The notes under the pieces are model-generated. The model saw nothing but the letters and a program-made list of their open reading frames with translations. It was not told where the DNA came from and searched no databases. A stretch of DNA of 64,000 nucleotides from Fulvia fulva. Its lineage: Eukaryota > Ascomycota > Dothideomycetes > Mycosphaerellales > Mycosphaerellaceae. A program made the translations under genes and the position numbers. Shown piece by piece: positions 1 through 64,000 of this stretch. The stretch is from assembly GCF_020509005.1 (NCBI RefSeq), contig NC_063013.1, forward strand, positions 4,588,001-4,652,000, in the 5' to 3' direction. Every line of letters starts with the position of its first letter. The first letter of the stretch is position 1.

Positions 1-3000
1 TTGCTAGCTTTCAAAAGATCCTCATCGTCACCTGGATCGGCCATTCGGGCGGCTGACTTCATGCTTGCTTCGTGTTGTGCGGTCAGAGCATCTTGGTACG
101 TCGCCTCCGCCTGCATTGTCTCGTCCGCAGGTGGCGCCAGAAAAGGTCCACTGTAGTTTGGCCCCTGCACTGCCTGCCGAAACGGCATCGAGCCACAAGG
201 CCGTAGCTCGATCTGTCCGGTCGCCAACAGTGAGCGAGCAGCTTCAAACGGCTCCTGTCGCTTTTGTCTAGGTGGAGGTGCAGTGTGGAGCTTGAAATGC
301 TGCGGCTTAGCTCTGGTCTGGCCACCGATACTGAAGAGATCGATACGGCCATTCTCCGTGCCCACCAGCAGTTCTCGGTAGTCGGAGTTGAAAGCCGCCG
401 ACATAACAGCAGAACGTTGGTGCGAAGGAGCCGCGATGTCTTCAATGTGGGTGTTGTCTGATGAACGGTATGGGTTCCATACCTTCACGATGCCGTCTGA
501 CGAACCAGAGTAGAGTCGGCTGGCAGTAGCACCCCACGAGAGGAACCGAACGCCAGTATCAGGAGAGTCCTCCACGAGCACGGAACTGCCATGATTCAAA
601 GTATGCAATGGTACGTCCACCGATGCTCGTAGATCCCAGATGTAGACTGTTCCATCTGCAGATCCAGTAGCCACCAGTTTATCATCGTGCGGACAGAACA
701 CAACATCATTGAGATCACGTGCTCTGCACTCGAGCGTCTTCACCCTCCTCGCATACTGTTGGTTAGGTGCAAACAGATGCACTACGCCTCGGGTTCCTTT
801 GCTAACTTGAGTTCCAGTCGACAAAGCGGCCACAGCGAAAGCGACCGAAGCAGAACTTGGGAATGGATTCCAGGCCACATCGAAGACGTTGCGGGTAGCT
901 GTTCGCAGATCCACCGACTGACCTGTCGTCACGTCCCACAGACAAGTTTCACCGGCGTGGGCCTTTTCCTCATCGCCCGCAAAGCCTGCTAAGAGGTAAT
1001 TGCTGTGGTGATGTGCTTGTCCCCATTTCAGAGCAGAAGGGTAGATCGGCACCGAGACATCCAAGTTGCTGCGCGATGGCGAGAATGATATGCGTTCGCT
1101 GAAATCCCATCTGGAGCAGTTGAAGACTTTGACACAACTGGACGCTGCATGACATCCTGTAGCCACCGCGCTATTAGCGCGCACGGACAACAAGTCCACA
1201 GATGCAGTGTGCGGGACTGCATACTTGCAGGTGACTCCTGACAGATCCTTCTTTGTAGCATACATCCTGAGATGTTGGTCGGTGCCGGCCGTGTACAGTC
1301 TGTCGCCCTTTGGAGAGAAACCAGCAGCCGTCACTGTGAGGAACAGCCTAGGATCCTGCGTCTCTCGCATCGCGTGTAGGCCGTTCACATTCTTCTCGTT
1401 GTCAACGAGTGGGCGATGTACATGGTGTTCCACAAGTTCACGCAGCTCGCCACCCTTTGCATCGCCGATGAGGAGGTTCCTTGACATGTTGTATTGCATA
1501 CTCGTGGCATCAGATATGGCGATGGAACCCGCCACGAAACGATCATCGTTGGCCGACCATGACAATGCCACAACGTCACCGGACGTGCCGTGATATTGCT
1601 TCTGGATGCTATGAGACTTCACGACGTGGTTCTTCAGCTCCTCAGTAACCCCTCGCACCGATGTACCCCAAGCACGCATACCGGTAAGGCCAAGCTCACG
1701 CATCCGCAATGCACGAGACGCTGAATTTGGATGGATCAGGTCTTGTTTGAGCAAGTAATTGGGATGAGACATGTCGCCGTCCTTCATAGCAGTCGCTGCT
1801 GATTCTATGATCTCCCGGCCAGCATTGCGTACAGAGGCCCAGGAGACAAGTCCATCGATGGCAGAGGGGCCTCCGACCCTAGCGCCTCGCTTGCGAACAG
1901 GTGCTGCACGCTGCTCCGGCGAAGGTTTTCTGATGTTCTGCTTGGGCACAGTCGGTCTGACCACAGGAGGAGCGATCCTTTGAGGTCGTGTAGGAACGTT
2001 CTGAGCAGGTTCTAGTCGTTGTCCCTTTACTTTCGTAGAGTAATGGACTTGAACAGAGCCTAGAGACCGTCCCGGAAAGTAGGAGATAATCTCGTCCCAT
2101 GAAAGACCATCCACCTCCTTCAGACGCTTCAACAGTCTCCGGTCCTCAATCGTGTAAGGTGCATTGCGTTTACCAGTGGCCGCTGTGACGAGCCCGGCGG
2201 GGGACACCACTGGGGCATCATCTCTGGTCGTTGATAAACTATGATCCGAGTCAGACGTCCTCAGGGTGGCCGCGTTAATGGCAATTTGTGCTTCCAGTTC
2301 TTTATCCAAGGAGGATTTAGCCACCGTGCTAACAGCTCGTGGGAGGTCCGCTGCAGACCGTGGGATGCTCGTGACGGTGCGTTGGAATGGCCTAGGGGCA
2401 GGCAGATCCGGCTCGTCAGAGTATGAGACTCTTTCGCCGAAGGGATCAGTCTTGTCGACTGAGCTTGGTCGAGTCTTTGGGTCGATGTCTGTAACTTTGA
2501 AACTCTTCTGAGCCGCATTGGCACCATCGTCGGTCCTGCGACGCTTGATAGCAGCCTCAATAGCTTGGTAAGGGTCAATTGATGCGACAGTCCGTTTGAA
2601 GTTTTGTTGAACGCCTGTAACTCCAGGCGCTGCGGCTACGGTCATCAGACCAGCACCGGAGTACGAATCCTCGTTGGAAGTGTTGGCCCGCGGTATAAAA
2701 TCCGGTCGTTGAGGTATTGATGCCGGCTTCCCAGCTGAAATGGGGGATGGATTGCTACCTGACCATGGTCTGCCAGATGTGTCGCCAGAACCTGGGCCAG
2801 CTGCAGCAGATCGCTGAAGTGGCTGCTTCAACACGACCTGCGCGTCGGACTTCCTTGGTTGTGCCTTATGAACTGCGTTCTCCCTAACAGGCACTTGTGA
2901 CACCCGGCGATCTTTGTACCGCTGATCTTTGTCGATTCCACCACTGCTTCGCTGCTCTGCCTGCGGAGACCCAAAGCCTCGCTTGCCCATGCTGGAGCGC

Positions 3001-3446
3001 AATTGTTCGAGGCTAGCATTGTCGTTCGCTGCGACTCCCGCTAGCAGTGCAGCCAGCGAAGCTCCTCCTGGTGAGCCGTTGTGGTGTGAACCTCTTCTCT
3101 CGCCATTTGAATTGTTCTGTCGCGTCTCTTCGCTGGCTCGTGGTATGTGCGACACATTATAACTGCTGTCCCCGACGGATCCATTTACGAAGCCCACACT
3201 GTGGCCATTGGCTCTCGCTGGCAGGAAGACATTCGGCTGTGCCTGCTGGGCTCGTGGTGTACCGTTGTTGGAATGGCTCTGCTGAGGTCGCTGAGGTCCA
3301 TCGGCCTTCCCAACGCTGCCATTTTGACCGCTCGTGCTTCCAGTACCGGTGAATTTCTCCTTACGTGGTGCAAAGCTACTCAATGCCGACTTTGGTGGTG
3401 ATGGCTCATCGTCTTCGTCGCTGGAGCACAAGTCTATGACCGACAT
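1..3446 (-). CDS. Myb/SANT-like and WD40 repeat protein, truncated at window start
   Basis: One open frame runs from an ATG at 3446-3444 to position 1 without a stop, so at least 1,148 residues are present and the C-terminus lies outside the window. The N-terminus reads MSVIDLCSSDEDDE, a hydrophobic VIDL core followed by acidic/serine residues, which is the layout of a SUMO-interaction motif. Residues about 20-420 are low-complexity, basic and Ser/Pro-rich. Around residue 430 comes a Myb/SANT-like helix-turn-helix (YTIEDRRLLKRL, then LSWDEIISYFPGRS). From about residue 625 onward are WD40 repeats with endings such as GTVYIWDL and GIVKVWNP. Known: WD40 propellers are interaction platforms and Myb/SANT modules bind DNA or histone tails. 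Inferred: a nuclear, chromatin-associated scaffold. I do not recognise a characterised orthologue. No intron is needed. Confidence 0.8.
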   Translation of the reverse strand, partial: MSVIDLCSSDEDDEPSPPKSALSSFAPRKEKFTGTGSTSGQNGSVGKADGPQRPQQSHSNNGTPRAQQAQPNVFLPARANGHSVGFVNGSVGDSSYNVSHIPRASEETRQNNSNGERRGSHHNGSPGGASLAALLAGVAANDNASLEQLRSSMGKRGFGSPQAEQRSSGGIDKDQRYKDRRVSQVPVRENAVHKAQPRKSDAQVVLKQPLQRSAAAGPGSGDTSGRPWSGSNPSPISAGKPASIPQRPDFIPRANTSNEDSYSGAGLMTVAAAPGVTGVQQNFKRTVASIDPYQAIEAAIKRRRTDDGANAAQKSFKVTDIDPKTRPSSVDKTDPFGERVSYSDEPDLPAPRPFQRTVTSIPRSAADLPRAVSTVAKSSLDKELEAQIAINAATLRTSDSDHSLSTTRDDAPVVSPAGLVTAATGKRNAPYTIEDRRLLKRLKEVDGLSWDEIISYFPGRSLGSVQVHYSTKVKGQRLEPAQNVPTRPQRIAPPVVRPTVPKQNIRKPSPEQRAAPVRKRGARVGGPSAIDGLVSWASVRNAGREIIESAATAMKDGDMSHPNYLLKQDLIHPNSASRALRMRELGLTGMRAWGTSVRGVTEELKNHVVKSHSIQKQYHGTSGDVVALSWSANDDRFVAGSIAISDATSMQYNMSRNLLIGDAKGGELRELVEHHVHRPLVDNEKNVNGLHAMRETQDPRLFLTVTAAGFSPKGDRLYTAGTDQHLRMYATKKDLSGVTCKYAVPHTASVDLLSVRANSAVATGCHAASSCVKVFNCSRWDFSERISFSPSRSNLDVSVPIYPSALKWGQAHHHSNYLLAGFAGDEEKAHAGETCLWDVTTGQSVDLRTATRNVFDVAWNPFPSSASVAFAVAALSTGTQVSKGTRGVVHLFAPNQQYARRVKTLECRARDLNDVVFCPHDDKLVATGSADGTVYIWDLRASVDVPLHTLNHGSSVLVEDSPDTGVRFLSWGATASRLYSGSSDGIVKVWNPYRSSDNTHIEDIAAPSHQRSAVMSAAFNSDYRELLVGTENGRIDLFSIGGQTRAKPQHFKLHTAPPPRQKRQEPFEAARSLLATGQIELRPCGSMPFRQAVQGPNYSGPFLAPPADETMQAEATYQDALTAQHEASMKSAARMADPGDDEDLLKAS

Positions 3447-4296
3447 GTTGTTCCGCTGGCGCTGGCATGAAACTCGTGCAGCATCGCAATTCGGATCAGA
3501 AGGTGAGCAATGAGCGCCATGTATGCAGAAGGAGAAGAGAAGTTGTACGGCGAAGCTGTTGAGCCAGCAAAGCTCACCTGAAGGATGTCTCGACAGCAAC
3601 GCGAAAGTTATTGCAAAGTGAAGGTCGACGCGGGGGAACGCGTAGAGTGCTCGAAACGCGGAAGGTGCCGCCGACATCACTGCAACATGTGAGCAGCAAC
3701 GATATATGCCGATGCATGTGATGAGCGAAAGCATATGATGAGAAAGGTGAGATCAAAAGCGCTGAGATGCGGTACGTGTGATAGAAAACGGGCATGTGAT
3801 CCTTGGAGCATGTCTCCATCAAGCTTCAATAGTACCACCATCAGTCTATCTAATGTGCATTGAGCCCAAATAAACCGCCCCTCCAACATACGGCTGCTGC
3901 TACTATCTTGGAGTATCGCCGTCGGTCCACTTGACTCATTGCGGCATGGTGGGCGACCGCAATCTCTGGCCCAAACCACTCTGGAAGTGATGTCGACTGC
4001 CAGAACCACACCGAATGGGACGTGGCGTGAGCCAGCTGTGAACCTCGCTTCCTTTGTCGCGAGGCTGTGTCATGAGGCAAGCGTCGACCGTCGTGTTCTC
4101 TGCGAGCATACCTCCGAGTAGAGGTCCTGTTCCGGGCAGGCTGGTTAACATTGACCCCAGGTCGCGTACAAGCAGCTTTGCTGCTGGTAGGTCATGATTG
4201 ACCTCCGTTCTATGCAGTCGATTACAAGATCCTGATACCATTTCCCATGTTCAGTCCTTAGCTCAAGCAGTGTGTTATGGTGCCTTGCTTTTGGCA
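3447..4296. other. Intergenic region, promoter side of the Myb-WD40 gene
   Basis: No convincing coding frame is visible on either strand; the open frames here are short and of unbiased composition. The region should hold the promoter of the minus-strand Myb-WD40 gene and the 3' end of NCE101. An ACGCGT hexamer lies at 3638-3643, about 190 bp upstream of the Myb-WD40 start. Confidence 0.5.
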
Positions 4297-4557
4297 TTAG
4301 TCAGACTTCTCCGTTGCTGGCCTTTCCGGTGCGTCGCTGTCGAACACCATGGTAATCCTTCGCCTGAGACTCTCAATGGTCTGTTCGGTCGTTCTGCCTT
4401 TCTCTTTCTCTTCCCGATTGATGCGAACCACGGCTGCGATGATGCCTACGCTGACAGCGAAGATGGGATCAATGACTCTGTTTGAAGGTTAGCCGCTGCT
4501 GGATAATGACAGCATTGAGCAGAGAGCTTACCTCGAGATCAAGTAGGGTGCAGACAT
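4297..4557 (-). CDS. NCE101: Non-classical export protein 1 (NCE101 family)
   Basis: Two exons, 4557-4532 and 4477-4297, joined across a 54-bp intron with GTAAGC donor and AACAG acceptor, encode 68 residues. The product begins MSAPYLISR and continues VIDPIFAVSVGIIAAVVRINREE, one hydrophobic segment followed by a charged tail. The layout and the start (APYLISR, then a DPIFA motif) match the fungal NCE101 family of very small membrane proteins linked in yeast to leaderless protein export. The gene is too short and split to appear as a long open frame. It is divergent from PEX16, with 267 bp between the two starts. The family call is confident; the export function rests on yeast work only. Confidence 0.85.
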
Positions 4558-4824
4558 CGTATCGGTCCAGGGTTACACGGTCCAGAAAGACGATGTCGCG
4601 TTGGAGGTGTGGTTGTTGGAAGGAAGAGCTCTGTTTGACATGTGAAGATTAAGTTGATGGAGAGGTAAGCAAGCTTTGATGAGGCTTCTCCATCAAATCC
4701 GGGCCATCCAGGAAGCCTCGGCAACACGGAGATCTACTAGCGCATCATCCAGTCCGCGATCTCGCGCCCTCTCCTCTGTTCCAACGCACTCGCATTGTGC
4801 TCACAAACACGACATCACGACGCC
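4558..4824. promoter_or_regulatory. Divergent promoter region between NCE101 and PEX16
   Basis: These 267 bp separate two head-to-head start codons, so the core promoters and 5' leaders of both genes must lie here or overlap. I see no strong TATA box. Confidence 0.5.
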
Positions 4825-6037
4825 ATGGAGCGCGTCAAATCTGCCACCGAGCAGACCAAGGTCGTGTTAAAGCTGCCGTCGAAATGGGTCAGCATGTATG
4901 GCGACTTCATTACCAAGAACGCTGGCGCAGTCGGTCAGGTCGAGGGCGCATTGCGATCGTTGACATATCTTGTCCCTGGTACGTCAAGAATCGATGAGCT
5001 ATTGGTCTGCAGGATCTCACCGTATCGCAGGCGGACTGAAGATGTCCGACACATCGACCGAATCCCTCAACTCTGGCGTGCAACTGCTCTCCTTATATCA
5101 CGATAACCTCCTGTCCCGAGCGCTGGCGCAACAACTTCGAGCACCGCGACATCAAAGCCCGCACAATCGATATACAAGGTTCTACTGCCAGAAGAGCCCT
5201 ACATACCGGAGGACTGCAACGACATTGCAGATCGTGCAGTATACTGAACTATTGCTTGAGATGATGGCGAAGAAGCGGGGCGAGAAGACAAGATGGAGGC
5301 TCGTAATGCTATTGGAGGCAGTGAAGGCTGTGTGCAGACTGATAATCATGCGACTGACGAATTCCCGGCCGCTTTTGTCTCCTCCCTTGCCGGAGCGCGA
5401 AGTTGTGGTGGAGGAGAAGAACACCGACGACGAGGAACTGGCCAGCACACCAAGCGAACTATCGGACATGACAGCAGGCAGCGAACGGTGGACTATGCCG
5501 AGGACATCTTTGACACTTCCGCCACTGCCAAACCCGGATGACATATCGTCTTATCTGCTCTCGAAAGTGCTAACAGCGGACGACATCAAACCTCCCAAGG
5601 CTCTCGTGCACCGGACTTCTGGATTCGGAGAAATTGCAGAAGTCATGTTCATCTTGCGCCCCGTCATATATGCCATGGCCATGGCTTATTGGTCACAACG
5701 AGAGAACGGCAAGGGCAAAGCAGACTGGCGGCCCTGGCTACTCGGCTTGAGCATCGAGTACGGCGCACGACAAATCGCGAAGCACGATCTAGAGCGAAGA
5801 CGACCCGGCGGCGCAAGAGGACTTACGCAGCTCGAGCGGGAAGAGCTCAAGAAGCGCGGCTGGTCACTGGCGTGGTGGACGATGCGCGGCGCCTTCTACG
5901 AGAATGTCACTCGAGGCATAATCAACGGCTTTGCTGGGAAGCTGAAGAATAAGCCTGTCCTGGACATGATCGGCACCTTCATGGAGGACTACGACTTCCT
6001 CTGGGATCAGTTCTACTTTCCGACTGCAACATTATAA
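4825..6037 (+). CDS. PEX16: Peroxisomal membrane biogenesis protein PEX16
   Basis: Exon 1 (4825-4978) and exon 2 (5031-6037) flank a 52-bp intron (GTACGT donor, TCGCAG acceptor) and encode 386 residues. The start is the ATG at 4825 (MERVKSATEQTKVVLKLPSKW). Family hallmarks are SPHNRYTRFY, the helical stretch QIVQYTELLLEMMAKKRGEK, LTNSRPLLSPPLPERE just before an acidic linker, and a conserved C-terminal part (RPVIYAMAMAYW, SLAWWTMRGAFYENV) ending in DYDFLWDQFYFPT. PEX16 acts at the ER and peroxisome membrane as a receptor for PEX3 and early peroxisomal membrane protein insertion. Length and architecture fit a complete functional orthologue; it is absent from S. cerevisiae but present in filamentous fungi. 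Confidence 0.95.
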
Positions 6038-6540
6038 TGACTTCCTTTGTGTCACATGATACCTGATTTAGCGAGCGATGGGTTGGCATATGGGTGCTAC
6101 ACGCAAAGGCATGGCGTTACGGAGCATCTTGTATGGACACGAGCCGCCCGTTGTTGACCGGTGTAAGGGCAGTCTTGAGGCTGGGGTGCGGCGAAGGCTG
6201 AATGACGGGCAGACAAAGACCCGGAAAGGACTTCTTTATTGCTGAGCGATGTTCATGATCGCATCAGTAGCTATTGCATATGCGACATTCATCACCCGAC
6301 TCAGATCATCTTGTGCCTCAATCTGCGAAGTGAACTCTCGCGGCTGCAAAGCCTCGCGCATCAGTAGTCACGAGCGCGCTAAGCCAGCCCCACCGACCGC
6401 CTGCTGCCTCTTAACACTCTCCACGCTCTTGCTCTTCTACACCCACCAACCTACGACAACAACAACATCGACCAACGCTGTGCGAACTACTCGGACCAAC
6501 AACCAGACCAGCAGACTTACCAACCACAACCACCGCCATC
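6038..6540. promoter_or_regulatory. PEX16 3' region and ATG8 promoter/leader
   Basis: There is no coding frame of interest. The last ~100 bp before the ATG8 start form a CA/AAC-rich leader (ACAACAACAACATCGACC type), typical of a well-translated 5' UTR in filamentous fungi. Confidence 0.5.
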
Positions 6541-7065
<525 letters not shown>

Positions 7066-7908
7066 GCGACCAACCCGAACCATACACCCCTCCCACCCCA
7101 CGACCACGATACGGAATCTTACGAACGACGTCCCGAACATGCCCACGACAAGAACGTTCTCCTTGGTTTCTCACAACACGGGCGTTATTGCAATTTGATG
7201 ATGGGCAGACACAAAGGGCTACCGACACTACCGACGCCAGGTATACGAGGAGCATGATGATAAGCAGTACGCGAACATGACAATACCAACAACGAAAGGG
7301 AGCAGTACGGCTGTAGAGCAGAAGTAACTAGCCCTTTTCTCCATGTAGTCGCGCTATCTCATCTGTCAGTTCTTCTCTGCTTGTTGAGTTCTCCCATTCT
7401 GTCATCCCTCGCGCGGCTCGCGGATTGCGACTGCGACATGGATTGTGACGTAGGTGATCAGGGCACGAGCGTCAGATGATTATCTTGCGCATGCCAGCAA
7501 CCAACAACGCACCGCTCGATGCAGCGTGCCTTTCTGATTTACAATACTCCCAGCCCTCTACACGCATCACTTCGCTGCCTTGGGCTATCTACTAAGCGCC
7601 AAAGCCGCCCCTCGCTGACCGCTCGACTCTAAGAAGCTTCATCGCGGGGCAGCTGCAGGGCCGAGCTTCGGCGTACTGTACATGTACCCTTGTCGCAGGC
7701 ATGTGATGCGCATCATTGACAGTATTGCTCGGATGCAGAGCATAAGTAAGACGACATAGTAACGTATCGGTATAGATCCACATTGACAAGTTCTGCTATG
7801 GACATAGGCTAATGAACGGTAAGTACATCACATCTCTATCTTGACTCCCACGTCAAACACTTCTTACGGTATACTGCCACAATCGAACTATCGACACACT
7901 GTGCCATC
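7066..7908. other. Intergenic region between ATG8 and the monooxygenase gene
   Basis: This holds the ATG8 3' untranslated region and the promoter of the downstream flavoprotein. No open frame with convincing coding character, and no RNA gene, was recognised. Confidence 0.5.
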
Positions 7909-9138
7909 ATGGCGTCTACCAGTACTCCAAAGAACGTCTTGATCATAGGCGGCTCCCTGGCCGGTCTCATGCACGCCCTAGTACTCCTCTCCCTCCCCAA
8001 TTCGCCAGACAAAATCACAATTCTCGAGCGATCTCCAACGAATCTACTCCACAACCAAGGAGCTGGCATTGTAGCTGGTCCTGAAGTACAGCAGTTCTTC
8101 TCCGAGTATGTCCGAGCCGGCGGGGAGATCGCTATTGCCAGCAAACTCAGGCATTACCTCAAGAAGGATGGGACCGTGATCCCCGAGAGTGTGGAGAGGA
8201 GAGAGCAGCGAATGACGAGTTGGGACTTACTCTATCACTTGTTACGATGGAGAGTCGAGGGGTTGAGGAGTGAGTATGTAAAGGGCTTGAAGGGAGATGA
8301 GAGGCCTAAGGCAGAGTATGTGAATGGATGTACTGTGACCGGGGTTGAGGATGCAGGAAAGGATGGTGTGGAAATTACATGGCAGCAGAAGGACGCCGGA
8401 GAGAGTAGTGAAGTGGTGGATCTGGTTATAGCTGCGGATGGGGCTTCGTCGACGGTACGAAAGTTGCTGAGACCGGAGGTGGAGAGGAAGTATGCTGGGT
8501 ATGTTGCGTGGCGAGGTACTGTTCCTGAACGTCAGCTATCGGATGAGGCGAAAGAAGTGTTTGTGGAGAAGTTCACCTTCTATTATGGCACCGGCACGCA
8601 GACTTTGGGCTATCTCATACCTGGCAAAGATGGGACGATGGGGCCTGGGCGGCGGCTATTCAATTGGGTGTGGTATGTCAACTACCAAGAAGTCAGCGAG
8701 GAGCTGGAAGAACTCATGACGGACACCAATGGCAAGCGGCATGCCATCACTCTGCCGGTAGGTTTGATGCAGCCGCAAGTCTGGGAGAAGCAAAAAGCCC
8801 ACGCTGCGAAGGCGCTACCTCCCCAATACGCCGAAGCAGTGGCGAAGACGGAGCAGCCGTTCATCCAAGCCATCACGGATGTGATCAGTCCTGAGAATAG
8901 CTTCTTTGATGGGAAGGTTCTGCTAGTTGGCGATGCTTTGGCAGGCTTCAGACCTCATACTGCTGCCTCTACGGGACAGGCAGCCTTCGATGCACTGCAG
9001 CTTGGTAAGCTGTACGGCGGTGGTATGACCAAGCAAGAGTACAACTCGGCAGTCTTGGGGTTTGCTGCTAGGTTGCAGAAGGCTGGTGTCGTGATGGGCG
9101 AACGTAGTCAGTTTGGCCAACATCCGCTGGCGGGTTAG
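7909..9138 (+). CDS. FAD-dependent monooxygenase (aromatic hydroxylase type)
   Basis: A single exon encodes 409 residues from the ATG at 7909. Near the N-terminus VLIIGGSLAGLMHALVL is the Rossmann FAD-binding motif in the GGSLAG variant seen in the 2,6-dihydroxypyridine 3-monooxygenase-like branch of class A flavoprotein hydroxylases. The DG motif (VIAADGASSTVRKLLRP) lies near residue 175, and the second FAD motif is VLLVGDALAGFRPHTAAS near residue 340. All three motifs expected of a single-component NAD(P)H-dependent aromatic hydroxylase are present and ordered normally. No biosynthetic cluster surrounds it, so a catabolic or detoxifying role is as likely as secondary metabolism. The substrate cannot be read from sequence. 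Confidence 0.85.
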   Translation: MASTSTPKNVLIIGGSLAGLMHALVLLSLPNSPDKITILERSPTNLLHNQGAGIVAGPEVQQFFSEYVRAGGEIAIASKLRHYLKKDGTVIPESVERREQRMTSWDLLYHLLRWRVEGLRSEYVKGLKGDERPKAEYVNGCTVTGVEDAGKDGVEITWQQKDAGESSEVVDLVIAADGASSTVRKLLRPEVERKYAGYVAWRGTVPERQLSDEAKEVFVEKFTFYYGTGTQTLGYLIPGKDGTMGPGRRLFNWVWYVNYQEVSEELEELMTDTNGKRHAITLPVGLMQPQVWEKQKAHAAKALPPQYAEAVAKTEQPFIQAITDVISPENSFFDGKVLLVGDALAGFRPHTAASTGQAAFDALQLGKLYGGGMTKQEYNSAVLGFAARLQKAGVVMGERSQFGQHPLAG

Positions 9139-9736
9139 ATACGAATATGCAAGCCCTGGCATAGCAGGGAGGATGCTGTTTCCTGGACCATGGGATTGCG
9201 TGTTCGTTCGTCTGTGTCGTCGAAGCTGCATTGCTACTATTGAACGCTGCAGACAAGGAGCCGGCTTTGCAAACCAATCATTGATGTGAACGACCTGTAC
9301 AGCCTTACTGTAAAGTGCTGCACTGGCAGCGCATATACGATCCTACCTCTCATCAGTGCTATGGCTTCCAGAACTGGTAGGAACACAGCCTCTGGCACAA
9401 CACTGAATGGATGATCAGGAGTACAGTAGCTGCTTGCTATCGCGAGCTGTGACGGTTGCGCAAGTGTCATCAATTGGGCCCTACCACGTGTCGCGGGATA
9501 CAAGCTGCTCGAAACGGGTCATGACCTGCATGGACCAATGAGTTCCGGCTTCCTCGACATGCACCCGACTCCTGCACCTCAACTGGAGTCTGCCTGCGGA
9601 CGCTCATGTGCGGCGGGATTAATGTACAGACCGTCTGGTCAGGCGCGCCAGGCGATCATGTTCACTCCCTTTTCGCACTCCTCCCACCTTCATCGCGTGC
9701 GAGCAACTAGAAGTACTATATACAGGTGGTTTTTCG
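9139..9736. other. Intergenic region upstream of the AIM6-like gene
   Basis: No coding frame is supported. A TATA-like ACTATATACA occurs at about 9715-9724, but it is only ~12 bp before the start codon, so it may be leader sequence rather than a core promoter. Confidence 0.4.
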
Positions 9737-11183
9737 ATGTCGAGCAACGGCGGAATCAAGGCCGCGTCCTCGGATTCTCACGCTCTCGACTCGCGGACGT
9801 CCATGAGCGAAGGGTCTACCGTTGCCGCGCCGTACCGGGACAGCTTCGAAGATGACGAGGATCTGTCGAGTGCTGTTCTCGAGCAGTCACGGAGTGGTGT
9901 TCTTGCGAGGCTGCTTGGTGCATTGGGGATGACGGTGCGGCGGCGGAAGGCATCATATGACTACTTCGAGCAGAATCACCTACCTGAAGGCTTGCTGAAG
10001 AGGCATTCGCCGCCACGAGAGCTGCGAAGATGTCGAAGGTCATATGTCGCTGGAGTCCTCAAGAGAGCGTTGATAGCTCTGCCCCTGGTGGTTTTGCTGG
10101 CGTTGTTAGTCTTGTATCTCCTTTGGTGAAGGTTGGAAAGCTGACCGCTGTGATAGTGGCGTATTGCACATTCTACAAGCCGTAGTTGGACGAGCCCAGT
10201 TGTTATGGGACGTGGACACCTACGATGGATATTGGCCTGACTGGGGCAAGCCAGGCCATGTTGGAGCTGGCTTGAAAGACTACCCAACAGACGCTACACG
10301 AGACGTGATACCAATTCGCTGCCACTCGCACAACGATTACTGGAGAAGAGTACCTCTATTCGACGCCATCCACTGGGGATGTACAGGCGTCGAGGCGGAT
10401 GTCTGGCTCTTCGATGAGGAGCTCTACGTTGGTCACAACACCGCATCACTCACAAGAAATCGAACATTCCGAAACCTCTACGTCAACCCCCTCGTAGACC
10501 TCCTCGACAAGATGAACCAAAACACCACCTTCGCCAACACGACCGGCCACGGCGTCTTCGATGAGGACCCCAACCAATCTCTCATCCTCCTCATCGACTT
10601 CAAAACCAACGGCCGCGACACCTGGCCCTTCGTCTCGAAGCAACTCGAAGCACTCCGCGAAAAAGACTACCTCACATACTGGGACGGCAACCAGACCCAT
10701 TCCCGCGCCGTAACAGTCGTAGGAACCGGCAACACCCCCTTCGACCTTGTGACCAAAAACGAAACCTACCGCGACATTTTCTTCGATGCACCGCTCGACA
10801 AGCTCTTCGAGAACCCCAAAGAACATTTCTCCGCCCCATCCCTCCCACAGAAATCCTCCCAAGGCACCGTCGGGACGTCCTCATCCTCCGACTTCAATCC
10901 CGGCAATTCCTACTACGCCTCCGTCTCGTTTATGCACGCCGTGGGTTTCGTCTGGAGAGGAAGATTGTCTTCGTCGCAGATGAACATCATCCGGGGACAG
11001 ATCCACGGTGCGCAGAGACGAGGTCTGAAAGCGAGGTATTGGGATACGCCAAGCTGGCCGGTAGGCTTGAGGAATCATGTTTGGCATGTGCTCATGGAAG
11101 AGGGCGCGGATATGTTGAATGTGGATGATCTGAGAGGTGCAGCGGTCGAGAATTGGAAGGCGAGGACGCATGGGTTCTGGTAG
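9737..11183 (+). CDS. AIM6-like membrane protein with a PLC/GDPD-like phosphodiesterase fold
   Basis: Exon 1 (9737-10104) and exon 2 (10157-11183) encode 464 residues. I chose the GTTAGT donor at 10105 because it gives a 52-bp intron with a CTGAC branch site and acceptor at 10156. A disordered N-terminus precedes one membrane segment around residues 112-132. The catalytic-type domain follows: HSHNDYWRRVPLFDAI near residue 178, GVEADVWLF and then YVGHN, the metal/substrate pattern of phosphodiesterase TIM barrels, then LLIDFKTNG. This matches the fungal AIM6 family (altered inheritance of mitochondria 6), whose reaction has not been established. A type II membrane protein with a lumenal or extracellular domain is likely, and several N-glycosylation sequons (NRT, NQT, NTT) fit that topology. 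Confidence 0.85.
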
Positions 11184-11545
11184 AGTATTAGCCAGGGAGA
11201 AGAGACAATAATCACGACGGAGGAGCGAGCTCTGCGGCTATGAAGTTCTATGAAGTGAGGAAGCATGCGGCATGTTTGGAGACTTGAGCAGGCGGGGCAT
11301 TTAGAATCTGCACAGTGATACCCACATGATGAATGAGGCAGATTGATAGATTACGTGTAAAGACGACGATCTCATCATGAAAAGACTGAGAAGTAAAGTA
11401 TCACACATCCGCGTTTTATCTCATTGCGCCGTATGCTGTTCCTCTAATGGCCCGTGGAAGCAAAGTCATGATGTAAAGTGTGCTAGCAATGCAGGAAACT
11501 CGCAGAAGGGTATCGTGAAACATAAGAGCCAGCCAGCAACTCCAT
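11184..11545. other. Convergent 3' regions of the AIM6-like gene and SCC3
   Basis: The flanking genes point toward each other, so this interval should hold both 3' UTRs and terminators. No further gene was seen. Confidence 0.5.
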
Positions 11546-14500
11546 CTAGTCGCCTAGGACACTCTCCTCTTCCGTCGGCGCGCCGTTGACCACCTCTTCA
11601 TCCTCCTCTGGTTCACGCTCGTTGTCGTCCTCCAGCTCACGCTCTTGCCGTGCTGCCTCCTCTTGTTCTTCGTCTTCGATGTCGTCGCTCATCTCATCAT
11701 CAGCGACGATGGCGTTGCTCTTTGGGTTCGCTTTGGTCTTCTTTGATGTGCCATTCGTGACAGCCGGGGCTTGTGGCTTTGCCCTGGGCTTCGGCTTTGC
11801 CTTGGTCGCCTTCTTGATGAGACTATCGTTCTCGAGGTAGGCGAGCACTTCCTTGAAGTTGGGCCCAAGCTTGGTCTTGTTGCGCTCTACTCTCTTTCGT
11901 GTTACTGTGTCGTTGATGACACCGCCTGCGATGGCATGGACCAGTCGAGATGTCAACACACATAGACGTTGCTCCGCGAGGATGGGCTTGATGAGCTTCT
12001 CGTCTCGCTTCTGCTGCGATGCTTGAGTCTGTGGCTGCGTCTCATCCTCGTCATCGTCGTCAGATAGAGGGTCGTCATCGACAGGATCGGCGTCAACATC
12101 GACATCATCATCTTCAACATCATTTACAGCTTCCGCGACTGGCACTTCTAGCTTCTTGCCGCTGAGCTTAGCGAATTCCTTCTCCGCTGTGACAAAGACC
12201 TTCATGATCGCCTTCTCATGCTCTGCGGTCATGTCGAGAATGAGTACGGTATAGGTATCACTGACGTTCGGCGCCGCATTGACAGTCCGTAAGACAGCAG
12301 AGTTTGTGTACAGCTCGAGCAGACAGACTGTCATTGCATGGCAAACAGGTTCTGTGGCACGCCGCGACTGCATCACAGTGACGAGATTCTCAGAGTACGC
12401 GGTGTGTCGTGTTGCCAGCGGTTCGAGAGCAGCGATGTCAGTATCCTCGGCGTTACCACCCTCCACGGCAGTCATCACGCTTGCAATATTCCATCTGAAG
12501 TACCACAGCGCAGCTTCGGCCGCACGGGAAGCGACCAAGTCTTCCAATGCAGCATCTTCAGCATCGACATCGGCCGAGTTGCTTGGTGGAGTCGCGCGCA
12601 GTATTAGATCAATGATGAAGTCGATCGCGCCACTGTACGTCTTGTCGATGGCTTCATAAGTCCCTGACACGCTGTCATCTTCCAGTGCTTGAGTGCAATT
12701 CGACACTGTTGCCAGTCTGACGATGCGCAGCAAATTGTTGCTGAGCGCTTGCAATTCTTCGTGTGATGTAGCGCCACGGACCATGACACTTTCCACGGTG
12801 AGCAGTTCCGCCAGATTGCCAACGACATCCTCCCACAGACTGTTGACTTTCTCGAGAGCTGACTCGTCAAGCTCATCGTAAGAAAGGGCGTGCAGAATTG
12901 AGGCAGTAGCTGGACCAAGTACCTCGTCGGTGCCATGTGCCATGAATTGCTTGCGCAGAGCGTCCAGTAATGTCGCGCTGTCAGCTGAGTCTTGACGTAG
13001 TCCCTGTAGTGAAGGCAGTGCAAGCACGCCGCCCAAACGCAGGACAGCGCCCGCCGTATTGGGCACGTCTCCAAACTTCTTCAGCAGCTTTGGTGTGACC
13101 TCGCTCAGGTTTCGTACGGCCTCGTCTTGATCGTCCTGTAAATCTTCCTTTTGCTTCTTCGACAGCTTGGTTTTTGGTCCGGAGATCTTTTCGGCCAGAT
13201 CGGTCAAGGAACGCCTTACTACCGCAATAAGCACTTCGAGGAGCACAATTTCTTCGTTCTCGGTCAGAGTGCACTCGTGCTTGAGCTGCGACAAAGGGTC
13301 ATTAGCCACCCCGTTGGCACGATTTGCAGAGTGGTCGAACAAGAGGTACCCAGACAGAGCCTGCCAGTCCTTGAGATCATCAATGCTGTCGTACAGAACG
13401 TCCGCAGCCAGCGTAAAGCGCGAGTCCACACCAGCTGCATGCAGTATGAGAGTGCCATCTGCAGTGCTGCGCTCCACATTGCTCGGCAAATTGACATCCT
13501 GGTCGTACTCATGAAGCATCTCTGCCAAGGACTTGTACCTCAGCCATTCGACTCTCGGTGTCTCGAAGTTGTCTTCGTTGGCTTCGGGCATGACTTCCTC
13601 TAGAGCTTCAGATCCGCCGAGCTCTTCCAGTTTTGATGTGTAGAGGTCATCCACGTTGGCAGAAAAGAACCCGGCCACGGCTTTCCGTACTTTCGGATTG
13701 TCGTGGAAGACCAGCCGTCCAACAGCGTCAATGTCGTCAGGCTCCAGTAGATCGTTCCTGCGTAGCACTTCAATCAGTTCTATGCCGAGGACTTGAATGT
13801 GCAGGTCAGTATCTGCAGTGGCAATCTCGACCAGCCGAGCACGGAAGCGCTCAGTAAAGGTCTTGAGTCCACCGATCCTGCTCTGTTCGCCATACAAGTG
13901 GATGAGCGTCTTTACCACCTCACTACGAGCTGCCGAATTCTCGTCACTCAACAGCCAGCCCATGTATCGCAGATGTTGGCCATCGAAGAAGTGGTCTGGA
14001 TATGTAATGATCCAGTCCCCAAGAGCTTCGATGCAGTCTCGTCGAACGACTGGGTCCACATCACGGTAGCGGTGGATGAAGACCGTGTCGAACCAATCCT
14101 TGAGCAAAACTTCCGCGAATTGTAGCTCCTTATGTGCATCCCTCGCCTTTTGCTCAATGTTCTTCACTCGCTCCTTGTTCACGCCTTTGCCCTTCTTACG
14201 CTCGTTTTCAGCGTGTCGCGAGTTCTCGGCTGACTTCTGCGCAATGTCCTTGGTGATTTCGCAGAGTGCGCTCAACACACTCAAACAGCAGACTGCACCG
14301 GTATGTCTGAACGAACGATTGCTTGCTGAGCTCATCGTCGACAGCCACACGTGAATGTTCTCTATGAGCTCTGGCTCCGTCATCAACTCGCCTCTTGCTC
14401 CAACCGACTTGATCAAAGCATGCATGAGCCCGCACATGCTGGCCTTGAAGGATGCGGCGTTCTTGCCTTTGGCGATGATCGGGTAGTCGGAGGGCTCGGT

Positions 14501-15133
14501 CGCTTGGTACTCGTCTTGCAGGTCTGTGAGTTTAGCAGCAGCACTATCCGGGTTCTCGATGTCGTGGTCGCTGAGCTTGCTGTTGCAGCCGGCCGACTTC
14601 AGAACGAAGTTGATCACGTCTGCCAATGCGCGAGCCTCGTGCTCTTGGAAGGCCTGGAGCCACCCCGCCACAACCTCCTCGATGGTCTTGCCGTGTCCAA
14701 AGAGCTCTGCATATAGCCCACCCGCGGCCTCTGCGTCTGCGCTGTCTGCGATCTTGGCCTTCTTGGACGCGCGTTTCCTAGCTGGAGCCTTCGCTGCGGT
14801 GCGAAGCGGCAGAGTGGTCGTTCCGTTGACCTTTGGCTTCTTCAACGCTGGCTTCTTGGGCGCGCTGCTCTTCGGCTTGCGCACCCGCTTCGCCTTCTCG
14901 CGGATCTCTTCCTCTGCGGGCTCGTCGTCTTCTGGATCCTGGTCTGCCTCGTCGTCTTCCTCGTCGTCCATATCGACATCACCATCAGCGTCTGCATCCT
15001 CGGCATCACCTCGTTTGCGCTTGCTGCTAGAAAACGGGCTGCATGTGAAGTGGTCGGGCTGTTTTCGAACGCGTGAGGACGCGCGATTTGCCGTGCTCGT
15101 CGCGTCCGGTGCCGGTGACGTTGATGTCGACAT
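11546..15133 (-). CDS. SCC3: Cohesin subunit SCC3/STAG (Psc3-type)
   Basis: An intronless frame of 1,195 residues starts at 15133. The first ~150 residues are basic and acidic low complexity, including an RKRGDAEDADADGDVDMDDE tract. The STAG domain begins near LYAELFGHGKTIEEVVAGW. The stromalin-conserved domain includes FRHTGAVCCLSVLSALCEI, then FDTVFIHRYRDVDPVVR and ALGDWIITYPDHFFDGQHL, the most conserved block of the family. Helical repeats follow, with an acidic/lysine-rich tail ending in GAPTEEESVLGD. Known: SCC3/STAG docks on the kleisin of the SMC ring and recruits loading, releasing and acetylation factors to hold sister chromatids. The length is typical for filamentous fungi. Three MluI-type boxes upstream suggest G1/S regulation. 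Confidence 0.95.
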   Translation of the reverse strand: MSTSTSPAPDATSTANRASSRVRKQPDHFTCSPFSSSKRKRGDAEDADADGDVDMDDEEDDEADQDPEDDEPAEEEIREKAKRVRKPKSSAPKKPALKKPKVNGTTTLPLRTAAKAPARKRASKKAKIADSADAEAAGGLYAELFGHGKTIEEVVAGWLQAFQEHEARALADVINFVLKSAGCNSKLSDHDIENPDSAAAKLTDLQDEYQATEPSDYPIIAKGKNAASFKASMCGLMHALIKSVGARGELMTEPELIENIHVWLSTMSSASNRSFRHTGAVCCLSVLSALCEITKDIAQKSAENSRHAENERKKGKGVNKERVKNIEQKARDAHKELQFAEVLLKDWFDTVFIHRYRDVDPVVRRDCIEALGDWIITYPDHFFDGQHLRYMGWLLSDENSAARSEVVKTLIHLYGEQSRIGGLKTFTERFRARLVEIATADTDLHIQVLGIELIEVLRRNDLLEPDDIDAVGRLVFHDNPKVRKAVAGFFSANVDDLYTSKLEELGGSEALEEVMPEANEDNFETPRVEWLRYKSLAEMLHEYDQDVNLPSNVERSTADGTLILHAAGVDSRFTLAADVLYDSIDDLKDWQALSGYLLFDHSANRANGVANDPLSQLKHECTLTENEEIVLLEVLIAVVRRSLTDLAEKISGPKTKLSKKQKEDLQDDQDEAVRNLSEVTPKLLKKFGDVPNTAGAVLRLGGVLALPSLQGLRQDSADSATLLDALRKQFMAHGTDEVLGPATASILHALSYDELDESALEKVNSLWEDVVGNLAELLTVESVMVRGATSHEELQALSNNLLRIVRLATVSNCTQALEDDSVSGTYEAIDKTYSGAIDFIIDLILRATPPSNSADVDAEDAALEDLVASRAAEAALWYFRWNIASVMTAVEGGNAEDTDIAALEPLATRHTAYSENLVTVMQSRRATEPVCHAMTVCLLELYTNSAVLRTVNAAPNVSDTYTVLILDMTAEHEKAIMKVFVTAEKEFAKLSGKKLEVPVAEAVNDVEDDDVDVDADPVDDDPLSDDDDEDETQPQTQASQQKRDEKLIKPILAEQRLCVLTSRLVHAIAGGVINDTVTRKRVERNKTKLGPNFKEVLAYLENDSLIKKATKAKPKPRAKPQAPAVTNGTSKKTKANPKSNAIVADDEMSDDIEDEEQEEAARQERELEDDNEREPEEDEEVVNGAPTEEESVLGD

Positions 15134-15561
15134 GTTGACTGTGTCGTGGAGGTTGTAGTGACGCGTATATCGTTCGCGACAGACAAATGTTGTCCTCGTC
15201 GCGTCTCCTTGGTAGCGATGTACGCGTGGCGGAGCGATTTTGGAATCAGCAGTTGCGCATTATGTCGTGGCAGGAGCTGTCGTTACGAAGTTAAGAGCGG
15301 AAGGGACGTATGAACAATGCGATGTCAGTTGAAGTGTGGAAGTGTGGGTGTCTGATGAATGTCAATCAACGAAACAGAATGTATGGAGAGTGGGGCATGG
15401 GTCATCGAAACGCAACGCCGTGAACGCGTCGTGGTCAGGCAAACATTGCTGCCTTGCGCGTCCCTACTGAATCTTTCTCGTCAAGATAAAATCTGAACTC
15501 TACAACATGGCCTTTCTCCTCCTCGAAGACACTCATTCTGTGCTTTGACAATGATACTTCG
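15134..15561. promoter_or_regulatory. Divergent promoter of SCC3 and ureD with three ACGCGT boxes
   Basis: This 428-bp region lies between two head-to-head start codons. The palindromic hexamer ACGCGT occurs at 15161-15166, 15222-15227 and 15424-15429. In yeasts this is the MluI cell-cycle box bound by MBF. The two boxes nearest SCC3 are 28 and 89 bp from its ATG. On the ureD side, a 13-codon upstream ORF (ATG at about 15507) and a second short one (ATG at about 15552, overlapping the ureD start in another frame) precede the chosen ureD ATG. Confidence 0.5.
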
Positions 15562-16590
15562 ATGACACCAGAAGTGCGGACTGCCCAGTCCAACCCATTC
15601 GCTGCACCAAAATCATCACCAGGCCATGGCACGATCCATCTGGCCCTGCTTCCTCCCAATACGCCCAAGTTGCGTACCATAAACTACCAGTACCCATTGA
15701 AGTTGGTCTCGCCTGCTCCATCAAGGACAGAGAGCGATCAGAGTCACTTGATTCACACTGTCTACTTACTCACGTATGGAGGTGGCCTGGTAGCTGGAGA
15801 CGCCATCGACCTTCATGTCATCCTCGAATCAGCAACACGTCTGATCCTCCTGACACAAGGGAGCACGAAACTCTTCAAGTCGCCGGGTCGCGAGGTCCTG
15901 AGCAAGCAATCTACGACAGTGACTCTTGCTCCTGGCTCAGCACTTTGCTACCTACCGGATCCGGTCCAGCCGTTCGAAAAAAGCAACTTCAGGCAACGGC
16001 AGGTGTACAATATAAGCCTGCCTGAATGGACTAGTGCAACTTCTGCGAGCATGTGTGTCCTTGACTGGGTCTCCAGCGGACGGCCTGCCAACGGCGAGAA
16101 CTGGTCTTTCTATCATTACGGCAGCCACAATGAAGTGTATCTTTCTCACGCAAACGGACAGCGAAAGCTCCTTCTGCGAGACAATTTGCTGCTCGACGAT
16201 CAGACTCTAGGCGACAGCGTTGCACATCGCATGGACGGTCTCGCAGTCTACGGGACTCTGATTCTGTACGGCAAGCTGTACATGTCACTTGGCCAGCACT
16301 TCATGAGCGAGTTCAAGCTCCTGCCACGAATTGGCGGCAGGAAGTGGGACAGCGGCAGCGACAGTGGAGAAGATGAAGTTGATCCTTTGGCGGAAAAGCG
16401 AGCTGAAAGGCATCGGTCAGAGGCGCATGGCGGTGTGCTGTGGTCAGCTGCATCTGTGAGAGGCTGTGTTGTGGTCAAGTTCGGCGCGCCAGTGCTGGAG
16501 GCTGCACGGCGCTGGCTGCATGATATGCTAGCGCATGAGGGCACTGTGGTCCGAGAATTTGGACAGAGATCTTTGTTGTGCTTGCGATGA
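15562..16590 (+). CDS. ureD: Urease accessory protein UreD
   Basis: A single exon encodes 342 residues, starting MTPEVRTAQSNPFAAP. UreD family features are in order: LPPNTPKLRTINYQYPLKL, TYGGGLVAGDAIDLHV near residue 75, LLTQGSTKLFK, the LPDPVQPFEKSNFRQRQVY block and VLDWVSSGRPANGENWSFY. Known: UreD, with UreF and UreG, forms the complex that delivers nickel and carbon dioxide to apo-urease in the cytosol. No other urease gene is in the window, which is normal for fungi, where the accessory genes are unlinked. Length is usual for fungal UreD. Upstream short ORFs may lower basal translation. Confidence 0.93.
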   Translation: MTPEVRTAQSNPFAAPKSSPGHGTIHLALLPPNTPKLRTINYQYPLKLVSPAPSRTESDQSHLIHTVYLLTYGGGLVAGDAIDLHVILESATRLILLTQGSTKLFKSPGREVLSKQSTTVTLAPGSALCYLPDPVQPFEKSNFRQRQVYNISLPEWTSATSASMCVLDWVSSGRPANGENWSFYHYGSHNEVYLSHANGQRKLLLRDNLLLDDQTLGDSVAHRMDGLAVYGTLILYGKLYMSLGQHFMSEFKLLPRIGGRKWDSGSDSGEDEVDPLAEKRAERHRSEAHGGVLWSAASVRGCVVVKFGAPVLEAARRWLHDMLAHEGTVVREFGQRSLLCLR

Positions 16591-16828
16591 TGGCCGTCAT
16601 GAACGCCGTCGGAAGCAGTGAGTGTTACGATGTGGTGTTGAAACTGAGGACAACTGATACGTAGCAGCTTCTAAAAATTCTTCCATCTAGCTTTCCCAGC
16701 ACGCTGGTTGGCTGGCAAATACATGTGTCCTCGCAAAGCATCCCCGAGCCACCATCTACTTCAGAACCATCTACTTCAGACAGTCACAGCTAGAGTTATC
16801 GCCGTGAACTAACACTTTGCAATCGAAC

Positions 16829-17734
16829 ATGGCCAATACAATCATGACGCGATTCTTGGTGTTATCAGACACGCACGGAGCAGACGCAGAAAGGCTCAAA
16901 ATCCCAACCCTGCCTGAAGTTGACGTCGCCATCCACTGCGGCGACCTGACCCACGATTCAGGCCTAGAGGAATACCACACGGCCATACGTCTATTACATT
17001 CGATCAGAGCATCGTTGAAGCTTGTCATAGCCGGTAACCACGACTGGACCCTCGACCCAGTAGCATATCAGAGAGGATATCAAAAAGCATGTCAGAAAAG
17101 ATGCAACCAAGCTATCTCCCCTGACAATGCCGCAGCGACCTTCACGCAGGACCATGGCGAACCTGGCGATGCGAAAGCCCTCTTCGACACCCAAGAGGCC
17201 AAAGCAGCTGGCATCGTCTTCCTCGACGAAGGCACACATACCTTCAGCCTTCAGAATGGTGCTGCTTTGAGTGTCTATGCGAGCCCATTTACAACCTCAA
17301 CGGACCCAAAATGGGGCTTCCAATACAACGACAAGCACGAATGGACTATTCGAAGTAATGTAGACATTGCCATAACCCACGGTCCTCCAGCCGGAATTAT
17401 GGACCGCGCCAACCCGTTGAATCACGCGGGGTGCCCGGACCTGTTCGCTGCTGTGGCGAGGGCGAAGCCGTTGATGCATTGTTTTGGATATGTGCATCGG
17501 AGCTGGGGAGCGGAGAAGGTTGTTTGGAGGAATGCGGTTCTCGATCGATGGAGGAAGCCGTCGTATGAGAGGGCTATTGAGCATAAAAGGACAGTCGTAC
17601 TGGCGACCCTGGAGAAAGAGAAGGTGGAGCAGTATGATGAAACGAGCTTCTGCATGGCACAAGAGCCGATTAAGAGGGGAAAGGAGACTTTGTTTGTCAA
17701 TGCCGCGAATGAAGGCGCACGACGAGGGAGATAG
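16829..17734 (+). CDS. Calcineurin-like metallophosphoesterase, MPPED1/2 type
   Basis: A single exon encodes 301 residues if translation starts at the ATG at 16829 (MANTIMTRFLVLSDTHG). Metal-binding motifs are in order: LSDTHG, HCGDLTHDSG, IAGNHDWTLDP near residue 73, and THGPPAGIMDR near residue 190. The final family motif is normally GHIH, but here it reads CFGYVHRSWG, so the first histidine is replaced by tyrosine. The rest of that region matches MPPED1/2-type phosphodiesterases, in which single active-site substitutions are known to weaken catalysis. The substrate is unknown. It could be a weak cyclic-nucleotide phosphodiesterase or a catalytically altered member. Confidence 0.85.
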   Translation: MANTIMTRFLVLSDTHGADAERLKIPTLPEVDVAIHCGDLTHDSGLEEYHTAIRLLHSIRASLKLVIAGNHDWTLDPVAYQRGYQKACQKRCNQAISPDNAAATFTQDHGEPGDAKALFDTQEAKAAGIVFLDEGTHTFSLQNGAALSVYASPFTTSTDPKWGFQYNDKHEWTIRSNVDIAITHGPPAGIMDRANPLNHAGCPDLFAAVARAKPLMHCFGYVHRSWGAEKVVWRNAVLDRWRKPSYERAIEHKRTVVLATLEKEKVEQYDETSFCMAQEPIKRGKETLFVNAANEGARRGR

Positions 17735-18209
17735 CGTACCATCCCATCTGGATTGTGCAGTTGGATCTCAATCGGCGTGGAGTAACGTGAATACAATTGC
17801 TCGCACTTCCCAGTCAGTGCTGGTACAATGCATATCCTCCGTCTTACAGACCACTCGACCACGTCTGGCTGCACAATCTGTCCGTCATGATATATCGATG
17901 AAGACTCTCGCGCCTTACTACAAGGCCATGTTGACTGCTGAGGCAGGCTGTCGATAGTGTGTGACTGAGGCCGTGTTCCGATCTGACACCTATCGTGCAG
18001 TAAGCTGGCGCTTGACATGCTCGCAAGGGTGAAGGATGTCTCAGCGGAGAGCGCGACAGTGGCAGAACAGTGTCGGCCCATAGATATAAGAACATGGAGC
18101 TACTGACCTCTATCGGTACTGATATCAACATTGGGGGTTTGAATTCGATGTCTGTGTGTTGTGCACCGAATATTCCTCTCCCCCAGACTACAACCGAGCA
18201 AACTCTTGT
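17735..18209. other. Convergent 3' regions
   Basis: This lies between the ends of the metallophosphoesterase and F-box-like genes. Several weak open frames occur on both strands, none with convincing coding character. Confidence 0.4.
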
Positions 18210-18908
18210 TCAGCCCGTGCGTCTGATCTGGCAATGCTTGTGAGGCATATACCTATTGGCACATGCAGTAGCTCGACATCGTTGCTCGGCATCGTCGCCT
18301 TCGTCCTCGGCACTCCACTCCCAGCATTCTGCTAAAACAGGTTGGTCTGCACCAAGTATTTGCAAAGACTTGTAGTCGAAGCGCATCGTTGCCATCTCTC
18401 GCAGAATACACTCATCGGCTGCTAAACAACAGATCTGTATGCTACCGATGAACTTCTGGTTTTCTGGTCCGATGGCTGCAAGCCACCTTCGAGCAGTCTC
18501 AAAGTTTTCCATCACAGCGTAGCTGTACTGCATAATGCTGAGCAGCTGCACTTCTGATGCTATATCTCGAAGCAACCATCCTGGACTAGATCTTGAGGAT
18601 AAATTTTCGAGGGCATCCCGGACTTTGAACTTGAGTGCACAGTGCAGCTGAAATGTGTTATGTCTGTAGAAGAGTGGTATCACTTCGCGACGTATTTGGC
18701 GGCATGCATTCGCTATTGCTGGCTGTGGCACCCGTATCGATGGTCATTTGGAAGGGCCTACCGTGGGATGGATGATGTCCAGCACTTCAAGATCAGCAAC
18801 CGTCTGAAGCCAGATTTGTTCTCGAAGTTCTGCAGGGAGGCGTAGGAATGGCGACATTGTCAGGTTGAGCTTCTCGATTTTATCCTGGTTGAGATCTCTG
18901 GATGACAT
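18210..18908 (-). CDS. F-box/2EXR-like domain protein with in-frame intron or stop
   Basis: The frame from the ATG at 18908 reads MSSRDLNQDK and then MSPFLRLPAELREQIWLQTV, the classic opening of fungal 2EXR/F-box-like proteins. After a gap it continues AIANACRQIRREVIPLFYRHNTF, the second half of the same domain. Between the halves lies one in-frame TGA. A 39-nt GT-AG interval (about 18726-18764, GTAGGC donor, CCACAG acceptor) contains this TGA and restores one protein of about 219 residues. Such an intron is very short, so a genuine nonsense mutation is an alternative. These proteins form large lineage-specific families in Pezizomycotina and their roles are mostly unknown. The C-terminal half has no recognisable domain. 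Confidence 0.6.
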
Positions 18909-19278
18909 GGTCGGTTCTGCTGCTGACGATGCTCTCGACGATGAGTTTTCGTGCCTTCCGTATGGCCACAGAGTTCCCCACGACAGCATGCCGATCAAGT
19001 CTGTGTATGCCTGATAAGAGCAGCGAAGTCAAGGAGACATGTGATGATTGTGCAGCTCGAACGACGAACCAGCAAGAATTATTGCTGTTGTCGCGCCTCA
19101 TGCACGGCAAAGTGGCGTTGTCAAGTGAGGAAGCTGTGGTCGTCGGTTCGACTCGGAAGTGGTCTTCGGGATCTCCCGCCAAGTCTTTCGAACTTGCTCT
19201 CCCTTCAAGCTTGACAGCTCCTCTACTGCAGCACATCACCTCACTCCACTCCCACAACACCAAATCATCGCCGTCAAG
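18909..19278. promoter_or_regulatory. Divergent promoter region of the F-box-like gene and ATP2
   Basis: Head-to-head arrangement with 370 bp between starts. The ATP2-proximal part is rich in CTC/ACACC motifs (CTCACTCCACTCCCACAAC), resembling an untranslated leader. Confidence 0.45.
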
Positions 19279-21331
<2,053 letters not shown>

Positions 21332-21601
21332 ATGGATATCGATGAGTGGAGATGAACGATCAAGCTCTCTAGCGCCCATACTTGTACAGAATACAAGCGC
21401 CAGGGAGAGCAAGGTCGGATCGATTGTAACCGTAGATCTCGAACGCGTTTCATTTGTCCAGAACCCACGTCCCGATGTTTCATTTGAATGGTACGCTTTG
21501 CTGAAGATCACTAGATATACGTAAATACCCGATCCGAATCTTGATGAGCTTTTGGCAATGATTTCGTGCTGGCTATGGGTATCTAAGCTACTTGCTCCAC
21601 G

Positions 21602-22812
21602 CTACCCCTTCAGCCAGTCGTTCGCCTCTGCCTTGTACGCGAAAACGGACCTGCCATGGCCTGATCCTCGCACTCTGACTGCAGTACCTGCCAAGCCAGT
21701 TTCCTCGGTCACAGCTTGGTCATGAGCTGGATCGTCTCGCCAGATCTCCACCGAGGCCCACTCCCTAGCATTAATGGCCACACTAGCTGCTCGCCGTGCT
21801 TGGTCCATGTTTGATACTTCGAGGAGCAGTATCTTGGCTTTGACGAGGTTTGCGATTTGCAGGAGGCGAGGGTAGAAGGTGTCGCCGATGGCCTCGTCGG
21901 ATTGTGACGATGTTCTTGAGTGCTGAGGTACGAGGGCCGTTTTTGGTTCGTAGTCTCGCACTGATCGACGGGTCGTAGTTTTGAAGCATTTGGGGGATAT
22001 GTAGGGTGGATTGGAGATGAGGATGTCAAACGTTGGTAGTTCTGCGTTCTCTTCGTCGTCGTCATCGTCGTCGCCGCTCAGACGGCGGAGGGCTTCTGGC
22101 ATAGATGGTGGCTCGTTTGACCAGTTCTCATCTTTGAGGATGTCGGCTTGTACAAAGGCTATGCTCTGAAGGGATCTGGTACTCAGATGACCGCGTTGTT
22201 TGGAACGAGATCGATCTGCTATTTGATGCAGCAAGTTCTCGCGAGATAGGCTCAATGCTTGTGGTGAAATGTCTACACCGACAAGCTCTAGAGGTACGTC
22301 TCCGTGAGCTTCGTTTTGGTAGAACTCATGGTGGAAGAGGAGAGGTATGCAGCCAGTGCCAGTGCATAGATCGAGCACACGGACGGGCTTGATCTTCTGC
22401 TCCCATTTATCACGTTGTATTGAGAGTAGTCTTGCGAGATGTGATACTGATGCAGCGGTCTCTTGTCTGAAAGCATGGCATTGATTAGACTATGTACTGG
22501 CAAGAGGCTTCATTGGCAACCACACCTGGGAATCAAAACTCCTGGACGACACTTGATCTCAAGATCTCCAACAAACTCGGAGCCTAGAATGTACTGCAAT
22601 GGCTCACCACGAGCACGGCGTGACACGAAGCCTGCGAGAAGACCTTGTTGGTCTGCATGTCCTAAGCGCTGAGAGAGGTGGACTGCATGGTCCTGTAACC
22701 AGCGTAGCTCATTGCGTGCAGAAGCCAAGTCTCGACAGACTGGCAGCAGTGAGTGAACGGCTTTGTCGATGGCGCGAGCTCGCAGAAAGTCCTTTGGGTG
22801 AATGCGAGGCAT
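21602..22812 (-). CDS. MTQ1: Release-factor glutamine N5-methyltransferase, MTQ1/HemK type
   Basis: Exons 22812-22526 and 22466-21602, separated by a 59-bp intron, encode 383 residues. The N-terminal helical domain includes ARGEPLQYILGSEFVGDLEIK, and the junction LIPRQETAA matches the HemK signature P-R-x-E-T. The SAM-binding motif is VLDLCTGTGCIPLLF, and the catalytic NPPY motif occurs in DILISNPPYISPKCF. Known: HemK/MTQ1 methylates the GGQ glutamine of peptide-release factors; the fungal MTQ1 form acts on the mitochondrial release factor. An acidic insert (GDDDDDDEEN) before NPPY is a lineage-specific loop. It is divergent from RAD23. MTQ1 rather than the cytosolic MTQ2 is supported by the N-terminal domain and length. 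Confidence 0.9.
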
Positions 22813-23147
22813 GTGTCAATGACGAAAGGACGTGAATGCATGTTTGTATGTGTGATTGCGGCTCGGACAAGGTTCAGGCAAGTGCCCCACCCTGATACTG
22901 ACCCTGCATCTTCCTTGTAGTCTAATACCTCCGTCACTGTTGTTGCCTTCTTCCACTACATGTACGTAAGACCACCGCCGAGCACCGCGCACATTCTTGC
23001 AATAACCACCGACAACACTGTATCTCATCACACCAGACAGACTTACCTCCAACTACCCCTCCAAAGATCATCGCCGACGCCGCTTGCGCCACGACTTCGA
23101 GCTTGACATCACCAACCACCACCAGCTGAAGCAGCGACAAAGTCATC
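22813..23147. promoter_or_regulatory. Divergent promoter of MTQ1 and RAD23
   Basis: These 335 bp lie between two head-to-head starts. The RAD23 side ends in an ACCACCAC/AACCACC-rich leader. No other element was recognised. Confidence 0.45.
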
Positions 23148-24464
23148 ATGAAGTTGACTTTCAAGGACCTCAAACAGCAGAAGTTCACAATCGAGGCCGA
23201 CCCGAGCGAGAAGATCGGACAGGTGAAGGAGAAGATCAGCGCAGAGAAAGGATGGGAGCCTTCGACACAGAAGCTCATCTACTCGGGCAAGATTCTGCAA
23301 GATGACAACACTATCGAGTCGTACAAGATCGAGGAGAAGGGATTCATCGTTTGCATGACCTCCAAGGTAGGTCTTTTATCCGACATGATAGTTGCACTCA
23401 CGCTAACACAAGACAGCCAAAAGTCGCCCCATCAAAACCAGCAGAGCCATCGACACCTGCAAAGCCCGTATCGACCCCAGCAGCACCAGCCGCTCCACAG
23501 GCCGCGCCCTCTACAAACACTTCGCAACCGCCAGCGACCCCATCTCCTGCGCCTGCGTCGGCCGCCGCGACTTCAGAGCCCGCCAACTTCAATGACCCGT
23601 CTGCACTTGCACTCGGCGAGCAGCGCACAGCTGCCATCGCGGGCATGGAGGCCATGGGCTTCCCGCGCGATCAGATCGACCGGGCGATGCGCGCTGCCTT
23701 CTTCAACCCAGATCGTGCTGTGGAGTACCTTCTGAACGGTATCCCAGCAAGCGCACAGCAAGAGGAGCGACCAGCAGCTGCATCACCACGACCAGCTTCG
23801 AATCAGGGACAACAACCTGCTGCTCCAGCAGCGCCGGCGACAGAGACTGCAGCTCCTTCCGGTGATGAGCCGGTCAACCTCTTCGAGCAGGCCGCACAGG
23901 CAGGCAGAGGTGGCGCAGGTGCTCGCGGTGGCGCTGGCGCTGGTGCTGGTGCTGGTGCAGGTGCCGGAGGTCTTGCTGCAGCGCTCGGCGGAGGACAGGG
24001 CGGAGGTCAAGGTGGAGGACAAGGAGGTGCTGCCAACTTGGAGTTTCTAAGAAGCAACCCCCAGTTCCAGCAACTTCGTCAGGTCGTTCAGCAACAGCCA
24101 CAGATGCTCGAGCCGATTCTTCAGCAAGTCGCGGCTGGTAACCCACAGCTCGCTCAGATCATCACCCAGAACCCAGAACAATTTATGCAGCTACTGGCGG
24201 AGGATGGAGACGACGATGTTGCACTTCCTCCCGGCGCCCAGCAAATAAGTGTTACTGAGGAGGAGCGGGAGGCCATCGAGAGAGTAAGTCACCACACTTG
24301 TGACCTTATGGGTAAAATTTGACACTAACTTTTGTTTCCAGCTCTGTAGACTCGGATTTGAGCGAGACATGGTCATCCAGGCCTACTTCGCCTGCGATAA
24401 GAACGAAGAGCTCGCAGCCAACTTCCTCTTCGACCAGCCTGATGAACCTGACGAGTCGAACTAG
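23148..24464 (+). CDS. RAD23: UV excision repair protein RAD23 (UBL-UBA shuttle)
   Basis: Exons 23148-23366, 23417-24283 and 24342-24464 encode 402 residues. Residues 1-73 form a ubiquitin-like domain ([16 protein letters not shown], then [12 protein letters not shown]). A Pro/Ala linker leads to UBA1 near residues 143-182 ([20 protein letters not shown]). A Gly/Ala and GGQ repeat tract follows, then the XPC-binding domain ([18 protein letters not shown]) and UBA2 ([18 protein letters not shown]) at the C-terminus. Known: the protein carries ubiquitylated cargo to the proteasome and stabilises the Rad4/XPC damage sensor in nucleotide excision repair. The second intron separates UBA2 from the rest, and splicing restores the conserved order. 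Confidence 0.96.
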
Positions 24465-25885
24465 CCGGAGAGCGATATTGGCTATATTTCCGCACTCAGC
24501 AGCAGCAGGCGGCCACTCCCGAACATCCGGCCTTACCGAAACTGCACGTTCGACACGCACGAGGGATAAGACCACAATGACGATGACAACGACGTAAACG
24601 AGCTGCCGCATAGTGGCTGACCGGTGGGCGCAAGTACAAGTGCCTTTCAGCTGGCATAGGGAGTCTCAATTCAGACTATCGGTGAAGGGAGGGTAATTCA
24701 TACTTCTCAACTGTACATAGCCATGCAATGAGACGACAATGAGGAGTGCTTATCGTACTATGTGATATCCACGCCCGTGAATTCATCTCTTGCCTGTCAG
24801 TGAAACGTGGTGTGTCGTTGCATCGGGCGCGTCGTTCAATTGCGTCGTTGCTGTCTGAGACATCGTATAAGGATATATGTGCGCCTCAGCTTGTCCAATG
24901 TCGTCGAGAACTGCTACGCGACTATTCGAAGCCCATCGTTGTTCCGCTTTCTCTCCAGAGCGTTCAGCTGGATATCGTCTACATGCGCATAGAACCTTGG
25001 TCCTCCTTCGGATTTGGAGACAAGGCCACTTAGATTGACAGCACGAAGCGCTTGGTCGTTACCGTAGGTTCCGGTCATCTGTGCAACTTGTGTCGCCGCC
25101 ATCACACATGCATGCTGCGTGAGGGTACATGTATTGTTGAAACATCGGAGACAATGCGGCGGCGGATGTATCGACGACAGGGATTATGCTAGTTCACGGG
25201 AGCAAGCGCTCGTAGCTTCTTTGGGATATAGCGCCTTTTTGCACTCCAGAGTCCAACCCGGAAAGATGAACGTTCATGTATTGCCCTCTGCACGACGCCT
25301 CACCGTGCTCTTGCGAGTAGGCTCTCTCCAGAGGGCTATGGAACTTGTACTTGTTTTGCTTTGCAACCCTTAACTGCCGTCCTGCGGTTTTGTGCGACGC
25401 CAATGAACGATTGTCATTCTTGCATTTGACCAAGCGAACCAGCCGCCTCACACGCTCCTCCGTTGTTCGACTTCACTGTTGACATCGGAGCATCACTCGA
25501 AGGCTCGCTATTGCGGGCTCTTCAGTCTCCGACAGCCAGGTACGTTTCCTCACTCTCCTTCGAGTCTTGCATCAAGGGCGACAAGCGACGGCTGCGCTTG
25601 CATCTGCGTCCACTTCGATGCTCACTCGCTCGCCGCAATCCTACTGGGACGACAGCCACTGGTGGAGCAGCACAAGCGCTTTCGTCGCTGCTATAAGCAC
25701 AAGATCCTCGACTACGGCGACATTGTTGGACGGGCATTTATCCGAGGATATTTGTTGTGTTCTTCATTGATCCATTTCTGCCCTACTGCCTGCTGCAAAG
25801 CACGAAGCAATGTTTTCCTGAACTCGGCTCCTCACGACTTTACCGCCAAATCAATACAACCACAATTTTCTGCAAGCACGTTCGT
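24465..25885. other. 1.4-kb intergenic region: RAD23 3' end and DEP1 promoter/leader
   Basis: Several 60-150-codon open frames occur on both strands, none with recognisable protein character. A GTACGT donor-like site near 25541 and the long distance to the DEP1 start suggest a 5' leader that may contain an intron; this is inference. No repeat or RNA gene was recognised. Confidence 0.4.
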
Positions 25886-28800
25886 ATGGCCAGCTCGACA
25901 GCTAACAAGAATATCGCAGTCATGAGTCCCCACTCGCAGACCAGCACGACGACAGGGCAACGTCGCTCATCTGGCAAACCCGGCCGCTTTGATCCTTCGA
26001 TGCCACTGCACATGACCACAAGACGTGCTGCACAGAAGCTGCCATCACAAGGCTCCGATTCCTTCGATGGTTCTATAGATGAAAGCGAAAGTCGGAGAGG
26101 CTCTTTCAACGATATACGTCCAACAACATCACACAGTCTTGGCAGCCAGACGCCGGCAGCGTCAAGACGAGTGTCTGGTTCTTCTACCCACGATGCTTCT
26201 GAAATTAATGTATCATTCGAGTCGCAGTCATCGCCGAGCAAGAAGTCGGGGCGATTTCGATCAGATCCTTTCTCGCCAACTGTCGCAGCCACATCACCAT
26301 CCCGGAAAAGGAAGAGGACAACGCCAACGCCTCCAGGTACACCGAGCGGTAGCGGTGATGGGGAAATGCTTACCGGAAACGACGTCGCGGACCGCCATCC
26401 CCTCGACGTAGTCGAAGTGATACCGATGGATCAACTCTCCGACAGAGAAGAATCCCGCGAGAGTTCGCCATCGGATGATGAGCTTGCTGCAGACTATGGT
26501 GGCATTGCACAGTCGACAGAACTCACACCAGCAGCAACGCCGCTAGGGTCTCAGCCAGTCTCTCCAATCTCCGAAACATCAATGCAAGATATTGTGTTTC
26601 CTGCCAAGGTCGTTGAGCCAGTAACTGCCAAAGTGACAAAGGCTGCTGCGATCGTGGAAGAAGCAGAGGACCTCGATGATGCTGAAGATCTAGCAGAAGC
26701 CGACGAAATCGAAGAGGGCGACGATGTGGATGAGGATCATGCCACGCTTGGCCCCCGTCGACGTATAGCCGGCAGGCGACGCGCAGACCACCCAGATGCG
26801 AGGGTCGAAGCGACTTTGCGGCGGCAACTGCATATCAAATCTGCTTTTCGAGCTATCACTCGTTCGTTGAAGCCAATTCTGGCTGAGATCGCGCTCAAGA
26901 CCACGGAGCAGCTTGATGCCGATCCCCATCTGCACGAGCAGGTTCCTGAATACCAGGGTACAGAGGAGTGCGACGGCGTGCAGAAGCAGCTTGACGATAT
27001 CCTTGCTAGGCGTAAAGCTCAAATCGAGGCGCAGTACAAATGGAACAAGCAGAACCTACGGAAGACACTCGAGGGCGAGACGAGCGCACGAACAGCAACG
27101 ACCGAGCAGAAAGTGAACGACTTACGCGAAATACATCTAGATCGATTGGGCTACGATATGTTAACGATCGCCCGGAAAGCTCAGATGAGCACGCGAGAGC
27201 TTGGTGATGAGACTGACGACGAAGACGACAACGTGATACGAGCTCGTCAAGGCATGCAGTACCGGTTCGTCAGAACAGGTCCGCTTGGCCCGGAGTATGA
27301 GTCTGGAAGCCGGATGGCTCTGGAGGGCGAGCGCTCCATACAAGACCTTGAATCCCGCTTCAAGATGTTCGAAGCTGTACGCAACTATCGCAAAGCTGAT
27401 GAGCAGACCCGGATTCCTGCTGGCTTCACAGTGATGAATGACACAGCCCGTCGAGCAGCAACCGCACGTAAGGAAAGCATCCAAAACACACAAGTCCTTG
27501 CAGATGCCGCTACTGAGCAAGAGAGGCTTGACAACCTGCCTGTCATCCCAGTCATACCGAACGAGCAGGCACACGATTTGCAATTACTTGCCAAGCTTGC
27601 GACAAGGCCAGCAGTCCAGCCATTTCCCCAGTCGTTTTGGTACAATAAGCCGCCGCAGCACTCTCTAGGGCCTCCTTTCCAACCGCAGCGCATGGGCCCA
27701 CCGCAGACGCCCTTGCGGCCACCGATCTCGTTTGACCAGCCCCAGTCTCAAACATCACTGCGAGCTACATTTGCACATGAAGTTGCGGAGCGCACGCCCA
27801 CTCGTCCAAGCGAGAGCCCGCGACACAAAGCGGAACCGTCTCGTGGTGACCTGGCTTTTCTGCTGTCTCTGCCAACAGGCACATACCAAAAAGAGGAGCC
27901 ATCGCCGCGTGGCCCAGTCAAGCCGGCCGAGCCTGCATTATCCAGTCACGAATCTGTTCCTCCTTCGCCCGGTGCGGGTTCATTCCAACACACCACGGAA
28001 TCCGTGCAGCTCACTCCTAGTCGACTCGATCGTGAGGAGGAGTCATTACAGTCCAACACGAACAGTCGGGGAGACTTGAGCTCGGAGCAGTACCACCGTC
28101 CGTCGACCCTGGATCGTTCTCCCAGATTCACGCAGCCTGTAGAGCGCCCGGTCCATCACTTCTCGTCGGGACCACTGAGTATTGCTCGTGTCGACACAAC
28201 CGAGACGAAGGACGATGCGGGCACGGAAGTCCACTCCAAGGAGCAGAAACGAGAGGACCTGGCTCGGCATCCATCGCTGCCTCCCAAGCCGCCTGCTCCA
28301 GTCCGCGTGCCCTTTGATCCGCCCAGTATCCCTGGTGCATCCGACTCCCGCATCGGTCGGGATCAAGCTGAAGTGTTGTCGCCTCGCAAAGCAAGCATCG
28401 ACGAACTACTACAAAGGCCGCGCTCACGAGCATCATCCGACGTCAGTCAGTCAACGACTACTGAAGCCACAGCAGACAGCAGCACTGTTGGCGATGCCGA
28501 AAGGGGCCAGTCGAGAAATCAAGGTTCAAAAGCCATGCACAAGACCAGCAGGACAGACCGACTAGGCCTGTCAAGGAAGGCTTTCAAGCAAGGCAAGCAA
28601 AATGCCGGACGTCGACGCAGCAACAACGCCGAGCCGCCAGAAGGGAAGCCTCAGATCATGCGTTTTCGTCTCAACGGTCCTCCAGAAACCTCGGCTCCTC
28701 CTCGACCAAACATCACGAGCACCCCAACTGCTGCGCTGTCGCAAGTGGCTAACCACGAGCACTACCATCCACTCTCCTATGGCGGTTTCCCAATCTTCCC

Positions 28801-29293
28801 AGGACATACGATACCGCCACCCCCATCGTTACGTCGAGACCCGTATCCTTACCCGGGTAGCTATGAGTGGGGCGGGCACCATCGAAGAAGCCTCCAAGGG
28901 CCTCTGCCGCCAGCGCCCGGCTATGAACCATCTCATACTCCCCCATATGGTATGCCTCCTGGGCTTCCGCCTATGTTGCCGACAGGTGTGCCAAGCGGAG
29001 CAGGGGACTGGCATCTTTTTGGTCATCCGCCGTTTCGACATGTCTCGCAGCCATCAACACCGCACCAGGGTCAGCATCCCGGCCCCGGACCGCTGGGACA
29101 GTTTGGTGGACCTGCCATAGCACCGGCTAGTGATCATCGATCATCGTATGGATCAGGGCCTTCTGCGGGCATTCCAGCGTTTGCTCAGCAGAAGAGGCAG
29201 GAAGAGGGAAGCTCAAGGAGGCGTGCGCAGAGCGACTATGCTAAGCGTGATTTCAAGCATTATGATCCGACCACGAAGGCTCAGAAGCGCTGA
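25886..29293 (+). CDS. DEP1/Sds3-like subunit of the Rpd3L histone deacetylase complex
   Basis: The ATG at 25886 (MASSTANKNIAVMS) opens an intronless frame of 1,135 residues; the same frame is open upstream but has no earlier ATG. The N-terminus is Ser/Thr-rich with basic patches, followed by an acidic stretch (EEAEDLDDAEDLAEADEIEE). The Sds3-like domain occupies about residues 290-480, beginning RRIAGRRRADHPDARVEA and continuing with long charged helices (QLDDILARRKAQIEAQYKW). The remainder is proline-rich and disordered, ending in a His/Pro/Gly tail. Known: Sds3-like proteins are structural subunits of the Sin3-Rpd3 corepressor. Both Sds3 and Dep1 carry this domain; the length and N-terminal position favour the long Dep1-type form of filamentous fungi. 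Confidence 0.8.
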   Translation: MASSTANKNIAVMSPHSQTSTTTGQRRSSGKPGRFDPSMPLHMTTRRAAQKLPSQGSDSFDGSIDESESRRGSFNDIRPTTSHSLGSQTPAASRRVSGSSTHDASEINVSFESQSSPSKKSGRFRSDPFSPTVAATSPSRKRKRTTPTPPGTPSGSGDGEMLTGNDVADRHPLDVVEVIPMDQLSDREESRESSPSDDELAADYGGIAQSTELTPAATPLGSQPVSPISETSMQDIVFPAKVVEPVTAKVTKAAAIVEEAEDLDDAEDLAEADEIEEGDDVDEDHATLGPRRRIAGRRRADHPDARVEATLRRQLHIKSAFRAITRSLKPILAEIALKTTEQLDADPHLHEQVPEYQGTEECDGVQKQLDDILARRKAQIEAQYKWNKQNLRKTLEGETSARTATTEQKVNDLREIHLDRLGYDMLTIARKAQMSTRELGDETDDEDDNVIRARQGMQYRFVRTGPLGPEYESGSRMALEGERSIQDLESRFKMFEAVRNYRKADEQTRIPAGFTVMNDTARRAATARKESIQNTQVLADAATEQERLDNLPVIPVIPNEQAHDLQLLAKLATRPAVQPFPQSFWYNKPPQHSLGPPFQPQRMGPPQTPLRPPISFDQPQSQTSLRATFAHEVAERTPTRPSESPRHKAEPSRGDLAFLLSLPTGTYQKEEPSPRGPVKPAEPALSSHESVPPSPGAGSFQHTTESVQLTPSRLDREEESLQSNTNSRGDLSSEQYHRPSTLDRSPRFTQPVERPVHHFSSGPLSIARVDTTETKDDAGTEVHSKEQKREDLARHPSLPPKPPAPVRVPFDPPSIPGASDSRIGRDQAEVLSPRKASIDELLQRPRSRASSDVSQSTTTEATADSSTVGDAERGQSRNQGSKAMHKTSRTDRLGLSRKAFKQGKQNAGRRRSNNAEPPEGKPQIMRFRLNGPPETSAPPRPNITSTPTAALSQVANHEHYHPLSYGGFPIFPGHTIPPPPSLRRDPYPYPGSYEWGGHHRRSLQGPLPPAPGYEPSHTPPYGMPPGLPPMLPTGVPSGAGDWHLFGHPPFRHVSQPSTPHQGQHPGPGPLGQFGGPAIAPASDHRSSYGSGPSAGIPAFAQQKRQEEGSSRRRAQSDYAKRDFKHYDPTTKAQKR

Positions 29294-30480
29294 AGGACGG
29301 GTACGTCTTTGTAATCGATTCGCAAGTTGGACATACCAGGGGTGGTATGCATAAGATAGAATTGTCTCCACAAAGCTTGGGGCCATCGCACGGCATTGTC
29401 AGCCGACTGTATTTTATCGTCACCACGACGTCCCATCTTGTACACTATGAAGTCCTTCGTATTCGCGCTTCGCCGTCGCCATCGATCTTGAAGCACTTGC
29501 TCGCCATGCATAGTGTCTGTCGTAAGCGGAACAGCGTAACCGAAGCCATCGGCATACTGTATCAGCAAGCCAGCCGGGATCACTCAATCCCGATCCGTAC
29601 CTTGAGTCTAAACCGTGCAACATCCTTCCTCCTGCATCGTTCTACCCTGTTTCTCCCTCCCGACCAGTGCAGAATGCAGATAGTGATACTGTATCGACCA
29701 CGCCCCGGCCGGAAGCCATGAGCACGGCGGGTTGAACGTCTCTTCATCGTCGGGCAGGTCAGCGTTGATGTAACGGTGAGCATGCCTTCGGTCGAGGCCG
29801 GAGAAGTTGAAGAGCGTTGCAACTGTTGACATCAGCTCTTCTGGTTGGCAACGACCGCAAGACGCAAGAAGATGAAGTCACGCAGCAGTTGCACGACGCG
29901 TGTTATGGCTGCAGATGACAAGCGCTGGTCCTGCTGTGGCATAGCACAAGACGCGGTGTTGTCCTGATTCGCTTGAAGCTCGAAGCAGATCCACGACTGC
30001 AATCTCCCGCTGGCCGCACTGGCCACCGACGCCAACGTCTGTCGCGCACCTCTTCTTCTCTCCTGCTGTTGCAAGACGCCTGTCTCGTCGACGATAATAA
30101 TACCGCACTTGCTCCCTTGTGAGCGTCCCTTCCTTTTACCGACTACGCGACAGCAGCTTCATTCTTTCAGCTGCTCGTCCGCAATTCACTCCTTTCTCAT
30201 ACTGCAGCTGGTCCCGCGTGGTCTGCAGAGATCACAGGTATGTGAATGTGCAATCGCTCATGTGATCAACCGACTGTGGACACATTGCCTTGAGCACAAT
30301 AGCACACATGCACCTCTATTGTCTCGTGTACTGATCTTATCTGCTACGTAGTCTTTACAATCATTATCGCCGGAAACCCAACCACACTGCACCGACCTCT
30401 TCGATACGAGACCCGCCTTCGCGAACAGTCCAAGCCACGAGCGAGGACTGCACTGCTGGAGCAAGAGCATTGCTTAAGAT
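29294..30480. other. 1.2-kb intergenic region
   Basis: Minus-strand open frames of 60-100 codons tile 29281-30108, but they overlap each other in different frames, lack a consistent splice model and show no domain. The right part should hold the promoter and leader of the next gene. A GTATGT donor-like site near 30239 and a CTACGTAG acceptor-like site near 30350 could mark a 5' UTR intron. Confidence 0.35.
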
Positions 30481-31020
30481 ATGATCCGAAACCTCATTGC
30501 ACGAGACAATCCTGCGCCAGGACCGGATCGCACCATGGTCAACTTGCTGGTAGTACTCCTAGTACTACTGATCTTCGCACTCTTGCTTGTTGCAGGCCTT
30601 CTCTTCCTCCGCCATCGCAGGAGAGTGGCTCGCAAGCAACTGGCATTGCCTCAGTACGACGAGAAGCGACTATCGAATGCCTCGACCCTTTCATCACACC
30701 GTCGTGTGATGGTCCGACCTTCAGAATCAGTCTACGTCTACCAGGAGAAGCAGAGTCTGGTCGAAAACTCGGACAGCCCGCCACAGAGCCCACTGCCGGA
30801 GATTCATATCACGTTCCCGGAAGAGGTTGATGCTGCCGGCAAGCGCAAATCTGGGCGGGTTGTGGTGGTGCGTGTTGGAGATACTGGCGTGGGACTAGAG
30901 CCTGTCGACGATACACTGCCGGCATACCGACAGAATGAGGGCGACCGATTCCAGTCATTAGACCTGGAGAGGATCGGTGGTCTGGTTGAGAAGGCCAGAA
31001 ATGCGCCTTCGAAGGAATAA
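30481..31020 (+). CDS. Small single-pass membrane protein, unknown function
   Basis: A single exon encodes 179 residues. A short N-terminus is followed by a strongly hydrophobic leucine/valine segment at about residues 20-43 (MVNLLVVLLVLLIFALLLVA), then a basic stop-transfer cluster (RHRRRVARKQ). The tail is Ser/Pro-rich and probably cytosolic, with an acidic PEIHITFPEEVD segment and PAYRQNE near the end. A second in-frame ATG (Met19) sits exactly before the membrane segment and could be the true start. No known domain was recognised; similar one-helix proteins with disordered tails are common hypothetical proteins in Pezizomycotina. Confidence 0.65.
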   Translation: MIRNLIARDNPAPGPDRTMVNLLVVLLVLLIFALLLVAGLLFLRHRRRVARKQLALPQYDEKRLSNASTLSSHRRVMVRPSESVYVYQEKQSLVENSDSPPQSPLPEIHITFPEEVDAAGKRKSGRVVVVRVGDTGVGLEPVDDTLPAYRQNEGDRFQSLDLERIGGLVEKARNAPSKE

Positions 31021-31766
31021 ACCCTGACCTCAAAATGGAATGTGCGAAGCTGTAACGATGATAACGACCAACAACTCTTTCTCCCCAGCGCAAGTTCTAC
31101 ATTCAGCACGGCAGCACCAGCCTCGAAGTTTGTTTCAGCACCGCAAGAGTAGAGATCCCGGCCTCTGCTCGATGCAACACACGACCACACGCACTTATAC
31201 TCTGCGCCTATCAATATATTGAGAGCATCATCACCGCACGACCGAGACGAATGCTGGATTATGGCGCAGATGGAGAATGGAAGGCATTCCTTCTCCTTAA
31301 TGTGTTACTACAGGCAGCATATGCTAGCCTTTCTTCTTCTTAGCGAGATTACGGGACCTGCGATGAAAGAGGTTCCCATAGAAGCGACAGTGATTTGGTG
31401 GTTCAGTTCTCTTTTTTGGCCCCCTCCTCAAAACTCAGTGTAGTCGTAGTGTATATGCTTCAGCAGGTAGCCGCATGGTCGGTTGCAAGAAGCATGGAAT
31501 GAAATGGACCTTGACGCGATTCGATTGTACCACTCGTCAGTAGAATGTGTCCCCAGAGTGATTCAATAGCGCGAACGTGAAAGACGTACCGTGTGTCAGA
31601 CTCGTGTCAATCCATTCATGTCCATTGGTGGGGATATCGCGGGCACATGTCAAGTCCTCCTTCAGCTTCTCATCTCGATCCTCCAACTCCTTACACTCCT
31701 TGACAACTTTTCTGTCTCTTACCTTACAATGTCGCGGTGACGACACCCTTTTCCTTCCGAGCTGAC
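31021..31766. other. Intergenic region upstream of GPI13
   Basis: Contains the 3' end of the small membrane protein gene and the GPI13 promoter. No coding frame, RNA gene or repeat is supported. Confidence 0.45.
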
Positions 31767-34700
31767 ATGGTGGATGCCGCGCCTGATACCGCGTCTGCGG
31801 ATCTCAAGGCAAGAAACAAGCGTCTCTCGTTGAACTTTCGTGTACAACATGGCATTGTAGTTGCCTTTTTCTTGCTAATACTGTATGCATATGGGACATG
31901 ACTAGAACGTGAACGCGACTGATGCTTGGCAGAATCTTCCACGCGCTCGCAATCTACCTCTTCTGCAGCGGCTTCCTCCTGTCGCGACTCGTCCTCCAAG
32001 ACCGCTCCGAATGCGCCATCCCTCCTGTCGACCTCAGCCATAGCGTGGGCACTTTTACACCGGGATCGCAAGAGACGGGATGTTGGCACCCAAAGACCTT
32101 CGACAAAGCCGTAGTCATCATCGTCGATGCGCTTCGCTACGATTTCACTGTACCTTTCCAACCCAAGTCTACGAACGATCCACCGCACTACTTCCATGAT
32201 GCTTTACCCATTCTCTACGAGACCTCGGTCAGGGAGCCTCAGAATGCCTTCCTCCGACCTTTCATCGCCGACCCGCCGACTACAACCCTCCAGCGACTGA
32301 AAGGACTTACGACTGGTACCCTCCCTACGTTCATAGATGCCGGGTCAAACTTTGCAGGAACAGCGATTGACGAGGATAACCTGGTAGAGCAGCTCTTCAA
32401 AGCTGGCAAGAAGGTCGTACATCTAGGAGACGACACATGGCACTCCCTTTTCCCAGGGTACTTCGAGCCGAACCTCACGCGGGCATACGATTCTTTCAAC
32501 GTGTGGGACTTGCATACTGTGGACAATGGCGTGAATGAGCACCTCTTCCCCCTCTTGCAACCGTCTATGAAAGGACGTTGGGATGTAATCTTTGGGCACT
32601 ATCTAGGCGTGGATCATGCTGGACATCGATATGGACCGGACCATCCTGCCATGGCTGAGAAGTTGAAGCAGATGGATGGAGTGTTCCGCAGAATGATCGA
32701 GACTCTGGATGATGATACGTTGCTCGTAGTCATGGGAGATCACGGCATGGATGTCAAGGGTGATCATGGAGGCGAGTCTGATGATGAGGTGCAAGCTGCG
32801 CTATGGATGTACTCGAAAGCTGGAGTGTTTGGGAGGAAGAATGAGGCAACTCTGGAACCTCCGGCTCATGCGAAGATACGACCGACTGCGCAAATTGATC
32901 TTGTGCCGACGCTGTCTTTGTTGCTGGGATTGCCGGTACCATTCAACAATTTGGGTGCGCCGATTGAAGAAGCGTTCCACGGGTCCAGCAAGGTCACAGA
33001 GCCAAATAATCGCAATCTTGCGGAAGTGGCTCGTCTTACTGCTGCGCAAATCCATCGATACCAGGGAGAATATGCAAAGGCCCGGGGACTTGGTGAGGCA
33101 GTAGTTCATCAAGCGGAAAAGCTGTGGCAAGCCGCGAACGAGAAGTGGGAGACAATTGCTCTTGGAGGCAAGTCTGGACTGCAGTCAACTAACGAGGCGA
33201 CATATGTGGCTTACGGAGACTACCAGACGGAGAACCTGTCGATTTGCAAAGCTCTGTGGGCACGCTTTGATCTGGTCAGCATGGCAATGGGTATCATTAC
33301 CCTGGTCGGCACTTTCGCTGCCATTGTGATGTACGCTCAGGCAGTCAACGACACTTGTGATCGTGCTGCGCTGACATCGCCTTTGCTCACCTGGGGACTA
33401 ATGGGAAGCGCAGCCGGTGGAGTCGCTGGAGCCGCGTTGGGCGCTCTGCCAGGCCTAGCCTTGCCTACCCTGGTCGCCTTCGGAACTGCCATGGGTGGTA
33501 TCATAGCGACACTGCTAGGATTCTGGCCAGCGAGACAGCTTCTCAAATTCCCGGTACCGACGACATTCTGGGGATGGCTGTGCACGTTGGTCACGGTCCT
33601 GCTTTGTGTCGGCTTCGCAGCCAACTCTTTCACGATCTGGGAGGATGAGCAGCTCTTGTTCATTCTCTCCACATTTGCGGTGGCGATGCTGGCGTCGTCA
33701 CTCGGCCAAGCCGATCCTCAAGATCAGATCCTGGGAGCGCTGAATTCCTTGTCTTTCCTGGTCACTACACGGGTCAGTTCTTTGTCGCGACTCTGTCGAG
33801 AAGAGCAGATGCCCAATTGCAGGTCTTCATACTACGCTTCGGCGACCTCGTCCACGTCAGCGAAATGGCAATTGACGATACCGTTCGCCGTTGCCCTTCT
33901 GCTACCATCTGCCATCAAGTACTTCTTCGTTCGCACGAAGAACTATCATGGATCTGCCGTTATCTGGATCGGGATCGCCCTTCGCCTGGGCTTGATCATG
34001 GTGGCCAGTTTCTGGGCTTTGGATGCCGCCGACGACGGTGACTGGTGGCCAGAGCTGTCGAAAGGCACTCTGAAGACTACCAGGACTCTCCTTGCCCAAG
34101 TCGTGCTTGCTATAGCATTCGCGGCAGGATATGCCACGTACCTCTTTGCTTCCCCCTTGCTTGCAGTCAAGAGAGAAGAGATTGAGGAGAAATCAAAGAC
34201 GACAGCAAAGCCGATCAACGACGACGTTAATGCACCCATCCTCACCACTATCAAGGAGAAGCGCGAACCTCGCTCGAAGCTGATCATTTACGGCTATGCC
34301 AATACTCACGGAACGAGATACCTCCTGCTACCCTGCGCGTGGCTCCTCGCACTACTCCTAGTCCAGAAACCTATGGGCCAAGGCGCAATAGCACTGTGCA
34401 TGGTCTCAATCCTCAACATCTTAGAAGTCATCGATGCGAACAACCTCCGCCGCTCGCCTCTCGGTCCAATCCTCCTAGCGCTTCTTGGCCAGTTCTACTT
34501 CTTCAAGACCGGTCATCAAGCAGCACTAGTCACGATCCAGTGGGAATCAGCTTTCATTCCGTTGAAGACTGTACAGTACCCGTGGAGTCCACTCCTCGTC
34601 ACTCTCAACACCTTTGGTCCGCAGATACTGTGTGCCATTGCGGTACCCGCGATATCAATGTGGAAGGTACCGCCGAAACATCCTGCGCTACTGGGACGTG

Positions 34701-34933
34701 TAGCAGGTAGTATGGCCACACATGTCTTGTTTTATGTTGCGGTCGCTATCGCGACTGTCGCGGAGACGGCGTGGTTGAGGAGGCACTTGATGTTGTATCG
34801 AGTGTTTATGCCCCGAATGTTGACGGCCGTGGTGGTGCTCCTGCTAGTTGAGTTTGTGGGAGCCGTCATAGCATTGGTGGGTGTGAGGTGGAGTGTGGTT
34901 AGTGTTGGGGACGTGTTCGGGTGGCCAGAATAG
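31767..34933 (+). CDS. GPI13: GPI ethanolamine phosphate transferase 3 (PIG-O)
   Basis: Exon 1 (31767-31882) and exon 2 (31933-34933), separated by a 50-bp intron, encode 1,038 residues. The first membrane helix spans the junction (GIVVAFFLLI joined to LIFHALAIYLFCSGF). The lumenal alkaline-phosphatase-fold domain shows VVIIVDALRYDF, HYLGVDHAGHRYGPDHPAM and the metal ligands MGDHGMDVKGDHGGES. Many C-terminal membrane segments follow, with the conserved CREEQMPNC loop. Known: the enzyme adds phosphoethanolamine to the third mannose of the GPI anchor precursor in the ER, the group later linked to protein. The upstream exon supplies the cytosolic N-terminus and is needed for a complete first helix. 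Confidence 0.95.
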
Positions 34934-35152
34934 AGGGCACATAGAACGATGTACATACTGTAATGTGTTGCTACATACAAGGATCCGATTACATGCTCCT
35001 GTATGTCTCTTCAACTTGCCGTGCATGAAGACCCTGGCTCCAATCAAGCATGTGAAGATGGCGGCTGCCGATCGCCAGCTTGGCAGGGCAGGTCCGCAAC
35101 CTTAAACCTCAACGTCTAAAGTCGATTGCGTCCCACAACACCACAAACGACC

Positions 35153-37453
35153 ATGGCGTCCCAGCCGCCCGACGCAGCCACGCTCCAAAACTGGGAAGAT
35201 GCCTTCCAATACCCCCTCCCTACCGTCCGCAAACTCGAATCCCAACTCCGCACAACCCTCACCTCCAACCGCGACAAACTCCGCTCCCTCGTCGGCACCT
35301 CCTACCGCGACCTTCTAGGCACCGCTGAGCGCATCATCGAAATGGATTCGCAGCTCCAAAGCGCCGAATATCTCTTGTCTGATATCGGCAAGAAGTGCAA
35401 CTCCCGCTCCATAGAGAGGATCGGAGAGAATCATGAACGGATGAAAGTCTTACGGAATTCTGGCGAAGAGGAGAGGTATAGGAGGTTAGCGCAGACGAGA
35501 GTTCTGCAGGGGTGCGTCAATGTTGCGGGGAGGATTGTGAAGAGGAGGGGAGGGGATGCGCTGCTGGCGGCGAAGGTATTGGTGTTGGGGAGGTTGGCCT
35601 GCAAGAGTCTGGAGCCTTCGGATGTGGTGGATGGGTTGAAGAAGAGATTGGGAGGGATGAGGAAGAGGTTAATGGGGTATATTGGGAGGATTCTGGTGAG
35701 GACTGATGTGGAACGAATGGAGATGGTGAGGACGCTATGTGCGTATAGCTTGATAAGCAGCTCGAGTCCGAGGGATGTGTTGAGGTATTTCTTGCAGGTG
35801 CGGTTCGAGCAATTGGAGCTCAAGGTTGAGAGTGCGGCGGAGGCTGGGATATCAGAGATGTTGGAGCTGTACGGCCAAACGCTCGTGGACGCGAGGGAGG
35901 TGTTCCCGAGGCGGTTCGCAGATGCGAGTTCGCAACTTTCGAAAGTGGCGCTGGTACGAGATGAGAGTGTGAGGTCTACGATTGAGCTCAATCTGGACAT
36001 CTACGAGCAGTGGATTTCGGACGATGTACGGAACTTTTATCCTTGGGTACGACACGACCAATTGACGTCTGGTGATGTTGGAGAGGCGTTGGCGTCGTGG
36101 ACGAAGCAAGCGCAGGAGATATTACTAGAAGCATTGCAGGACGCACTCCAGGCTCACTTTGACGCGGACGTGGTTCTCGACATGCGGCATAAGGTCCTGT
36201 CGACGTATCTGACACTGAGCGGCAAGCTACGAAATGGAGACCACGGTAAGATGATCAACAAGCTCCGGCTTTTATTCTTGACAAGACTGGAAGAGCTTGT
36301 GGGCGACGCTGCTTCGTTACCTGAACGCATATTCGACATTCCACAGGAGAAAGCTGGCGACGAATCACCAATCTTGTATGCGCTGGCAGACAATGGTCTG
36401 GATCTTGAGGGCGGCGCACTCAGCTTTCGACAGACGGTGGTACGACGACAGTATGGCAGGGACGCTTCCATACTGCGAGTCACAACAGCTCTCGATGACT
36501 GGACGCAACGACTGAACAAATCCGCTGAAATGATCTCCTCCTTACGAACCACGAAATGGAAAAATGATCTTGATCTAGACCTTGACGACCTACCTGACGG
36601 AGCCTCACTTCACGACGTTCTCGGCAAACAAGATCCGCAACACTTGGAGACAAAGCTGCGAGAGAGTGCCACTTCCGCTTTTGAGGCCTCATACCGACAT
36701 GTTGAGAAGTCTCTCGACTCAAGTGAAGATCCTCGCACACTCCTCCGTGTAGTGCGTGAAATTGATCAACGACGCCGAAATCTTGGCGAGCATCTGGAAG
36801 TCCATACCTCGACCAAGGCTTCAGTAGAGTTTGTCGCTGCCCTACATCGTCGCGTGGCAACGCACACCAGCGACGATCCAATAAAGCAATTTTCGAAAAG
36901 GTTGCAGACTCGGTCGCATGTTCCGGTCACGTTGTGGGATGGATCGCCGCCGTTGCCTTTGCAGCCTTCTGCAAATGCATATCGTTTCCTGAGGGGTCTA
37001 CACCATGCAATGTCCGAGGCTGGAAACGACATTTGGAGTCCAGATGCTGTGTCTATCTTGAAGATCCGCCTAGTCCAGGAGCTTGGCGGCCAATTGAAGG
37101 TTGACGAGATCTGCGAGGGGTTGGAGTCGTCCATGAGTAATGGTCATGCTAATGACGACGATCAAGCTGAACCTACGGACAATGCTGCAGCGAAGAGCGA
37201 AGATTCTTCGAAGGAGCAGGTCAAGAACAAGCTCACGCAGATGTTGTTCGACATACTGTATCTCCAGCGTGTTCTCCTGACGAGTAGTTCTCCTTCAACC
37301 AAGCTTGAGGCAACAGCGCAGGAGATTAGGCAGCGTCTGGAGCTCGACGCCAGTGCAAATGAGCGTCTGCGGAAGAGCGCCAACGAGTACTGGAAGAGGA
37401 CGTATCTTCTCTTCGGCCTCCTCGCCGTTGGGCATGAACGTAGCTCGTCGTGA
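35153..37453 (+). CDS. COG1: Conserved oligomeric Golgi complex subunit 1
   Basis: A single exon encodes 766 residues from the ATG at 35153 (MASQPPDAATLQNWEDAF). The N-terminal COG1/Vps51-type block reads LRSLVGTSYRDLLGTAERII, followed by MDSQLQSAEYLLSDI, the coiled coil of this tethering family. The rest is helical with few fixed motifs, as in other COG1 proteins, and ends in an acidic linker and a helix (KLTQMLFDILYLQRVL). Known: COG1 belongs to lobe A of the COG tether, which captures vesicles recycling Golgi glycosyltransferases. Length fits filamentous fungi. Only 219 bp separate it from GPI13 upstream in the same direction. Confidence 0.9.
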   Translation: MASQPPDAATLQNWEDAFQYPLPTVRKLESQLRTTLTSNRDKLRSLVGTSYRDLLGTAERIIEMDSQLQSAEYLLSDIGKKCNSRSIERIGENHERMKVLRNSGEEERYRRLAQTRVLQGCVNVAGRIVKRRGGDALLAAKVLVLGRLACKSLEPSDVVDGLKKRLGGMRKRLMGYIGRILVRTDVERMEMVRTLCAYSLISSSSPRDVLRYFLQVRFEQLELKVESAAEAGISEMLELYGQTLVDAREVFPRRFADASSQLSKVALVRDESVRSTIELNLDIYEQWISDDVRNFYPWVRHDQLTSGDVGEALASWTKQAQEILLEALQDALQAHFDADVVLDMRHKVLSTYLTLSGKLRNGDHGKMINKLRLLFLTRLEELVGDAASLPERIFDIPQEKAGDESPILYALADNGLDLEGGALSFRQTVVRRQYGRDASILRVTTALDDWTQRLNKSAEMISSLRTTKWKNDLDLDLDDLPDGASLHDVLGKQDPQHLETKLRESATSAFEASYRHVEKSLDSSEDPRTLLRVVREIDQRRRNLGEHLEVHTSTKASVEFVAALHRRVATHTSDDPIKQFSKRLQTRSHVPVTLWDGSPPLPLQPSANAYRFLRGLHHAMSEAGNDIWSPDAVSILKIRLVQELGGQLKVDEICEGLESSMSNGHANDDDQAEPTDNAAAKSEDSSKEQVKNKLTQMLFDILYLQRVLLTSSSPSTKLEATAQEIRQRLELDASANERLRKSANEYWKRTYLLFGLLAVGHERSSS

Positions 37454-38672
37454 GTCGTAGGTAGACGCGCCAGCAACACCTCTTCCAACAGCGGGACTTC
37501 TCCTCGCTGTGGCTGTACACCCTCCCTCGTGGGAGACGTGCAGAACCGCTTGACTGTGCCTGTGCCTGATGATGGAATGCACGTTGGGAAGTCGCTACCC
37601 TATATACAAGCGCTGTGAACCGCCACCAACACCTGCTATTAAGCGCGGGCGTCAAAAGGTACTTGTTCTGCAATGCTTCCATACATGCACCCATCCACTG
37701 GTGGTTTGACACACGCGCCGAGAGCTCGGTAGCTCCTTCCTGCCCTCGCGTTCGCAGAGCAATGCGAAGCATTACCTCATCCGGCATTTTCACCAGTTTA
37801 CGGCACTGTTTCAACGTGAGGAAAGCTTCCCAGGGATCGATCCTGTTTGAGTGTGTGTCTATTGTTTCTCGAGAATTGTCCAGTCGACCGACCAACACCA
37901 CAGAGATCCCTGGCCTGAACGCGTGCACGTCGGTCAGGGCAGGTGAAGAGTCATGAAACGTGCGTCAAACTCTCCGCCATCTTATCCTTGCTCTCCCAGC
38001 AACTGAGTTATCGTCGCTGTGACGTTGCGTTGACGAGGATGAGCTGTACTATAGTGGAGAGGTGGATAGAACCATCTTTCTTCACACGCGAACACACGAC
38101 GGTTTAGACGCGATCGGCACGCGTTGAGGGCCAGCAGCTCCACGACTCTCTTTGATTGATTGACGATGTGAACGATGAGTGGCCATTGGCGTAGAGATGG
38201 ATCTGCACACTTCGGTAGTCCCGCAATATCGTTTCAGTCTTCCGATGGGCGTGATTGGTTGGACGTTGACGATGAGCTTAAGCGACTCGTGTTACGGCTG
38301 GGCTGATGAGCGATCGTTTTTGTCCGTTGCTCGCGCCAGCACGCCAGCGCCAGCGGCCAGCAGATTACGGGCTGCCGTTGATCGGTGAAACTTCGTGAAC
38401 AACAGCTGACGATGATGGCAGGATGGGGTGGTGGAAATGGTGTTGGTGAGGGATGATGAAAGGATGCAGATGGATGCTGTGCCTGCTGGTGCAAGAAGGT
38501 CCATGTTCGCCGGATGTTCGCCACGACGTCGCGAGAGCAAATCATGGCGGGCTAGGAGGATGCAGGCGTTGAAGCAGCGGCATGTTTCAGGTCTCGAACG
38601 TCCGACGTGAGCCGTGTGTGTTGCGAGGGGTCGTGGTGATGGAGACATTGGGGAGCTGGTACGAAGGCAGGT

Positions 38673-38695
38673 ACGCACGCACGCACGCACGCACG
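38673..38695. repeat. ACGC tetranucleotide microsatellite
   Basis: Almost six uninterrupted ACGC units, ending ACGGTAGG. It is a simple sequence repeat expected to vary between strains. Confidence 0.9.
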
Positions 38696-39170
38696 GTAGG
38701 GGAGTGTCTGGCAGTGCTTCGTAGTGGCTCATACATGATACTGGTGCTGTGGATGAGCAGGATGGGAGCTACGACGTGCTAGTAGGTGGTAGGGAGACCG
38801 GATCCTGCGCCTTGGCCCTTGATGGCATTTCCGTGCGGGCTTGGGGATGCATGAGTGTTTCACAAAGGCGGCTAACTTATCTCTCGTTCGGGGCTAACAG
38901 GTGAGCTGGGGGTCGTGGGGGTGCAGAAGCAGACGGGCGAGGCACAGCAGGCCACAGGGATGACCTTTTAACGCGCCATCCACTTGATCACTCCCTGGCC
39001 CTGCACGGCACGTCTCGCTCTGGGGCAATACATTCGTCTCACGCTACGCAACGTTGTCTGTGCGAATCCGTGACTCTACGTTGCGCGCACACACCTCCTC
39101 CCACCCACCTTCTGCTATATCGACAAACACACACATAGCACGGCACGGCACACACTGCTGCTGTCTGTGG

Positions 39171-39219
39171 TCTGCTGTCTGCCGTCTGCCGTCTGCCGTC
39201 TGCCGTCTGCTGTCTGCTG
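39171..39219. repeat. Heptanucleotide tandem repeat, TCTGCYG x7
   Basis: Seven head-to-tail 7-mers with the order TCTGCTG, four TCTGCCG, then two TCTGCTG. It lies about 280 bp before the start codon of the next gene, in its likely leader or promoter. Confidence 0.92.
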
Positions 39220-39497
39220 TCTGTATATGCACGAGAATTCCATTTTCCCCATTCGGACAGCAGCTCTCCGCTAGCGACGCACCTCGGCGAGCCCTGGATG
39301 GTCCAGCAGTGACGACCAGACCTGCAGAGCCGATCCAGCGAGTGCTCCAGTAACCCGCCGACGTCTGCCTGACCCGCACGACTCGCAACGTCCACATAGA
39401 GCTACACTTCGAGCCCGCTTCCTTCCCACCACCGCCGCCGCAGCTGGCGCACGCCGACTAGAGGCAAACCCTCCGGACCTCGACACCTCAGCCCACC

Positions 39498-40996
39498 ATG
39501 TCCACCGCCGTGGCCGCACCCGCGACCACACTACCACCCTCCGTTGAGCGACAGATCTCCCCGCGACGCTTTGCAGCGATCGCGCCTTCCAGCATACCTA
39601 CGAGTGCTTCGGTCCCGCCCGCCGCGTCACAAGAGCGTTCGCATACGCAAAGAGCAAGAAGCAATGGCTCACCGGAGAATGTAGAGCAGCCGCACTCCAA
39701 CGGCAAGAGCAGCCCGAGCTCGTGCGTTTCCCGATAGCAAATTGGCAGGGAGCGACACACTGACTTGCGTATTGTAGACAACGAAACGGGATCCCACCGA
39801 CGATCAAGGTGAAGAAGGAGCCAGGCTCGCCCGCTCTTACCTCGTCTCGTCCACGACCGAAGCGACTTGACCTTTCGTCGAGCATGTCCACAAACCGAGG
39901 ACCACAAACTGGAAGACCATCTGCCCCACTAACATCTCGAGAATCTGCCGGCCTCGTCATTCAGGATGTCGGGCTTGCGTGTCTTTCACCGGGCTTCGCA
40001 ACACACGACCCAGCCATGCGGGAGCAGCTACAGCGTAGTCTGGACGTCCGAGATCAGCAACGCCAGATCATTGAAGCAAGGCAGAAGGGAGGAAAGCCGG
40101 GAAGTGCTCACGACAGCGGCGACGGACCACGAACGCAAGACACAACTTTATTCGGCATTCAAACAGGCGCAAGGACGCCGAGCACATCAAGAAGAAAGGG
40201 TCCTCCACCCGGCCTATCGATAGCTGCACCTTCAGCAGCCCAGTTCCAGCACGATAGAGTGATCCAGTCTGCGCCCTTGCACCAAACATTCACTGGCCTT
40301 CGGCCTGGCGAGTACCCTCACTCACGACATGCACAGCACGGTCCCAGTGGCTTGAGCCAGACAAGCCACATTCACCATGTGCCAGCAACACAAACCAACA
40401 ACCGCTTGCCACCTATAGCAGATGTCTTTGCCAATGACAGGCTGGACGCTCCACGATACCCCACCAACAACTCCCCAGGACACTCATCGCACTCTAACGT
40501 ACAGCCTCCAGCGCCGTCCCCAGGCTACCAAACTCAAAACCAAAGTCAACATCCGCCACTTCGTGGGCGCTCAAGAGAGTTCCGATCTGCCGAAGAAGCA
40601 GTACAAGGAATGTCTGGTGGCCGCGATGACTTACTACCAAAGGTCATCCATTACGGCGGCGTGCAACCACCAACGCCACCATCGCCCATGCCTGGTCAGT
40701 CTGGACCTGGAGCGCAGCAACAACATCATGCCCCTCGCCACCCACTCGAGCATGAACGCAGGCCCGATATCCTATCGCGCACATCCTCCATGAACGGACG
40801 AAGACGTGGCCGAGACGAGTACGAACGTGACAATGGTAGCCCTCCTTCGGGCTTCAACCAGTCTGCTAAGCGAGCAACTTTCGCCGTACGCGGCGATGAG
40901 CGCGAAGGGGATTGGCGAGATGGCATGAGCAGCATCGAGAAGAAGGAGGAGTTCTTGAGGTTGTGCGAACGTGCTTGGGATCTGTTTCATTCATGA
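39498..40996 (+). CDS. Low-complexity, probably nuclear protein of unknown function
   Basis: Exons 39498-39721 and 39778-40996 (56-bp intron, GTGCGT donor, TTGTAG acceptor) encode 480 residues. The protein is rich in Pro, Ser, Gln and His and mostly disordered. IKVKKEPGSP just after the intron fits the psi-K-x-E sumoylation consensus (VKKE). Basic clusters (RPRPKR, NGRRRGRDEYER) could be nuclear localisation signals. The only ordered-looking part is the C-terminus, SSIEKKEEFLRLCERAWDLF, an amphipathic helix. No domain was recognised. The long upstream region and composition suggest a transcription cofactor; that is inference. Confidence 0.7.
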
Positions 40997-41729
40997 TCAA
41001 TGCCCTCTTCCGCGCGAGCAACGTTTGATCGAAATCATTCTTAGCACATGACTTTGACGCTTGGTTTTGGACAGACTCTACAACTTAGGATGGGTAGTAG
41101 ATCTGCTTTGGGCCTTTCTGCGATTGGCGAAATTGGCGCGGCGAGCACGTCTCTACAACACATTGTTTGTTCCCTTCACTTTGCGCATTGAGCACTTTCA
41201 CCAACCAACTACGCCTTACAGCCAGGGCCGGGGACAAACGGGAATCGGGTTTACAATCATGGGCGCAAGCGAGGCGTGTTCGGTGTTTAGATCATCACTA
41301 ATGATCTGCTCATGGGGTTGAGCCGCGATTCCCTCACATGGCGGCCAAAGAGCCGGGTTTCGAGTTGATATTCTACTGGTTTGGATGGGACTCAATGGAG
41401 AATTAGATGATCCCTCTCCGCATGGAGAAGAGAGCGGTTTGCAGCGGAGACATTCTGAAAGGATCTACAGCACTTCAAACTTCATGCTCACTCACCATTC
41501 TCATGCATCGAGTCAAGACTATTGTTTAATCCGTCTCGGCTGTGCCGCAATTTACACCCTTGCCAAGCTTCTCGTGTTGATGAAGTCGGTTGCTTCACTT
41601 GGCGAGACTGGACTTCAGCTTTACGGGCGAGAGAAAAAGATGGAGAAGATGTGGATCGTTGGACTGTGAGTGGATTGTAGGCAGCTGTCAGACAAAGACA
41701 GGGGTGTATCCAATCGTTGTCGAGCAAGA
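40997..41729. other. Intergenic region, ordinary composition
   Basis: Contains the 3' end of the upstream gene. Short open frames on both strands show no coding character. CA and TG dinucleotides are present at normal levels, in contrast to the next 280 bp. Confidence 0.45.
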
Positions 41730-42010
41730 ATACACGTACGATACCGAGCGCTCTACTAGCGTTGTATCTCAGCGTACTTTATTATAATTATCGTCGTCGT
41801 CGGCGGAGGTTCTCGAGAGGGCGGAATTACCTCTATTACCGAGTATATACGGGGGACACGCCCGTAGACCCCCGTTTGCCTACCGGCGGTTTTTTTACGC
41901 CGTAGGCGTAGATATTTCGAAGAATTTAGAGTATCGAGTCGTAGAATCCTAAGTCGATAGATTGTAAAGCCCTTACTAGCGCGTACGACAAACGTAGGAT
42001 ATATTGCAAA
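41730..42010. repeat. Small RIP-degraded repeat relic in the gene block
   Basis: CA and TG almost vanish while TA and CG are frequent (for example CTATTACCGAGTATATACG, then CGTAGGCGTAGATATTTCG), the same signature as the large island at 46.6-64 kb. Both edges return abruptly to normal composition. The original element cannot be identified. It lies about 210 bp past the stop codon of the secreted-protein gene. Confidence 0.65.
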
Positions 42011-42217
42011 AGTGGTTCGAAAATCGTGCACGGCCTTGTCTGACAATTGCCGCATACTTGTGAGTGCTCGATCTCTTGGTGAGCGTGGTCCCGAGTATGT
42101 GGGTATCATTCATCTATCATCGGTATCGCTTGTAGACCATGGAGCCGGAGCTGTACCTTCCTCATCGGGTAGGATACGTAGGGAGATCCCTCCTCGTTCC
42201 TCTTGCTCGAACCGCAA

Positions 42218-43649
42218 CTACTGCTTGCCATGGGTGGCGGCGAACTTCATGTCTTCCTGCGAGAGCTCGTCGCTGGCGTAGTAGTTCGAGAGGGATTTGA
42301 CCCAGGACTCGTCGTTGCAGTTGCCAAGAGCCGCCTCAGCCTTGCCAGCGTTGTGCACGTCTGGATCGCCTAGGAGATGGTCAGTATAAGAGTTACAGCA
42401 TGATGCTCCTCAATGCTTCGAGATCTGTGTGTCATTCTGTGGATCTGATGCTACCAGCTCGCTTTCAAAGGAAGGACACCAACACGTACCGTCAACGACG
42501 ACGTAGCCATTCATGCCGGCGCTTCTAACGCCCCATCCACCTTGCTTGACAGATTTGTGTGCATCGTCTGTGTGATCGCAGTCGTCGATGAATGGTTGAG
42601 TGTAGATTCGACCTGCAGACGCGTTAGCCCTCCAATGAGTACAAGCATCTTTTCCCACTGAAAGACTCACAGGCAGCATAGCTAAGCGTGAACACCTTGG
42701 GATCTGGGTTCTCAAACGAGAACCACTGTCTATAGTCTTTGCCATTGGCGCAAACGTGATGGGTGTAGTTGAGATAACCACCTCCTTGAACTGGCTCGGC
42801 GTTACTGGCGCAGACACTTGATTAGCTTGGCTATGGTCTCAATCGTGGAGAGCATGGACTCACGCCCAGGTGCAGAACTTGTCTGCGCCTTTGACCATCC
42901 ACTCCGCCGTCCATGTGTGACCAGAGTCATAACATCTCGCCTCGTTGAAATCAGTTGTGGAGAACGCAGCGCTGTCGGCGTCTGGGATATCCTGGCGCCT
43001 CTCGAGAGGAGGTCCGTCGTAGAACGTCACACTACTGCCACTGACAGCGCGGTCGGGCGTAGTAGCGTCGTGAGCGACGACAGCGCTTCCGTTGACGGAG
43101 CTTCCAGAGCAGTTCATCTTCTGGACTGTGCCTTTGCTGAGGTCCTCAAGGGTGCGGCCATCTGGATCGATCGTCCACTCTAATCCGCACCATAGGTCGG
43201 TGACGTTGCCGCCCTGTTGGCTCGGACACTCGAATGGCTTACTGAGCCAGTATGTGCAGGTCTCCTTGAGGACCTTGTAGCCGCATAGCGAGTTGAATCT
43301 GCCGGTCTTGCGCACCACCTAACAGCCATCAGTCATACGATCTCGAGTAGGACAGAGAAGGTCATACCATTGAGACGGTGGACTCGTTAGTGCGAGGAGA
43401 GTAGTACTCCGAGACGCCCTCCTTGCCTTCAGATTTAGGGAACTGGTGGCCGTCCCATGCGGAGCAGGCGTAGTCGATTGCGGCTTCCATTCGAGTCGCG
43501 TTTCTGGCTGGCGTTCCGGTGTGGTAGCAGAAGAGCTCCTGGAGGCCACAGACGCTTGGCTGAGGGACCTTGAGGTCAGTAGGTAGCAGCGCGCCTCTCA
43601 CATTGATGAGGGATGACCCCAGCAACAGGGCGATGTTGCTGAGCAGCAT
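42218..43649 (-). CDS. Cysteine-rich secreted protein, unknown function
   Basis: Five exons (43649-43368, 43318-42864, 42804-42671, 42612-42490, 42369-42218) with GT-AG introns of 49, 59, 58 and 120 bp encode 381 residues. The first ~20 residues (MLLSNIALLLGSSLINVRGA) are a typical signal peptide. The mature chain has about a dozen cysteines, including VCGLQELFCYH, LCGYKVLKETCTYW and DDCDHTDD, and N-glycosylation sequons (NAT, NES, NVT, NCS, NYT). No transmembrane helix or GPI-type tail is seen, so secretion or wall association is likely. I recognise no catalytic motif or family. The length is larger than most small effectors. Splicing is strongly supported because each junction restores one frame. 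Confidence 0.8.
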
Positions 43650-44149
43650 CTTGTGGTATGGTATGCCGTGTGGGTGTGTATGTTAGGTGATGTTGTTGTC
43701 TTGATCTATGTTGTTTGAGGTAGGTGCAGAAGTTTTCAAGAGGAAAGTCCGAGGGTCGTGGTTGCACAGATTGAAGCCAATGCGTCGCTCCTGCTGCGTT
43801 TGTCTTCGACCCCTGTCAGCGTTGTGCGAGCAGACTCGAGCTCGAGCGTTGATGGGAGCTCCATTTGGGCAAGAACGACAAATTGTAGTGGCCACAGCTG
43901 CACGCGCGCCATGCTTCGACCGTGTTGATGCCGTCGGAGGTCCTGGAATCACTCCTCGAGGGTCTACGTTGCTGTCGCACCGTGGCTGTGTGGCAGCCGT
44001 CTGTTCCGTTCTGGAGCAGAGCAGAGTCTATTACTATCTTCTTTGGCGGGGATACCATGGCCGTCGTCCTCTTGCACCGGCACCAGCCTACACTTCAGAT
44101 TATGCTGTCATCGAGATCTCGCATCTCAAGCTTGATGTGCAGCAGCATG
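43650..44149. other. Promoter region of the secreted-protein gene
   Basis: 500 bp between two minus-strand genes. Open frames on the plus strand show no coding character. No repeat or RNA gene was seen. Confidence 0.4.
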
Positions 44150-45156
44150 TCACAGCTCTCCCACTTCATCACCCAAAGCATCTGCATCTGACATGACCGA
44201 GTCACGTCGCTCCACAAGCGCCCGGCGACTCTGCTTCTCTTGCTCCTCCTGCGCCTGCTTCAGATCCCTCAGAACAGTCTCCCTCGCGGCCTTGAACATC
44301 CTGATGACCACCCCTGCAACCTTTTCGAGCCCACTCCACTCGGCCATGCGGTCGATGTAAGCCTGCTCGACTTCCTGCTCAGTCGGTGGAGATCGCACAA
44401 GACTAATGGCGATGTCGAGGATGTCAATGGCGGAGGCTGTGTGCTTCTTGTAGTGGTGATTGAGGCTGAACTCGAGTTAGCTGTGATCCTGGACCATATA
44501 TAACATGACTCAACTCTTACCACTTGTCGAGTAACGTTTTCATTCTCCTGCTCTCCAAGATCACGTTCGCGTCGGATACCATGGTCAGCCTCTGATGACC
44601 TGCCGAGTCTGTTTTGATGTCAGTCCGTGTCGCCCGCTGCCAAAAGATCATCACACCAACCTGGATCATCGCTCAGCTGAAGTGGGCCTGGTAGCATATC
44701 GCCGCAGCTCATCTGCGCTTTGATGTAGGCCGCGTGGATCAAGGCTGGATCAGTCTCGCAGCACTTGAGGCCAAGCACTTTGTATGGATCCGACATCGAC
44801 CGTGGTTGGCGCGCAGTGTGACGCACAGCAGCGCGTGCACCATCACGAGCTGTCATATCGCCGTCTGCAATGTCTGCTCTTTTTTGCCGGGCTCTGACCT
44901 CGATCGTGTGGTGAAGCGGGTGGATTCTGGGGCGCCCACGACCACGTTTCGGAGCTGGCTGCGAATCTGAAGCCTGCCACGAAGACGAAGAGTGCGGTGG
45001 TGACAGAGGGCGCTTGCGCGGTCGATCTGTCTTCGGCTTGGTGTCGGCCTTGTCTGCTGCCACTGCTGGCGCGGGCGCATTTTCTGAGGCAACTGCGCAA
45101 TCTGGGCCGAAACCCTGCATCTTGAGATCGGGCGATGCGCCGACCGTGGCTGCCAT
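44150..45156 (-). CDS. AT-hook protein with degenerate J-like domain
   Basis: Three exons (45156-44661, 44608-44521, 44465-44150) with 52- and 55-bp introns encode 299 residues. Both introns have good donors (GTTGGT, GTAAGA) and acceptors, and the first has a CTGAC branch site. The N-terminal part is basic and Ser/Pro-rich, with an AT-hook core at about residues 71-79 (KRGRGRPRIHP). At residue 121 a J-domain-like start appears (MSDPYKVLGLKCCETDPALIHAAYIKAQ). A matching last helix follows (LTMVSDANVILESRRMKTLLDK), but the HPD tripeptide needed to stimulate Hsp70 is absent. The C-terminal ~100 residues are helical and charged. An upstream in-frame ATG at 45252 is possible; 45156 has the better context (AAAATGG). 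Function unknown; DNA binding is inferred. Confidence 0.75.
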
Positions 45157-45435
45157 TTTGATGGCCGTCCCTGGGTGCGATTGCAGGAAGGGTCTGGGTA
45201 AGGAGGTTTGAGTGTACATGGAGAAGGAAAAGGTTGCACAGCGGCAGCACATGGAAATTTCGCTTACTGTTGAACGTCCTTAAAGAATTCAAGCCTGATT
45301 CTTTCAGCAAGGATACATTGCCCTCGCACAGCGAATGGCCGCCATCACAGACCAGTGAAATGAAGAGTCAGCTCCTACATATTCAGCAGAAGACGCAGAG
45401 AACGCAGATAGCACGACAGCAATTGGAAGTCACAC

Positions 45436-46428
45436 TTATCCCACCATTCTCCTCGCCTGTGGCATGCGCTTCTTCTCCTTCTGTCCCTCCTTCTTCCGGC
45501 GCTTCTCGATGAGCTTTTCACGATCTTTGCTCTTCATGTCATTGAACTTCTCCACGATCGCGCGCTCCTTGATGTCCTTTTTCTTGAGGTAGTATGGCGT
45601 CTTGCCTTCTTGCACCTTGTCACGTTCTTCCTTCCTGTGCTTTCGTATAATTTCTTGCTCGCGCTCCTTGGCAGCTTTAGCCTTCAGCTTGTTCTCCATG
45701 CTGATGACCTTGCGCTTGAGGATCTCCTTGTCGTCTTCGCTCTTGGTCTTTTTCATTGCGCCTTTGAGCTCTTGGATCTCGGCCTTCTGGTAATCCTGCA
45801 AAAAAGCATATGCCTTGTCGCTGTCCCCAGGGTGGCCGTGCCGTTGGTGCATTGCATCGAATCGAGGGTCGCGCACTTGCCGCTTGGGCACATCTACTAC
45901 TAGGCGTTTGCGAGTCACTTGGTGCTTTGAGGATTGTGACATAGGTGCATGCTTCGAGGATCGCGATTTCTCTGCGCCTTCCTCGGAGGGAGCCGAGTCT
46001 GAATCGTCCGAGTCGTCTTCGCTATCACCTTCCTCTGTCTGCTGTGTTCTCGACAACGACTTGCCGGCACTTGTATCAGATTTTTTGGGCTGTGCATGCC
46101 CTTCTCTCTGTGCTCTGATCTGGCGAAGCTTTTCCCTCAGCGCCTCAAGCTTGTCCTCCTGATCGGCGGTGGTATCTGAGCCACGCTTTCGTTTTCGCGA
46201 GATCGCATCTTGCGCCTGCTTGAGCGCCCCAAAAGAGACATTGCTGATCTTCTGCTCCACGTCTGAGCCCTCCTCACCAGCACTTTGTTGGTCTTCGTGC
46301 TCACTCATACCCTCATCGTCGTCGGCTTCATCGCTGATGTCACTCTCGCCATTGTCCGACCCAAATTCCACATCGTCGTCGTCGTATGCGCCCGGTCGCG
46401 CCCGCATGTTCTGTAAGCCAACTGCCAT
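45436..46428 (-). CDS. RRP36: rRNA biogenesis protein RRP36
   Basis: An intronless frame of 330 residues starts MAVGLQNMRARPGAYDDDD. The N-terminal half is acidic and Ser-rich. The conserved RRP36 core starts at KRLVVDVPKRQVRDPRFDAM and continues AYAFLQDYQKAEIQELK, then TPYYLKKKDIKERAIVEKF and a strongly basic tail (KRRKKEGQKEKKRMPQARR). Known: RRP36 is a nucleolar component of the 90S pre-ribosome needed for early pre-rRNA cleavages in 18S formation. Length is as expected. A telobox-like motif about 60 bp upstream fits co-regulation with ribosome biogenesis genes. Confidence 0.94.
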   Translation of the reverse strand: MAVGLQNMRARPGAYDDDDVEFGSDNGESDISDEADDDEGMSEHEDQQSAGEEGSDVEQKISNVSFGALKQAQDAISRKRKRGSDTTADQEDKLEALREKLRQIRAQREGHAQPKKSDTSAGKSLSRTQQTEEGDSEDDSDDSDSAPSEEGAEKSRSSKHAPMSQSSKHQVTRKRLVVDVPKRQVRDPRFDAMHQRHGHPGDSDKAYAFLQDYQKAEIQELKGAMKKTKSEDDKEILKRKVISMENKLKAKAAKEREQEIIRKHRKEERDKVQEGKTPYYLKKKDIKERAIVEKFNDMKSKDREKLIEKRRKKEGQKEKKRMPQARRMVG

Positions 46429-46488
46429 GCTCGTACAGCTTACACAGCGCCCAGAACGAGATCGAAAGCAGTGCAGAGGTAGCGAGGA

Positions 46489-46497
46489 TTAGGGTTT
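46489..46497 (-). promoter_or_regulatory. Telobox-like AAACCCTAA upstream of RRP36
   Basis: On the RRP36 strand the motif reads AAACCCTAA, centred about 65 bp before the start codon. Telomere-like TTAGGG boxes are bound by Tbf1-type factors and occur in promoters of ribosomal and ribosome-biogenesis genes in several eukaryotes. A functional role here is inference. Confidence 0.45.
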
Positions 46498-46893
46498 CTT
46501 GCAAGGGTCGCACGCGCTACAGAAGAATCGGGTTGAAGTTTGACGTAGCTGGGTTCACGAGCAGCCCTTGAGTTGGACAACACTTTAGCGTGCACCACAG
46601 CCTTAGGACACGTCACTTATCTCTACTGCAATATCAGCTAATCTATCCCGCCATTATAGGCGTTATCTAAGAGAGTTAGAATACCTTACTATCGCTAACT
46701 TTACCGTTAGTCTTACTGTCCTCTACGGTAGGCTATAGTAAGCTAACTTCCGCCCTATAGCTAGTATCTAATTTAGTAAAGTTACGGTAACCTACTTTTA
46801 GCCTTATTCTTACTAATTTACTAGCTTCCTTATTAATAGCTCTCTTATAAAGCCTAGTATATATACTAAGGTAGATATTACTAGCGCTTATTA

Positions 46894-46942
46894 CGATCTA
46901 AGCGTATATATAGGTAATAGCCTATTATTAAAACTTAAGGCT
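46894..46942. repeat. Extra partial arm of the foldback element
   Basis: These 49 bp (CGATCTAAGCGTATATATAG onward, to CTTAAGGC) match the outer part of the arms at 47,013-47,396, in the same orientation as the right arm. It is a third copy, next to the intact pair. Confidence 0.7.
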
Positions 46943-47012
46943 TTTACGTTATTAGTATAGAAAGTTATTATACGGGCTTATATAGGGTGTTTCAAAAGTA
47001 GACTATATATTA

Positions 47013-47396
47013 TATATCTATCTAGAATAGATAAGTATTACTCTTAAAGAGGCTATAGGTAACTAATTAGTTACCTAATTCTTAGCGTACGTAGCCTTAA
47101 GTTTTAATAATAGGCCATTACCTATATATACGCTTAGATCGCGATATACTCCCTTAGCTTATACGCTAGAGTAAATAAGCTAATCCTATATAATTACGTA
47201 TACCCTATTATAACTACCCCTCTATCTATAGTAGTAACTTTAGACCCTCGGTATTACTACTCTCGTAATCCGAGCTTATATATAGGTAATAGCCTATTAT
47301 TAAAACTTAAGGCTACGCACGCTAAGAATTAGGTAACTAATTAGTTACCTATAGCCTCTCTAAGAGTAATACTTATCTATTCTAGATAGATATATA
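47013..47396. mobile_element. Foldback/MITE-like element with ~130-bp inverted arms
   Basis: The left arm (about 47,013-47,150) and right arm (about 47,268-47,396) are near-perfect inverted repeats, with outer ends ATCTATCTAGAATAGATAAG and its complement. Each arm contains the perfect 18-bp palindrome GGTAACTAATTAGTTACC, at 47,058-47,075 and 47,332-47,349. The ~117-bp centre does not code. The few mismatches between arms (for example GGCC versus AGCC) are partly RIP-type. It looks like a non-autonomous DNA transposon; the parent family is unknown. Confidence 0.7.
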
Positions 47397-47398
47397 TA

Positions 47399-48531
47399 AC
47401 GTGCTTTACTACCGAGCGGGCTATACTACCGAGCGGGCTACTTTTGCTAAGAACTGTACTACTTCTACAGATATAGCTATATAACTACTATTATAGCGTA
47501 TATTGTCTTTAAACGAGGCCAAACTAACCTTAGCTATCTAGGCCACGAAACGCGACGCGATAATTACGAATCGACTTACTATAAAGGTATACGACGCGTC
47601 TCGAACTACACTAGGGTATCGATTGAATAGACAACCTCCTCGGGGTGACTACGAGCCTAGTTCGAAGAAGCTTATAGAGCTAGAAGAGAGGGTGATACTT
47701 AAGTATATACTCGAGCTAGATCTTAGAGGGTTCCCGCTATTAAAGGCTAGTATACGAGTAATAGCCGATTTATTACTATAAGAGAAGGGTCTTAAGCCCG
47801 CTAGTCTTAATTAGACAGACAGGTTTATTAGGCGGCATCGTGAGCTAAAGGTTCGTATAACACGTAGATACGATCGTTAGCGAGCCCTAATAGAAGATCT
47901 AGACGTTATCGAGAAGTAGTTCTTACTTATACGTAATATAAAGGAGAAGTATAGTATCCTTAACTAGGACACCTATAACTTCGACGAGATAGGGTTTATA
48001 ATAGGTGTTATTACGTCTTAGAGCGTCGTTACGGGTTTAGAAAGGCGTAGTAGAAAGAGGAAGGTCGTTTAATAGGGCAATAGAGAGGGAGTAGAGAGAT
48101 AGCGTATTAGATAGCTCTTATACGAAGCGAGATTAGTAAGCTACGTAAGTCTAACGAGGCCCTTATATAGCGAAAAGCACGAAAGCGCAAGTACATTCAG
48201 TCTAGAGGGTCTCTAACCTTCGATAAGGCGTCGCAATTAATACCTCTAGATAATACTAGGAGGTAGGAAGTAAGTAGAGAGTCGCTAGATAGTGTTCGGC
48301 TAGTACTAAGGCTACGACGCTATAAGCGATATAGCGAGTCGGGGCATAACGTACGTACCTATTAAGTAGACTTACTAGATAGCGAAGAATCTAAAGAGGA
48401 ATTGTCCTCCTAGTAACAATTCTATAGGATATCGTCGTGTTAAGATACCGTCGTAATTAAAGTAGAAGTAGTATAGTTCTTAGTAAAAGTGGCCCGCTCG
48501 GTAGTATAGCCCGCTCGGTAGTGAAGTACGT
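47399..48531 (+). mobile_element. RIP-degraded Fot1/pogo-type DNA transposon
   Basis: Terminal inverted repeats begin ACGTGCTTTACTACCGAGCG at the left and the complement of a near-identical sequence at the right, flanked by TA on both sides, the target expected for this superfamily. Each terminus contains two direct copies of ACTACCGAGCGGGCTA separated by a T or similar. Conceptual translation, read through RIP stops, gives KLIELEERVILKYILELD, then RFIRRHREL and YNFDEIGFIIGVIT, matching the pogo/Fot1 DDE transposase blocks. About 1.13 kb remain, shorter than a full Fot1. Numerous TAG/TAA codons show it is dead. Confidence 0.8.
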
Positions 48532-48537
48532 TATATA

Positions 48538-48542
48538 CTATA
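48538..48542. repeat. Target site duplication CTATA, left copy
   Basis: The five bases CTATA just before the 5' LTR recur just after the 3' LTR at 54,082-54,086, the 5-bp duplication expected from copia integrase. Confidence 0.85.
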
Positions 48543-48777
48543 TGTTGAGAACATACAGGCCGCAGGACAAGCATGTAGGTGTGGGTGTGTCATGTGATAG
48601 ATCACGTGACTAGGGTTTGCCAGCCCCTATAGGCTGGCAAACATCCGGACACCTAGCATCTACCTACACCAACACCGGCGATACTGTATGTAGATACACG
48701 CTATCCCATTGGGTCCTTCTTCGTCTTTGGTGTGATCCGCCGTCTTCCACTGCTGCGCAACTCGTACCTGTTTAACA
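48543..48777 (+). repeat. 5' LTR of the copia element
   Basis: 235 bp, TGTTGAGAAC ... CTGTTTAACA. It contains an internal inverted repeat TTTGCCAGCC/GGCTGGCAAA around CCCTATA, which could form a hairpin in the transcript, and a CACGTG box. It carries G at both positions where the 3' LTR carries A. Confidence 0.95.
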
Positions 48778-48789
48778 GGTTATGAGCCC
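48778..48789 (+). promoter_or_regulatory. Primer-binding site matching an initiator-tRNA-Met half
   Basis: GGTTATGAGCCC begins at the first base after the 5' LTR. It is complementary to the anticodon stem-loop GGGCUCAUAACC of eukaryotic initiator tRNA-Met rather than to a tRNA 3' CCA end. Drosophila copia primes from such a cleaved 5' half of initiator tRNA. The region up to 49,284 is the untranslated leader. Confidence 0.65.
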
Positions 48790-49284
48790 GGGTTAGCAAC
48801 TCGGTGTTTCACCCTCGACAAAGTCGTATTGGAGTTATTCCTCTTCAGAACAAAAGGAAGGCAGACTGGAGGCCGCACCCGCATTGCACAGGAAGCTACA
48901 GCCGCGCTGTAGGTGCATATAAGACGTGAAAGAGCCTAGTGAGGCACTGTCAGACTCCGAGTCAGGGAGCCTGTGCCAATACCTCAGACAAGTGGGCGAG
49001 CTTACTGAGAAGAGTCGCTCTCCGGACATCGCGTTCGCATCGACTAACTGTTCATTCTGAGAGAGCCGCAGTGTCTCAGAAACCCCCTCTGCTGAGAGAG
49101 TTACGCTACAGTGTCTCAGCACTAACACGATCCTTACCGACCGACTTTCCTCCTCTTCCCGGCGGATAGCCATCCTCTCCGCTATCAACCTCGCGTTCGG
49201 TTTATCCCATTTCGATCCGATCGCGTACGACCGAATACATCCTTTTACCTGAGGGCAGCCAACCTGTCCCTCAACTTACAAAAA

Positions 49285-52200
49285 ATGGAGAACGAGACTG
49301 GGTTCATAAGAAAGAGAGCAGCACCTCTTCTGACAAGAGAGAACCACGAAACATGGTTCAAGCTGATGAGAATACACCTGGTATCAAAGCAGGTTGACTG
49401 GGTCCTCGAAGACATCATCACGGACATTCCCGCTGCAACCCCATCTATAGCGACACCCTCTGCATCATCGGAGTCATCCCTTCCTTTGGATCAAGCGATA
49501 AGGAAGGCATCGTACAGACGGCACAATGCAACGGCCCTGTATGAGATGTACATCTGTCTGTCGACAGATGACCAAGAGATGACATACGAGATCCGGCATG
49601 CGAAGGAGTTGTGGGAATGGGCTGAAGCTAAATATAAGAGAAGACTTCTCGCTACTGGAAGAAGTTTGCTTCAGCAATACACCAATTTCGTGATGACAGA
49701 AGACCAGTCTATAGATGACGCCTGGCAGGAGCTTAGCTCAATTGCAAGGAGGGCTGTTTCAATCTCGCCTCAGTTCCAAGACATCAAGACTGAGGACAGA
49801 AAGATCCAGCAACTCTTAGCAGCTCTGCCAGACTCATTTGGCTCAATTCGCGATGCAATTGATGCCCAGGTGAATCTCTCACCACAAGACATTCTTGCAA
49901 TTCTTGGGGAGAAGCAAGAATCAATGATTCATCAAGGAACAGCCATGTTTGCTAAGAAGGGTTTCCAGGGCAAGCTCACGTGCCATCTCTGCGGTGGTGA
50001 CCATTTTATGAGCAAGTGCCCACACCTTTCTGCAGCTCAGCAGGCTGTTAGGAACAAGGACAAACTAGCTAGGGTTACCTACCCTGCTAAGAGACAACCG
50101 TCACCACCTCGTAGGAGGTCATCATCACCAAACCTTCGTGATGTCCTCAAGGTGATGACGGACCTTGCAAAGCAGATGAAGGAGAGCCGCAAGCCAAAGG
50201 CCTCCTCTAGTAAGCCTGCAAGGGCCCATGCGACCCAGGAAGACGCATCAGACCCTGAGATACCATCAGAAGATGATGATGTTGATGAGGTTGCCCATTC
50301 CACTGTGGAAGCCAAAGGCAAGTACCCCTCGTCCGAGTGGTTGCTTGACTCTTGTGCATCATCACATATGACTGACCAAGATTCACTATTCAGGACACTG
50401 AAGCCTCTTCAAAAGAGGAAGTGGATCAAGGTTGGGGGTGGCTATCTACAAGCTACACATATGGGAAGTGCAGTAATGGGTGGTCCTTCTGGAAAGCAAA
50501 TTGTCTTAGAAAATGTCCTGTTTGTTCCTGGCCTTGGAGTTAGTCTTGTTTCGTGGAATCAGTTCAGCCAACAGTTTGCTGTCCAACCACCCAGTTTCAC
50601 CCTAAAATCCTTGTCTGGTAAACCCGTTGTCCAGACCAAACTTCGAGGAGGAGTACCGTTTATCCACTCGATCTCGGAAATTCTTGAGCCACAGCATGCT
50701 GGCATACTCTCTCAAGAACGTGACGGTACCGCTATGGCTAACACTGAGTCCGAAGATCAGTGGGAGCTATGGCATAGAAGATGTGCACACCTTGGCAAGG
50801 GACTGCTAAGAAACCTGCATAGAGTCACTGACAAGAAAGATCCCATTCCTGTTCCTTCTGAACACCAGAATTGCAAGGTCTGCTGCCTTGCAAACATGAG
50901 GAAGTTCAAAGGACCTGCCACAGAGAGGAAAGGGGAGAGGCTGGCCCTCATCTCTATTGACATCTGTGGGCCTTTTCAGGGCGCAGTCTCTAGGCTAGGA
51001 TACAAATATTGGCTTGAGATTGTAGACAACTTCTCTAGGAAGAAGTGGGTAATCCCTTTGAAGGCCAGGAGCGACGCTCCTGCAGCCCTACGGGATTGGA
51101 AGGTCCAGGCAGAACGGCAGTCAAGGTGCTTTCTGTCTGCGATCCGCAGTGATGGTGCAAAGGAAATTCTCGCCTTGCTAAAAGAGTGGGAGAAGGAGTT
51201 TGGCACTCAGATGGACACAACTGATGCCTACAACTCTCTTCAAAATGGACCTGTGGAAAGGTCAATTCAAGCCTCTGAGAACACAGTCCGGGCTATGCTT
51301 GAAGACTCTGGCATGCCAGTTGAGTTCTGGCCAGAAGCTTTGCAAGCACAGACTGTGATCAGAAACAGACTGCCTAATGGTCCGATCATTGATGGTATTG
51401 CTCTTTCACCAGAAGAAGCCTTTACTGGCCAAGTACCGTCAGTCGACCATTTCCGCGTCTGGGGATGCAAAGCTGTGGTCTATGTAGACCCAAGAGCCCA
51501 ACCTCAAGGCTTGAGGAGAGACAAGTTGATGAACCGAGGAAAAGAAGCCGTGTTTGTGGGCTACTCAGAAAACACCACAAAACAATGGCTGTTCTGGGAT
51601 CCCGACATGAAAGCAATAAAAGCGCATAGTCACGTCGACTGGTTTGAGAATGAGAAGGGGGGAGATATGGATCTTGGTATCACCTTCACTAACCAGCCGA
51701 GTCGAGCGCCACAGCGCAATCCTGTTGGGAGGAAGCCCTTTGGGGCGAAATTTTCCGATAGGGGATTATCAGAGACACCGTTACGAAGGCCAGGAGAAAA
51801 TATTGAGGCGGTTTCAACACTGTCGAAGGCCGATAACGGTGGATCTATACAGAACCTACCCAAGTCATCAACACCACAGCAACCGCTGTTTGTGCAACTT
51901 CCCCCTCCCCCAAAGGACATTGGGGAATACCAGAAGTTTGGAGATCAGGGTACTCCAATGAAAGAAAAAGAAGATGTCGTTCAGTTCGACCCATCCGAAC
52001 ACCCAGCGCCACCTCAGGTTGCAGGCAACAAGAGGTCAAGGGGGGACGGAGATGATAACTCTGAAGAGCATGAGGCTAAACACCATAAGGCTCTTATCGC
52101 CCAGATGTTCCATCTAGACCCTACAATGAGCTGGGTAGAGGAGATTCTGAACGACGTGGAAGAACATGCATTTGCTGCTGTTGGGCAGGCCATAGCCTAT

Positions 52201-53811
52201 CAGCAGGAAGTGCCAATCCCAAAGTCCTATAAGGCAGCCGTAGGAGACCCCGAATGGGGACATATGTGGAGAGAGGCAATCGAGAACGAACTTATTGCCT
52301 TAGCAAGCAACAACACCTGGGAAGCAGTTGTACCGCCAAAGGGTGCGAATCTAATTACTTCTAGGTGGGTCTTTGATGTGAAAAGAATGATTAGTGGAGC
52401 CATTGAGAAGTTCAAGGCAAGACTAGTTGCAAGAGGGTTTTCACAGAAATATGGGGTTGACTTCGAAGAGACCTTTGCACCTACTGTTAGACATGATACT
52501 CTCCGAGTATTCATGGCAGTAGTATGTGAGAGAGATCTCGAGATGCACCTAGTGGATGTGAATAATGCTTTTACCCAAAGCAGCCTTCTTGAAGACATCT
52601 ATATGATCCCACCCCCAGGAGTTGAAGCACCTCCAAACATGGTGTTCAAGGTCCTACGAAGTCTTTATGGGCTTAAGCAAGCAGCTAGAGACTGGAACAA
52701 GCTCTGTGTTGCGAAGCTAGAGAAGATTGGATTTACCCAGTCCCAGGTAGATCCATGCCTACTTATCCATACGGATAGAGACCTTATGGTCCTTACCCAT
52801 GTGGATGACATACCCATTGCAGCTCCGAAGCTGTCAGATGTTCAGTGGTTTAAGGCTGAGCTTGGAAAAGTGTTTAAGATTAAAGATCTTGGTGAACCTA
52901 CGAAGATCCTTGGAATGAGGATTACAAGAGACAGGTCCCAAGGCACTTTGAAGCTTGATCAAGGACACTATGTCCACGCTAACTTAGCCAAGATGAACAT
53001 GGCTAGAGAGAAGGCTACGCCAACCCACTCACCTATGGAGAGCTACGAGCATTTAGTGCCTACGGCACCTATGGATGAGAGGTGCAACAAACAGGATTAC
53101 CAGAGCCACAATGGTACCTGGATGTGGCCAATGACAATGACAAGGCCAGACTTAGCATTCCCCCTTGGAAGAATTAGCTCATTTGTTGCTGATCCCTCGC
53201 AGCAGCATATGAAGGCTTTGAAGAAGCTCTCCCGATACCTGCGGTCGTACCCAGACCTAGGTCTTATGTATAGAAAGGGAGGGGGCAATCTCCAGGGATA
53301 CTCGGACTCTGACTACGCTATGGACAAAGTGGATAGAGTCTCAATTCTGGGATACGTGTGGTTCCTTTGTGGATCACCTGTGTCCTGGATGAGTAGGAAG
53401 CAGAAGTCTGTTGCAACATCAACAATGGAAGCTGAGTTCATGGCTATGAACGCAGCCGCAAAGCAGTCACAATTTCTTGCTGCTGTCCTCAGGGAAATGG
53501 GGTGCCCAGAACTGGTAGGAAAGAGCTCTTTCCAGCCGAGTGTAAGGGCAAGCAAGGGCACTGTTGACGAGCTAAGGCCAGTCAAGCTCATGGGTGACAA
53601 CCAAGCCGCTTTGACACTTGTCAAAGATGCCCATGTGCATGAAAGGTCAAAGCATATTGATGTTGCATATAACTATGTCAGACATCTCTGGTGGCAGAAG
53701 AAGATTGCAGTGGACTACTGCCATACAAAGGACATGGCTGCTGATGGGTTAACAAAGCCCCTCAATGGCCAGCAGTTCCAAAACTTTGTAAGGCAGCTCC
53801 AGCTTGCGTAA
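49285..53811 (+). CDS. Copia Gag-Pol polyprotein
   Basis: One frame of 1,508 residues starts MENETGFIRKRAAPL. Gag occupies about residues 1-300, with a CCHC zinc knuckle near residue 233 (CHLCGGDHFMSKC). The aspartic protease region carries LLDSCASSHM near residue 355, a DSC variant of the usual DSG. Integrase has LWHRRCAHLG and CKVCCLANM in its zinc-binding part, and a D,D,E core at about residues 558, 622 and 657 (SIDICGPF, IRSDGAKE, NGPVERS). Reverse transcriptase runs from about residue 1010 (SRWVFDVKR) with the catalytic motif LTHVDDIP near 1172. RNase H follows (GYSDSDYAMD, STMEAEFMAM, GDNQAALTL), ending near ADGLTKPL. The domain order protease-integrase-RT-RNase H defines copia. No stops or frameshifts. 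Confidence 0.95.
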   Translation: MENETGFIRKRAAPLLTRENHETWFKLMRIHLVSKQVDWVLEDIITDIPAATPSIATPSASSESSLPLDQAIRKASYRRHNATALYEMYICLSTDDQEMTYEIRHAKELWEWAEAKYKRRLLATGRSLLQQYTNFVMTEDQSIDDAWQELSSIARRAVSISPQFQDIKTEDRKIQQLLAALPDSFGSIRDAIDAQVNLSPQDILAILGEKQESMIHQGTAMFAKKGFQGKLTCHLCGGDHFMSKCPHLSAAQQAVRNKDKLARVTYPAKRQPSPPRRRSSSPNLRDVLKVMTDLAKQMKESRKPKASSSKPARAHATQEDASDPEIPSEDDDVDEVAHSTVEAKGKYPSSEWLLDSCASSHMTDQDSLFRTLKPLQKRKWIKVGGGYLQATHMGSAVMGGPSGKQIVLENVLFVPGLGVSLVSWNQFSQQFAVQPPSFTLKSLSGKPVVQTKLRGGVPFIHSISEILEPQHAGILSQERDGTAMANTESEDQWELWHRRCAHLGKGLLRNLHRVTDKKDPIPVPSEHQNCKVCCLANMRKFKGPATERKGERLALISIDICGPFQGAVSRLGYKYWLEIVDNFSRKKWVIPLKARSDAPAALRDWKVQAERQSRCFLSAIRSDGAKEILALLKEWEKEFGTQMDTTDAYNSLQNGPVERSIQASENTVRAMLEDSGMPVEFWPEALQAQTVIRNRLPNGPIIDGIALSPEEAFTGQVPSVDHFRVWGCKAVVYVDPRAQPQGLRRDKLMNRGKEAVFVGYSENTTKQWLFWDPDMKAIKAHSHVDWFENEKGGDMDLGITFTNQPSRAPQRNPVGRKPFGAKFSDRGLSETPLRRPGENIEAVSTLSKADNGGSIQNLPKSSTPQQPLFVQLPPPPKDIGEYQKFGDQGTPMKEKEDVVQFDPSEHPAPPQVAGNKRSRGDGDDNSEEHEAKHHKALIAQMFHLDPTMSWVEEILNDVEEHAFAAVGQAIAYQQEVPIPKSYKAAVGDPEWGHMWREAIENELIALASNNTWEAVVPPKGANLITSRWVFDVKRMISGAIEKFKARLVARGFSQKYGVDFEETFAPTVRHDTLRVFMAVVCERDLEMHLVDVNNAFTQSSLLEDIYMIPPPGVEAPPNMVFKVLRSLYGLKQAARDWNKLCVAKLEKIGFTQSQVDPCLLIHTDRDLMVLTHVDDIPIAAPKLSDVQWFKAELGKVFKIKDLGEPTKILGMRITRDRSQGTLKLDQGHYVHANLAKMNMAREKATPTHSPMESYEHLVPTAPMDERCNKQDYQSHNGTWMWPMTMTRPDLAFPLGRISSFVADPSQQHMKALKKLSRYLRSYPDLGLMYRKGGGNLQGYSDSDYAMDKVDRVSILGYVWFLCGSPVSWMSRKQKSVATSTMEAEFMAMNAAAKQSQFLAAVLREMGCPELVGKSSFQPSVRASKGTVDELRPVKLMGDNQAALTLVKDAHVHERSKHIDVAYNYVRHLWWQKKIAVDYCHTKDMAADGLTKPLNGQQFQNFVRQLQLA

Positions 53812-53846
53812 AGGGATTGTAGGAGACCATGTGGCCTGAGTGGGAG

Positions 53847-54081
53847 TGTTGAGAACATACAGGCCGCAGGACAAGCATGTAGGTGTGGGTGTGTCATGTG
53901 ATAGATCACGTGACTAGGGTTTGCCAGCCCCTATAGGCTGGCAAACATCCGGACACCTAGCATCTACCTACACCAACACCGGCGATACTGTATGTAGATA
54001 CACGCTATCCCATTGGGTCCTTCTTCGTCTTTAGTGTGATCCGCCGTCTTCCACTACTGCGCAACTCGTACCTGTTTAACA
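53847..54081 (+). repeat. 3' LTR of the copia element
   Basis: 235 bp, identical to the 5' LTR except for two G-to-A differences near its end (TTTAGTG for TTTGGTG, CTACTG for CTGCTG). Both are TpG-to-TpA. A short purine-rich run (GAGTGGGAG) lies directly before it and may be a weak polypurine tract. Confidence 0.95.
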
Positions 54082-54086
54082 CTATA
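54082..54086. repeat. Target site duplication CTATA, right copy
   Basis: Matches the five bases before the 5' LTR. Removing the element rejoins RIP-degraded TA-rich sequence. Confidence 0.85.
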
Positions 54087-54214
54087 TATAATTTAGAATC
54101 ACTACCTTTATAACTAATTAAGACATTCCTATAAAGATCTAAGCCCGAGTTATAATAACGTATAGCGGTTCCTAATACTACGTCGTATAAAGGCTAGATA
54201 CCGTAAACTTAAAA

Positions 54215-54236
54215 TATAATAATAATAATAATAATT
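54215..54236. repeat. (TAA)n microsatellite
   Basis: About six or seven TAA/AAT units in RIP-degraded sequence. It may be the eroded A-rich tail of a non-LTR element, but this is uncertain. Confidence 0.6.
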
Positions 54237-54775
54237 TATAGCGCCTATCTAGCTCCTAAATAGTCTACGAGGCTAGGGGCTATTAAGGAAGAGAGAGGGG
54301 AAAACCGTCGTACGGAGTAAACCTCTCTTCGGGGGTTAGTAAGTTCTCTCTATTACTTATCGGTCGATCCGTTATACTAGAAGCGGTAAGATCTTAAGCG
54401 GTTAGCCGCCCCGGAGTACTAATCTACCTAGTACTAAGAGAAAGTATTAGTAGCTAACCGACTTACCTACCGTTAGCCGGTCGCCCGTTAGGCGGAACTT
54501 AAGTCGCTAAACCGCTAACTCGTTAGTTACTCTAGGCTAGTCCTCCCTTTATAGCTACTATCGCGGTCGGGGTCGCCGCGGGCTATAGTCTACTCTCTCG
54601 CGGGGTCGTTAGTACTATTGTCGGCGCCCTACTAAATTAGTAGGCCGGACGCCCTCGTAGGCTTCCTAGAGTTCTATTACGAGACTATAGTACGAGAATA
54701 TAAGGGTATAGTATTAACGAAGTCGATAGCTAAAGAGAGAAGAGAGTCTAAGGACGAGGCCTATACTTAAAGACC

Positions 54776-54885
54776 GAGGTGTCGGACGTCGGCATCGGGC
54801 CGAGCTTAGTCATCCGGGTCACGTGACCCCTTGGTCACGTGATCAGATTTGAATCCTTCACTTACGGAGCGGCCGTAACAAGTTC
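54776..54885. other. Patch that escaped RIP, with two TCACGTGA boxes
   Basis: About 110 bp keep normal CA and TG dinucleotides inside otherwise saturated RIP sequence. It contains GGTCACGTGACC and, 5 bp later, GGTCACGTGATC, close palindromes around CACGTG. It lies beside the minus-strand LINE relic. Origin is unknown: a short later insertion or a single-copy spacer between repeats. Confidence 0.5.
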
Positions 54886-54889
54886 TTCC

Positions 54890-57531
54890 TCCTAGGCTAC
54901 CTCTCCCGCCCTTACTACTATCTCGTTCGCTATTTAGAACTATTAGAGTAGGCTAGTCCGTATCACTATCCTCGCCGCCGCTCGTATCCCGTACGCTATA
55001 TTTATTATATACTAGAAGTTTTTTATCCCGGTTTCGAGGCGTATTACCTACCGGGCCTCTACGAGGCGCGGGTAGAACAGTACGATATATTTTAGCGTTT
55101 AGATACGTCCGTACTTATATAGATTACTATTAATACCTAGTACCTTACGGCGGTATAGGTAGTCCTTAAAGCCGATATATTCTAAGCGGAGTAGTATCCC
55201 GACTATAGCCTACGGGCGGGTAAGGGCTCGGAAGAGTATTACTTAATTTCGGCTAACGAGTCCTATCTTTGCTACTTCCTCGTCCTCCCTACGATACGTT
55301 CGTCGCCGTAGTAGTTACCCGTTTAGGTACCTTTCGCCTTTTTCCTAGCGCTAATTCTAGATCCCCTATATATATCCGCGAACCGCGTCTACTATAGCTC
55401 TCCGATTTTTACGTCCCTATCCCGCTCCTATTACGGGTATACTACTAGCTAGGGCCTATACCTAGAACTTGATTCTAGAGGTCTATTACGCTTCGGGCCG
55501 CTACTATAGCTATAGCTATAGTCGTGCCCTCCCTCTACGCGCTACCGGTCAAAGGCGTATTATAATTACCTAGTACGCCGCGCGGATATCGCTCTCTACC
55601 TTACTATTAGCCGTCTTTAGCGTATAGCTTATAGTAAGCTATTAGAGGTAGAGGTCTAGTAGCGCGATCTACGTATCCGCCTCTAGGATCTACGTCGGTA
55701 TAGTACGGTATACCCCTATTACTTTACGGAGGTATTCGGTCTATACGTTTTAGATCTATTTTAGCTAGCTAGTCGCGTAGGATAGATACTAGACTAGCGC
55801 CCTAAAGGTAATTACTAGCCGGACAATAGAGCTATATAGCTAGCGTACCTTTATAAAGGCTATATCCTACGTAGAGGCCGCGAGACGTATAACTAAGGCC
55901 TTATTCTAGTCTCTACGCTACTAGAGTTACTTTAGATAGGCGTACTACCGGAGCTATATATCTACTTAGAATCCTAGGACCTAGATAGATAGCTACGGAG
56001 TAATCTAGCTTCCGCCGGTTCCGGCCTCGATAGTAGCCTAGAGGTTATACTTTTTCGGGGTCCTCGTAAGGTAGATTATCTAGTACTTTTCGGGTACGAA
56101 GACCGCCCCGTTCCTCTCCGCCTAGTCGTTATATATCTTAAGCGCTACTTCGAGTTAGCGATAGTTAGTTTCGGTTAAGTCGCTATACGTTAGGATATTC
56201 GTATCGTCGATAAAGCCTATATAGGAGTTAGTACCGCCGGCGCTACCTCTAAGTAGCGGTAGGAGTATAGAGGCGAGGAAGAGGAAGAGGATCGGGGAGA
56301 GCGAAGAGCCCTACGGGATCCCCGTTTCCGTAGGCCGTATATAGGGTTTACGCTACTCCCTAAGGATAAGCCTCGTAGATTGGTTAGTAAGGAAGGACTA
56401 GACGAACGGGACGAGCTAACTAGGTATACCTTTCGCTCGGAGGTTATTAAGTAGTCTAGTATAGGAGATCTTATCGAACGCCTCTAAGATATCGAGTAAT
56501 AGTAGGGTAGTAACCTATTATTAGCGTATTACCTATATTATATAGACCTACTCCGTTACGAGTTCTAGGGCCGTCGTAGTAGACCGCTCTAGCCGGGCTC
56601 CTATCTACTCGGCCGGGAGGAGCTAGTACTCCTCGGCTAGCTTAGAGATACGGTCGGCCGTAATACGCTCTAGCGCCTTCCCGATTATACTTAGTAGAGC
56701 TATCGGGCGGTAGGCCTTTCCGACGTCGTATCTAGCCTTACCCTCCTTACGGAGGACGACTATACTCGAGTACCGGAAAGGGGTCGGTATATAGGACTAC
56801 CGGAGGTATATCGTAAATAGCCCCGCGAGGTATAGGGCGAGCGTCTAGCGGTAGTATTTAAGGAATCGGTTCGGGATCTTATCTAGTCTAAGGGCCTTAG
56901 CTAGTAGCGCTACTTTTAGTACTATTAGTACCTCCGCCTCTATTACCTCTTAGCTAGTCTCGAGCTCTATTAGGTATACGAAGCCCTCGATATCGTCGAG
57001 TCGAGCCGTAACCGGAGGAGAGAAGAACGCTTCTAGTAATATATCGGCTCTACCTTACTAGGTTTCCTAGAGGATTACTTATCTATTATAGATAGGCGAG
57101 AATTATAGTAGTAGCGGCGGCGTCCCCGTCTTTCTCGTACGCGCCTACTTAGCGAGCTTCTAGACTTTACTCTACTCTCCTATAGCTTCTCTAACGGCGT
57201 CGCGCTACGCGATATTACTCTAGCGCCGGATAATCCTACCCTTCTCGTTATATAACCGGTAGTATTAGGCGTATATAGCGTCCTATTTCGTCTCCTTCTA
57301 CTAGCGTCTCGCCGCTACCGTAGAGTAGACTACGTCTACGTATTCCTATAACTAGGCTAGCGACGCGTACTTAGAGGGTTAGGCTTAGGGAATCCTATCC
57401 CGGATTACTCCCGCGATATACTACTATAGGTTCTCTACTACCGTGTCGTATTCCGCCTCTAAGTAGAGGGGTACCGGGGGTAGGAGGGCCGTTATTCGTT
57501 CCTTTAGGGGCTTATTAACCTCCTTCTAGTC
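54890..57531 (-). mobile_element. RIP-degraded LINE (Tad/I-like non-LTR retrotransposon)
   Basis: On the minus strand, translation through RIP stops gives reverse transcriptase blocks: LDKIPNRFLKYYR, SSIVVLRKEGKARYDVGKAY, RPIALLSIIGKALERI, LLLLDILEAFDKI, GSSLSPILFLFLASILL and GFIDDTNIL (the F-x-D-D catalytic motif), roughly between 56,950 and 56,150. The sequence toward 54,900 is probably its 3' part. The 5' part (endonuclease) is missing or unrecognisable, and the element stops at the LTR relic at 57,532. It belongs to a different family from the LINE at 60.6-64 kb. Confidence 0.7.
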
Positions 57532-57732
57532 TATTAAGAACATCTAGGCCGTAGGTCAAGTATAAGGGTATAGGTATATTATATAACTAGATTACGTAAC
57601 TAGGGTTTACTAGCCTATAGGCTAGTAAACATCCGGACACCTAGTATCTACCTATACTAATACTAGCGATACTATATATAGATATACGCTATTCTATTAC
57701 GTCCTTCTTCGTCTTTCGTATAATCCGCCGTC
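57532..57732 (+). repeat. RIP-degraded LTR of the same copia family
   Basis: About 200 bp align along their length with the first ~200 bp of the intact copia LTR. The differences are mostly C-to-T in CA or G-to-A in TG: TGTTGAGAACAT becomes TATTAAGAACAT, GGTTTGCCAGCC becomes GGTTTACTAGCC, and CACGTGACTAGGG becomes TACGTAACTAGGG. The last ~34 bp are missing and no internal region follows, so it is a truncated solo LTR. Confidence 0.9.
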
Positions 57733-57840
57733 ACTAATATCTATTCCTATTATTACGCGTTAAGACGACGACGGCGCGACCGAGGAAGTTACCTATTCTA
57801 CTACCGAAGGTACCTATCTTCGAGGCTATATCCTACTATT

Positions 57841-58068
57841 AGGGTGGACAGCTTGAAGTTTTCTTCACCCTGTTTCTTCAGCTCTAAACGCCGCGGAGGT
57901 GCCTAGCTATATTAGGCAGCTCCTAGGTAATAGTAGCCTAGGCTACGGTACGGACGGCGCCTACGGCTCTATAGGCGAAGCTCCCCTAAGACAACTAGTA
58001 GCAACTTATAGAGGACGTAAAAAGTATAGAAACTAACGATCAGCTCCTATACCGGTCTCTATAGGTAG
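57841..58068 (-). repeat. Direct repeat copy 1, possible LTR
   Basis: About 225 bp, shared with the copy at 60,126-60,593 (GCTCTAAACGCCGCGGAGGT, CTACGGCTCTATAGGCGAAG and ACAACTAGTAGCAACTTATA are landmarks). This copy is less mutated: it keeps ACAGCTTGAAG and CCCTGTTTCTTCAGC where copy 2 has ATAGCTTAAAG and CCCTATTTCTTTAGC. Confidence 0.7.
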
Positions 58069-60125
58069 GGATCTTAGGTCTAACTAAATCCTAGGCGTTA
58101 CCTAGCGAGGCTAGTAAGTCGTATATAAACTTAAGTACTACCTTCTTATTACGGAAGACTATATAGTCGATAATAGTCTCTAACTCAGAGAAGAACTTCT
58201 TAAGGGAGGGTCTAGATAGCTTACTATTAATAGTACCGATAAACTTCTTAGGCTTATCTATACTACGCTAAGTCTTAAAGGGCTAGCTAAGGTCCGGATT
58301 ATACTTAACTAGAGACTCGAAGTCGTAGACTAGCTTCTTCTTAGAAGAGCGGCGATAAGTACGAGTATTACTATCCGACTCCGAGGCCTCCTCTAACTCG
58401 TTAGATAATAGATCGGAGTCGTTACTATTATCTAGCTTACGTATAGACTTCTTAGCTTTCTTTCTAGTAGTACGGCGAGCTACCTTATCCTCGTACTTAT
58501 TACCGCGGTCCTTATTACTAGCTCTACTAGCTCTACTATTATCATTCTTGTCCTTAGATAGGGTCCGGCCGTTTTATAGGGCACGGCGCTATAATATAGC
58601 GCGATATAGTAAGGATCGTACTCGAGAGCGGCCTCGGCAATCGTCGAGTTACTTCTTAAGGTTATCTACCTAAGTTTACTACGACTTATTAAGCTACTCG
58701 ATATCGCTCTAATAGGTCTAGGCTTCTGTCTTATATATATTAAGGAAGACGAGGAGGTTTTTATCCGTTAATTAGGTTTCCTACCTATATAAATAGACCT
58801 AAATAGCGAGAGACCTATATAGGCTATAGGGTACTAAAACAGGCGAATAAATAATCTATCTATCTATATATATTAAGGTCAGATTCGAGGGCCTTGATCT
58901 TCGAGTCGTTATTAGACAACTACTAAAGTGCCTCCTTCGCTTACTTCTTTAGGGTGTCGTTCTTTATAGTAAGTAACCTAATCTCGGCGGTCATTACTAT
59001 ACTTAAGGATACTCTAGGTTAGGCCTTTAGGTTATCGAGTTCCTACTAGACCTAAGTAAGCTATTACTTAGCCTAATCTATTTCTCCTCGTACCGTACCT
59101 AGGTCCTTCTAGAAAGTGTCGCAGTACTTTATAGCATCCTCCTTCTATATCTTCTATATATTGCGATTCTTAACTAGTATATCGTACTCGTTACGTATCT
59201 ACTAATTGTGACTCTTCTATCTCCTAAGCTCTTACCCTACTTTATCTAATTACTCGTAGAGTATAGTCGCTATTTATACTATATTCCTATACTCTTACTC
59301 GGTACGTCGTAGGATAAAGTAGATAGCCGCGGCCCTCTTAGGCTCCTATACGAGCTTAACGAGTCAATCGGTATCGAGTTATAGGAGGTCGTTAACGGGG
59401 ATTTAGAGGGTCTTCGCGACTTGTTATTATGTCTTACCTTCCTCTCCTTTGCCTTCTTTAGTAGCGCCGTCGTCGTCGTAGTTAACTACCGCCGTAGCTA
59501 TACTATCGACATTCTAGATCTCGTTATCGGAAAGAAGGTCGTATAGGTTAAACTTAGGCGGTAGTAAAGTAACTAGTCGCTATAAGCTCTCGAGTTTATA
59601 CTATAAGGCGTTGTCGGTAGTTTACTACTACTACTATATCTATCCTAGAGTCTATATATTATATATAGACTCGCGCTATACTACTAGTCGTATAGCTAGT
59701 AGTAAGCCTCGTTATCCTTAAGGGCGTACTACGTTAGGTACTACTTAGCCTAAGATAGTAGTCTCTTATACCGAGTCGTACGTTTTCTCTAACGTACGCT
59801 ATAATGTCATATTATGGTTATTAATAATCTATATACTTATAGATCCCGTCGTAGCTCTTCTACGGATATAGAGACCTAGCTAAGTATAGCGGTTTATAGC
59901 CGTATTAATATAGAGTAGCTAGGTACGTAGGAACGAGGAGCGCGAGGTACGCCGAGGCTATATATAAGCCGATTATATATTACTAGAAAGTAATCAAGAC
60001 TTCGAATAGATTTTCGCCTTATATCGCTAAACACGACATATTCGAAAGCTCTTATCAAGGCTATTCTAACGATCTATAAAGTAGGCCACTGCCCCTAGAA
60101 TTAGGGGAGTTCTACCTTATTTAAT
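58069..60125 (-). mobile_element. Gag-like relic between direct repeats
   Basis: About 2.06 kb, RIP-degraded. On the minus strand, reading through stops gives charged, Ser/Lys/Arg-rich segments and then IDKPKKFIGTINSKLSRPS followed by LKKFFSELETIIDYIV, resembling the gag of a Gypsy-type retroelement. No reverse transcriptase motif was found. With repeats on both sides, a non-autonomous or internally deleted LTR element is the best guess. Confidence 0.45.
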
Positions 60126-60593
60126 TTAGATAGCTTAAAGTTCTCTTCACCCTATTTCTTTAGCTCTAAACGCCGCGGAGGTGCCTAGCTACATTAGGTA
60201 ACTCCTAGGCAATAGTAGCCTAGGCTACGGTACTACCGGCGCCTACGGCTCTATAGGCGAAGCTCCCCTAAGACAACTAGTAGTAACTTATAGAGGACGT
60301 AAAAAGTATAGAAACTATTAAATAGGTACGGGTAGATAGTAGCGGAGTAGAGTAAGAGATCAATCTTTAACCAACTAATAGCACGAGTATATAGCAATAT
60401 ATTAGGAACCAATATATTGATTATATTAGATGTCTATCTAAGCTAAAGGGGAGAGAAGGTATCTCCCTATAAGCTAAGTCATCGTAGATACCTTAGGCTA
60501 CTAGATTACTTCCTAATTATTGACTCCCTTTAAGATACTATATCTTGATAGAAACTAACGATTAGCTCCTATACCGGTCTCTATAGGTAATAA
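60126..60593 (-). repeat. Direct repeat copy 2, split by a nested insertion
   Basis: Same sequence as copy 1 but more heavily RIP-mutated and interrupted at 60,316-60,550. The sequence before the gap ends GTATAGAAAC and resumes GAAACTAACGATTAG, matching copy 1 when the insert and one GAAAC are removed. Confidence 0.7.
60316..60550. mobile_element. Probable nested solo LTR, flanked by GAAAC
   Basis: A 235-bp insert splits direct repeat copy 2 and is flanked on both sides by the 5-bp duplication GAAAC. It begins TATTAAATAGG and ends TCTTGATA, consistent with TG...CA ends turned to TA...TA by RIP. The sequence does not match the copia LTR despite equal length, so it is a second LTR family. Confidence 0.65.
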
Positions 60594-60599
60594 TTACTT

Positions 60600-63500
60600 A
60601 GCTACGTACGGCGCTTATACTGTCGTATTATAGAGGGTAATAAGAAATAAGGACGACGTCTTAGGCGATTAATAAGGCTACCCGGAATCAATACCCCTAT
60701 AGCTAGGTATCGGTCGCGGTATCGATACTAGGCCCCCGCCTAACGTACGATATAGTTACGATCCGTATTATAGTAAAGGAAGACTAGGCCGAAGCTACGA
60801 AGCTATCGAATAAGGAGCTCGCCTAGCGAATTAATTAACTAGGGGTAGTTGTAGTGAACTAATAGTCTAACGGTACTCTATAGATCTATACTAGCTCTAC
60901 TACTACTAGGAGGCACCTAGAGGTATAGCTATAGTAGGCATCTAAGGTTGCGGTATTAGCGAAGGTCTTAACGAAGCAATTTACGATCCTAGTCTACGAT
61001 ATACCTAAGGAGTTCGACCTAACTAACTAAGGTCACCTACGGGCTCTCTTAGAGGACAACCCGGTCACTCTTAACTCTCTAATCTAGAGGGCGACTTAGC
61101 TCTATAGGAAATGGCTAGAAGGTAAGAAGGCCTCGGCGCTAATAGTATAGCTATAAGACGCGAAAGCGGCGGATCTAGCGATAGAACAAGGCCTGATCTA
61201 GTAATATAGCCTTAAGATAGTAGAAAAGTACTCCTTACTCTTTCGTGTCCTCTAATACTTCAAATACTAATAGTATAGACACCAAACCTATACGTATATA
61301 AACAAGTAGGCCTGCTCGAACTATATAGGAGACTATATATCTAGGGACTATATATTAGCTACGAGACGTTACGCGAACTGTCCGGGGCACTACCTATCGT
61401 ATAGCGCGGAATGCCTATAGCGGAAACTAGCGAAAAACAAGGCAATCACAAACAGAACCGTCGCCCTAAGATTCTACGGCGACTATAAGGCTAGCCTATA
61501 CCGGAACTAGTTAGCGGCGGTCGGGTATAAGCGCCCTAGGGCCGAGAACGATATAAAGGATACGTAACCTAGGGCGTACGGGAGGCTACGTGCCCTACTA
61601 GCTACGGCGAGGGAGTCTAACTAGGCCCGGCTCCCCTTTAGTATATAGCCGATAGGCGTAGACTAGGACGTATAAGGCAGTAGGACATAGGACGCTATAG
61701 AGGAAATGATTATCGATGCCGATAACTAGCCTCGACACGCTTAGTATCATCTAGTATAACGTTAACTATAGCAAGGATATAGTCTAGAACTATTTCCTAT
61801 ACGAGGCGGACCCGTACGTCTACTACGTCCTAGTAATCTAGGAGCTATAGATTAACCCGTACTATAAGAGACTAACGACCTACAAGTTACTAGGCTATAC
61901 GATATACCTACGAGGCGACGGTAGACCCCGTACGTACTTCTATATTAGTAAGGACATACTAGAATCCGACTAGGAGGTAGTATACTACGTAGACGAAGAA
62001 GGCGGGGGCGATATTACCTCCCTCTACGTAGGTAGTACCTAGATATACAACCTATATATATAACCGCTAGCCTCGAGGTCTAGCCGCGACCTTAGGGTCT
62101 ATAGACACCTAGATAGTACGCTTAAGAGACAAGGGTACCACATCGTAGTAGGAGACTTTAATATATACTACCCTTTCTAGGAAAGCCTTATATAGCCGTA
62201 CCCTATAGCCAACGAAGTAATCGACTTAATAGCGAGTAACGTAATTACCCTTAATACCCTAAAGTACCTAGGTACCTAGAAGAGAGGGGGACTCTAAGGC
62301 ACGATCGACCTCTCCTAGATCTTAGATAGCTACTACTATATAGTAACCTACTATAGGATCGAATATAAACTCGAGGCGTCGTTAGACTATATACTAGTTA
62401 GGACCTCTATTACGATATAGATATAACGTATACTAGCGAGAATCCCTAAGCTAAACTAGGGAAAGGCCTACTAGGCTAATATCTAGGCGTACCTCGATAA
62501 CTCCGAGAGGCTAGTCTAGATCGCGTAGTAGTAATACAATAGTAAAGACGAGATAGACGAGGCAGTCTAAGGGTTAATAGACGAAATAAGAAAAGCGACC
62601 TTACTTTACGTTCCGCTTACCTAACTAACGATATAGTCTAAACTATACTAGACGCCGAAGTACACTACGGTAGTAAGAGAAGTAAGGAGAGCCCGCCGGG
62701 TATAGACGAGCAGCTATAGCGAGGAGGCCTAAAACGTATATAGGGAGGCATACTAATAGAAGAAAGCTATAATACGGAGGGAGAAAGTAGTCGGCTAGAG
62801 GGCTATAGTAGAAGAAATCGCTAGCAAGCTAGCGAGGATATAGAAGCTAGCGAAATGGGCCCGATAGGACCCTATATAGGGCCCCTCCTTCTCTATCCTA
62901 GCGCTATAATCGCCTAGTAGTCCGGTTAGCGACCCCGAGGCTAAGGCGCGTCTACTAGCTAGCAAGTTCTTCCCGCCCCTAGTCGAGGCTAATCTAAGCG
63001 ACATAAACAGCTCTACTCCCCTAGCCCCTAGTATCGCGGTCCGATAGGAGGTGTCCGAGGGAGAAGTTGCCGCTATACTTAGGAAGTTACCGGCGAAGAA
63101 AGCCCCGGGGCCGGATAGGATCCCAAACGAGCTACTAAAGAAGTGTAGAGATCAACTAGCCCTAGTAGTTATAGCGATCTTTAAAGCCTGCCTATAGACC
63201 GGATACTACCCGATAGTATTTAAACAATCGACGATAGTGGTCCTACGTAAGCCGTAAAAGGAAGACTATACGTAGGTAAAGTCGTACCGCCTAATTACGC
63301 TCCTTAATACTCTTAGGAAGGCGCTTAAGAAGCTAGTTATAACGAGACTCTCCGAGGCGGTAGAGAAATACTCCCTACTCCTAGATACCTAGATAGGTAC
63401 GCGCCTATAGCGATCGACGCTATCCGCGATAGAACTTATTACCTCTTAGGTAAAGGCTATCTAGTATAAGAATAGGGACAAGGTAGCTTCCTTGCTTAGC

Positions 63501-64000
63501 CTAGACATATTAGGAGCCTTCGACTACGTATTATACCCGCGGCTACTCTATATCCTAAGGTCGAAAGGACTCCCTAAGTGGCTTATTAACTTCGTACGGT
63601 CCTACCTCCAAAACCGTAGCACGTCGATCTTAGTCGGCTAGTATAGAAGCCTATTTTAAGTAGTCTATACTAAAATCCCGTAAGGCTTAACGCTAGCACC
63701 TATTCTGTTCCTCTTCTTTATAGCGATGCTACTCCTAGCCCTAGAATCCTAGAACACCGCTACGAGCGGCTTTATAGACGATATAAATATCCTAGCGTAG
63801 TCTTTCTCGACTAAGGAGAACTATAGGCTACTAGAAGAGAAGCACAAGATCTACGAGGACTAGGCCTAGAGGTACGGGGCTCGGTTTGCCCTAGAAAAGT
63901 ACAATCTAATACACTTTACGCGCCGGCTACGGTTCTATAATATGTAAGCTTCTATCTAGATATAGGGGTATACGACTAACCCGGTAAATTAGCTTAGGAT
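60600..64000 (+). mobile_element. RIP-degraded LINE, continues beyond window
   Basis: Plus-strand translation through RIP stops shows a gag-type CCHC region near 61,310-61,430 (YANCPGHYLSYSAEC). An endonuclease/exonuclease/phosphatase block around 61,760-62,440 includes HIVVGDFNIYYPF. Reverse transcriptase starts near 63,060: KAPGPDRIPNELLKKC, then SLDILGAFDYVL and GFIDDINILA. This is the gag, endonuclease, RT order of Tad/I-clade fungal LINEs. The exact 5' end is unclear and the 3' end lies outside the window. Confidence 0.75.

Follow-up and report, generated by a model that had tools for sequence, protein, structure and literature searches.

The 64,000-base window analysed here, a single stretch of contig NC_063013.1 of Fulvia fulva, carries at positions 48543–54081 a full Ty1/copia retrotransposon with RIPped DNA on both sides. 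Its relatives in the genome revealed a new point: in young copies of the family, changes of the CpA type were shown to be concentrated at the outer tips of the 3′ LTRs, a pattern that resembles a gradual invasion of CpA mutation from the flanking DNA more than it does repeat-directed RIP. The best explanation, in which as a whole we place somewhat more belief than doubt, is that the window element is an autonomous Ty1/copia retrotransposon belonging to a recent many-copy burst, that this burst lies over old RIPped copies, and that the bodies of the young copies were spared and their edges altered by a CpA mutator derived from the flank. Both the edge-limited mutation and a non-autonomous derivative of the family were missed by the original prediction for this region.

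The coordinates predicted for the element proved exact, and its oriented features all lie on the plus strand. Repeat comparison delimited two LTRs of 235 bases (48543–48777 and 53847–54081) with TG...CA ends, enclosed by the 5-base target-site duplication CTATA (48538–48542 and 54082–54086), as in Ty1/copia elements; the same comparison located an imperfect palindrome of 28 bases in the upstream half of the LTR (48615–48642; also 53919–53946). The presumed primer-binding site GGTTATGAGCCCGGGTT (48778–48794) adjoins the 5′ LTR and opens an untranslated leader (48778–49284), the start of which is 93–97% identical in the loci L029–L032. The tRNA look-up for the window element returned no matching tRNA and the search for an initiator-tRNA half as primer gave no match. 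The predicted primer site takes the form of a conserved junction between LTR and leader, and is presumed from position and conservation. A purine-rich tract, GTGGCCTGAGTGGGAG (53831–53846), read from the sequence, precedes the 3′ LTR, and all 44 fetched 3′ ends with a readable LTR start have GTGGGAG immediately before it.

Between these ends, a single ATG-to-stop Gag-Pol frame of 1,508 residues (49285–53811) is free of stops, which bears out, together with the two LTRs and the target duplication, what had been predicted. It encodes a copia-type gag (PF14223; 49498–49920), a zinc knuckle read from the sequence (CHLCGGDHFMSKC, CX2CX3HX4C; 49981–50019), whose spacing is identical in several homologues, and a Pol beta-barrel domain (PF22936; 50338–50571) with the protease-like motif DSCASSHM, present in five of the first six homologues. 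These are followed by an integrase region (50728–51657) composed of a GAG-pre-integrase, an rve core and an SH3-like domain, the first two (gag_pre-integrs, rve) scoring below Pfam's own cut-off and the region matching solved integrases weakly, and by an RVT_2 reverse transcriptase (PF07727; 52309–53019). The order of protease-like domain, integrase (with its core below that cut-off) and RVT_2 is the one expected of Ty1/copia. The stretch at about 53290–53780, without a Pfam match, is presumably the RNase H, judging by eye from motifs of copia RNase H. The reverse transcriptase bears HVDD, also present in the homologues P0001, P0002, P0005 and P0006, where YVDD is usual. Catalytic decay was considered from DSC and HVDD and rejected, since close homologues have both motifs and copies bearing them multiplied; DSC was found in 15/15 intact copies and HVDD in 14/15, and the recurrence of both in close homologues indicates lineage marks and not damage. 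The Gag-Pol frame is also CpG-poor, an observation that prompted the idea of horizontal transfer.

The two LTRs of the window element are 99% identical; what separates them is a pair of TG>TA changes in the 3′ LTR, at 54033 (LTR position 187, 48 bases from the outer end) and 54056 (LTR position 210, 25 bases from the outer end). The parts of the element are intact, as predicted, but this LTR is not unmutated.

The family is abundant in the searched genome, which comprised 67,169,167 bases in 14 contigs; the genome of Cladosporium (Fulvia) fulvum Race 5 is described as 67.17 Mb in 14 chromosomes (PMC9453070). A 2.46-kb query gave at least 40 full-length matches at 99–100%, the first 30 bases of the LTR occurred with up to three mismatches at 354 places (both LTRs of each copy counted), and the LTR/primer-site junction had 554 matches, sister types included. 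The 21-base primer-site pattern was present at 132 places with at most one mismatch; the element's own 20-mer occurred in all but one of the matches listed, the mismatch being the last base of the pattern. Exact 5′ LTR edges lacking a preceding G, a filter that excludes the inner LTR start, numbered 83, of which 20 were fetched whole, 60 at the 3′ end only, and 3 were left unfetched. The loci read whole consisted of 16 two-LTR and four single-LTR copies. The 1,508-residue frame was kept in 15/16 two-LTR copies, the exception being the RIPped L015; target-site duplications were exact in 13/16, with one CA>TA difference in L016 and mismatches in L015 and L026. Pairwise differences among the 15 intact copies ranged from 3 to 61 bases (median, 19). 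The suggestion that the lineage had stayed single-copy is refuted by the near-identical matches, the LTR-start places and the exact edges counted above, while a recent insertion is supported by the LTR identity, the open frame and the near-identical copies. The many near-identical copies imply transposition, and the window element is intact and probably active.

The 5′ and 3′ LTRs differed in 12/15 intact copies, and 22 of the 25 differences (L018 excluded) were CA>TA or TG>TA within the last 49 bases of the 3′ LTR. This was extended to a sample of 58 outer 3′ LTRs drawn from 16 + 60 loci, leaving out L015 (RIPped), L018, L080 (a tandem arrangement with a primer site after the LTR), L077 (half), L079 (incomplete sequence) and 13 loci without an LTR at the expected place. 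Changes per CA/TG site-copy amounted to 76/488 (15.6%) in the last 55 bases, 20/870 at 56–160 bases from the outer end and 0/983 at 161–233 bases, the inner end of the LTR; the middle bin is partly inherited, as at site 94. Of the 58 copies, 33 were changed at one or more sites within these last 55 bases, and five other differences were found there when the polymorphic site 187 was left out. The nine corresponding sites of the inner 5′ LTR showed 1/126, a change of L016 also present in its 3′ LTR. Since the tip changes of a 3′ LTR are lacking in the 5′ LTR of that copy, they appeared once the copy had inserted; LTR elements, in their standard life cycle, do not transmit the outer U5 to new copies. 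Editing of a single strand, APOBEC-like, was rejected because both strands are affected (55 G>A and 21 C>T). In the bodies, private CA>TA changes, found in one copy each, numbered 19 in about 11,655 site-copies (~0.16%), or 27 CA>TA alleles with shared ones included. Among central-body singletons CA>TA made up 14/22 C>T-type changes; a weak CpA bias exists in the bodies too. Across 14 copies, edge changes showed no positive correlation with the private changes of the body (rho −0.13), and they showed none with the strength of flank RIP (rho −0.04, over little range).

Because the 3′ sample was chosen by an exact 5′ edge, the 5′ edge was assessed in a separate sample, the 53 exact primer-site rows on C1–C4. 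Of these 53, 25 have an exact LTR start where the spacing predicts it. Among the other 28 rows, 23 were read, of which 20 had a second LTR type and three (L096, L101, L108) the window type with a changed edge, these three looking like an older sublineage; the spacing to the 3′ end of the five unread rows suggests the second type. A changed 5′ edge was seen in 3/28 copies, compared with a changed 3′ edge in 32/58 (p = 6e-5). The pentamer cgCag lies 21 bases from the 5′ end and, on the opposite strand, 22 bases from the 3′ end, and its presence near both ends means that sequence context alone does not explain the asymmetry.

The DNA bordering the window element is saturated with RIP, as predicted, with high TpA/ApT and low CpA+TpG. 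Its extent is about 12 kb plus the element, against a claimed 17 kb, and comprises ~2 kb upstream (46500–48537, with an approximate outer limit chosen by the analyst) and 9.9 kb downstream (54087–64000, by dinucleotide scores). The last 300 bases of the left flank are an old repeat with 93–98% matches at 38 other places. No full empty site of the window copy was found in the genome, the old repeat of the left flank stopping near the insertion; one place, C2:5380881-5381339, resembles both flanks, with a gap. All of the 58 sampled insertions adjoin RIPped DNA, for which the chance figure is 2.6e-24 given that 39.2% of the C. fulvum genome is reported as RIPped (PMC9453070). A target preference for RIPped DNA could produce this result, and selection against insertions elsewhere could equally yield 58/58. 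The CA+TG share of the 58 downstream flanks (140 bases each) was 0–0.31, a level as low being reached in only 2/321 windows of a gene-rich 45 kb. The window also encodes an RRP36 protein, whose nearest named homologue, from Dothistroma septosporum, shares 79% identity with it.

The element itself lacks the CpA changes throughout the repeat that RIP would leave: its two scores are 0.75 and 1.38, and those of the 15 intact copies 0.73–0.76 and 1.37–1.39. When RIP changes were allowed at six CA/TG sites, the non-G 5′ edges rose from 83 to 323, and among 100 listed of these 323 the changed sites were none in 23, one in 7, two in 9 and three or more in 61. The excess of RIP-degenerate over exact edges shows that the family falls into two strata, the older of them RIPped and the other young. 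The count of copies and of their RIP state proposed with the original prediction is answered by the 15/16 intact two-LTR copies and by the further 240 edges that match only with RIP-type changes. A recent burst, unreached by RIP, overlies the old stratum, as expected where sex is rare.

Other retroelement families were also found open. Among the best 150 of 4,292 RVT_1 candidates, none had a stop within the part that matched, and many lay in frames of 1,179–1,479 residues. The best 150 of 1,254 RVT_2 rows included 37 with frames of 1,519–1,571 codons, assigned to the window family by place and profile range, 40 with a 1,601-residue frame of another copia family, and 28 with stops, 26 of them top-ranked, in other copia groups. 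Both lists hold best scores and give no share of intact copies. The intactness of the window element is not special in this genome. The 3 Mb of repeats with <1% divergence described for the genome (PMC9453070) and the TE insertion polymorphisms among five C. fulvum isolates (PMC10823647) agree with recent activity. The five-isolate paper states that nearly all predicted TEs show RIP footprints (PMC10823647), a statement that the open-frame counts qualify. The 2022 genome paper called heavy RIP alongside low TE divergence contradictory (PMC9453070); the existence of a heavily RIPped stratum beside a young, untouched one would go some way towards resolving that contradiction.

The genome encodes a candidate for the activity behind the edge changes. 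A DIM-2-like gene (L113), read in part, has BAH and methylase domains and no stop in its last 1,003 codons, and its best solved match is 9bap (E 1e-151), which we take to be Neurospora DIM-2. Two further cytosine methyltransferase genes are likewise without stops in the matched frames and are presumably RID-like and DNMT5-like, by motifs and size. In Zymoseptoria tritici, functional Dim2 is reported to cause CA>TA changes in mitosis, with >95% of mutations in methylated regions (PMC8016269).

In the sequence of events that we propose, the older copies of the family were heavily RIPped, and premeiotic repeat-directed RIP has since spared the bodies of the young copies, a sparing that is observed and is probably due to rare sex. 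A CpA-acting process has altered the few tens of bases at the outer edge that adjoin the RIPped flank, chiefly at the 3′ end, as the counts show; it may be carried by the chromatin of the flank without a homology search, and a mitotic CpA mutator that depends on DIM-2, such as that described in Z. tritici, is favoured as its most likely cause. A flank-chromatin process is preferred since all 58 downstream flanks are poor in CA+TG and since a homology-directed process should strike the bodies, which are repeated best of all, whereas they are hardly affected. Several observations count against this explanation. Simple spreading does not predict the much lower effect at the 5′ outer edge, edge changes that do not rise with private body changes speak against a mitotic mutator, their failure to increase with the RIP strength of the flank is a further point against, and the CpA bias of the bodies and the published near-universal RIP footprints (PMC10823647) weigh against the explanation in general. 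We tentatively suggest, with less than even confidence, that a homology-free mitotic CpA mutator of heterochromatin enters new insertions from the 3′ outer end and that its limit may be the transcription unit of the element, the promoter end being protected and the U5 past the transcript end eroded. If the erosion is mitotic, LTR pairs would naturally record how repeat defence mutates DNA in the absence of sex: the 3′ LTR tip is exposed and the same bases of the 5′ LTR are a built-in control. A literature search on edge-limited RIP and methylation spreading showed nothing on point among the papers listed, by titles and the start of abstracts, which does not prove absence.

The alternative that survives best, although we consider it improbable, is that RIP acts in meiosis on the old repeats of the flanks and spills over by a few tens of bases into the young insertions, their bodies being missed because a cycle strikes only part of the repeats. 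RIP leakage is reported for this genome (PMC9453070) and the signature is of the same CpA type on both strands, but the bodies are dozens of near-identical copies that a cycle striking the flank should strike as well, these 3′ LTRs are unchanged at their inner end (0/983), the frames are open in 15/16, and the flanks are already nearly spent of CpA. It is distinctly less likely that RIP is genetically dead in the lineage and that the edge changes are relics. The many open retroelement frames among the best-scoring RVT_1 and RVT_2 matches would fit, but the 3′ edge changes post-date insertion, and the DIM-2-like and two other methyltransferase genes, without stops in their matched frames, leave a loss of RIP through gene loss, one of the options originally raised, unsupported. 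The genome papers propose rare sex for C. fulvum, limiting RIP, and that RIP had little chance to act for this reason is more likely than gene loss.

Still less credible is the view that the bodies were mutated too and then cleaned by inter-copy gene conversion unable to reach the tips: the recombinant 3′ LTR of L018 and the unmatched flanks of L026 are compatible with conversion, but sublineage differences persist among copies, the drop from 15.6% to 0.16% requires almost perfect conversion, and the 5′ tips are nearly clean. A polishing artefact, in which short reads mapping uniquely only near the flanks let true body changes be overwritten, is very improbable, since the PacBio CLR assembly polished with Illumina reads is reported to have received only 692 and then 4 Pilon changes genome-wide, the effect is one-sided, and RIP-changed edges of the family were assembled as such; those few changes and the many loci with matching target-site duplications make it similarly unlikely that the intact copy is an assembly artefact, the finding named in advance as able to overturn the prediction.

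A derivative with a broken pol has also spread. A second U3 was found in 17 of 20 further primer-site loci fetched, 13 of them with a U5 nearly as in the window family and four (L095, L102, L104, L112) more different. Two loci, L029 and L031, are 4,729 bases each and 99.7% identical without gaps, and L032 is the same minus 323 bases; none of the three has a plus-strand frame (ATG, at least 120 residues) longer than 226 residues. Target-site duplications match in L029 and L032, not in L031. The same defect, the near identity, and the U5 and primer site held in common with the autonomous element mark these three copies as non-autonomous. Defects common to several copies indicate mobilisation in trans, which would most simply have been provided by the intact window family.

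The window element resembles the Ty1/copia elements (Pseudoviridae) of Dothideomycetes in its domain set, its single Gag-Pol frame and its DSC and HVDD motifs. Its closest homologue, P0001, is 84% identical, and the nearest named one, a Cercospora kikuchii polyprotein (P0006), 75% identical over residues 990–1440. A 5.6-kb Ty1/Copia element with 240-base direct repeats has been linked to Avr9 loss in C. fulvum (PMC10823647); compared by description only, it shares species, size class and direct-repeat length class with the window element, and the two are possibly of the same family. The edge erosion has two counterparts. The Dim2-dependent mutation of Z. tritici likewise prefers CpA and repeat DNA and involves a DIM-2-like gene, which is present here; it was reported from mutation-accumulation lines, whereas in C. 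fulvum the process is deduced from the gradient at the element ends. The RIP leakage described for this genome (PMC9453070) also places CpA changes past the targeted repeat; it was reported in single-copy DNA, whereas here the changes extend from old repeats into young repeats of many copies, where they die out over ~160 bases.

The Gag-Pol frame of the intact copia element (window 49285-53811) was poor in CpG: its observed/expected ratio was 0.42, compared with 0.96 for the gene-rich 45 kb. CpG was scarce too in the frame's RIPped relative at the two-LTR locus L015 (28.3 per kb versus 70.9). The RIPped right flank was CpG-rich (1.36). RIP did not account for the low CpG content of the frame, which may have come from another host.

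The left flank (window 48243-48542) corresponded to an old repeat found at 93-98% in 38 further scored places, indicating that likeness among RIPped copies can persist.

Several loci presented unusual arrangements. At L080 (C10:732725-733169), the primer site directly followed the LTR, as in a tandem pair, and a spacing of 5.3 kb separated C10:730656 from C10:735958. The 3′ LTR of L018 was recombinant, its added stretch being similar to the U5 of the second-U3 loci L095, L102, L104, and L112, and the flanks of L026 did not match, as if copies had recombined with each other. Among the best 150 of 1,254 matches to the reverse transcriptase profile RVT_2, the top scores belonged to other copia groups, such as C6:3519908, C8:3734806, and similar loci, whose frames carried stops, mostly TAG.

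A 4.7-kb non-autonomous derivative, its pol broken, has spread on contigs C1 and C2 (L029, L031, and L032) and was free of RIP. In L031, at offsets ~265-505, an element of the second LTR type began immediately behind an older member of the family found in the window, adjoining that member's RIPped LTR end, a junction that suggests the relative age of both.
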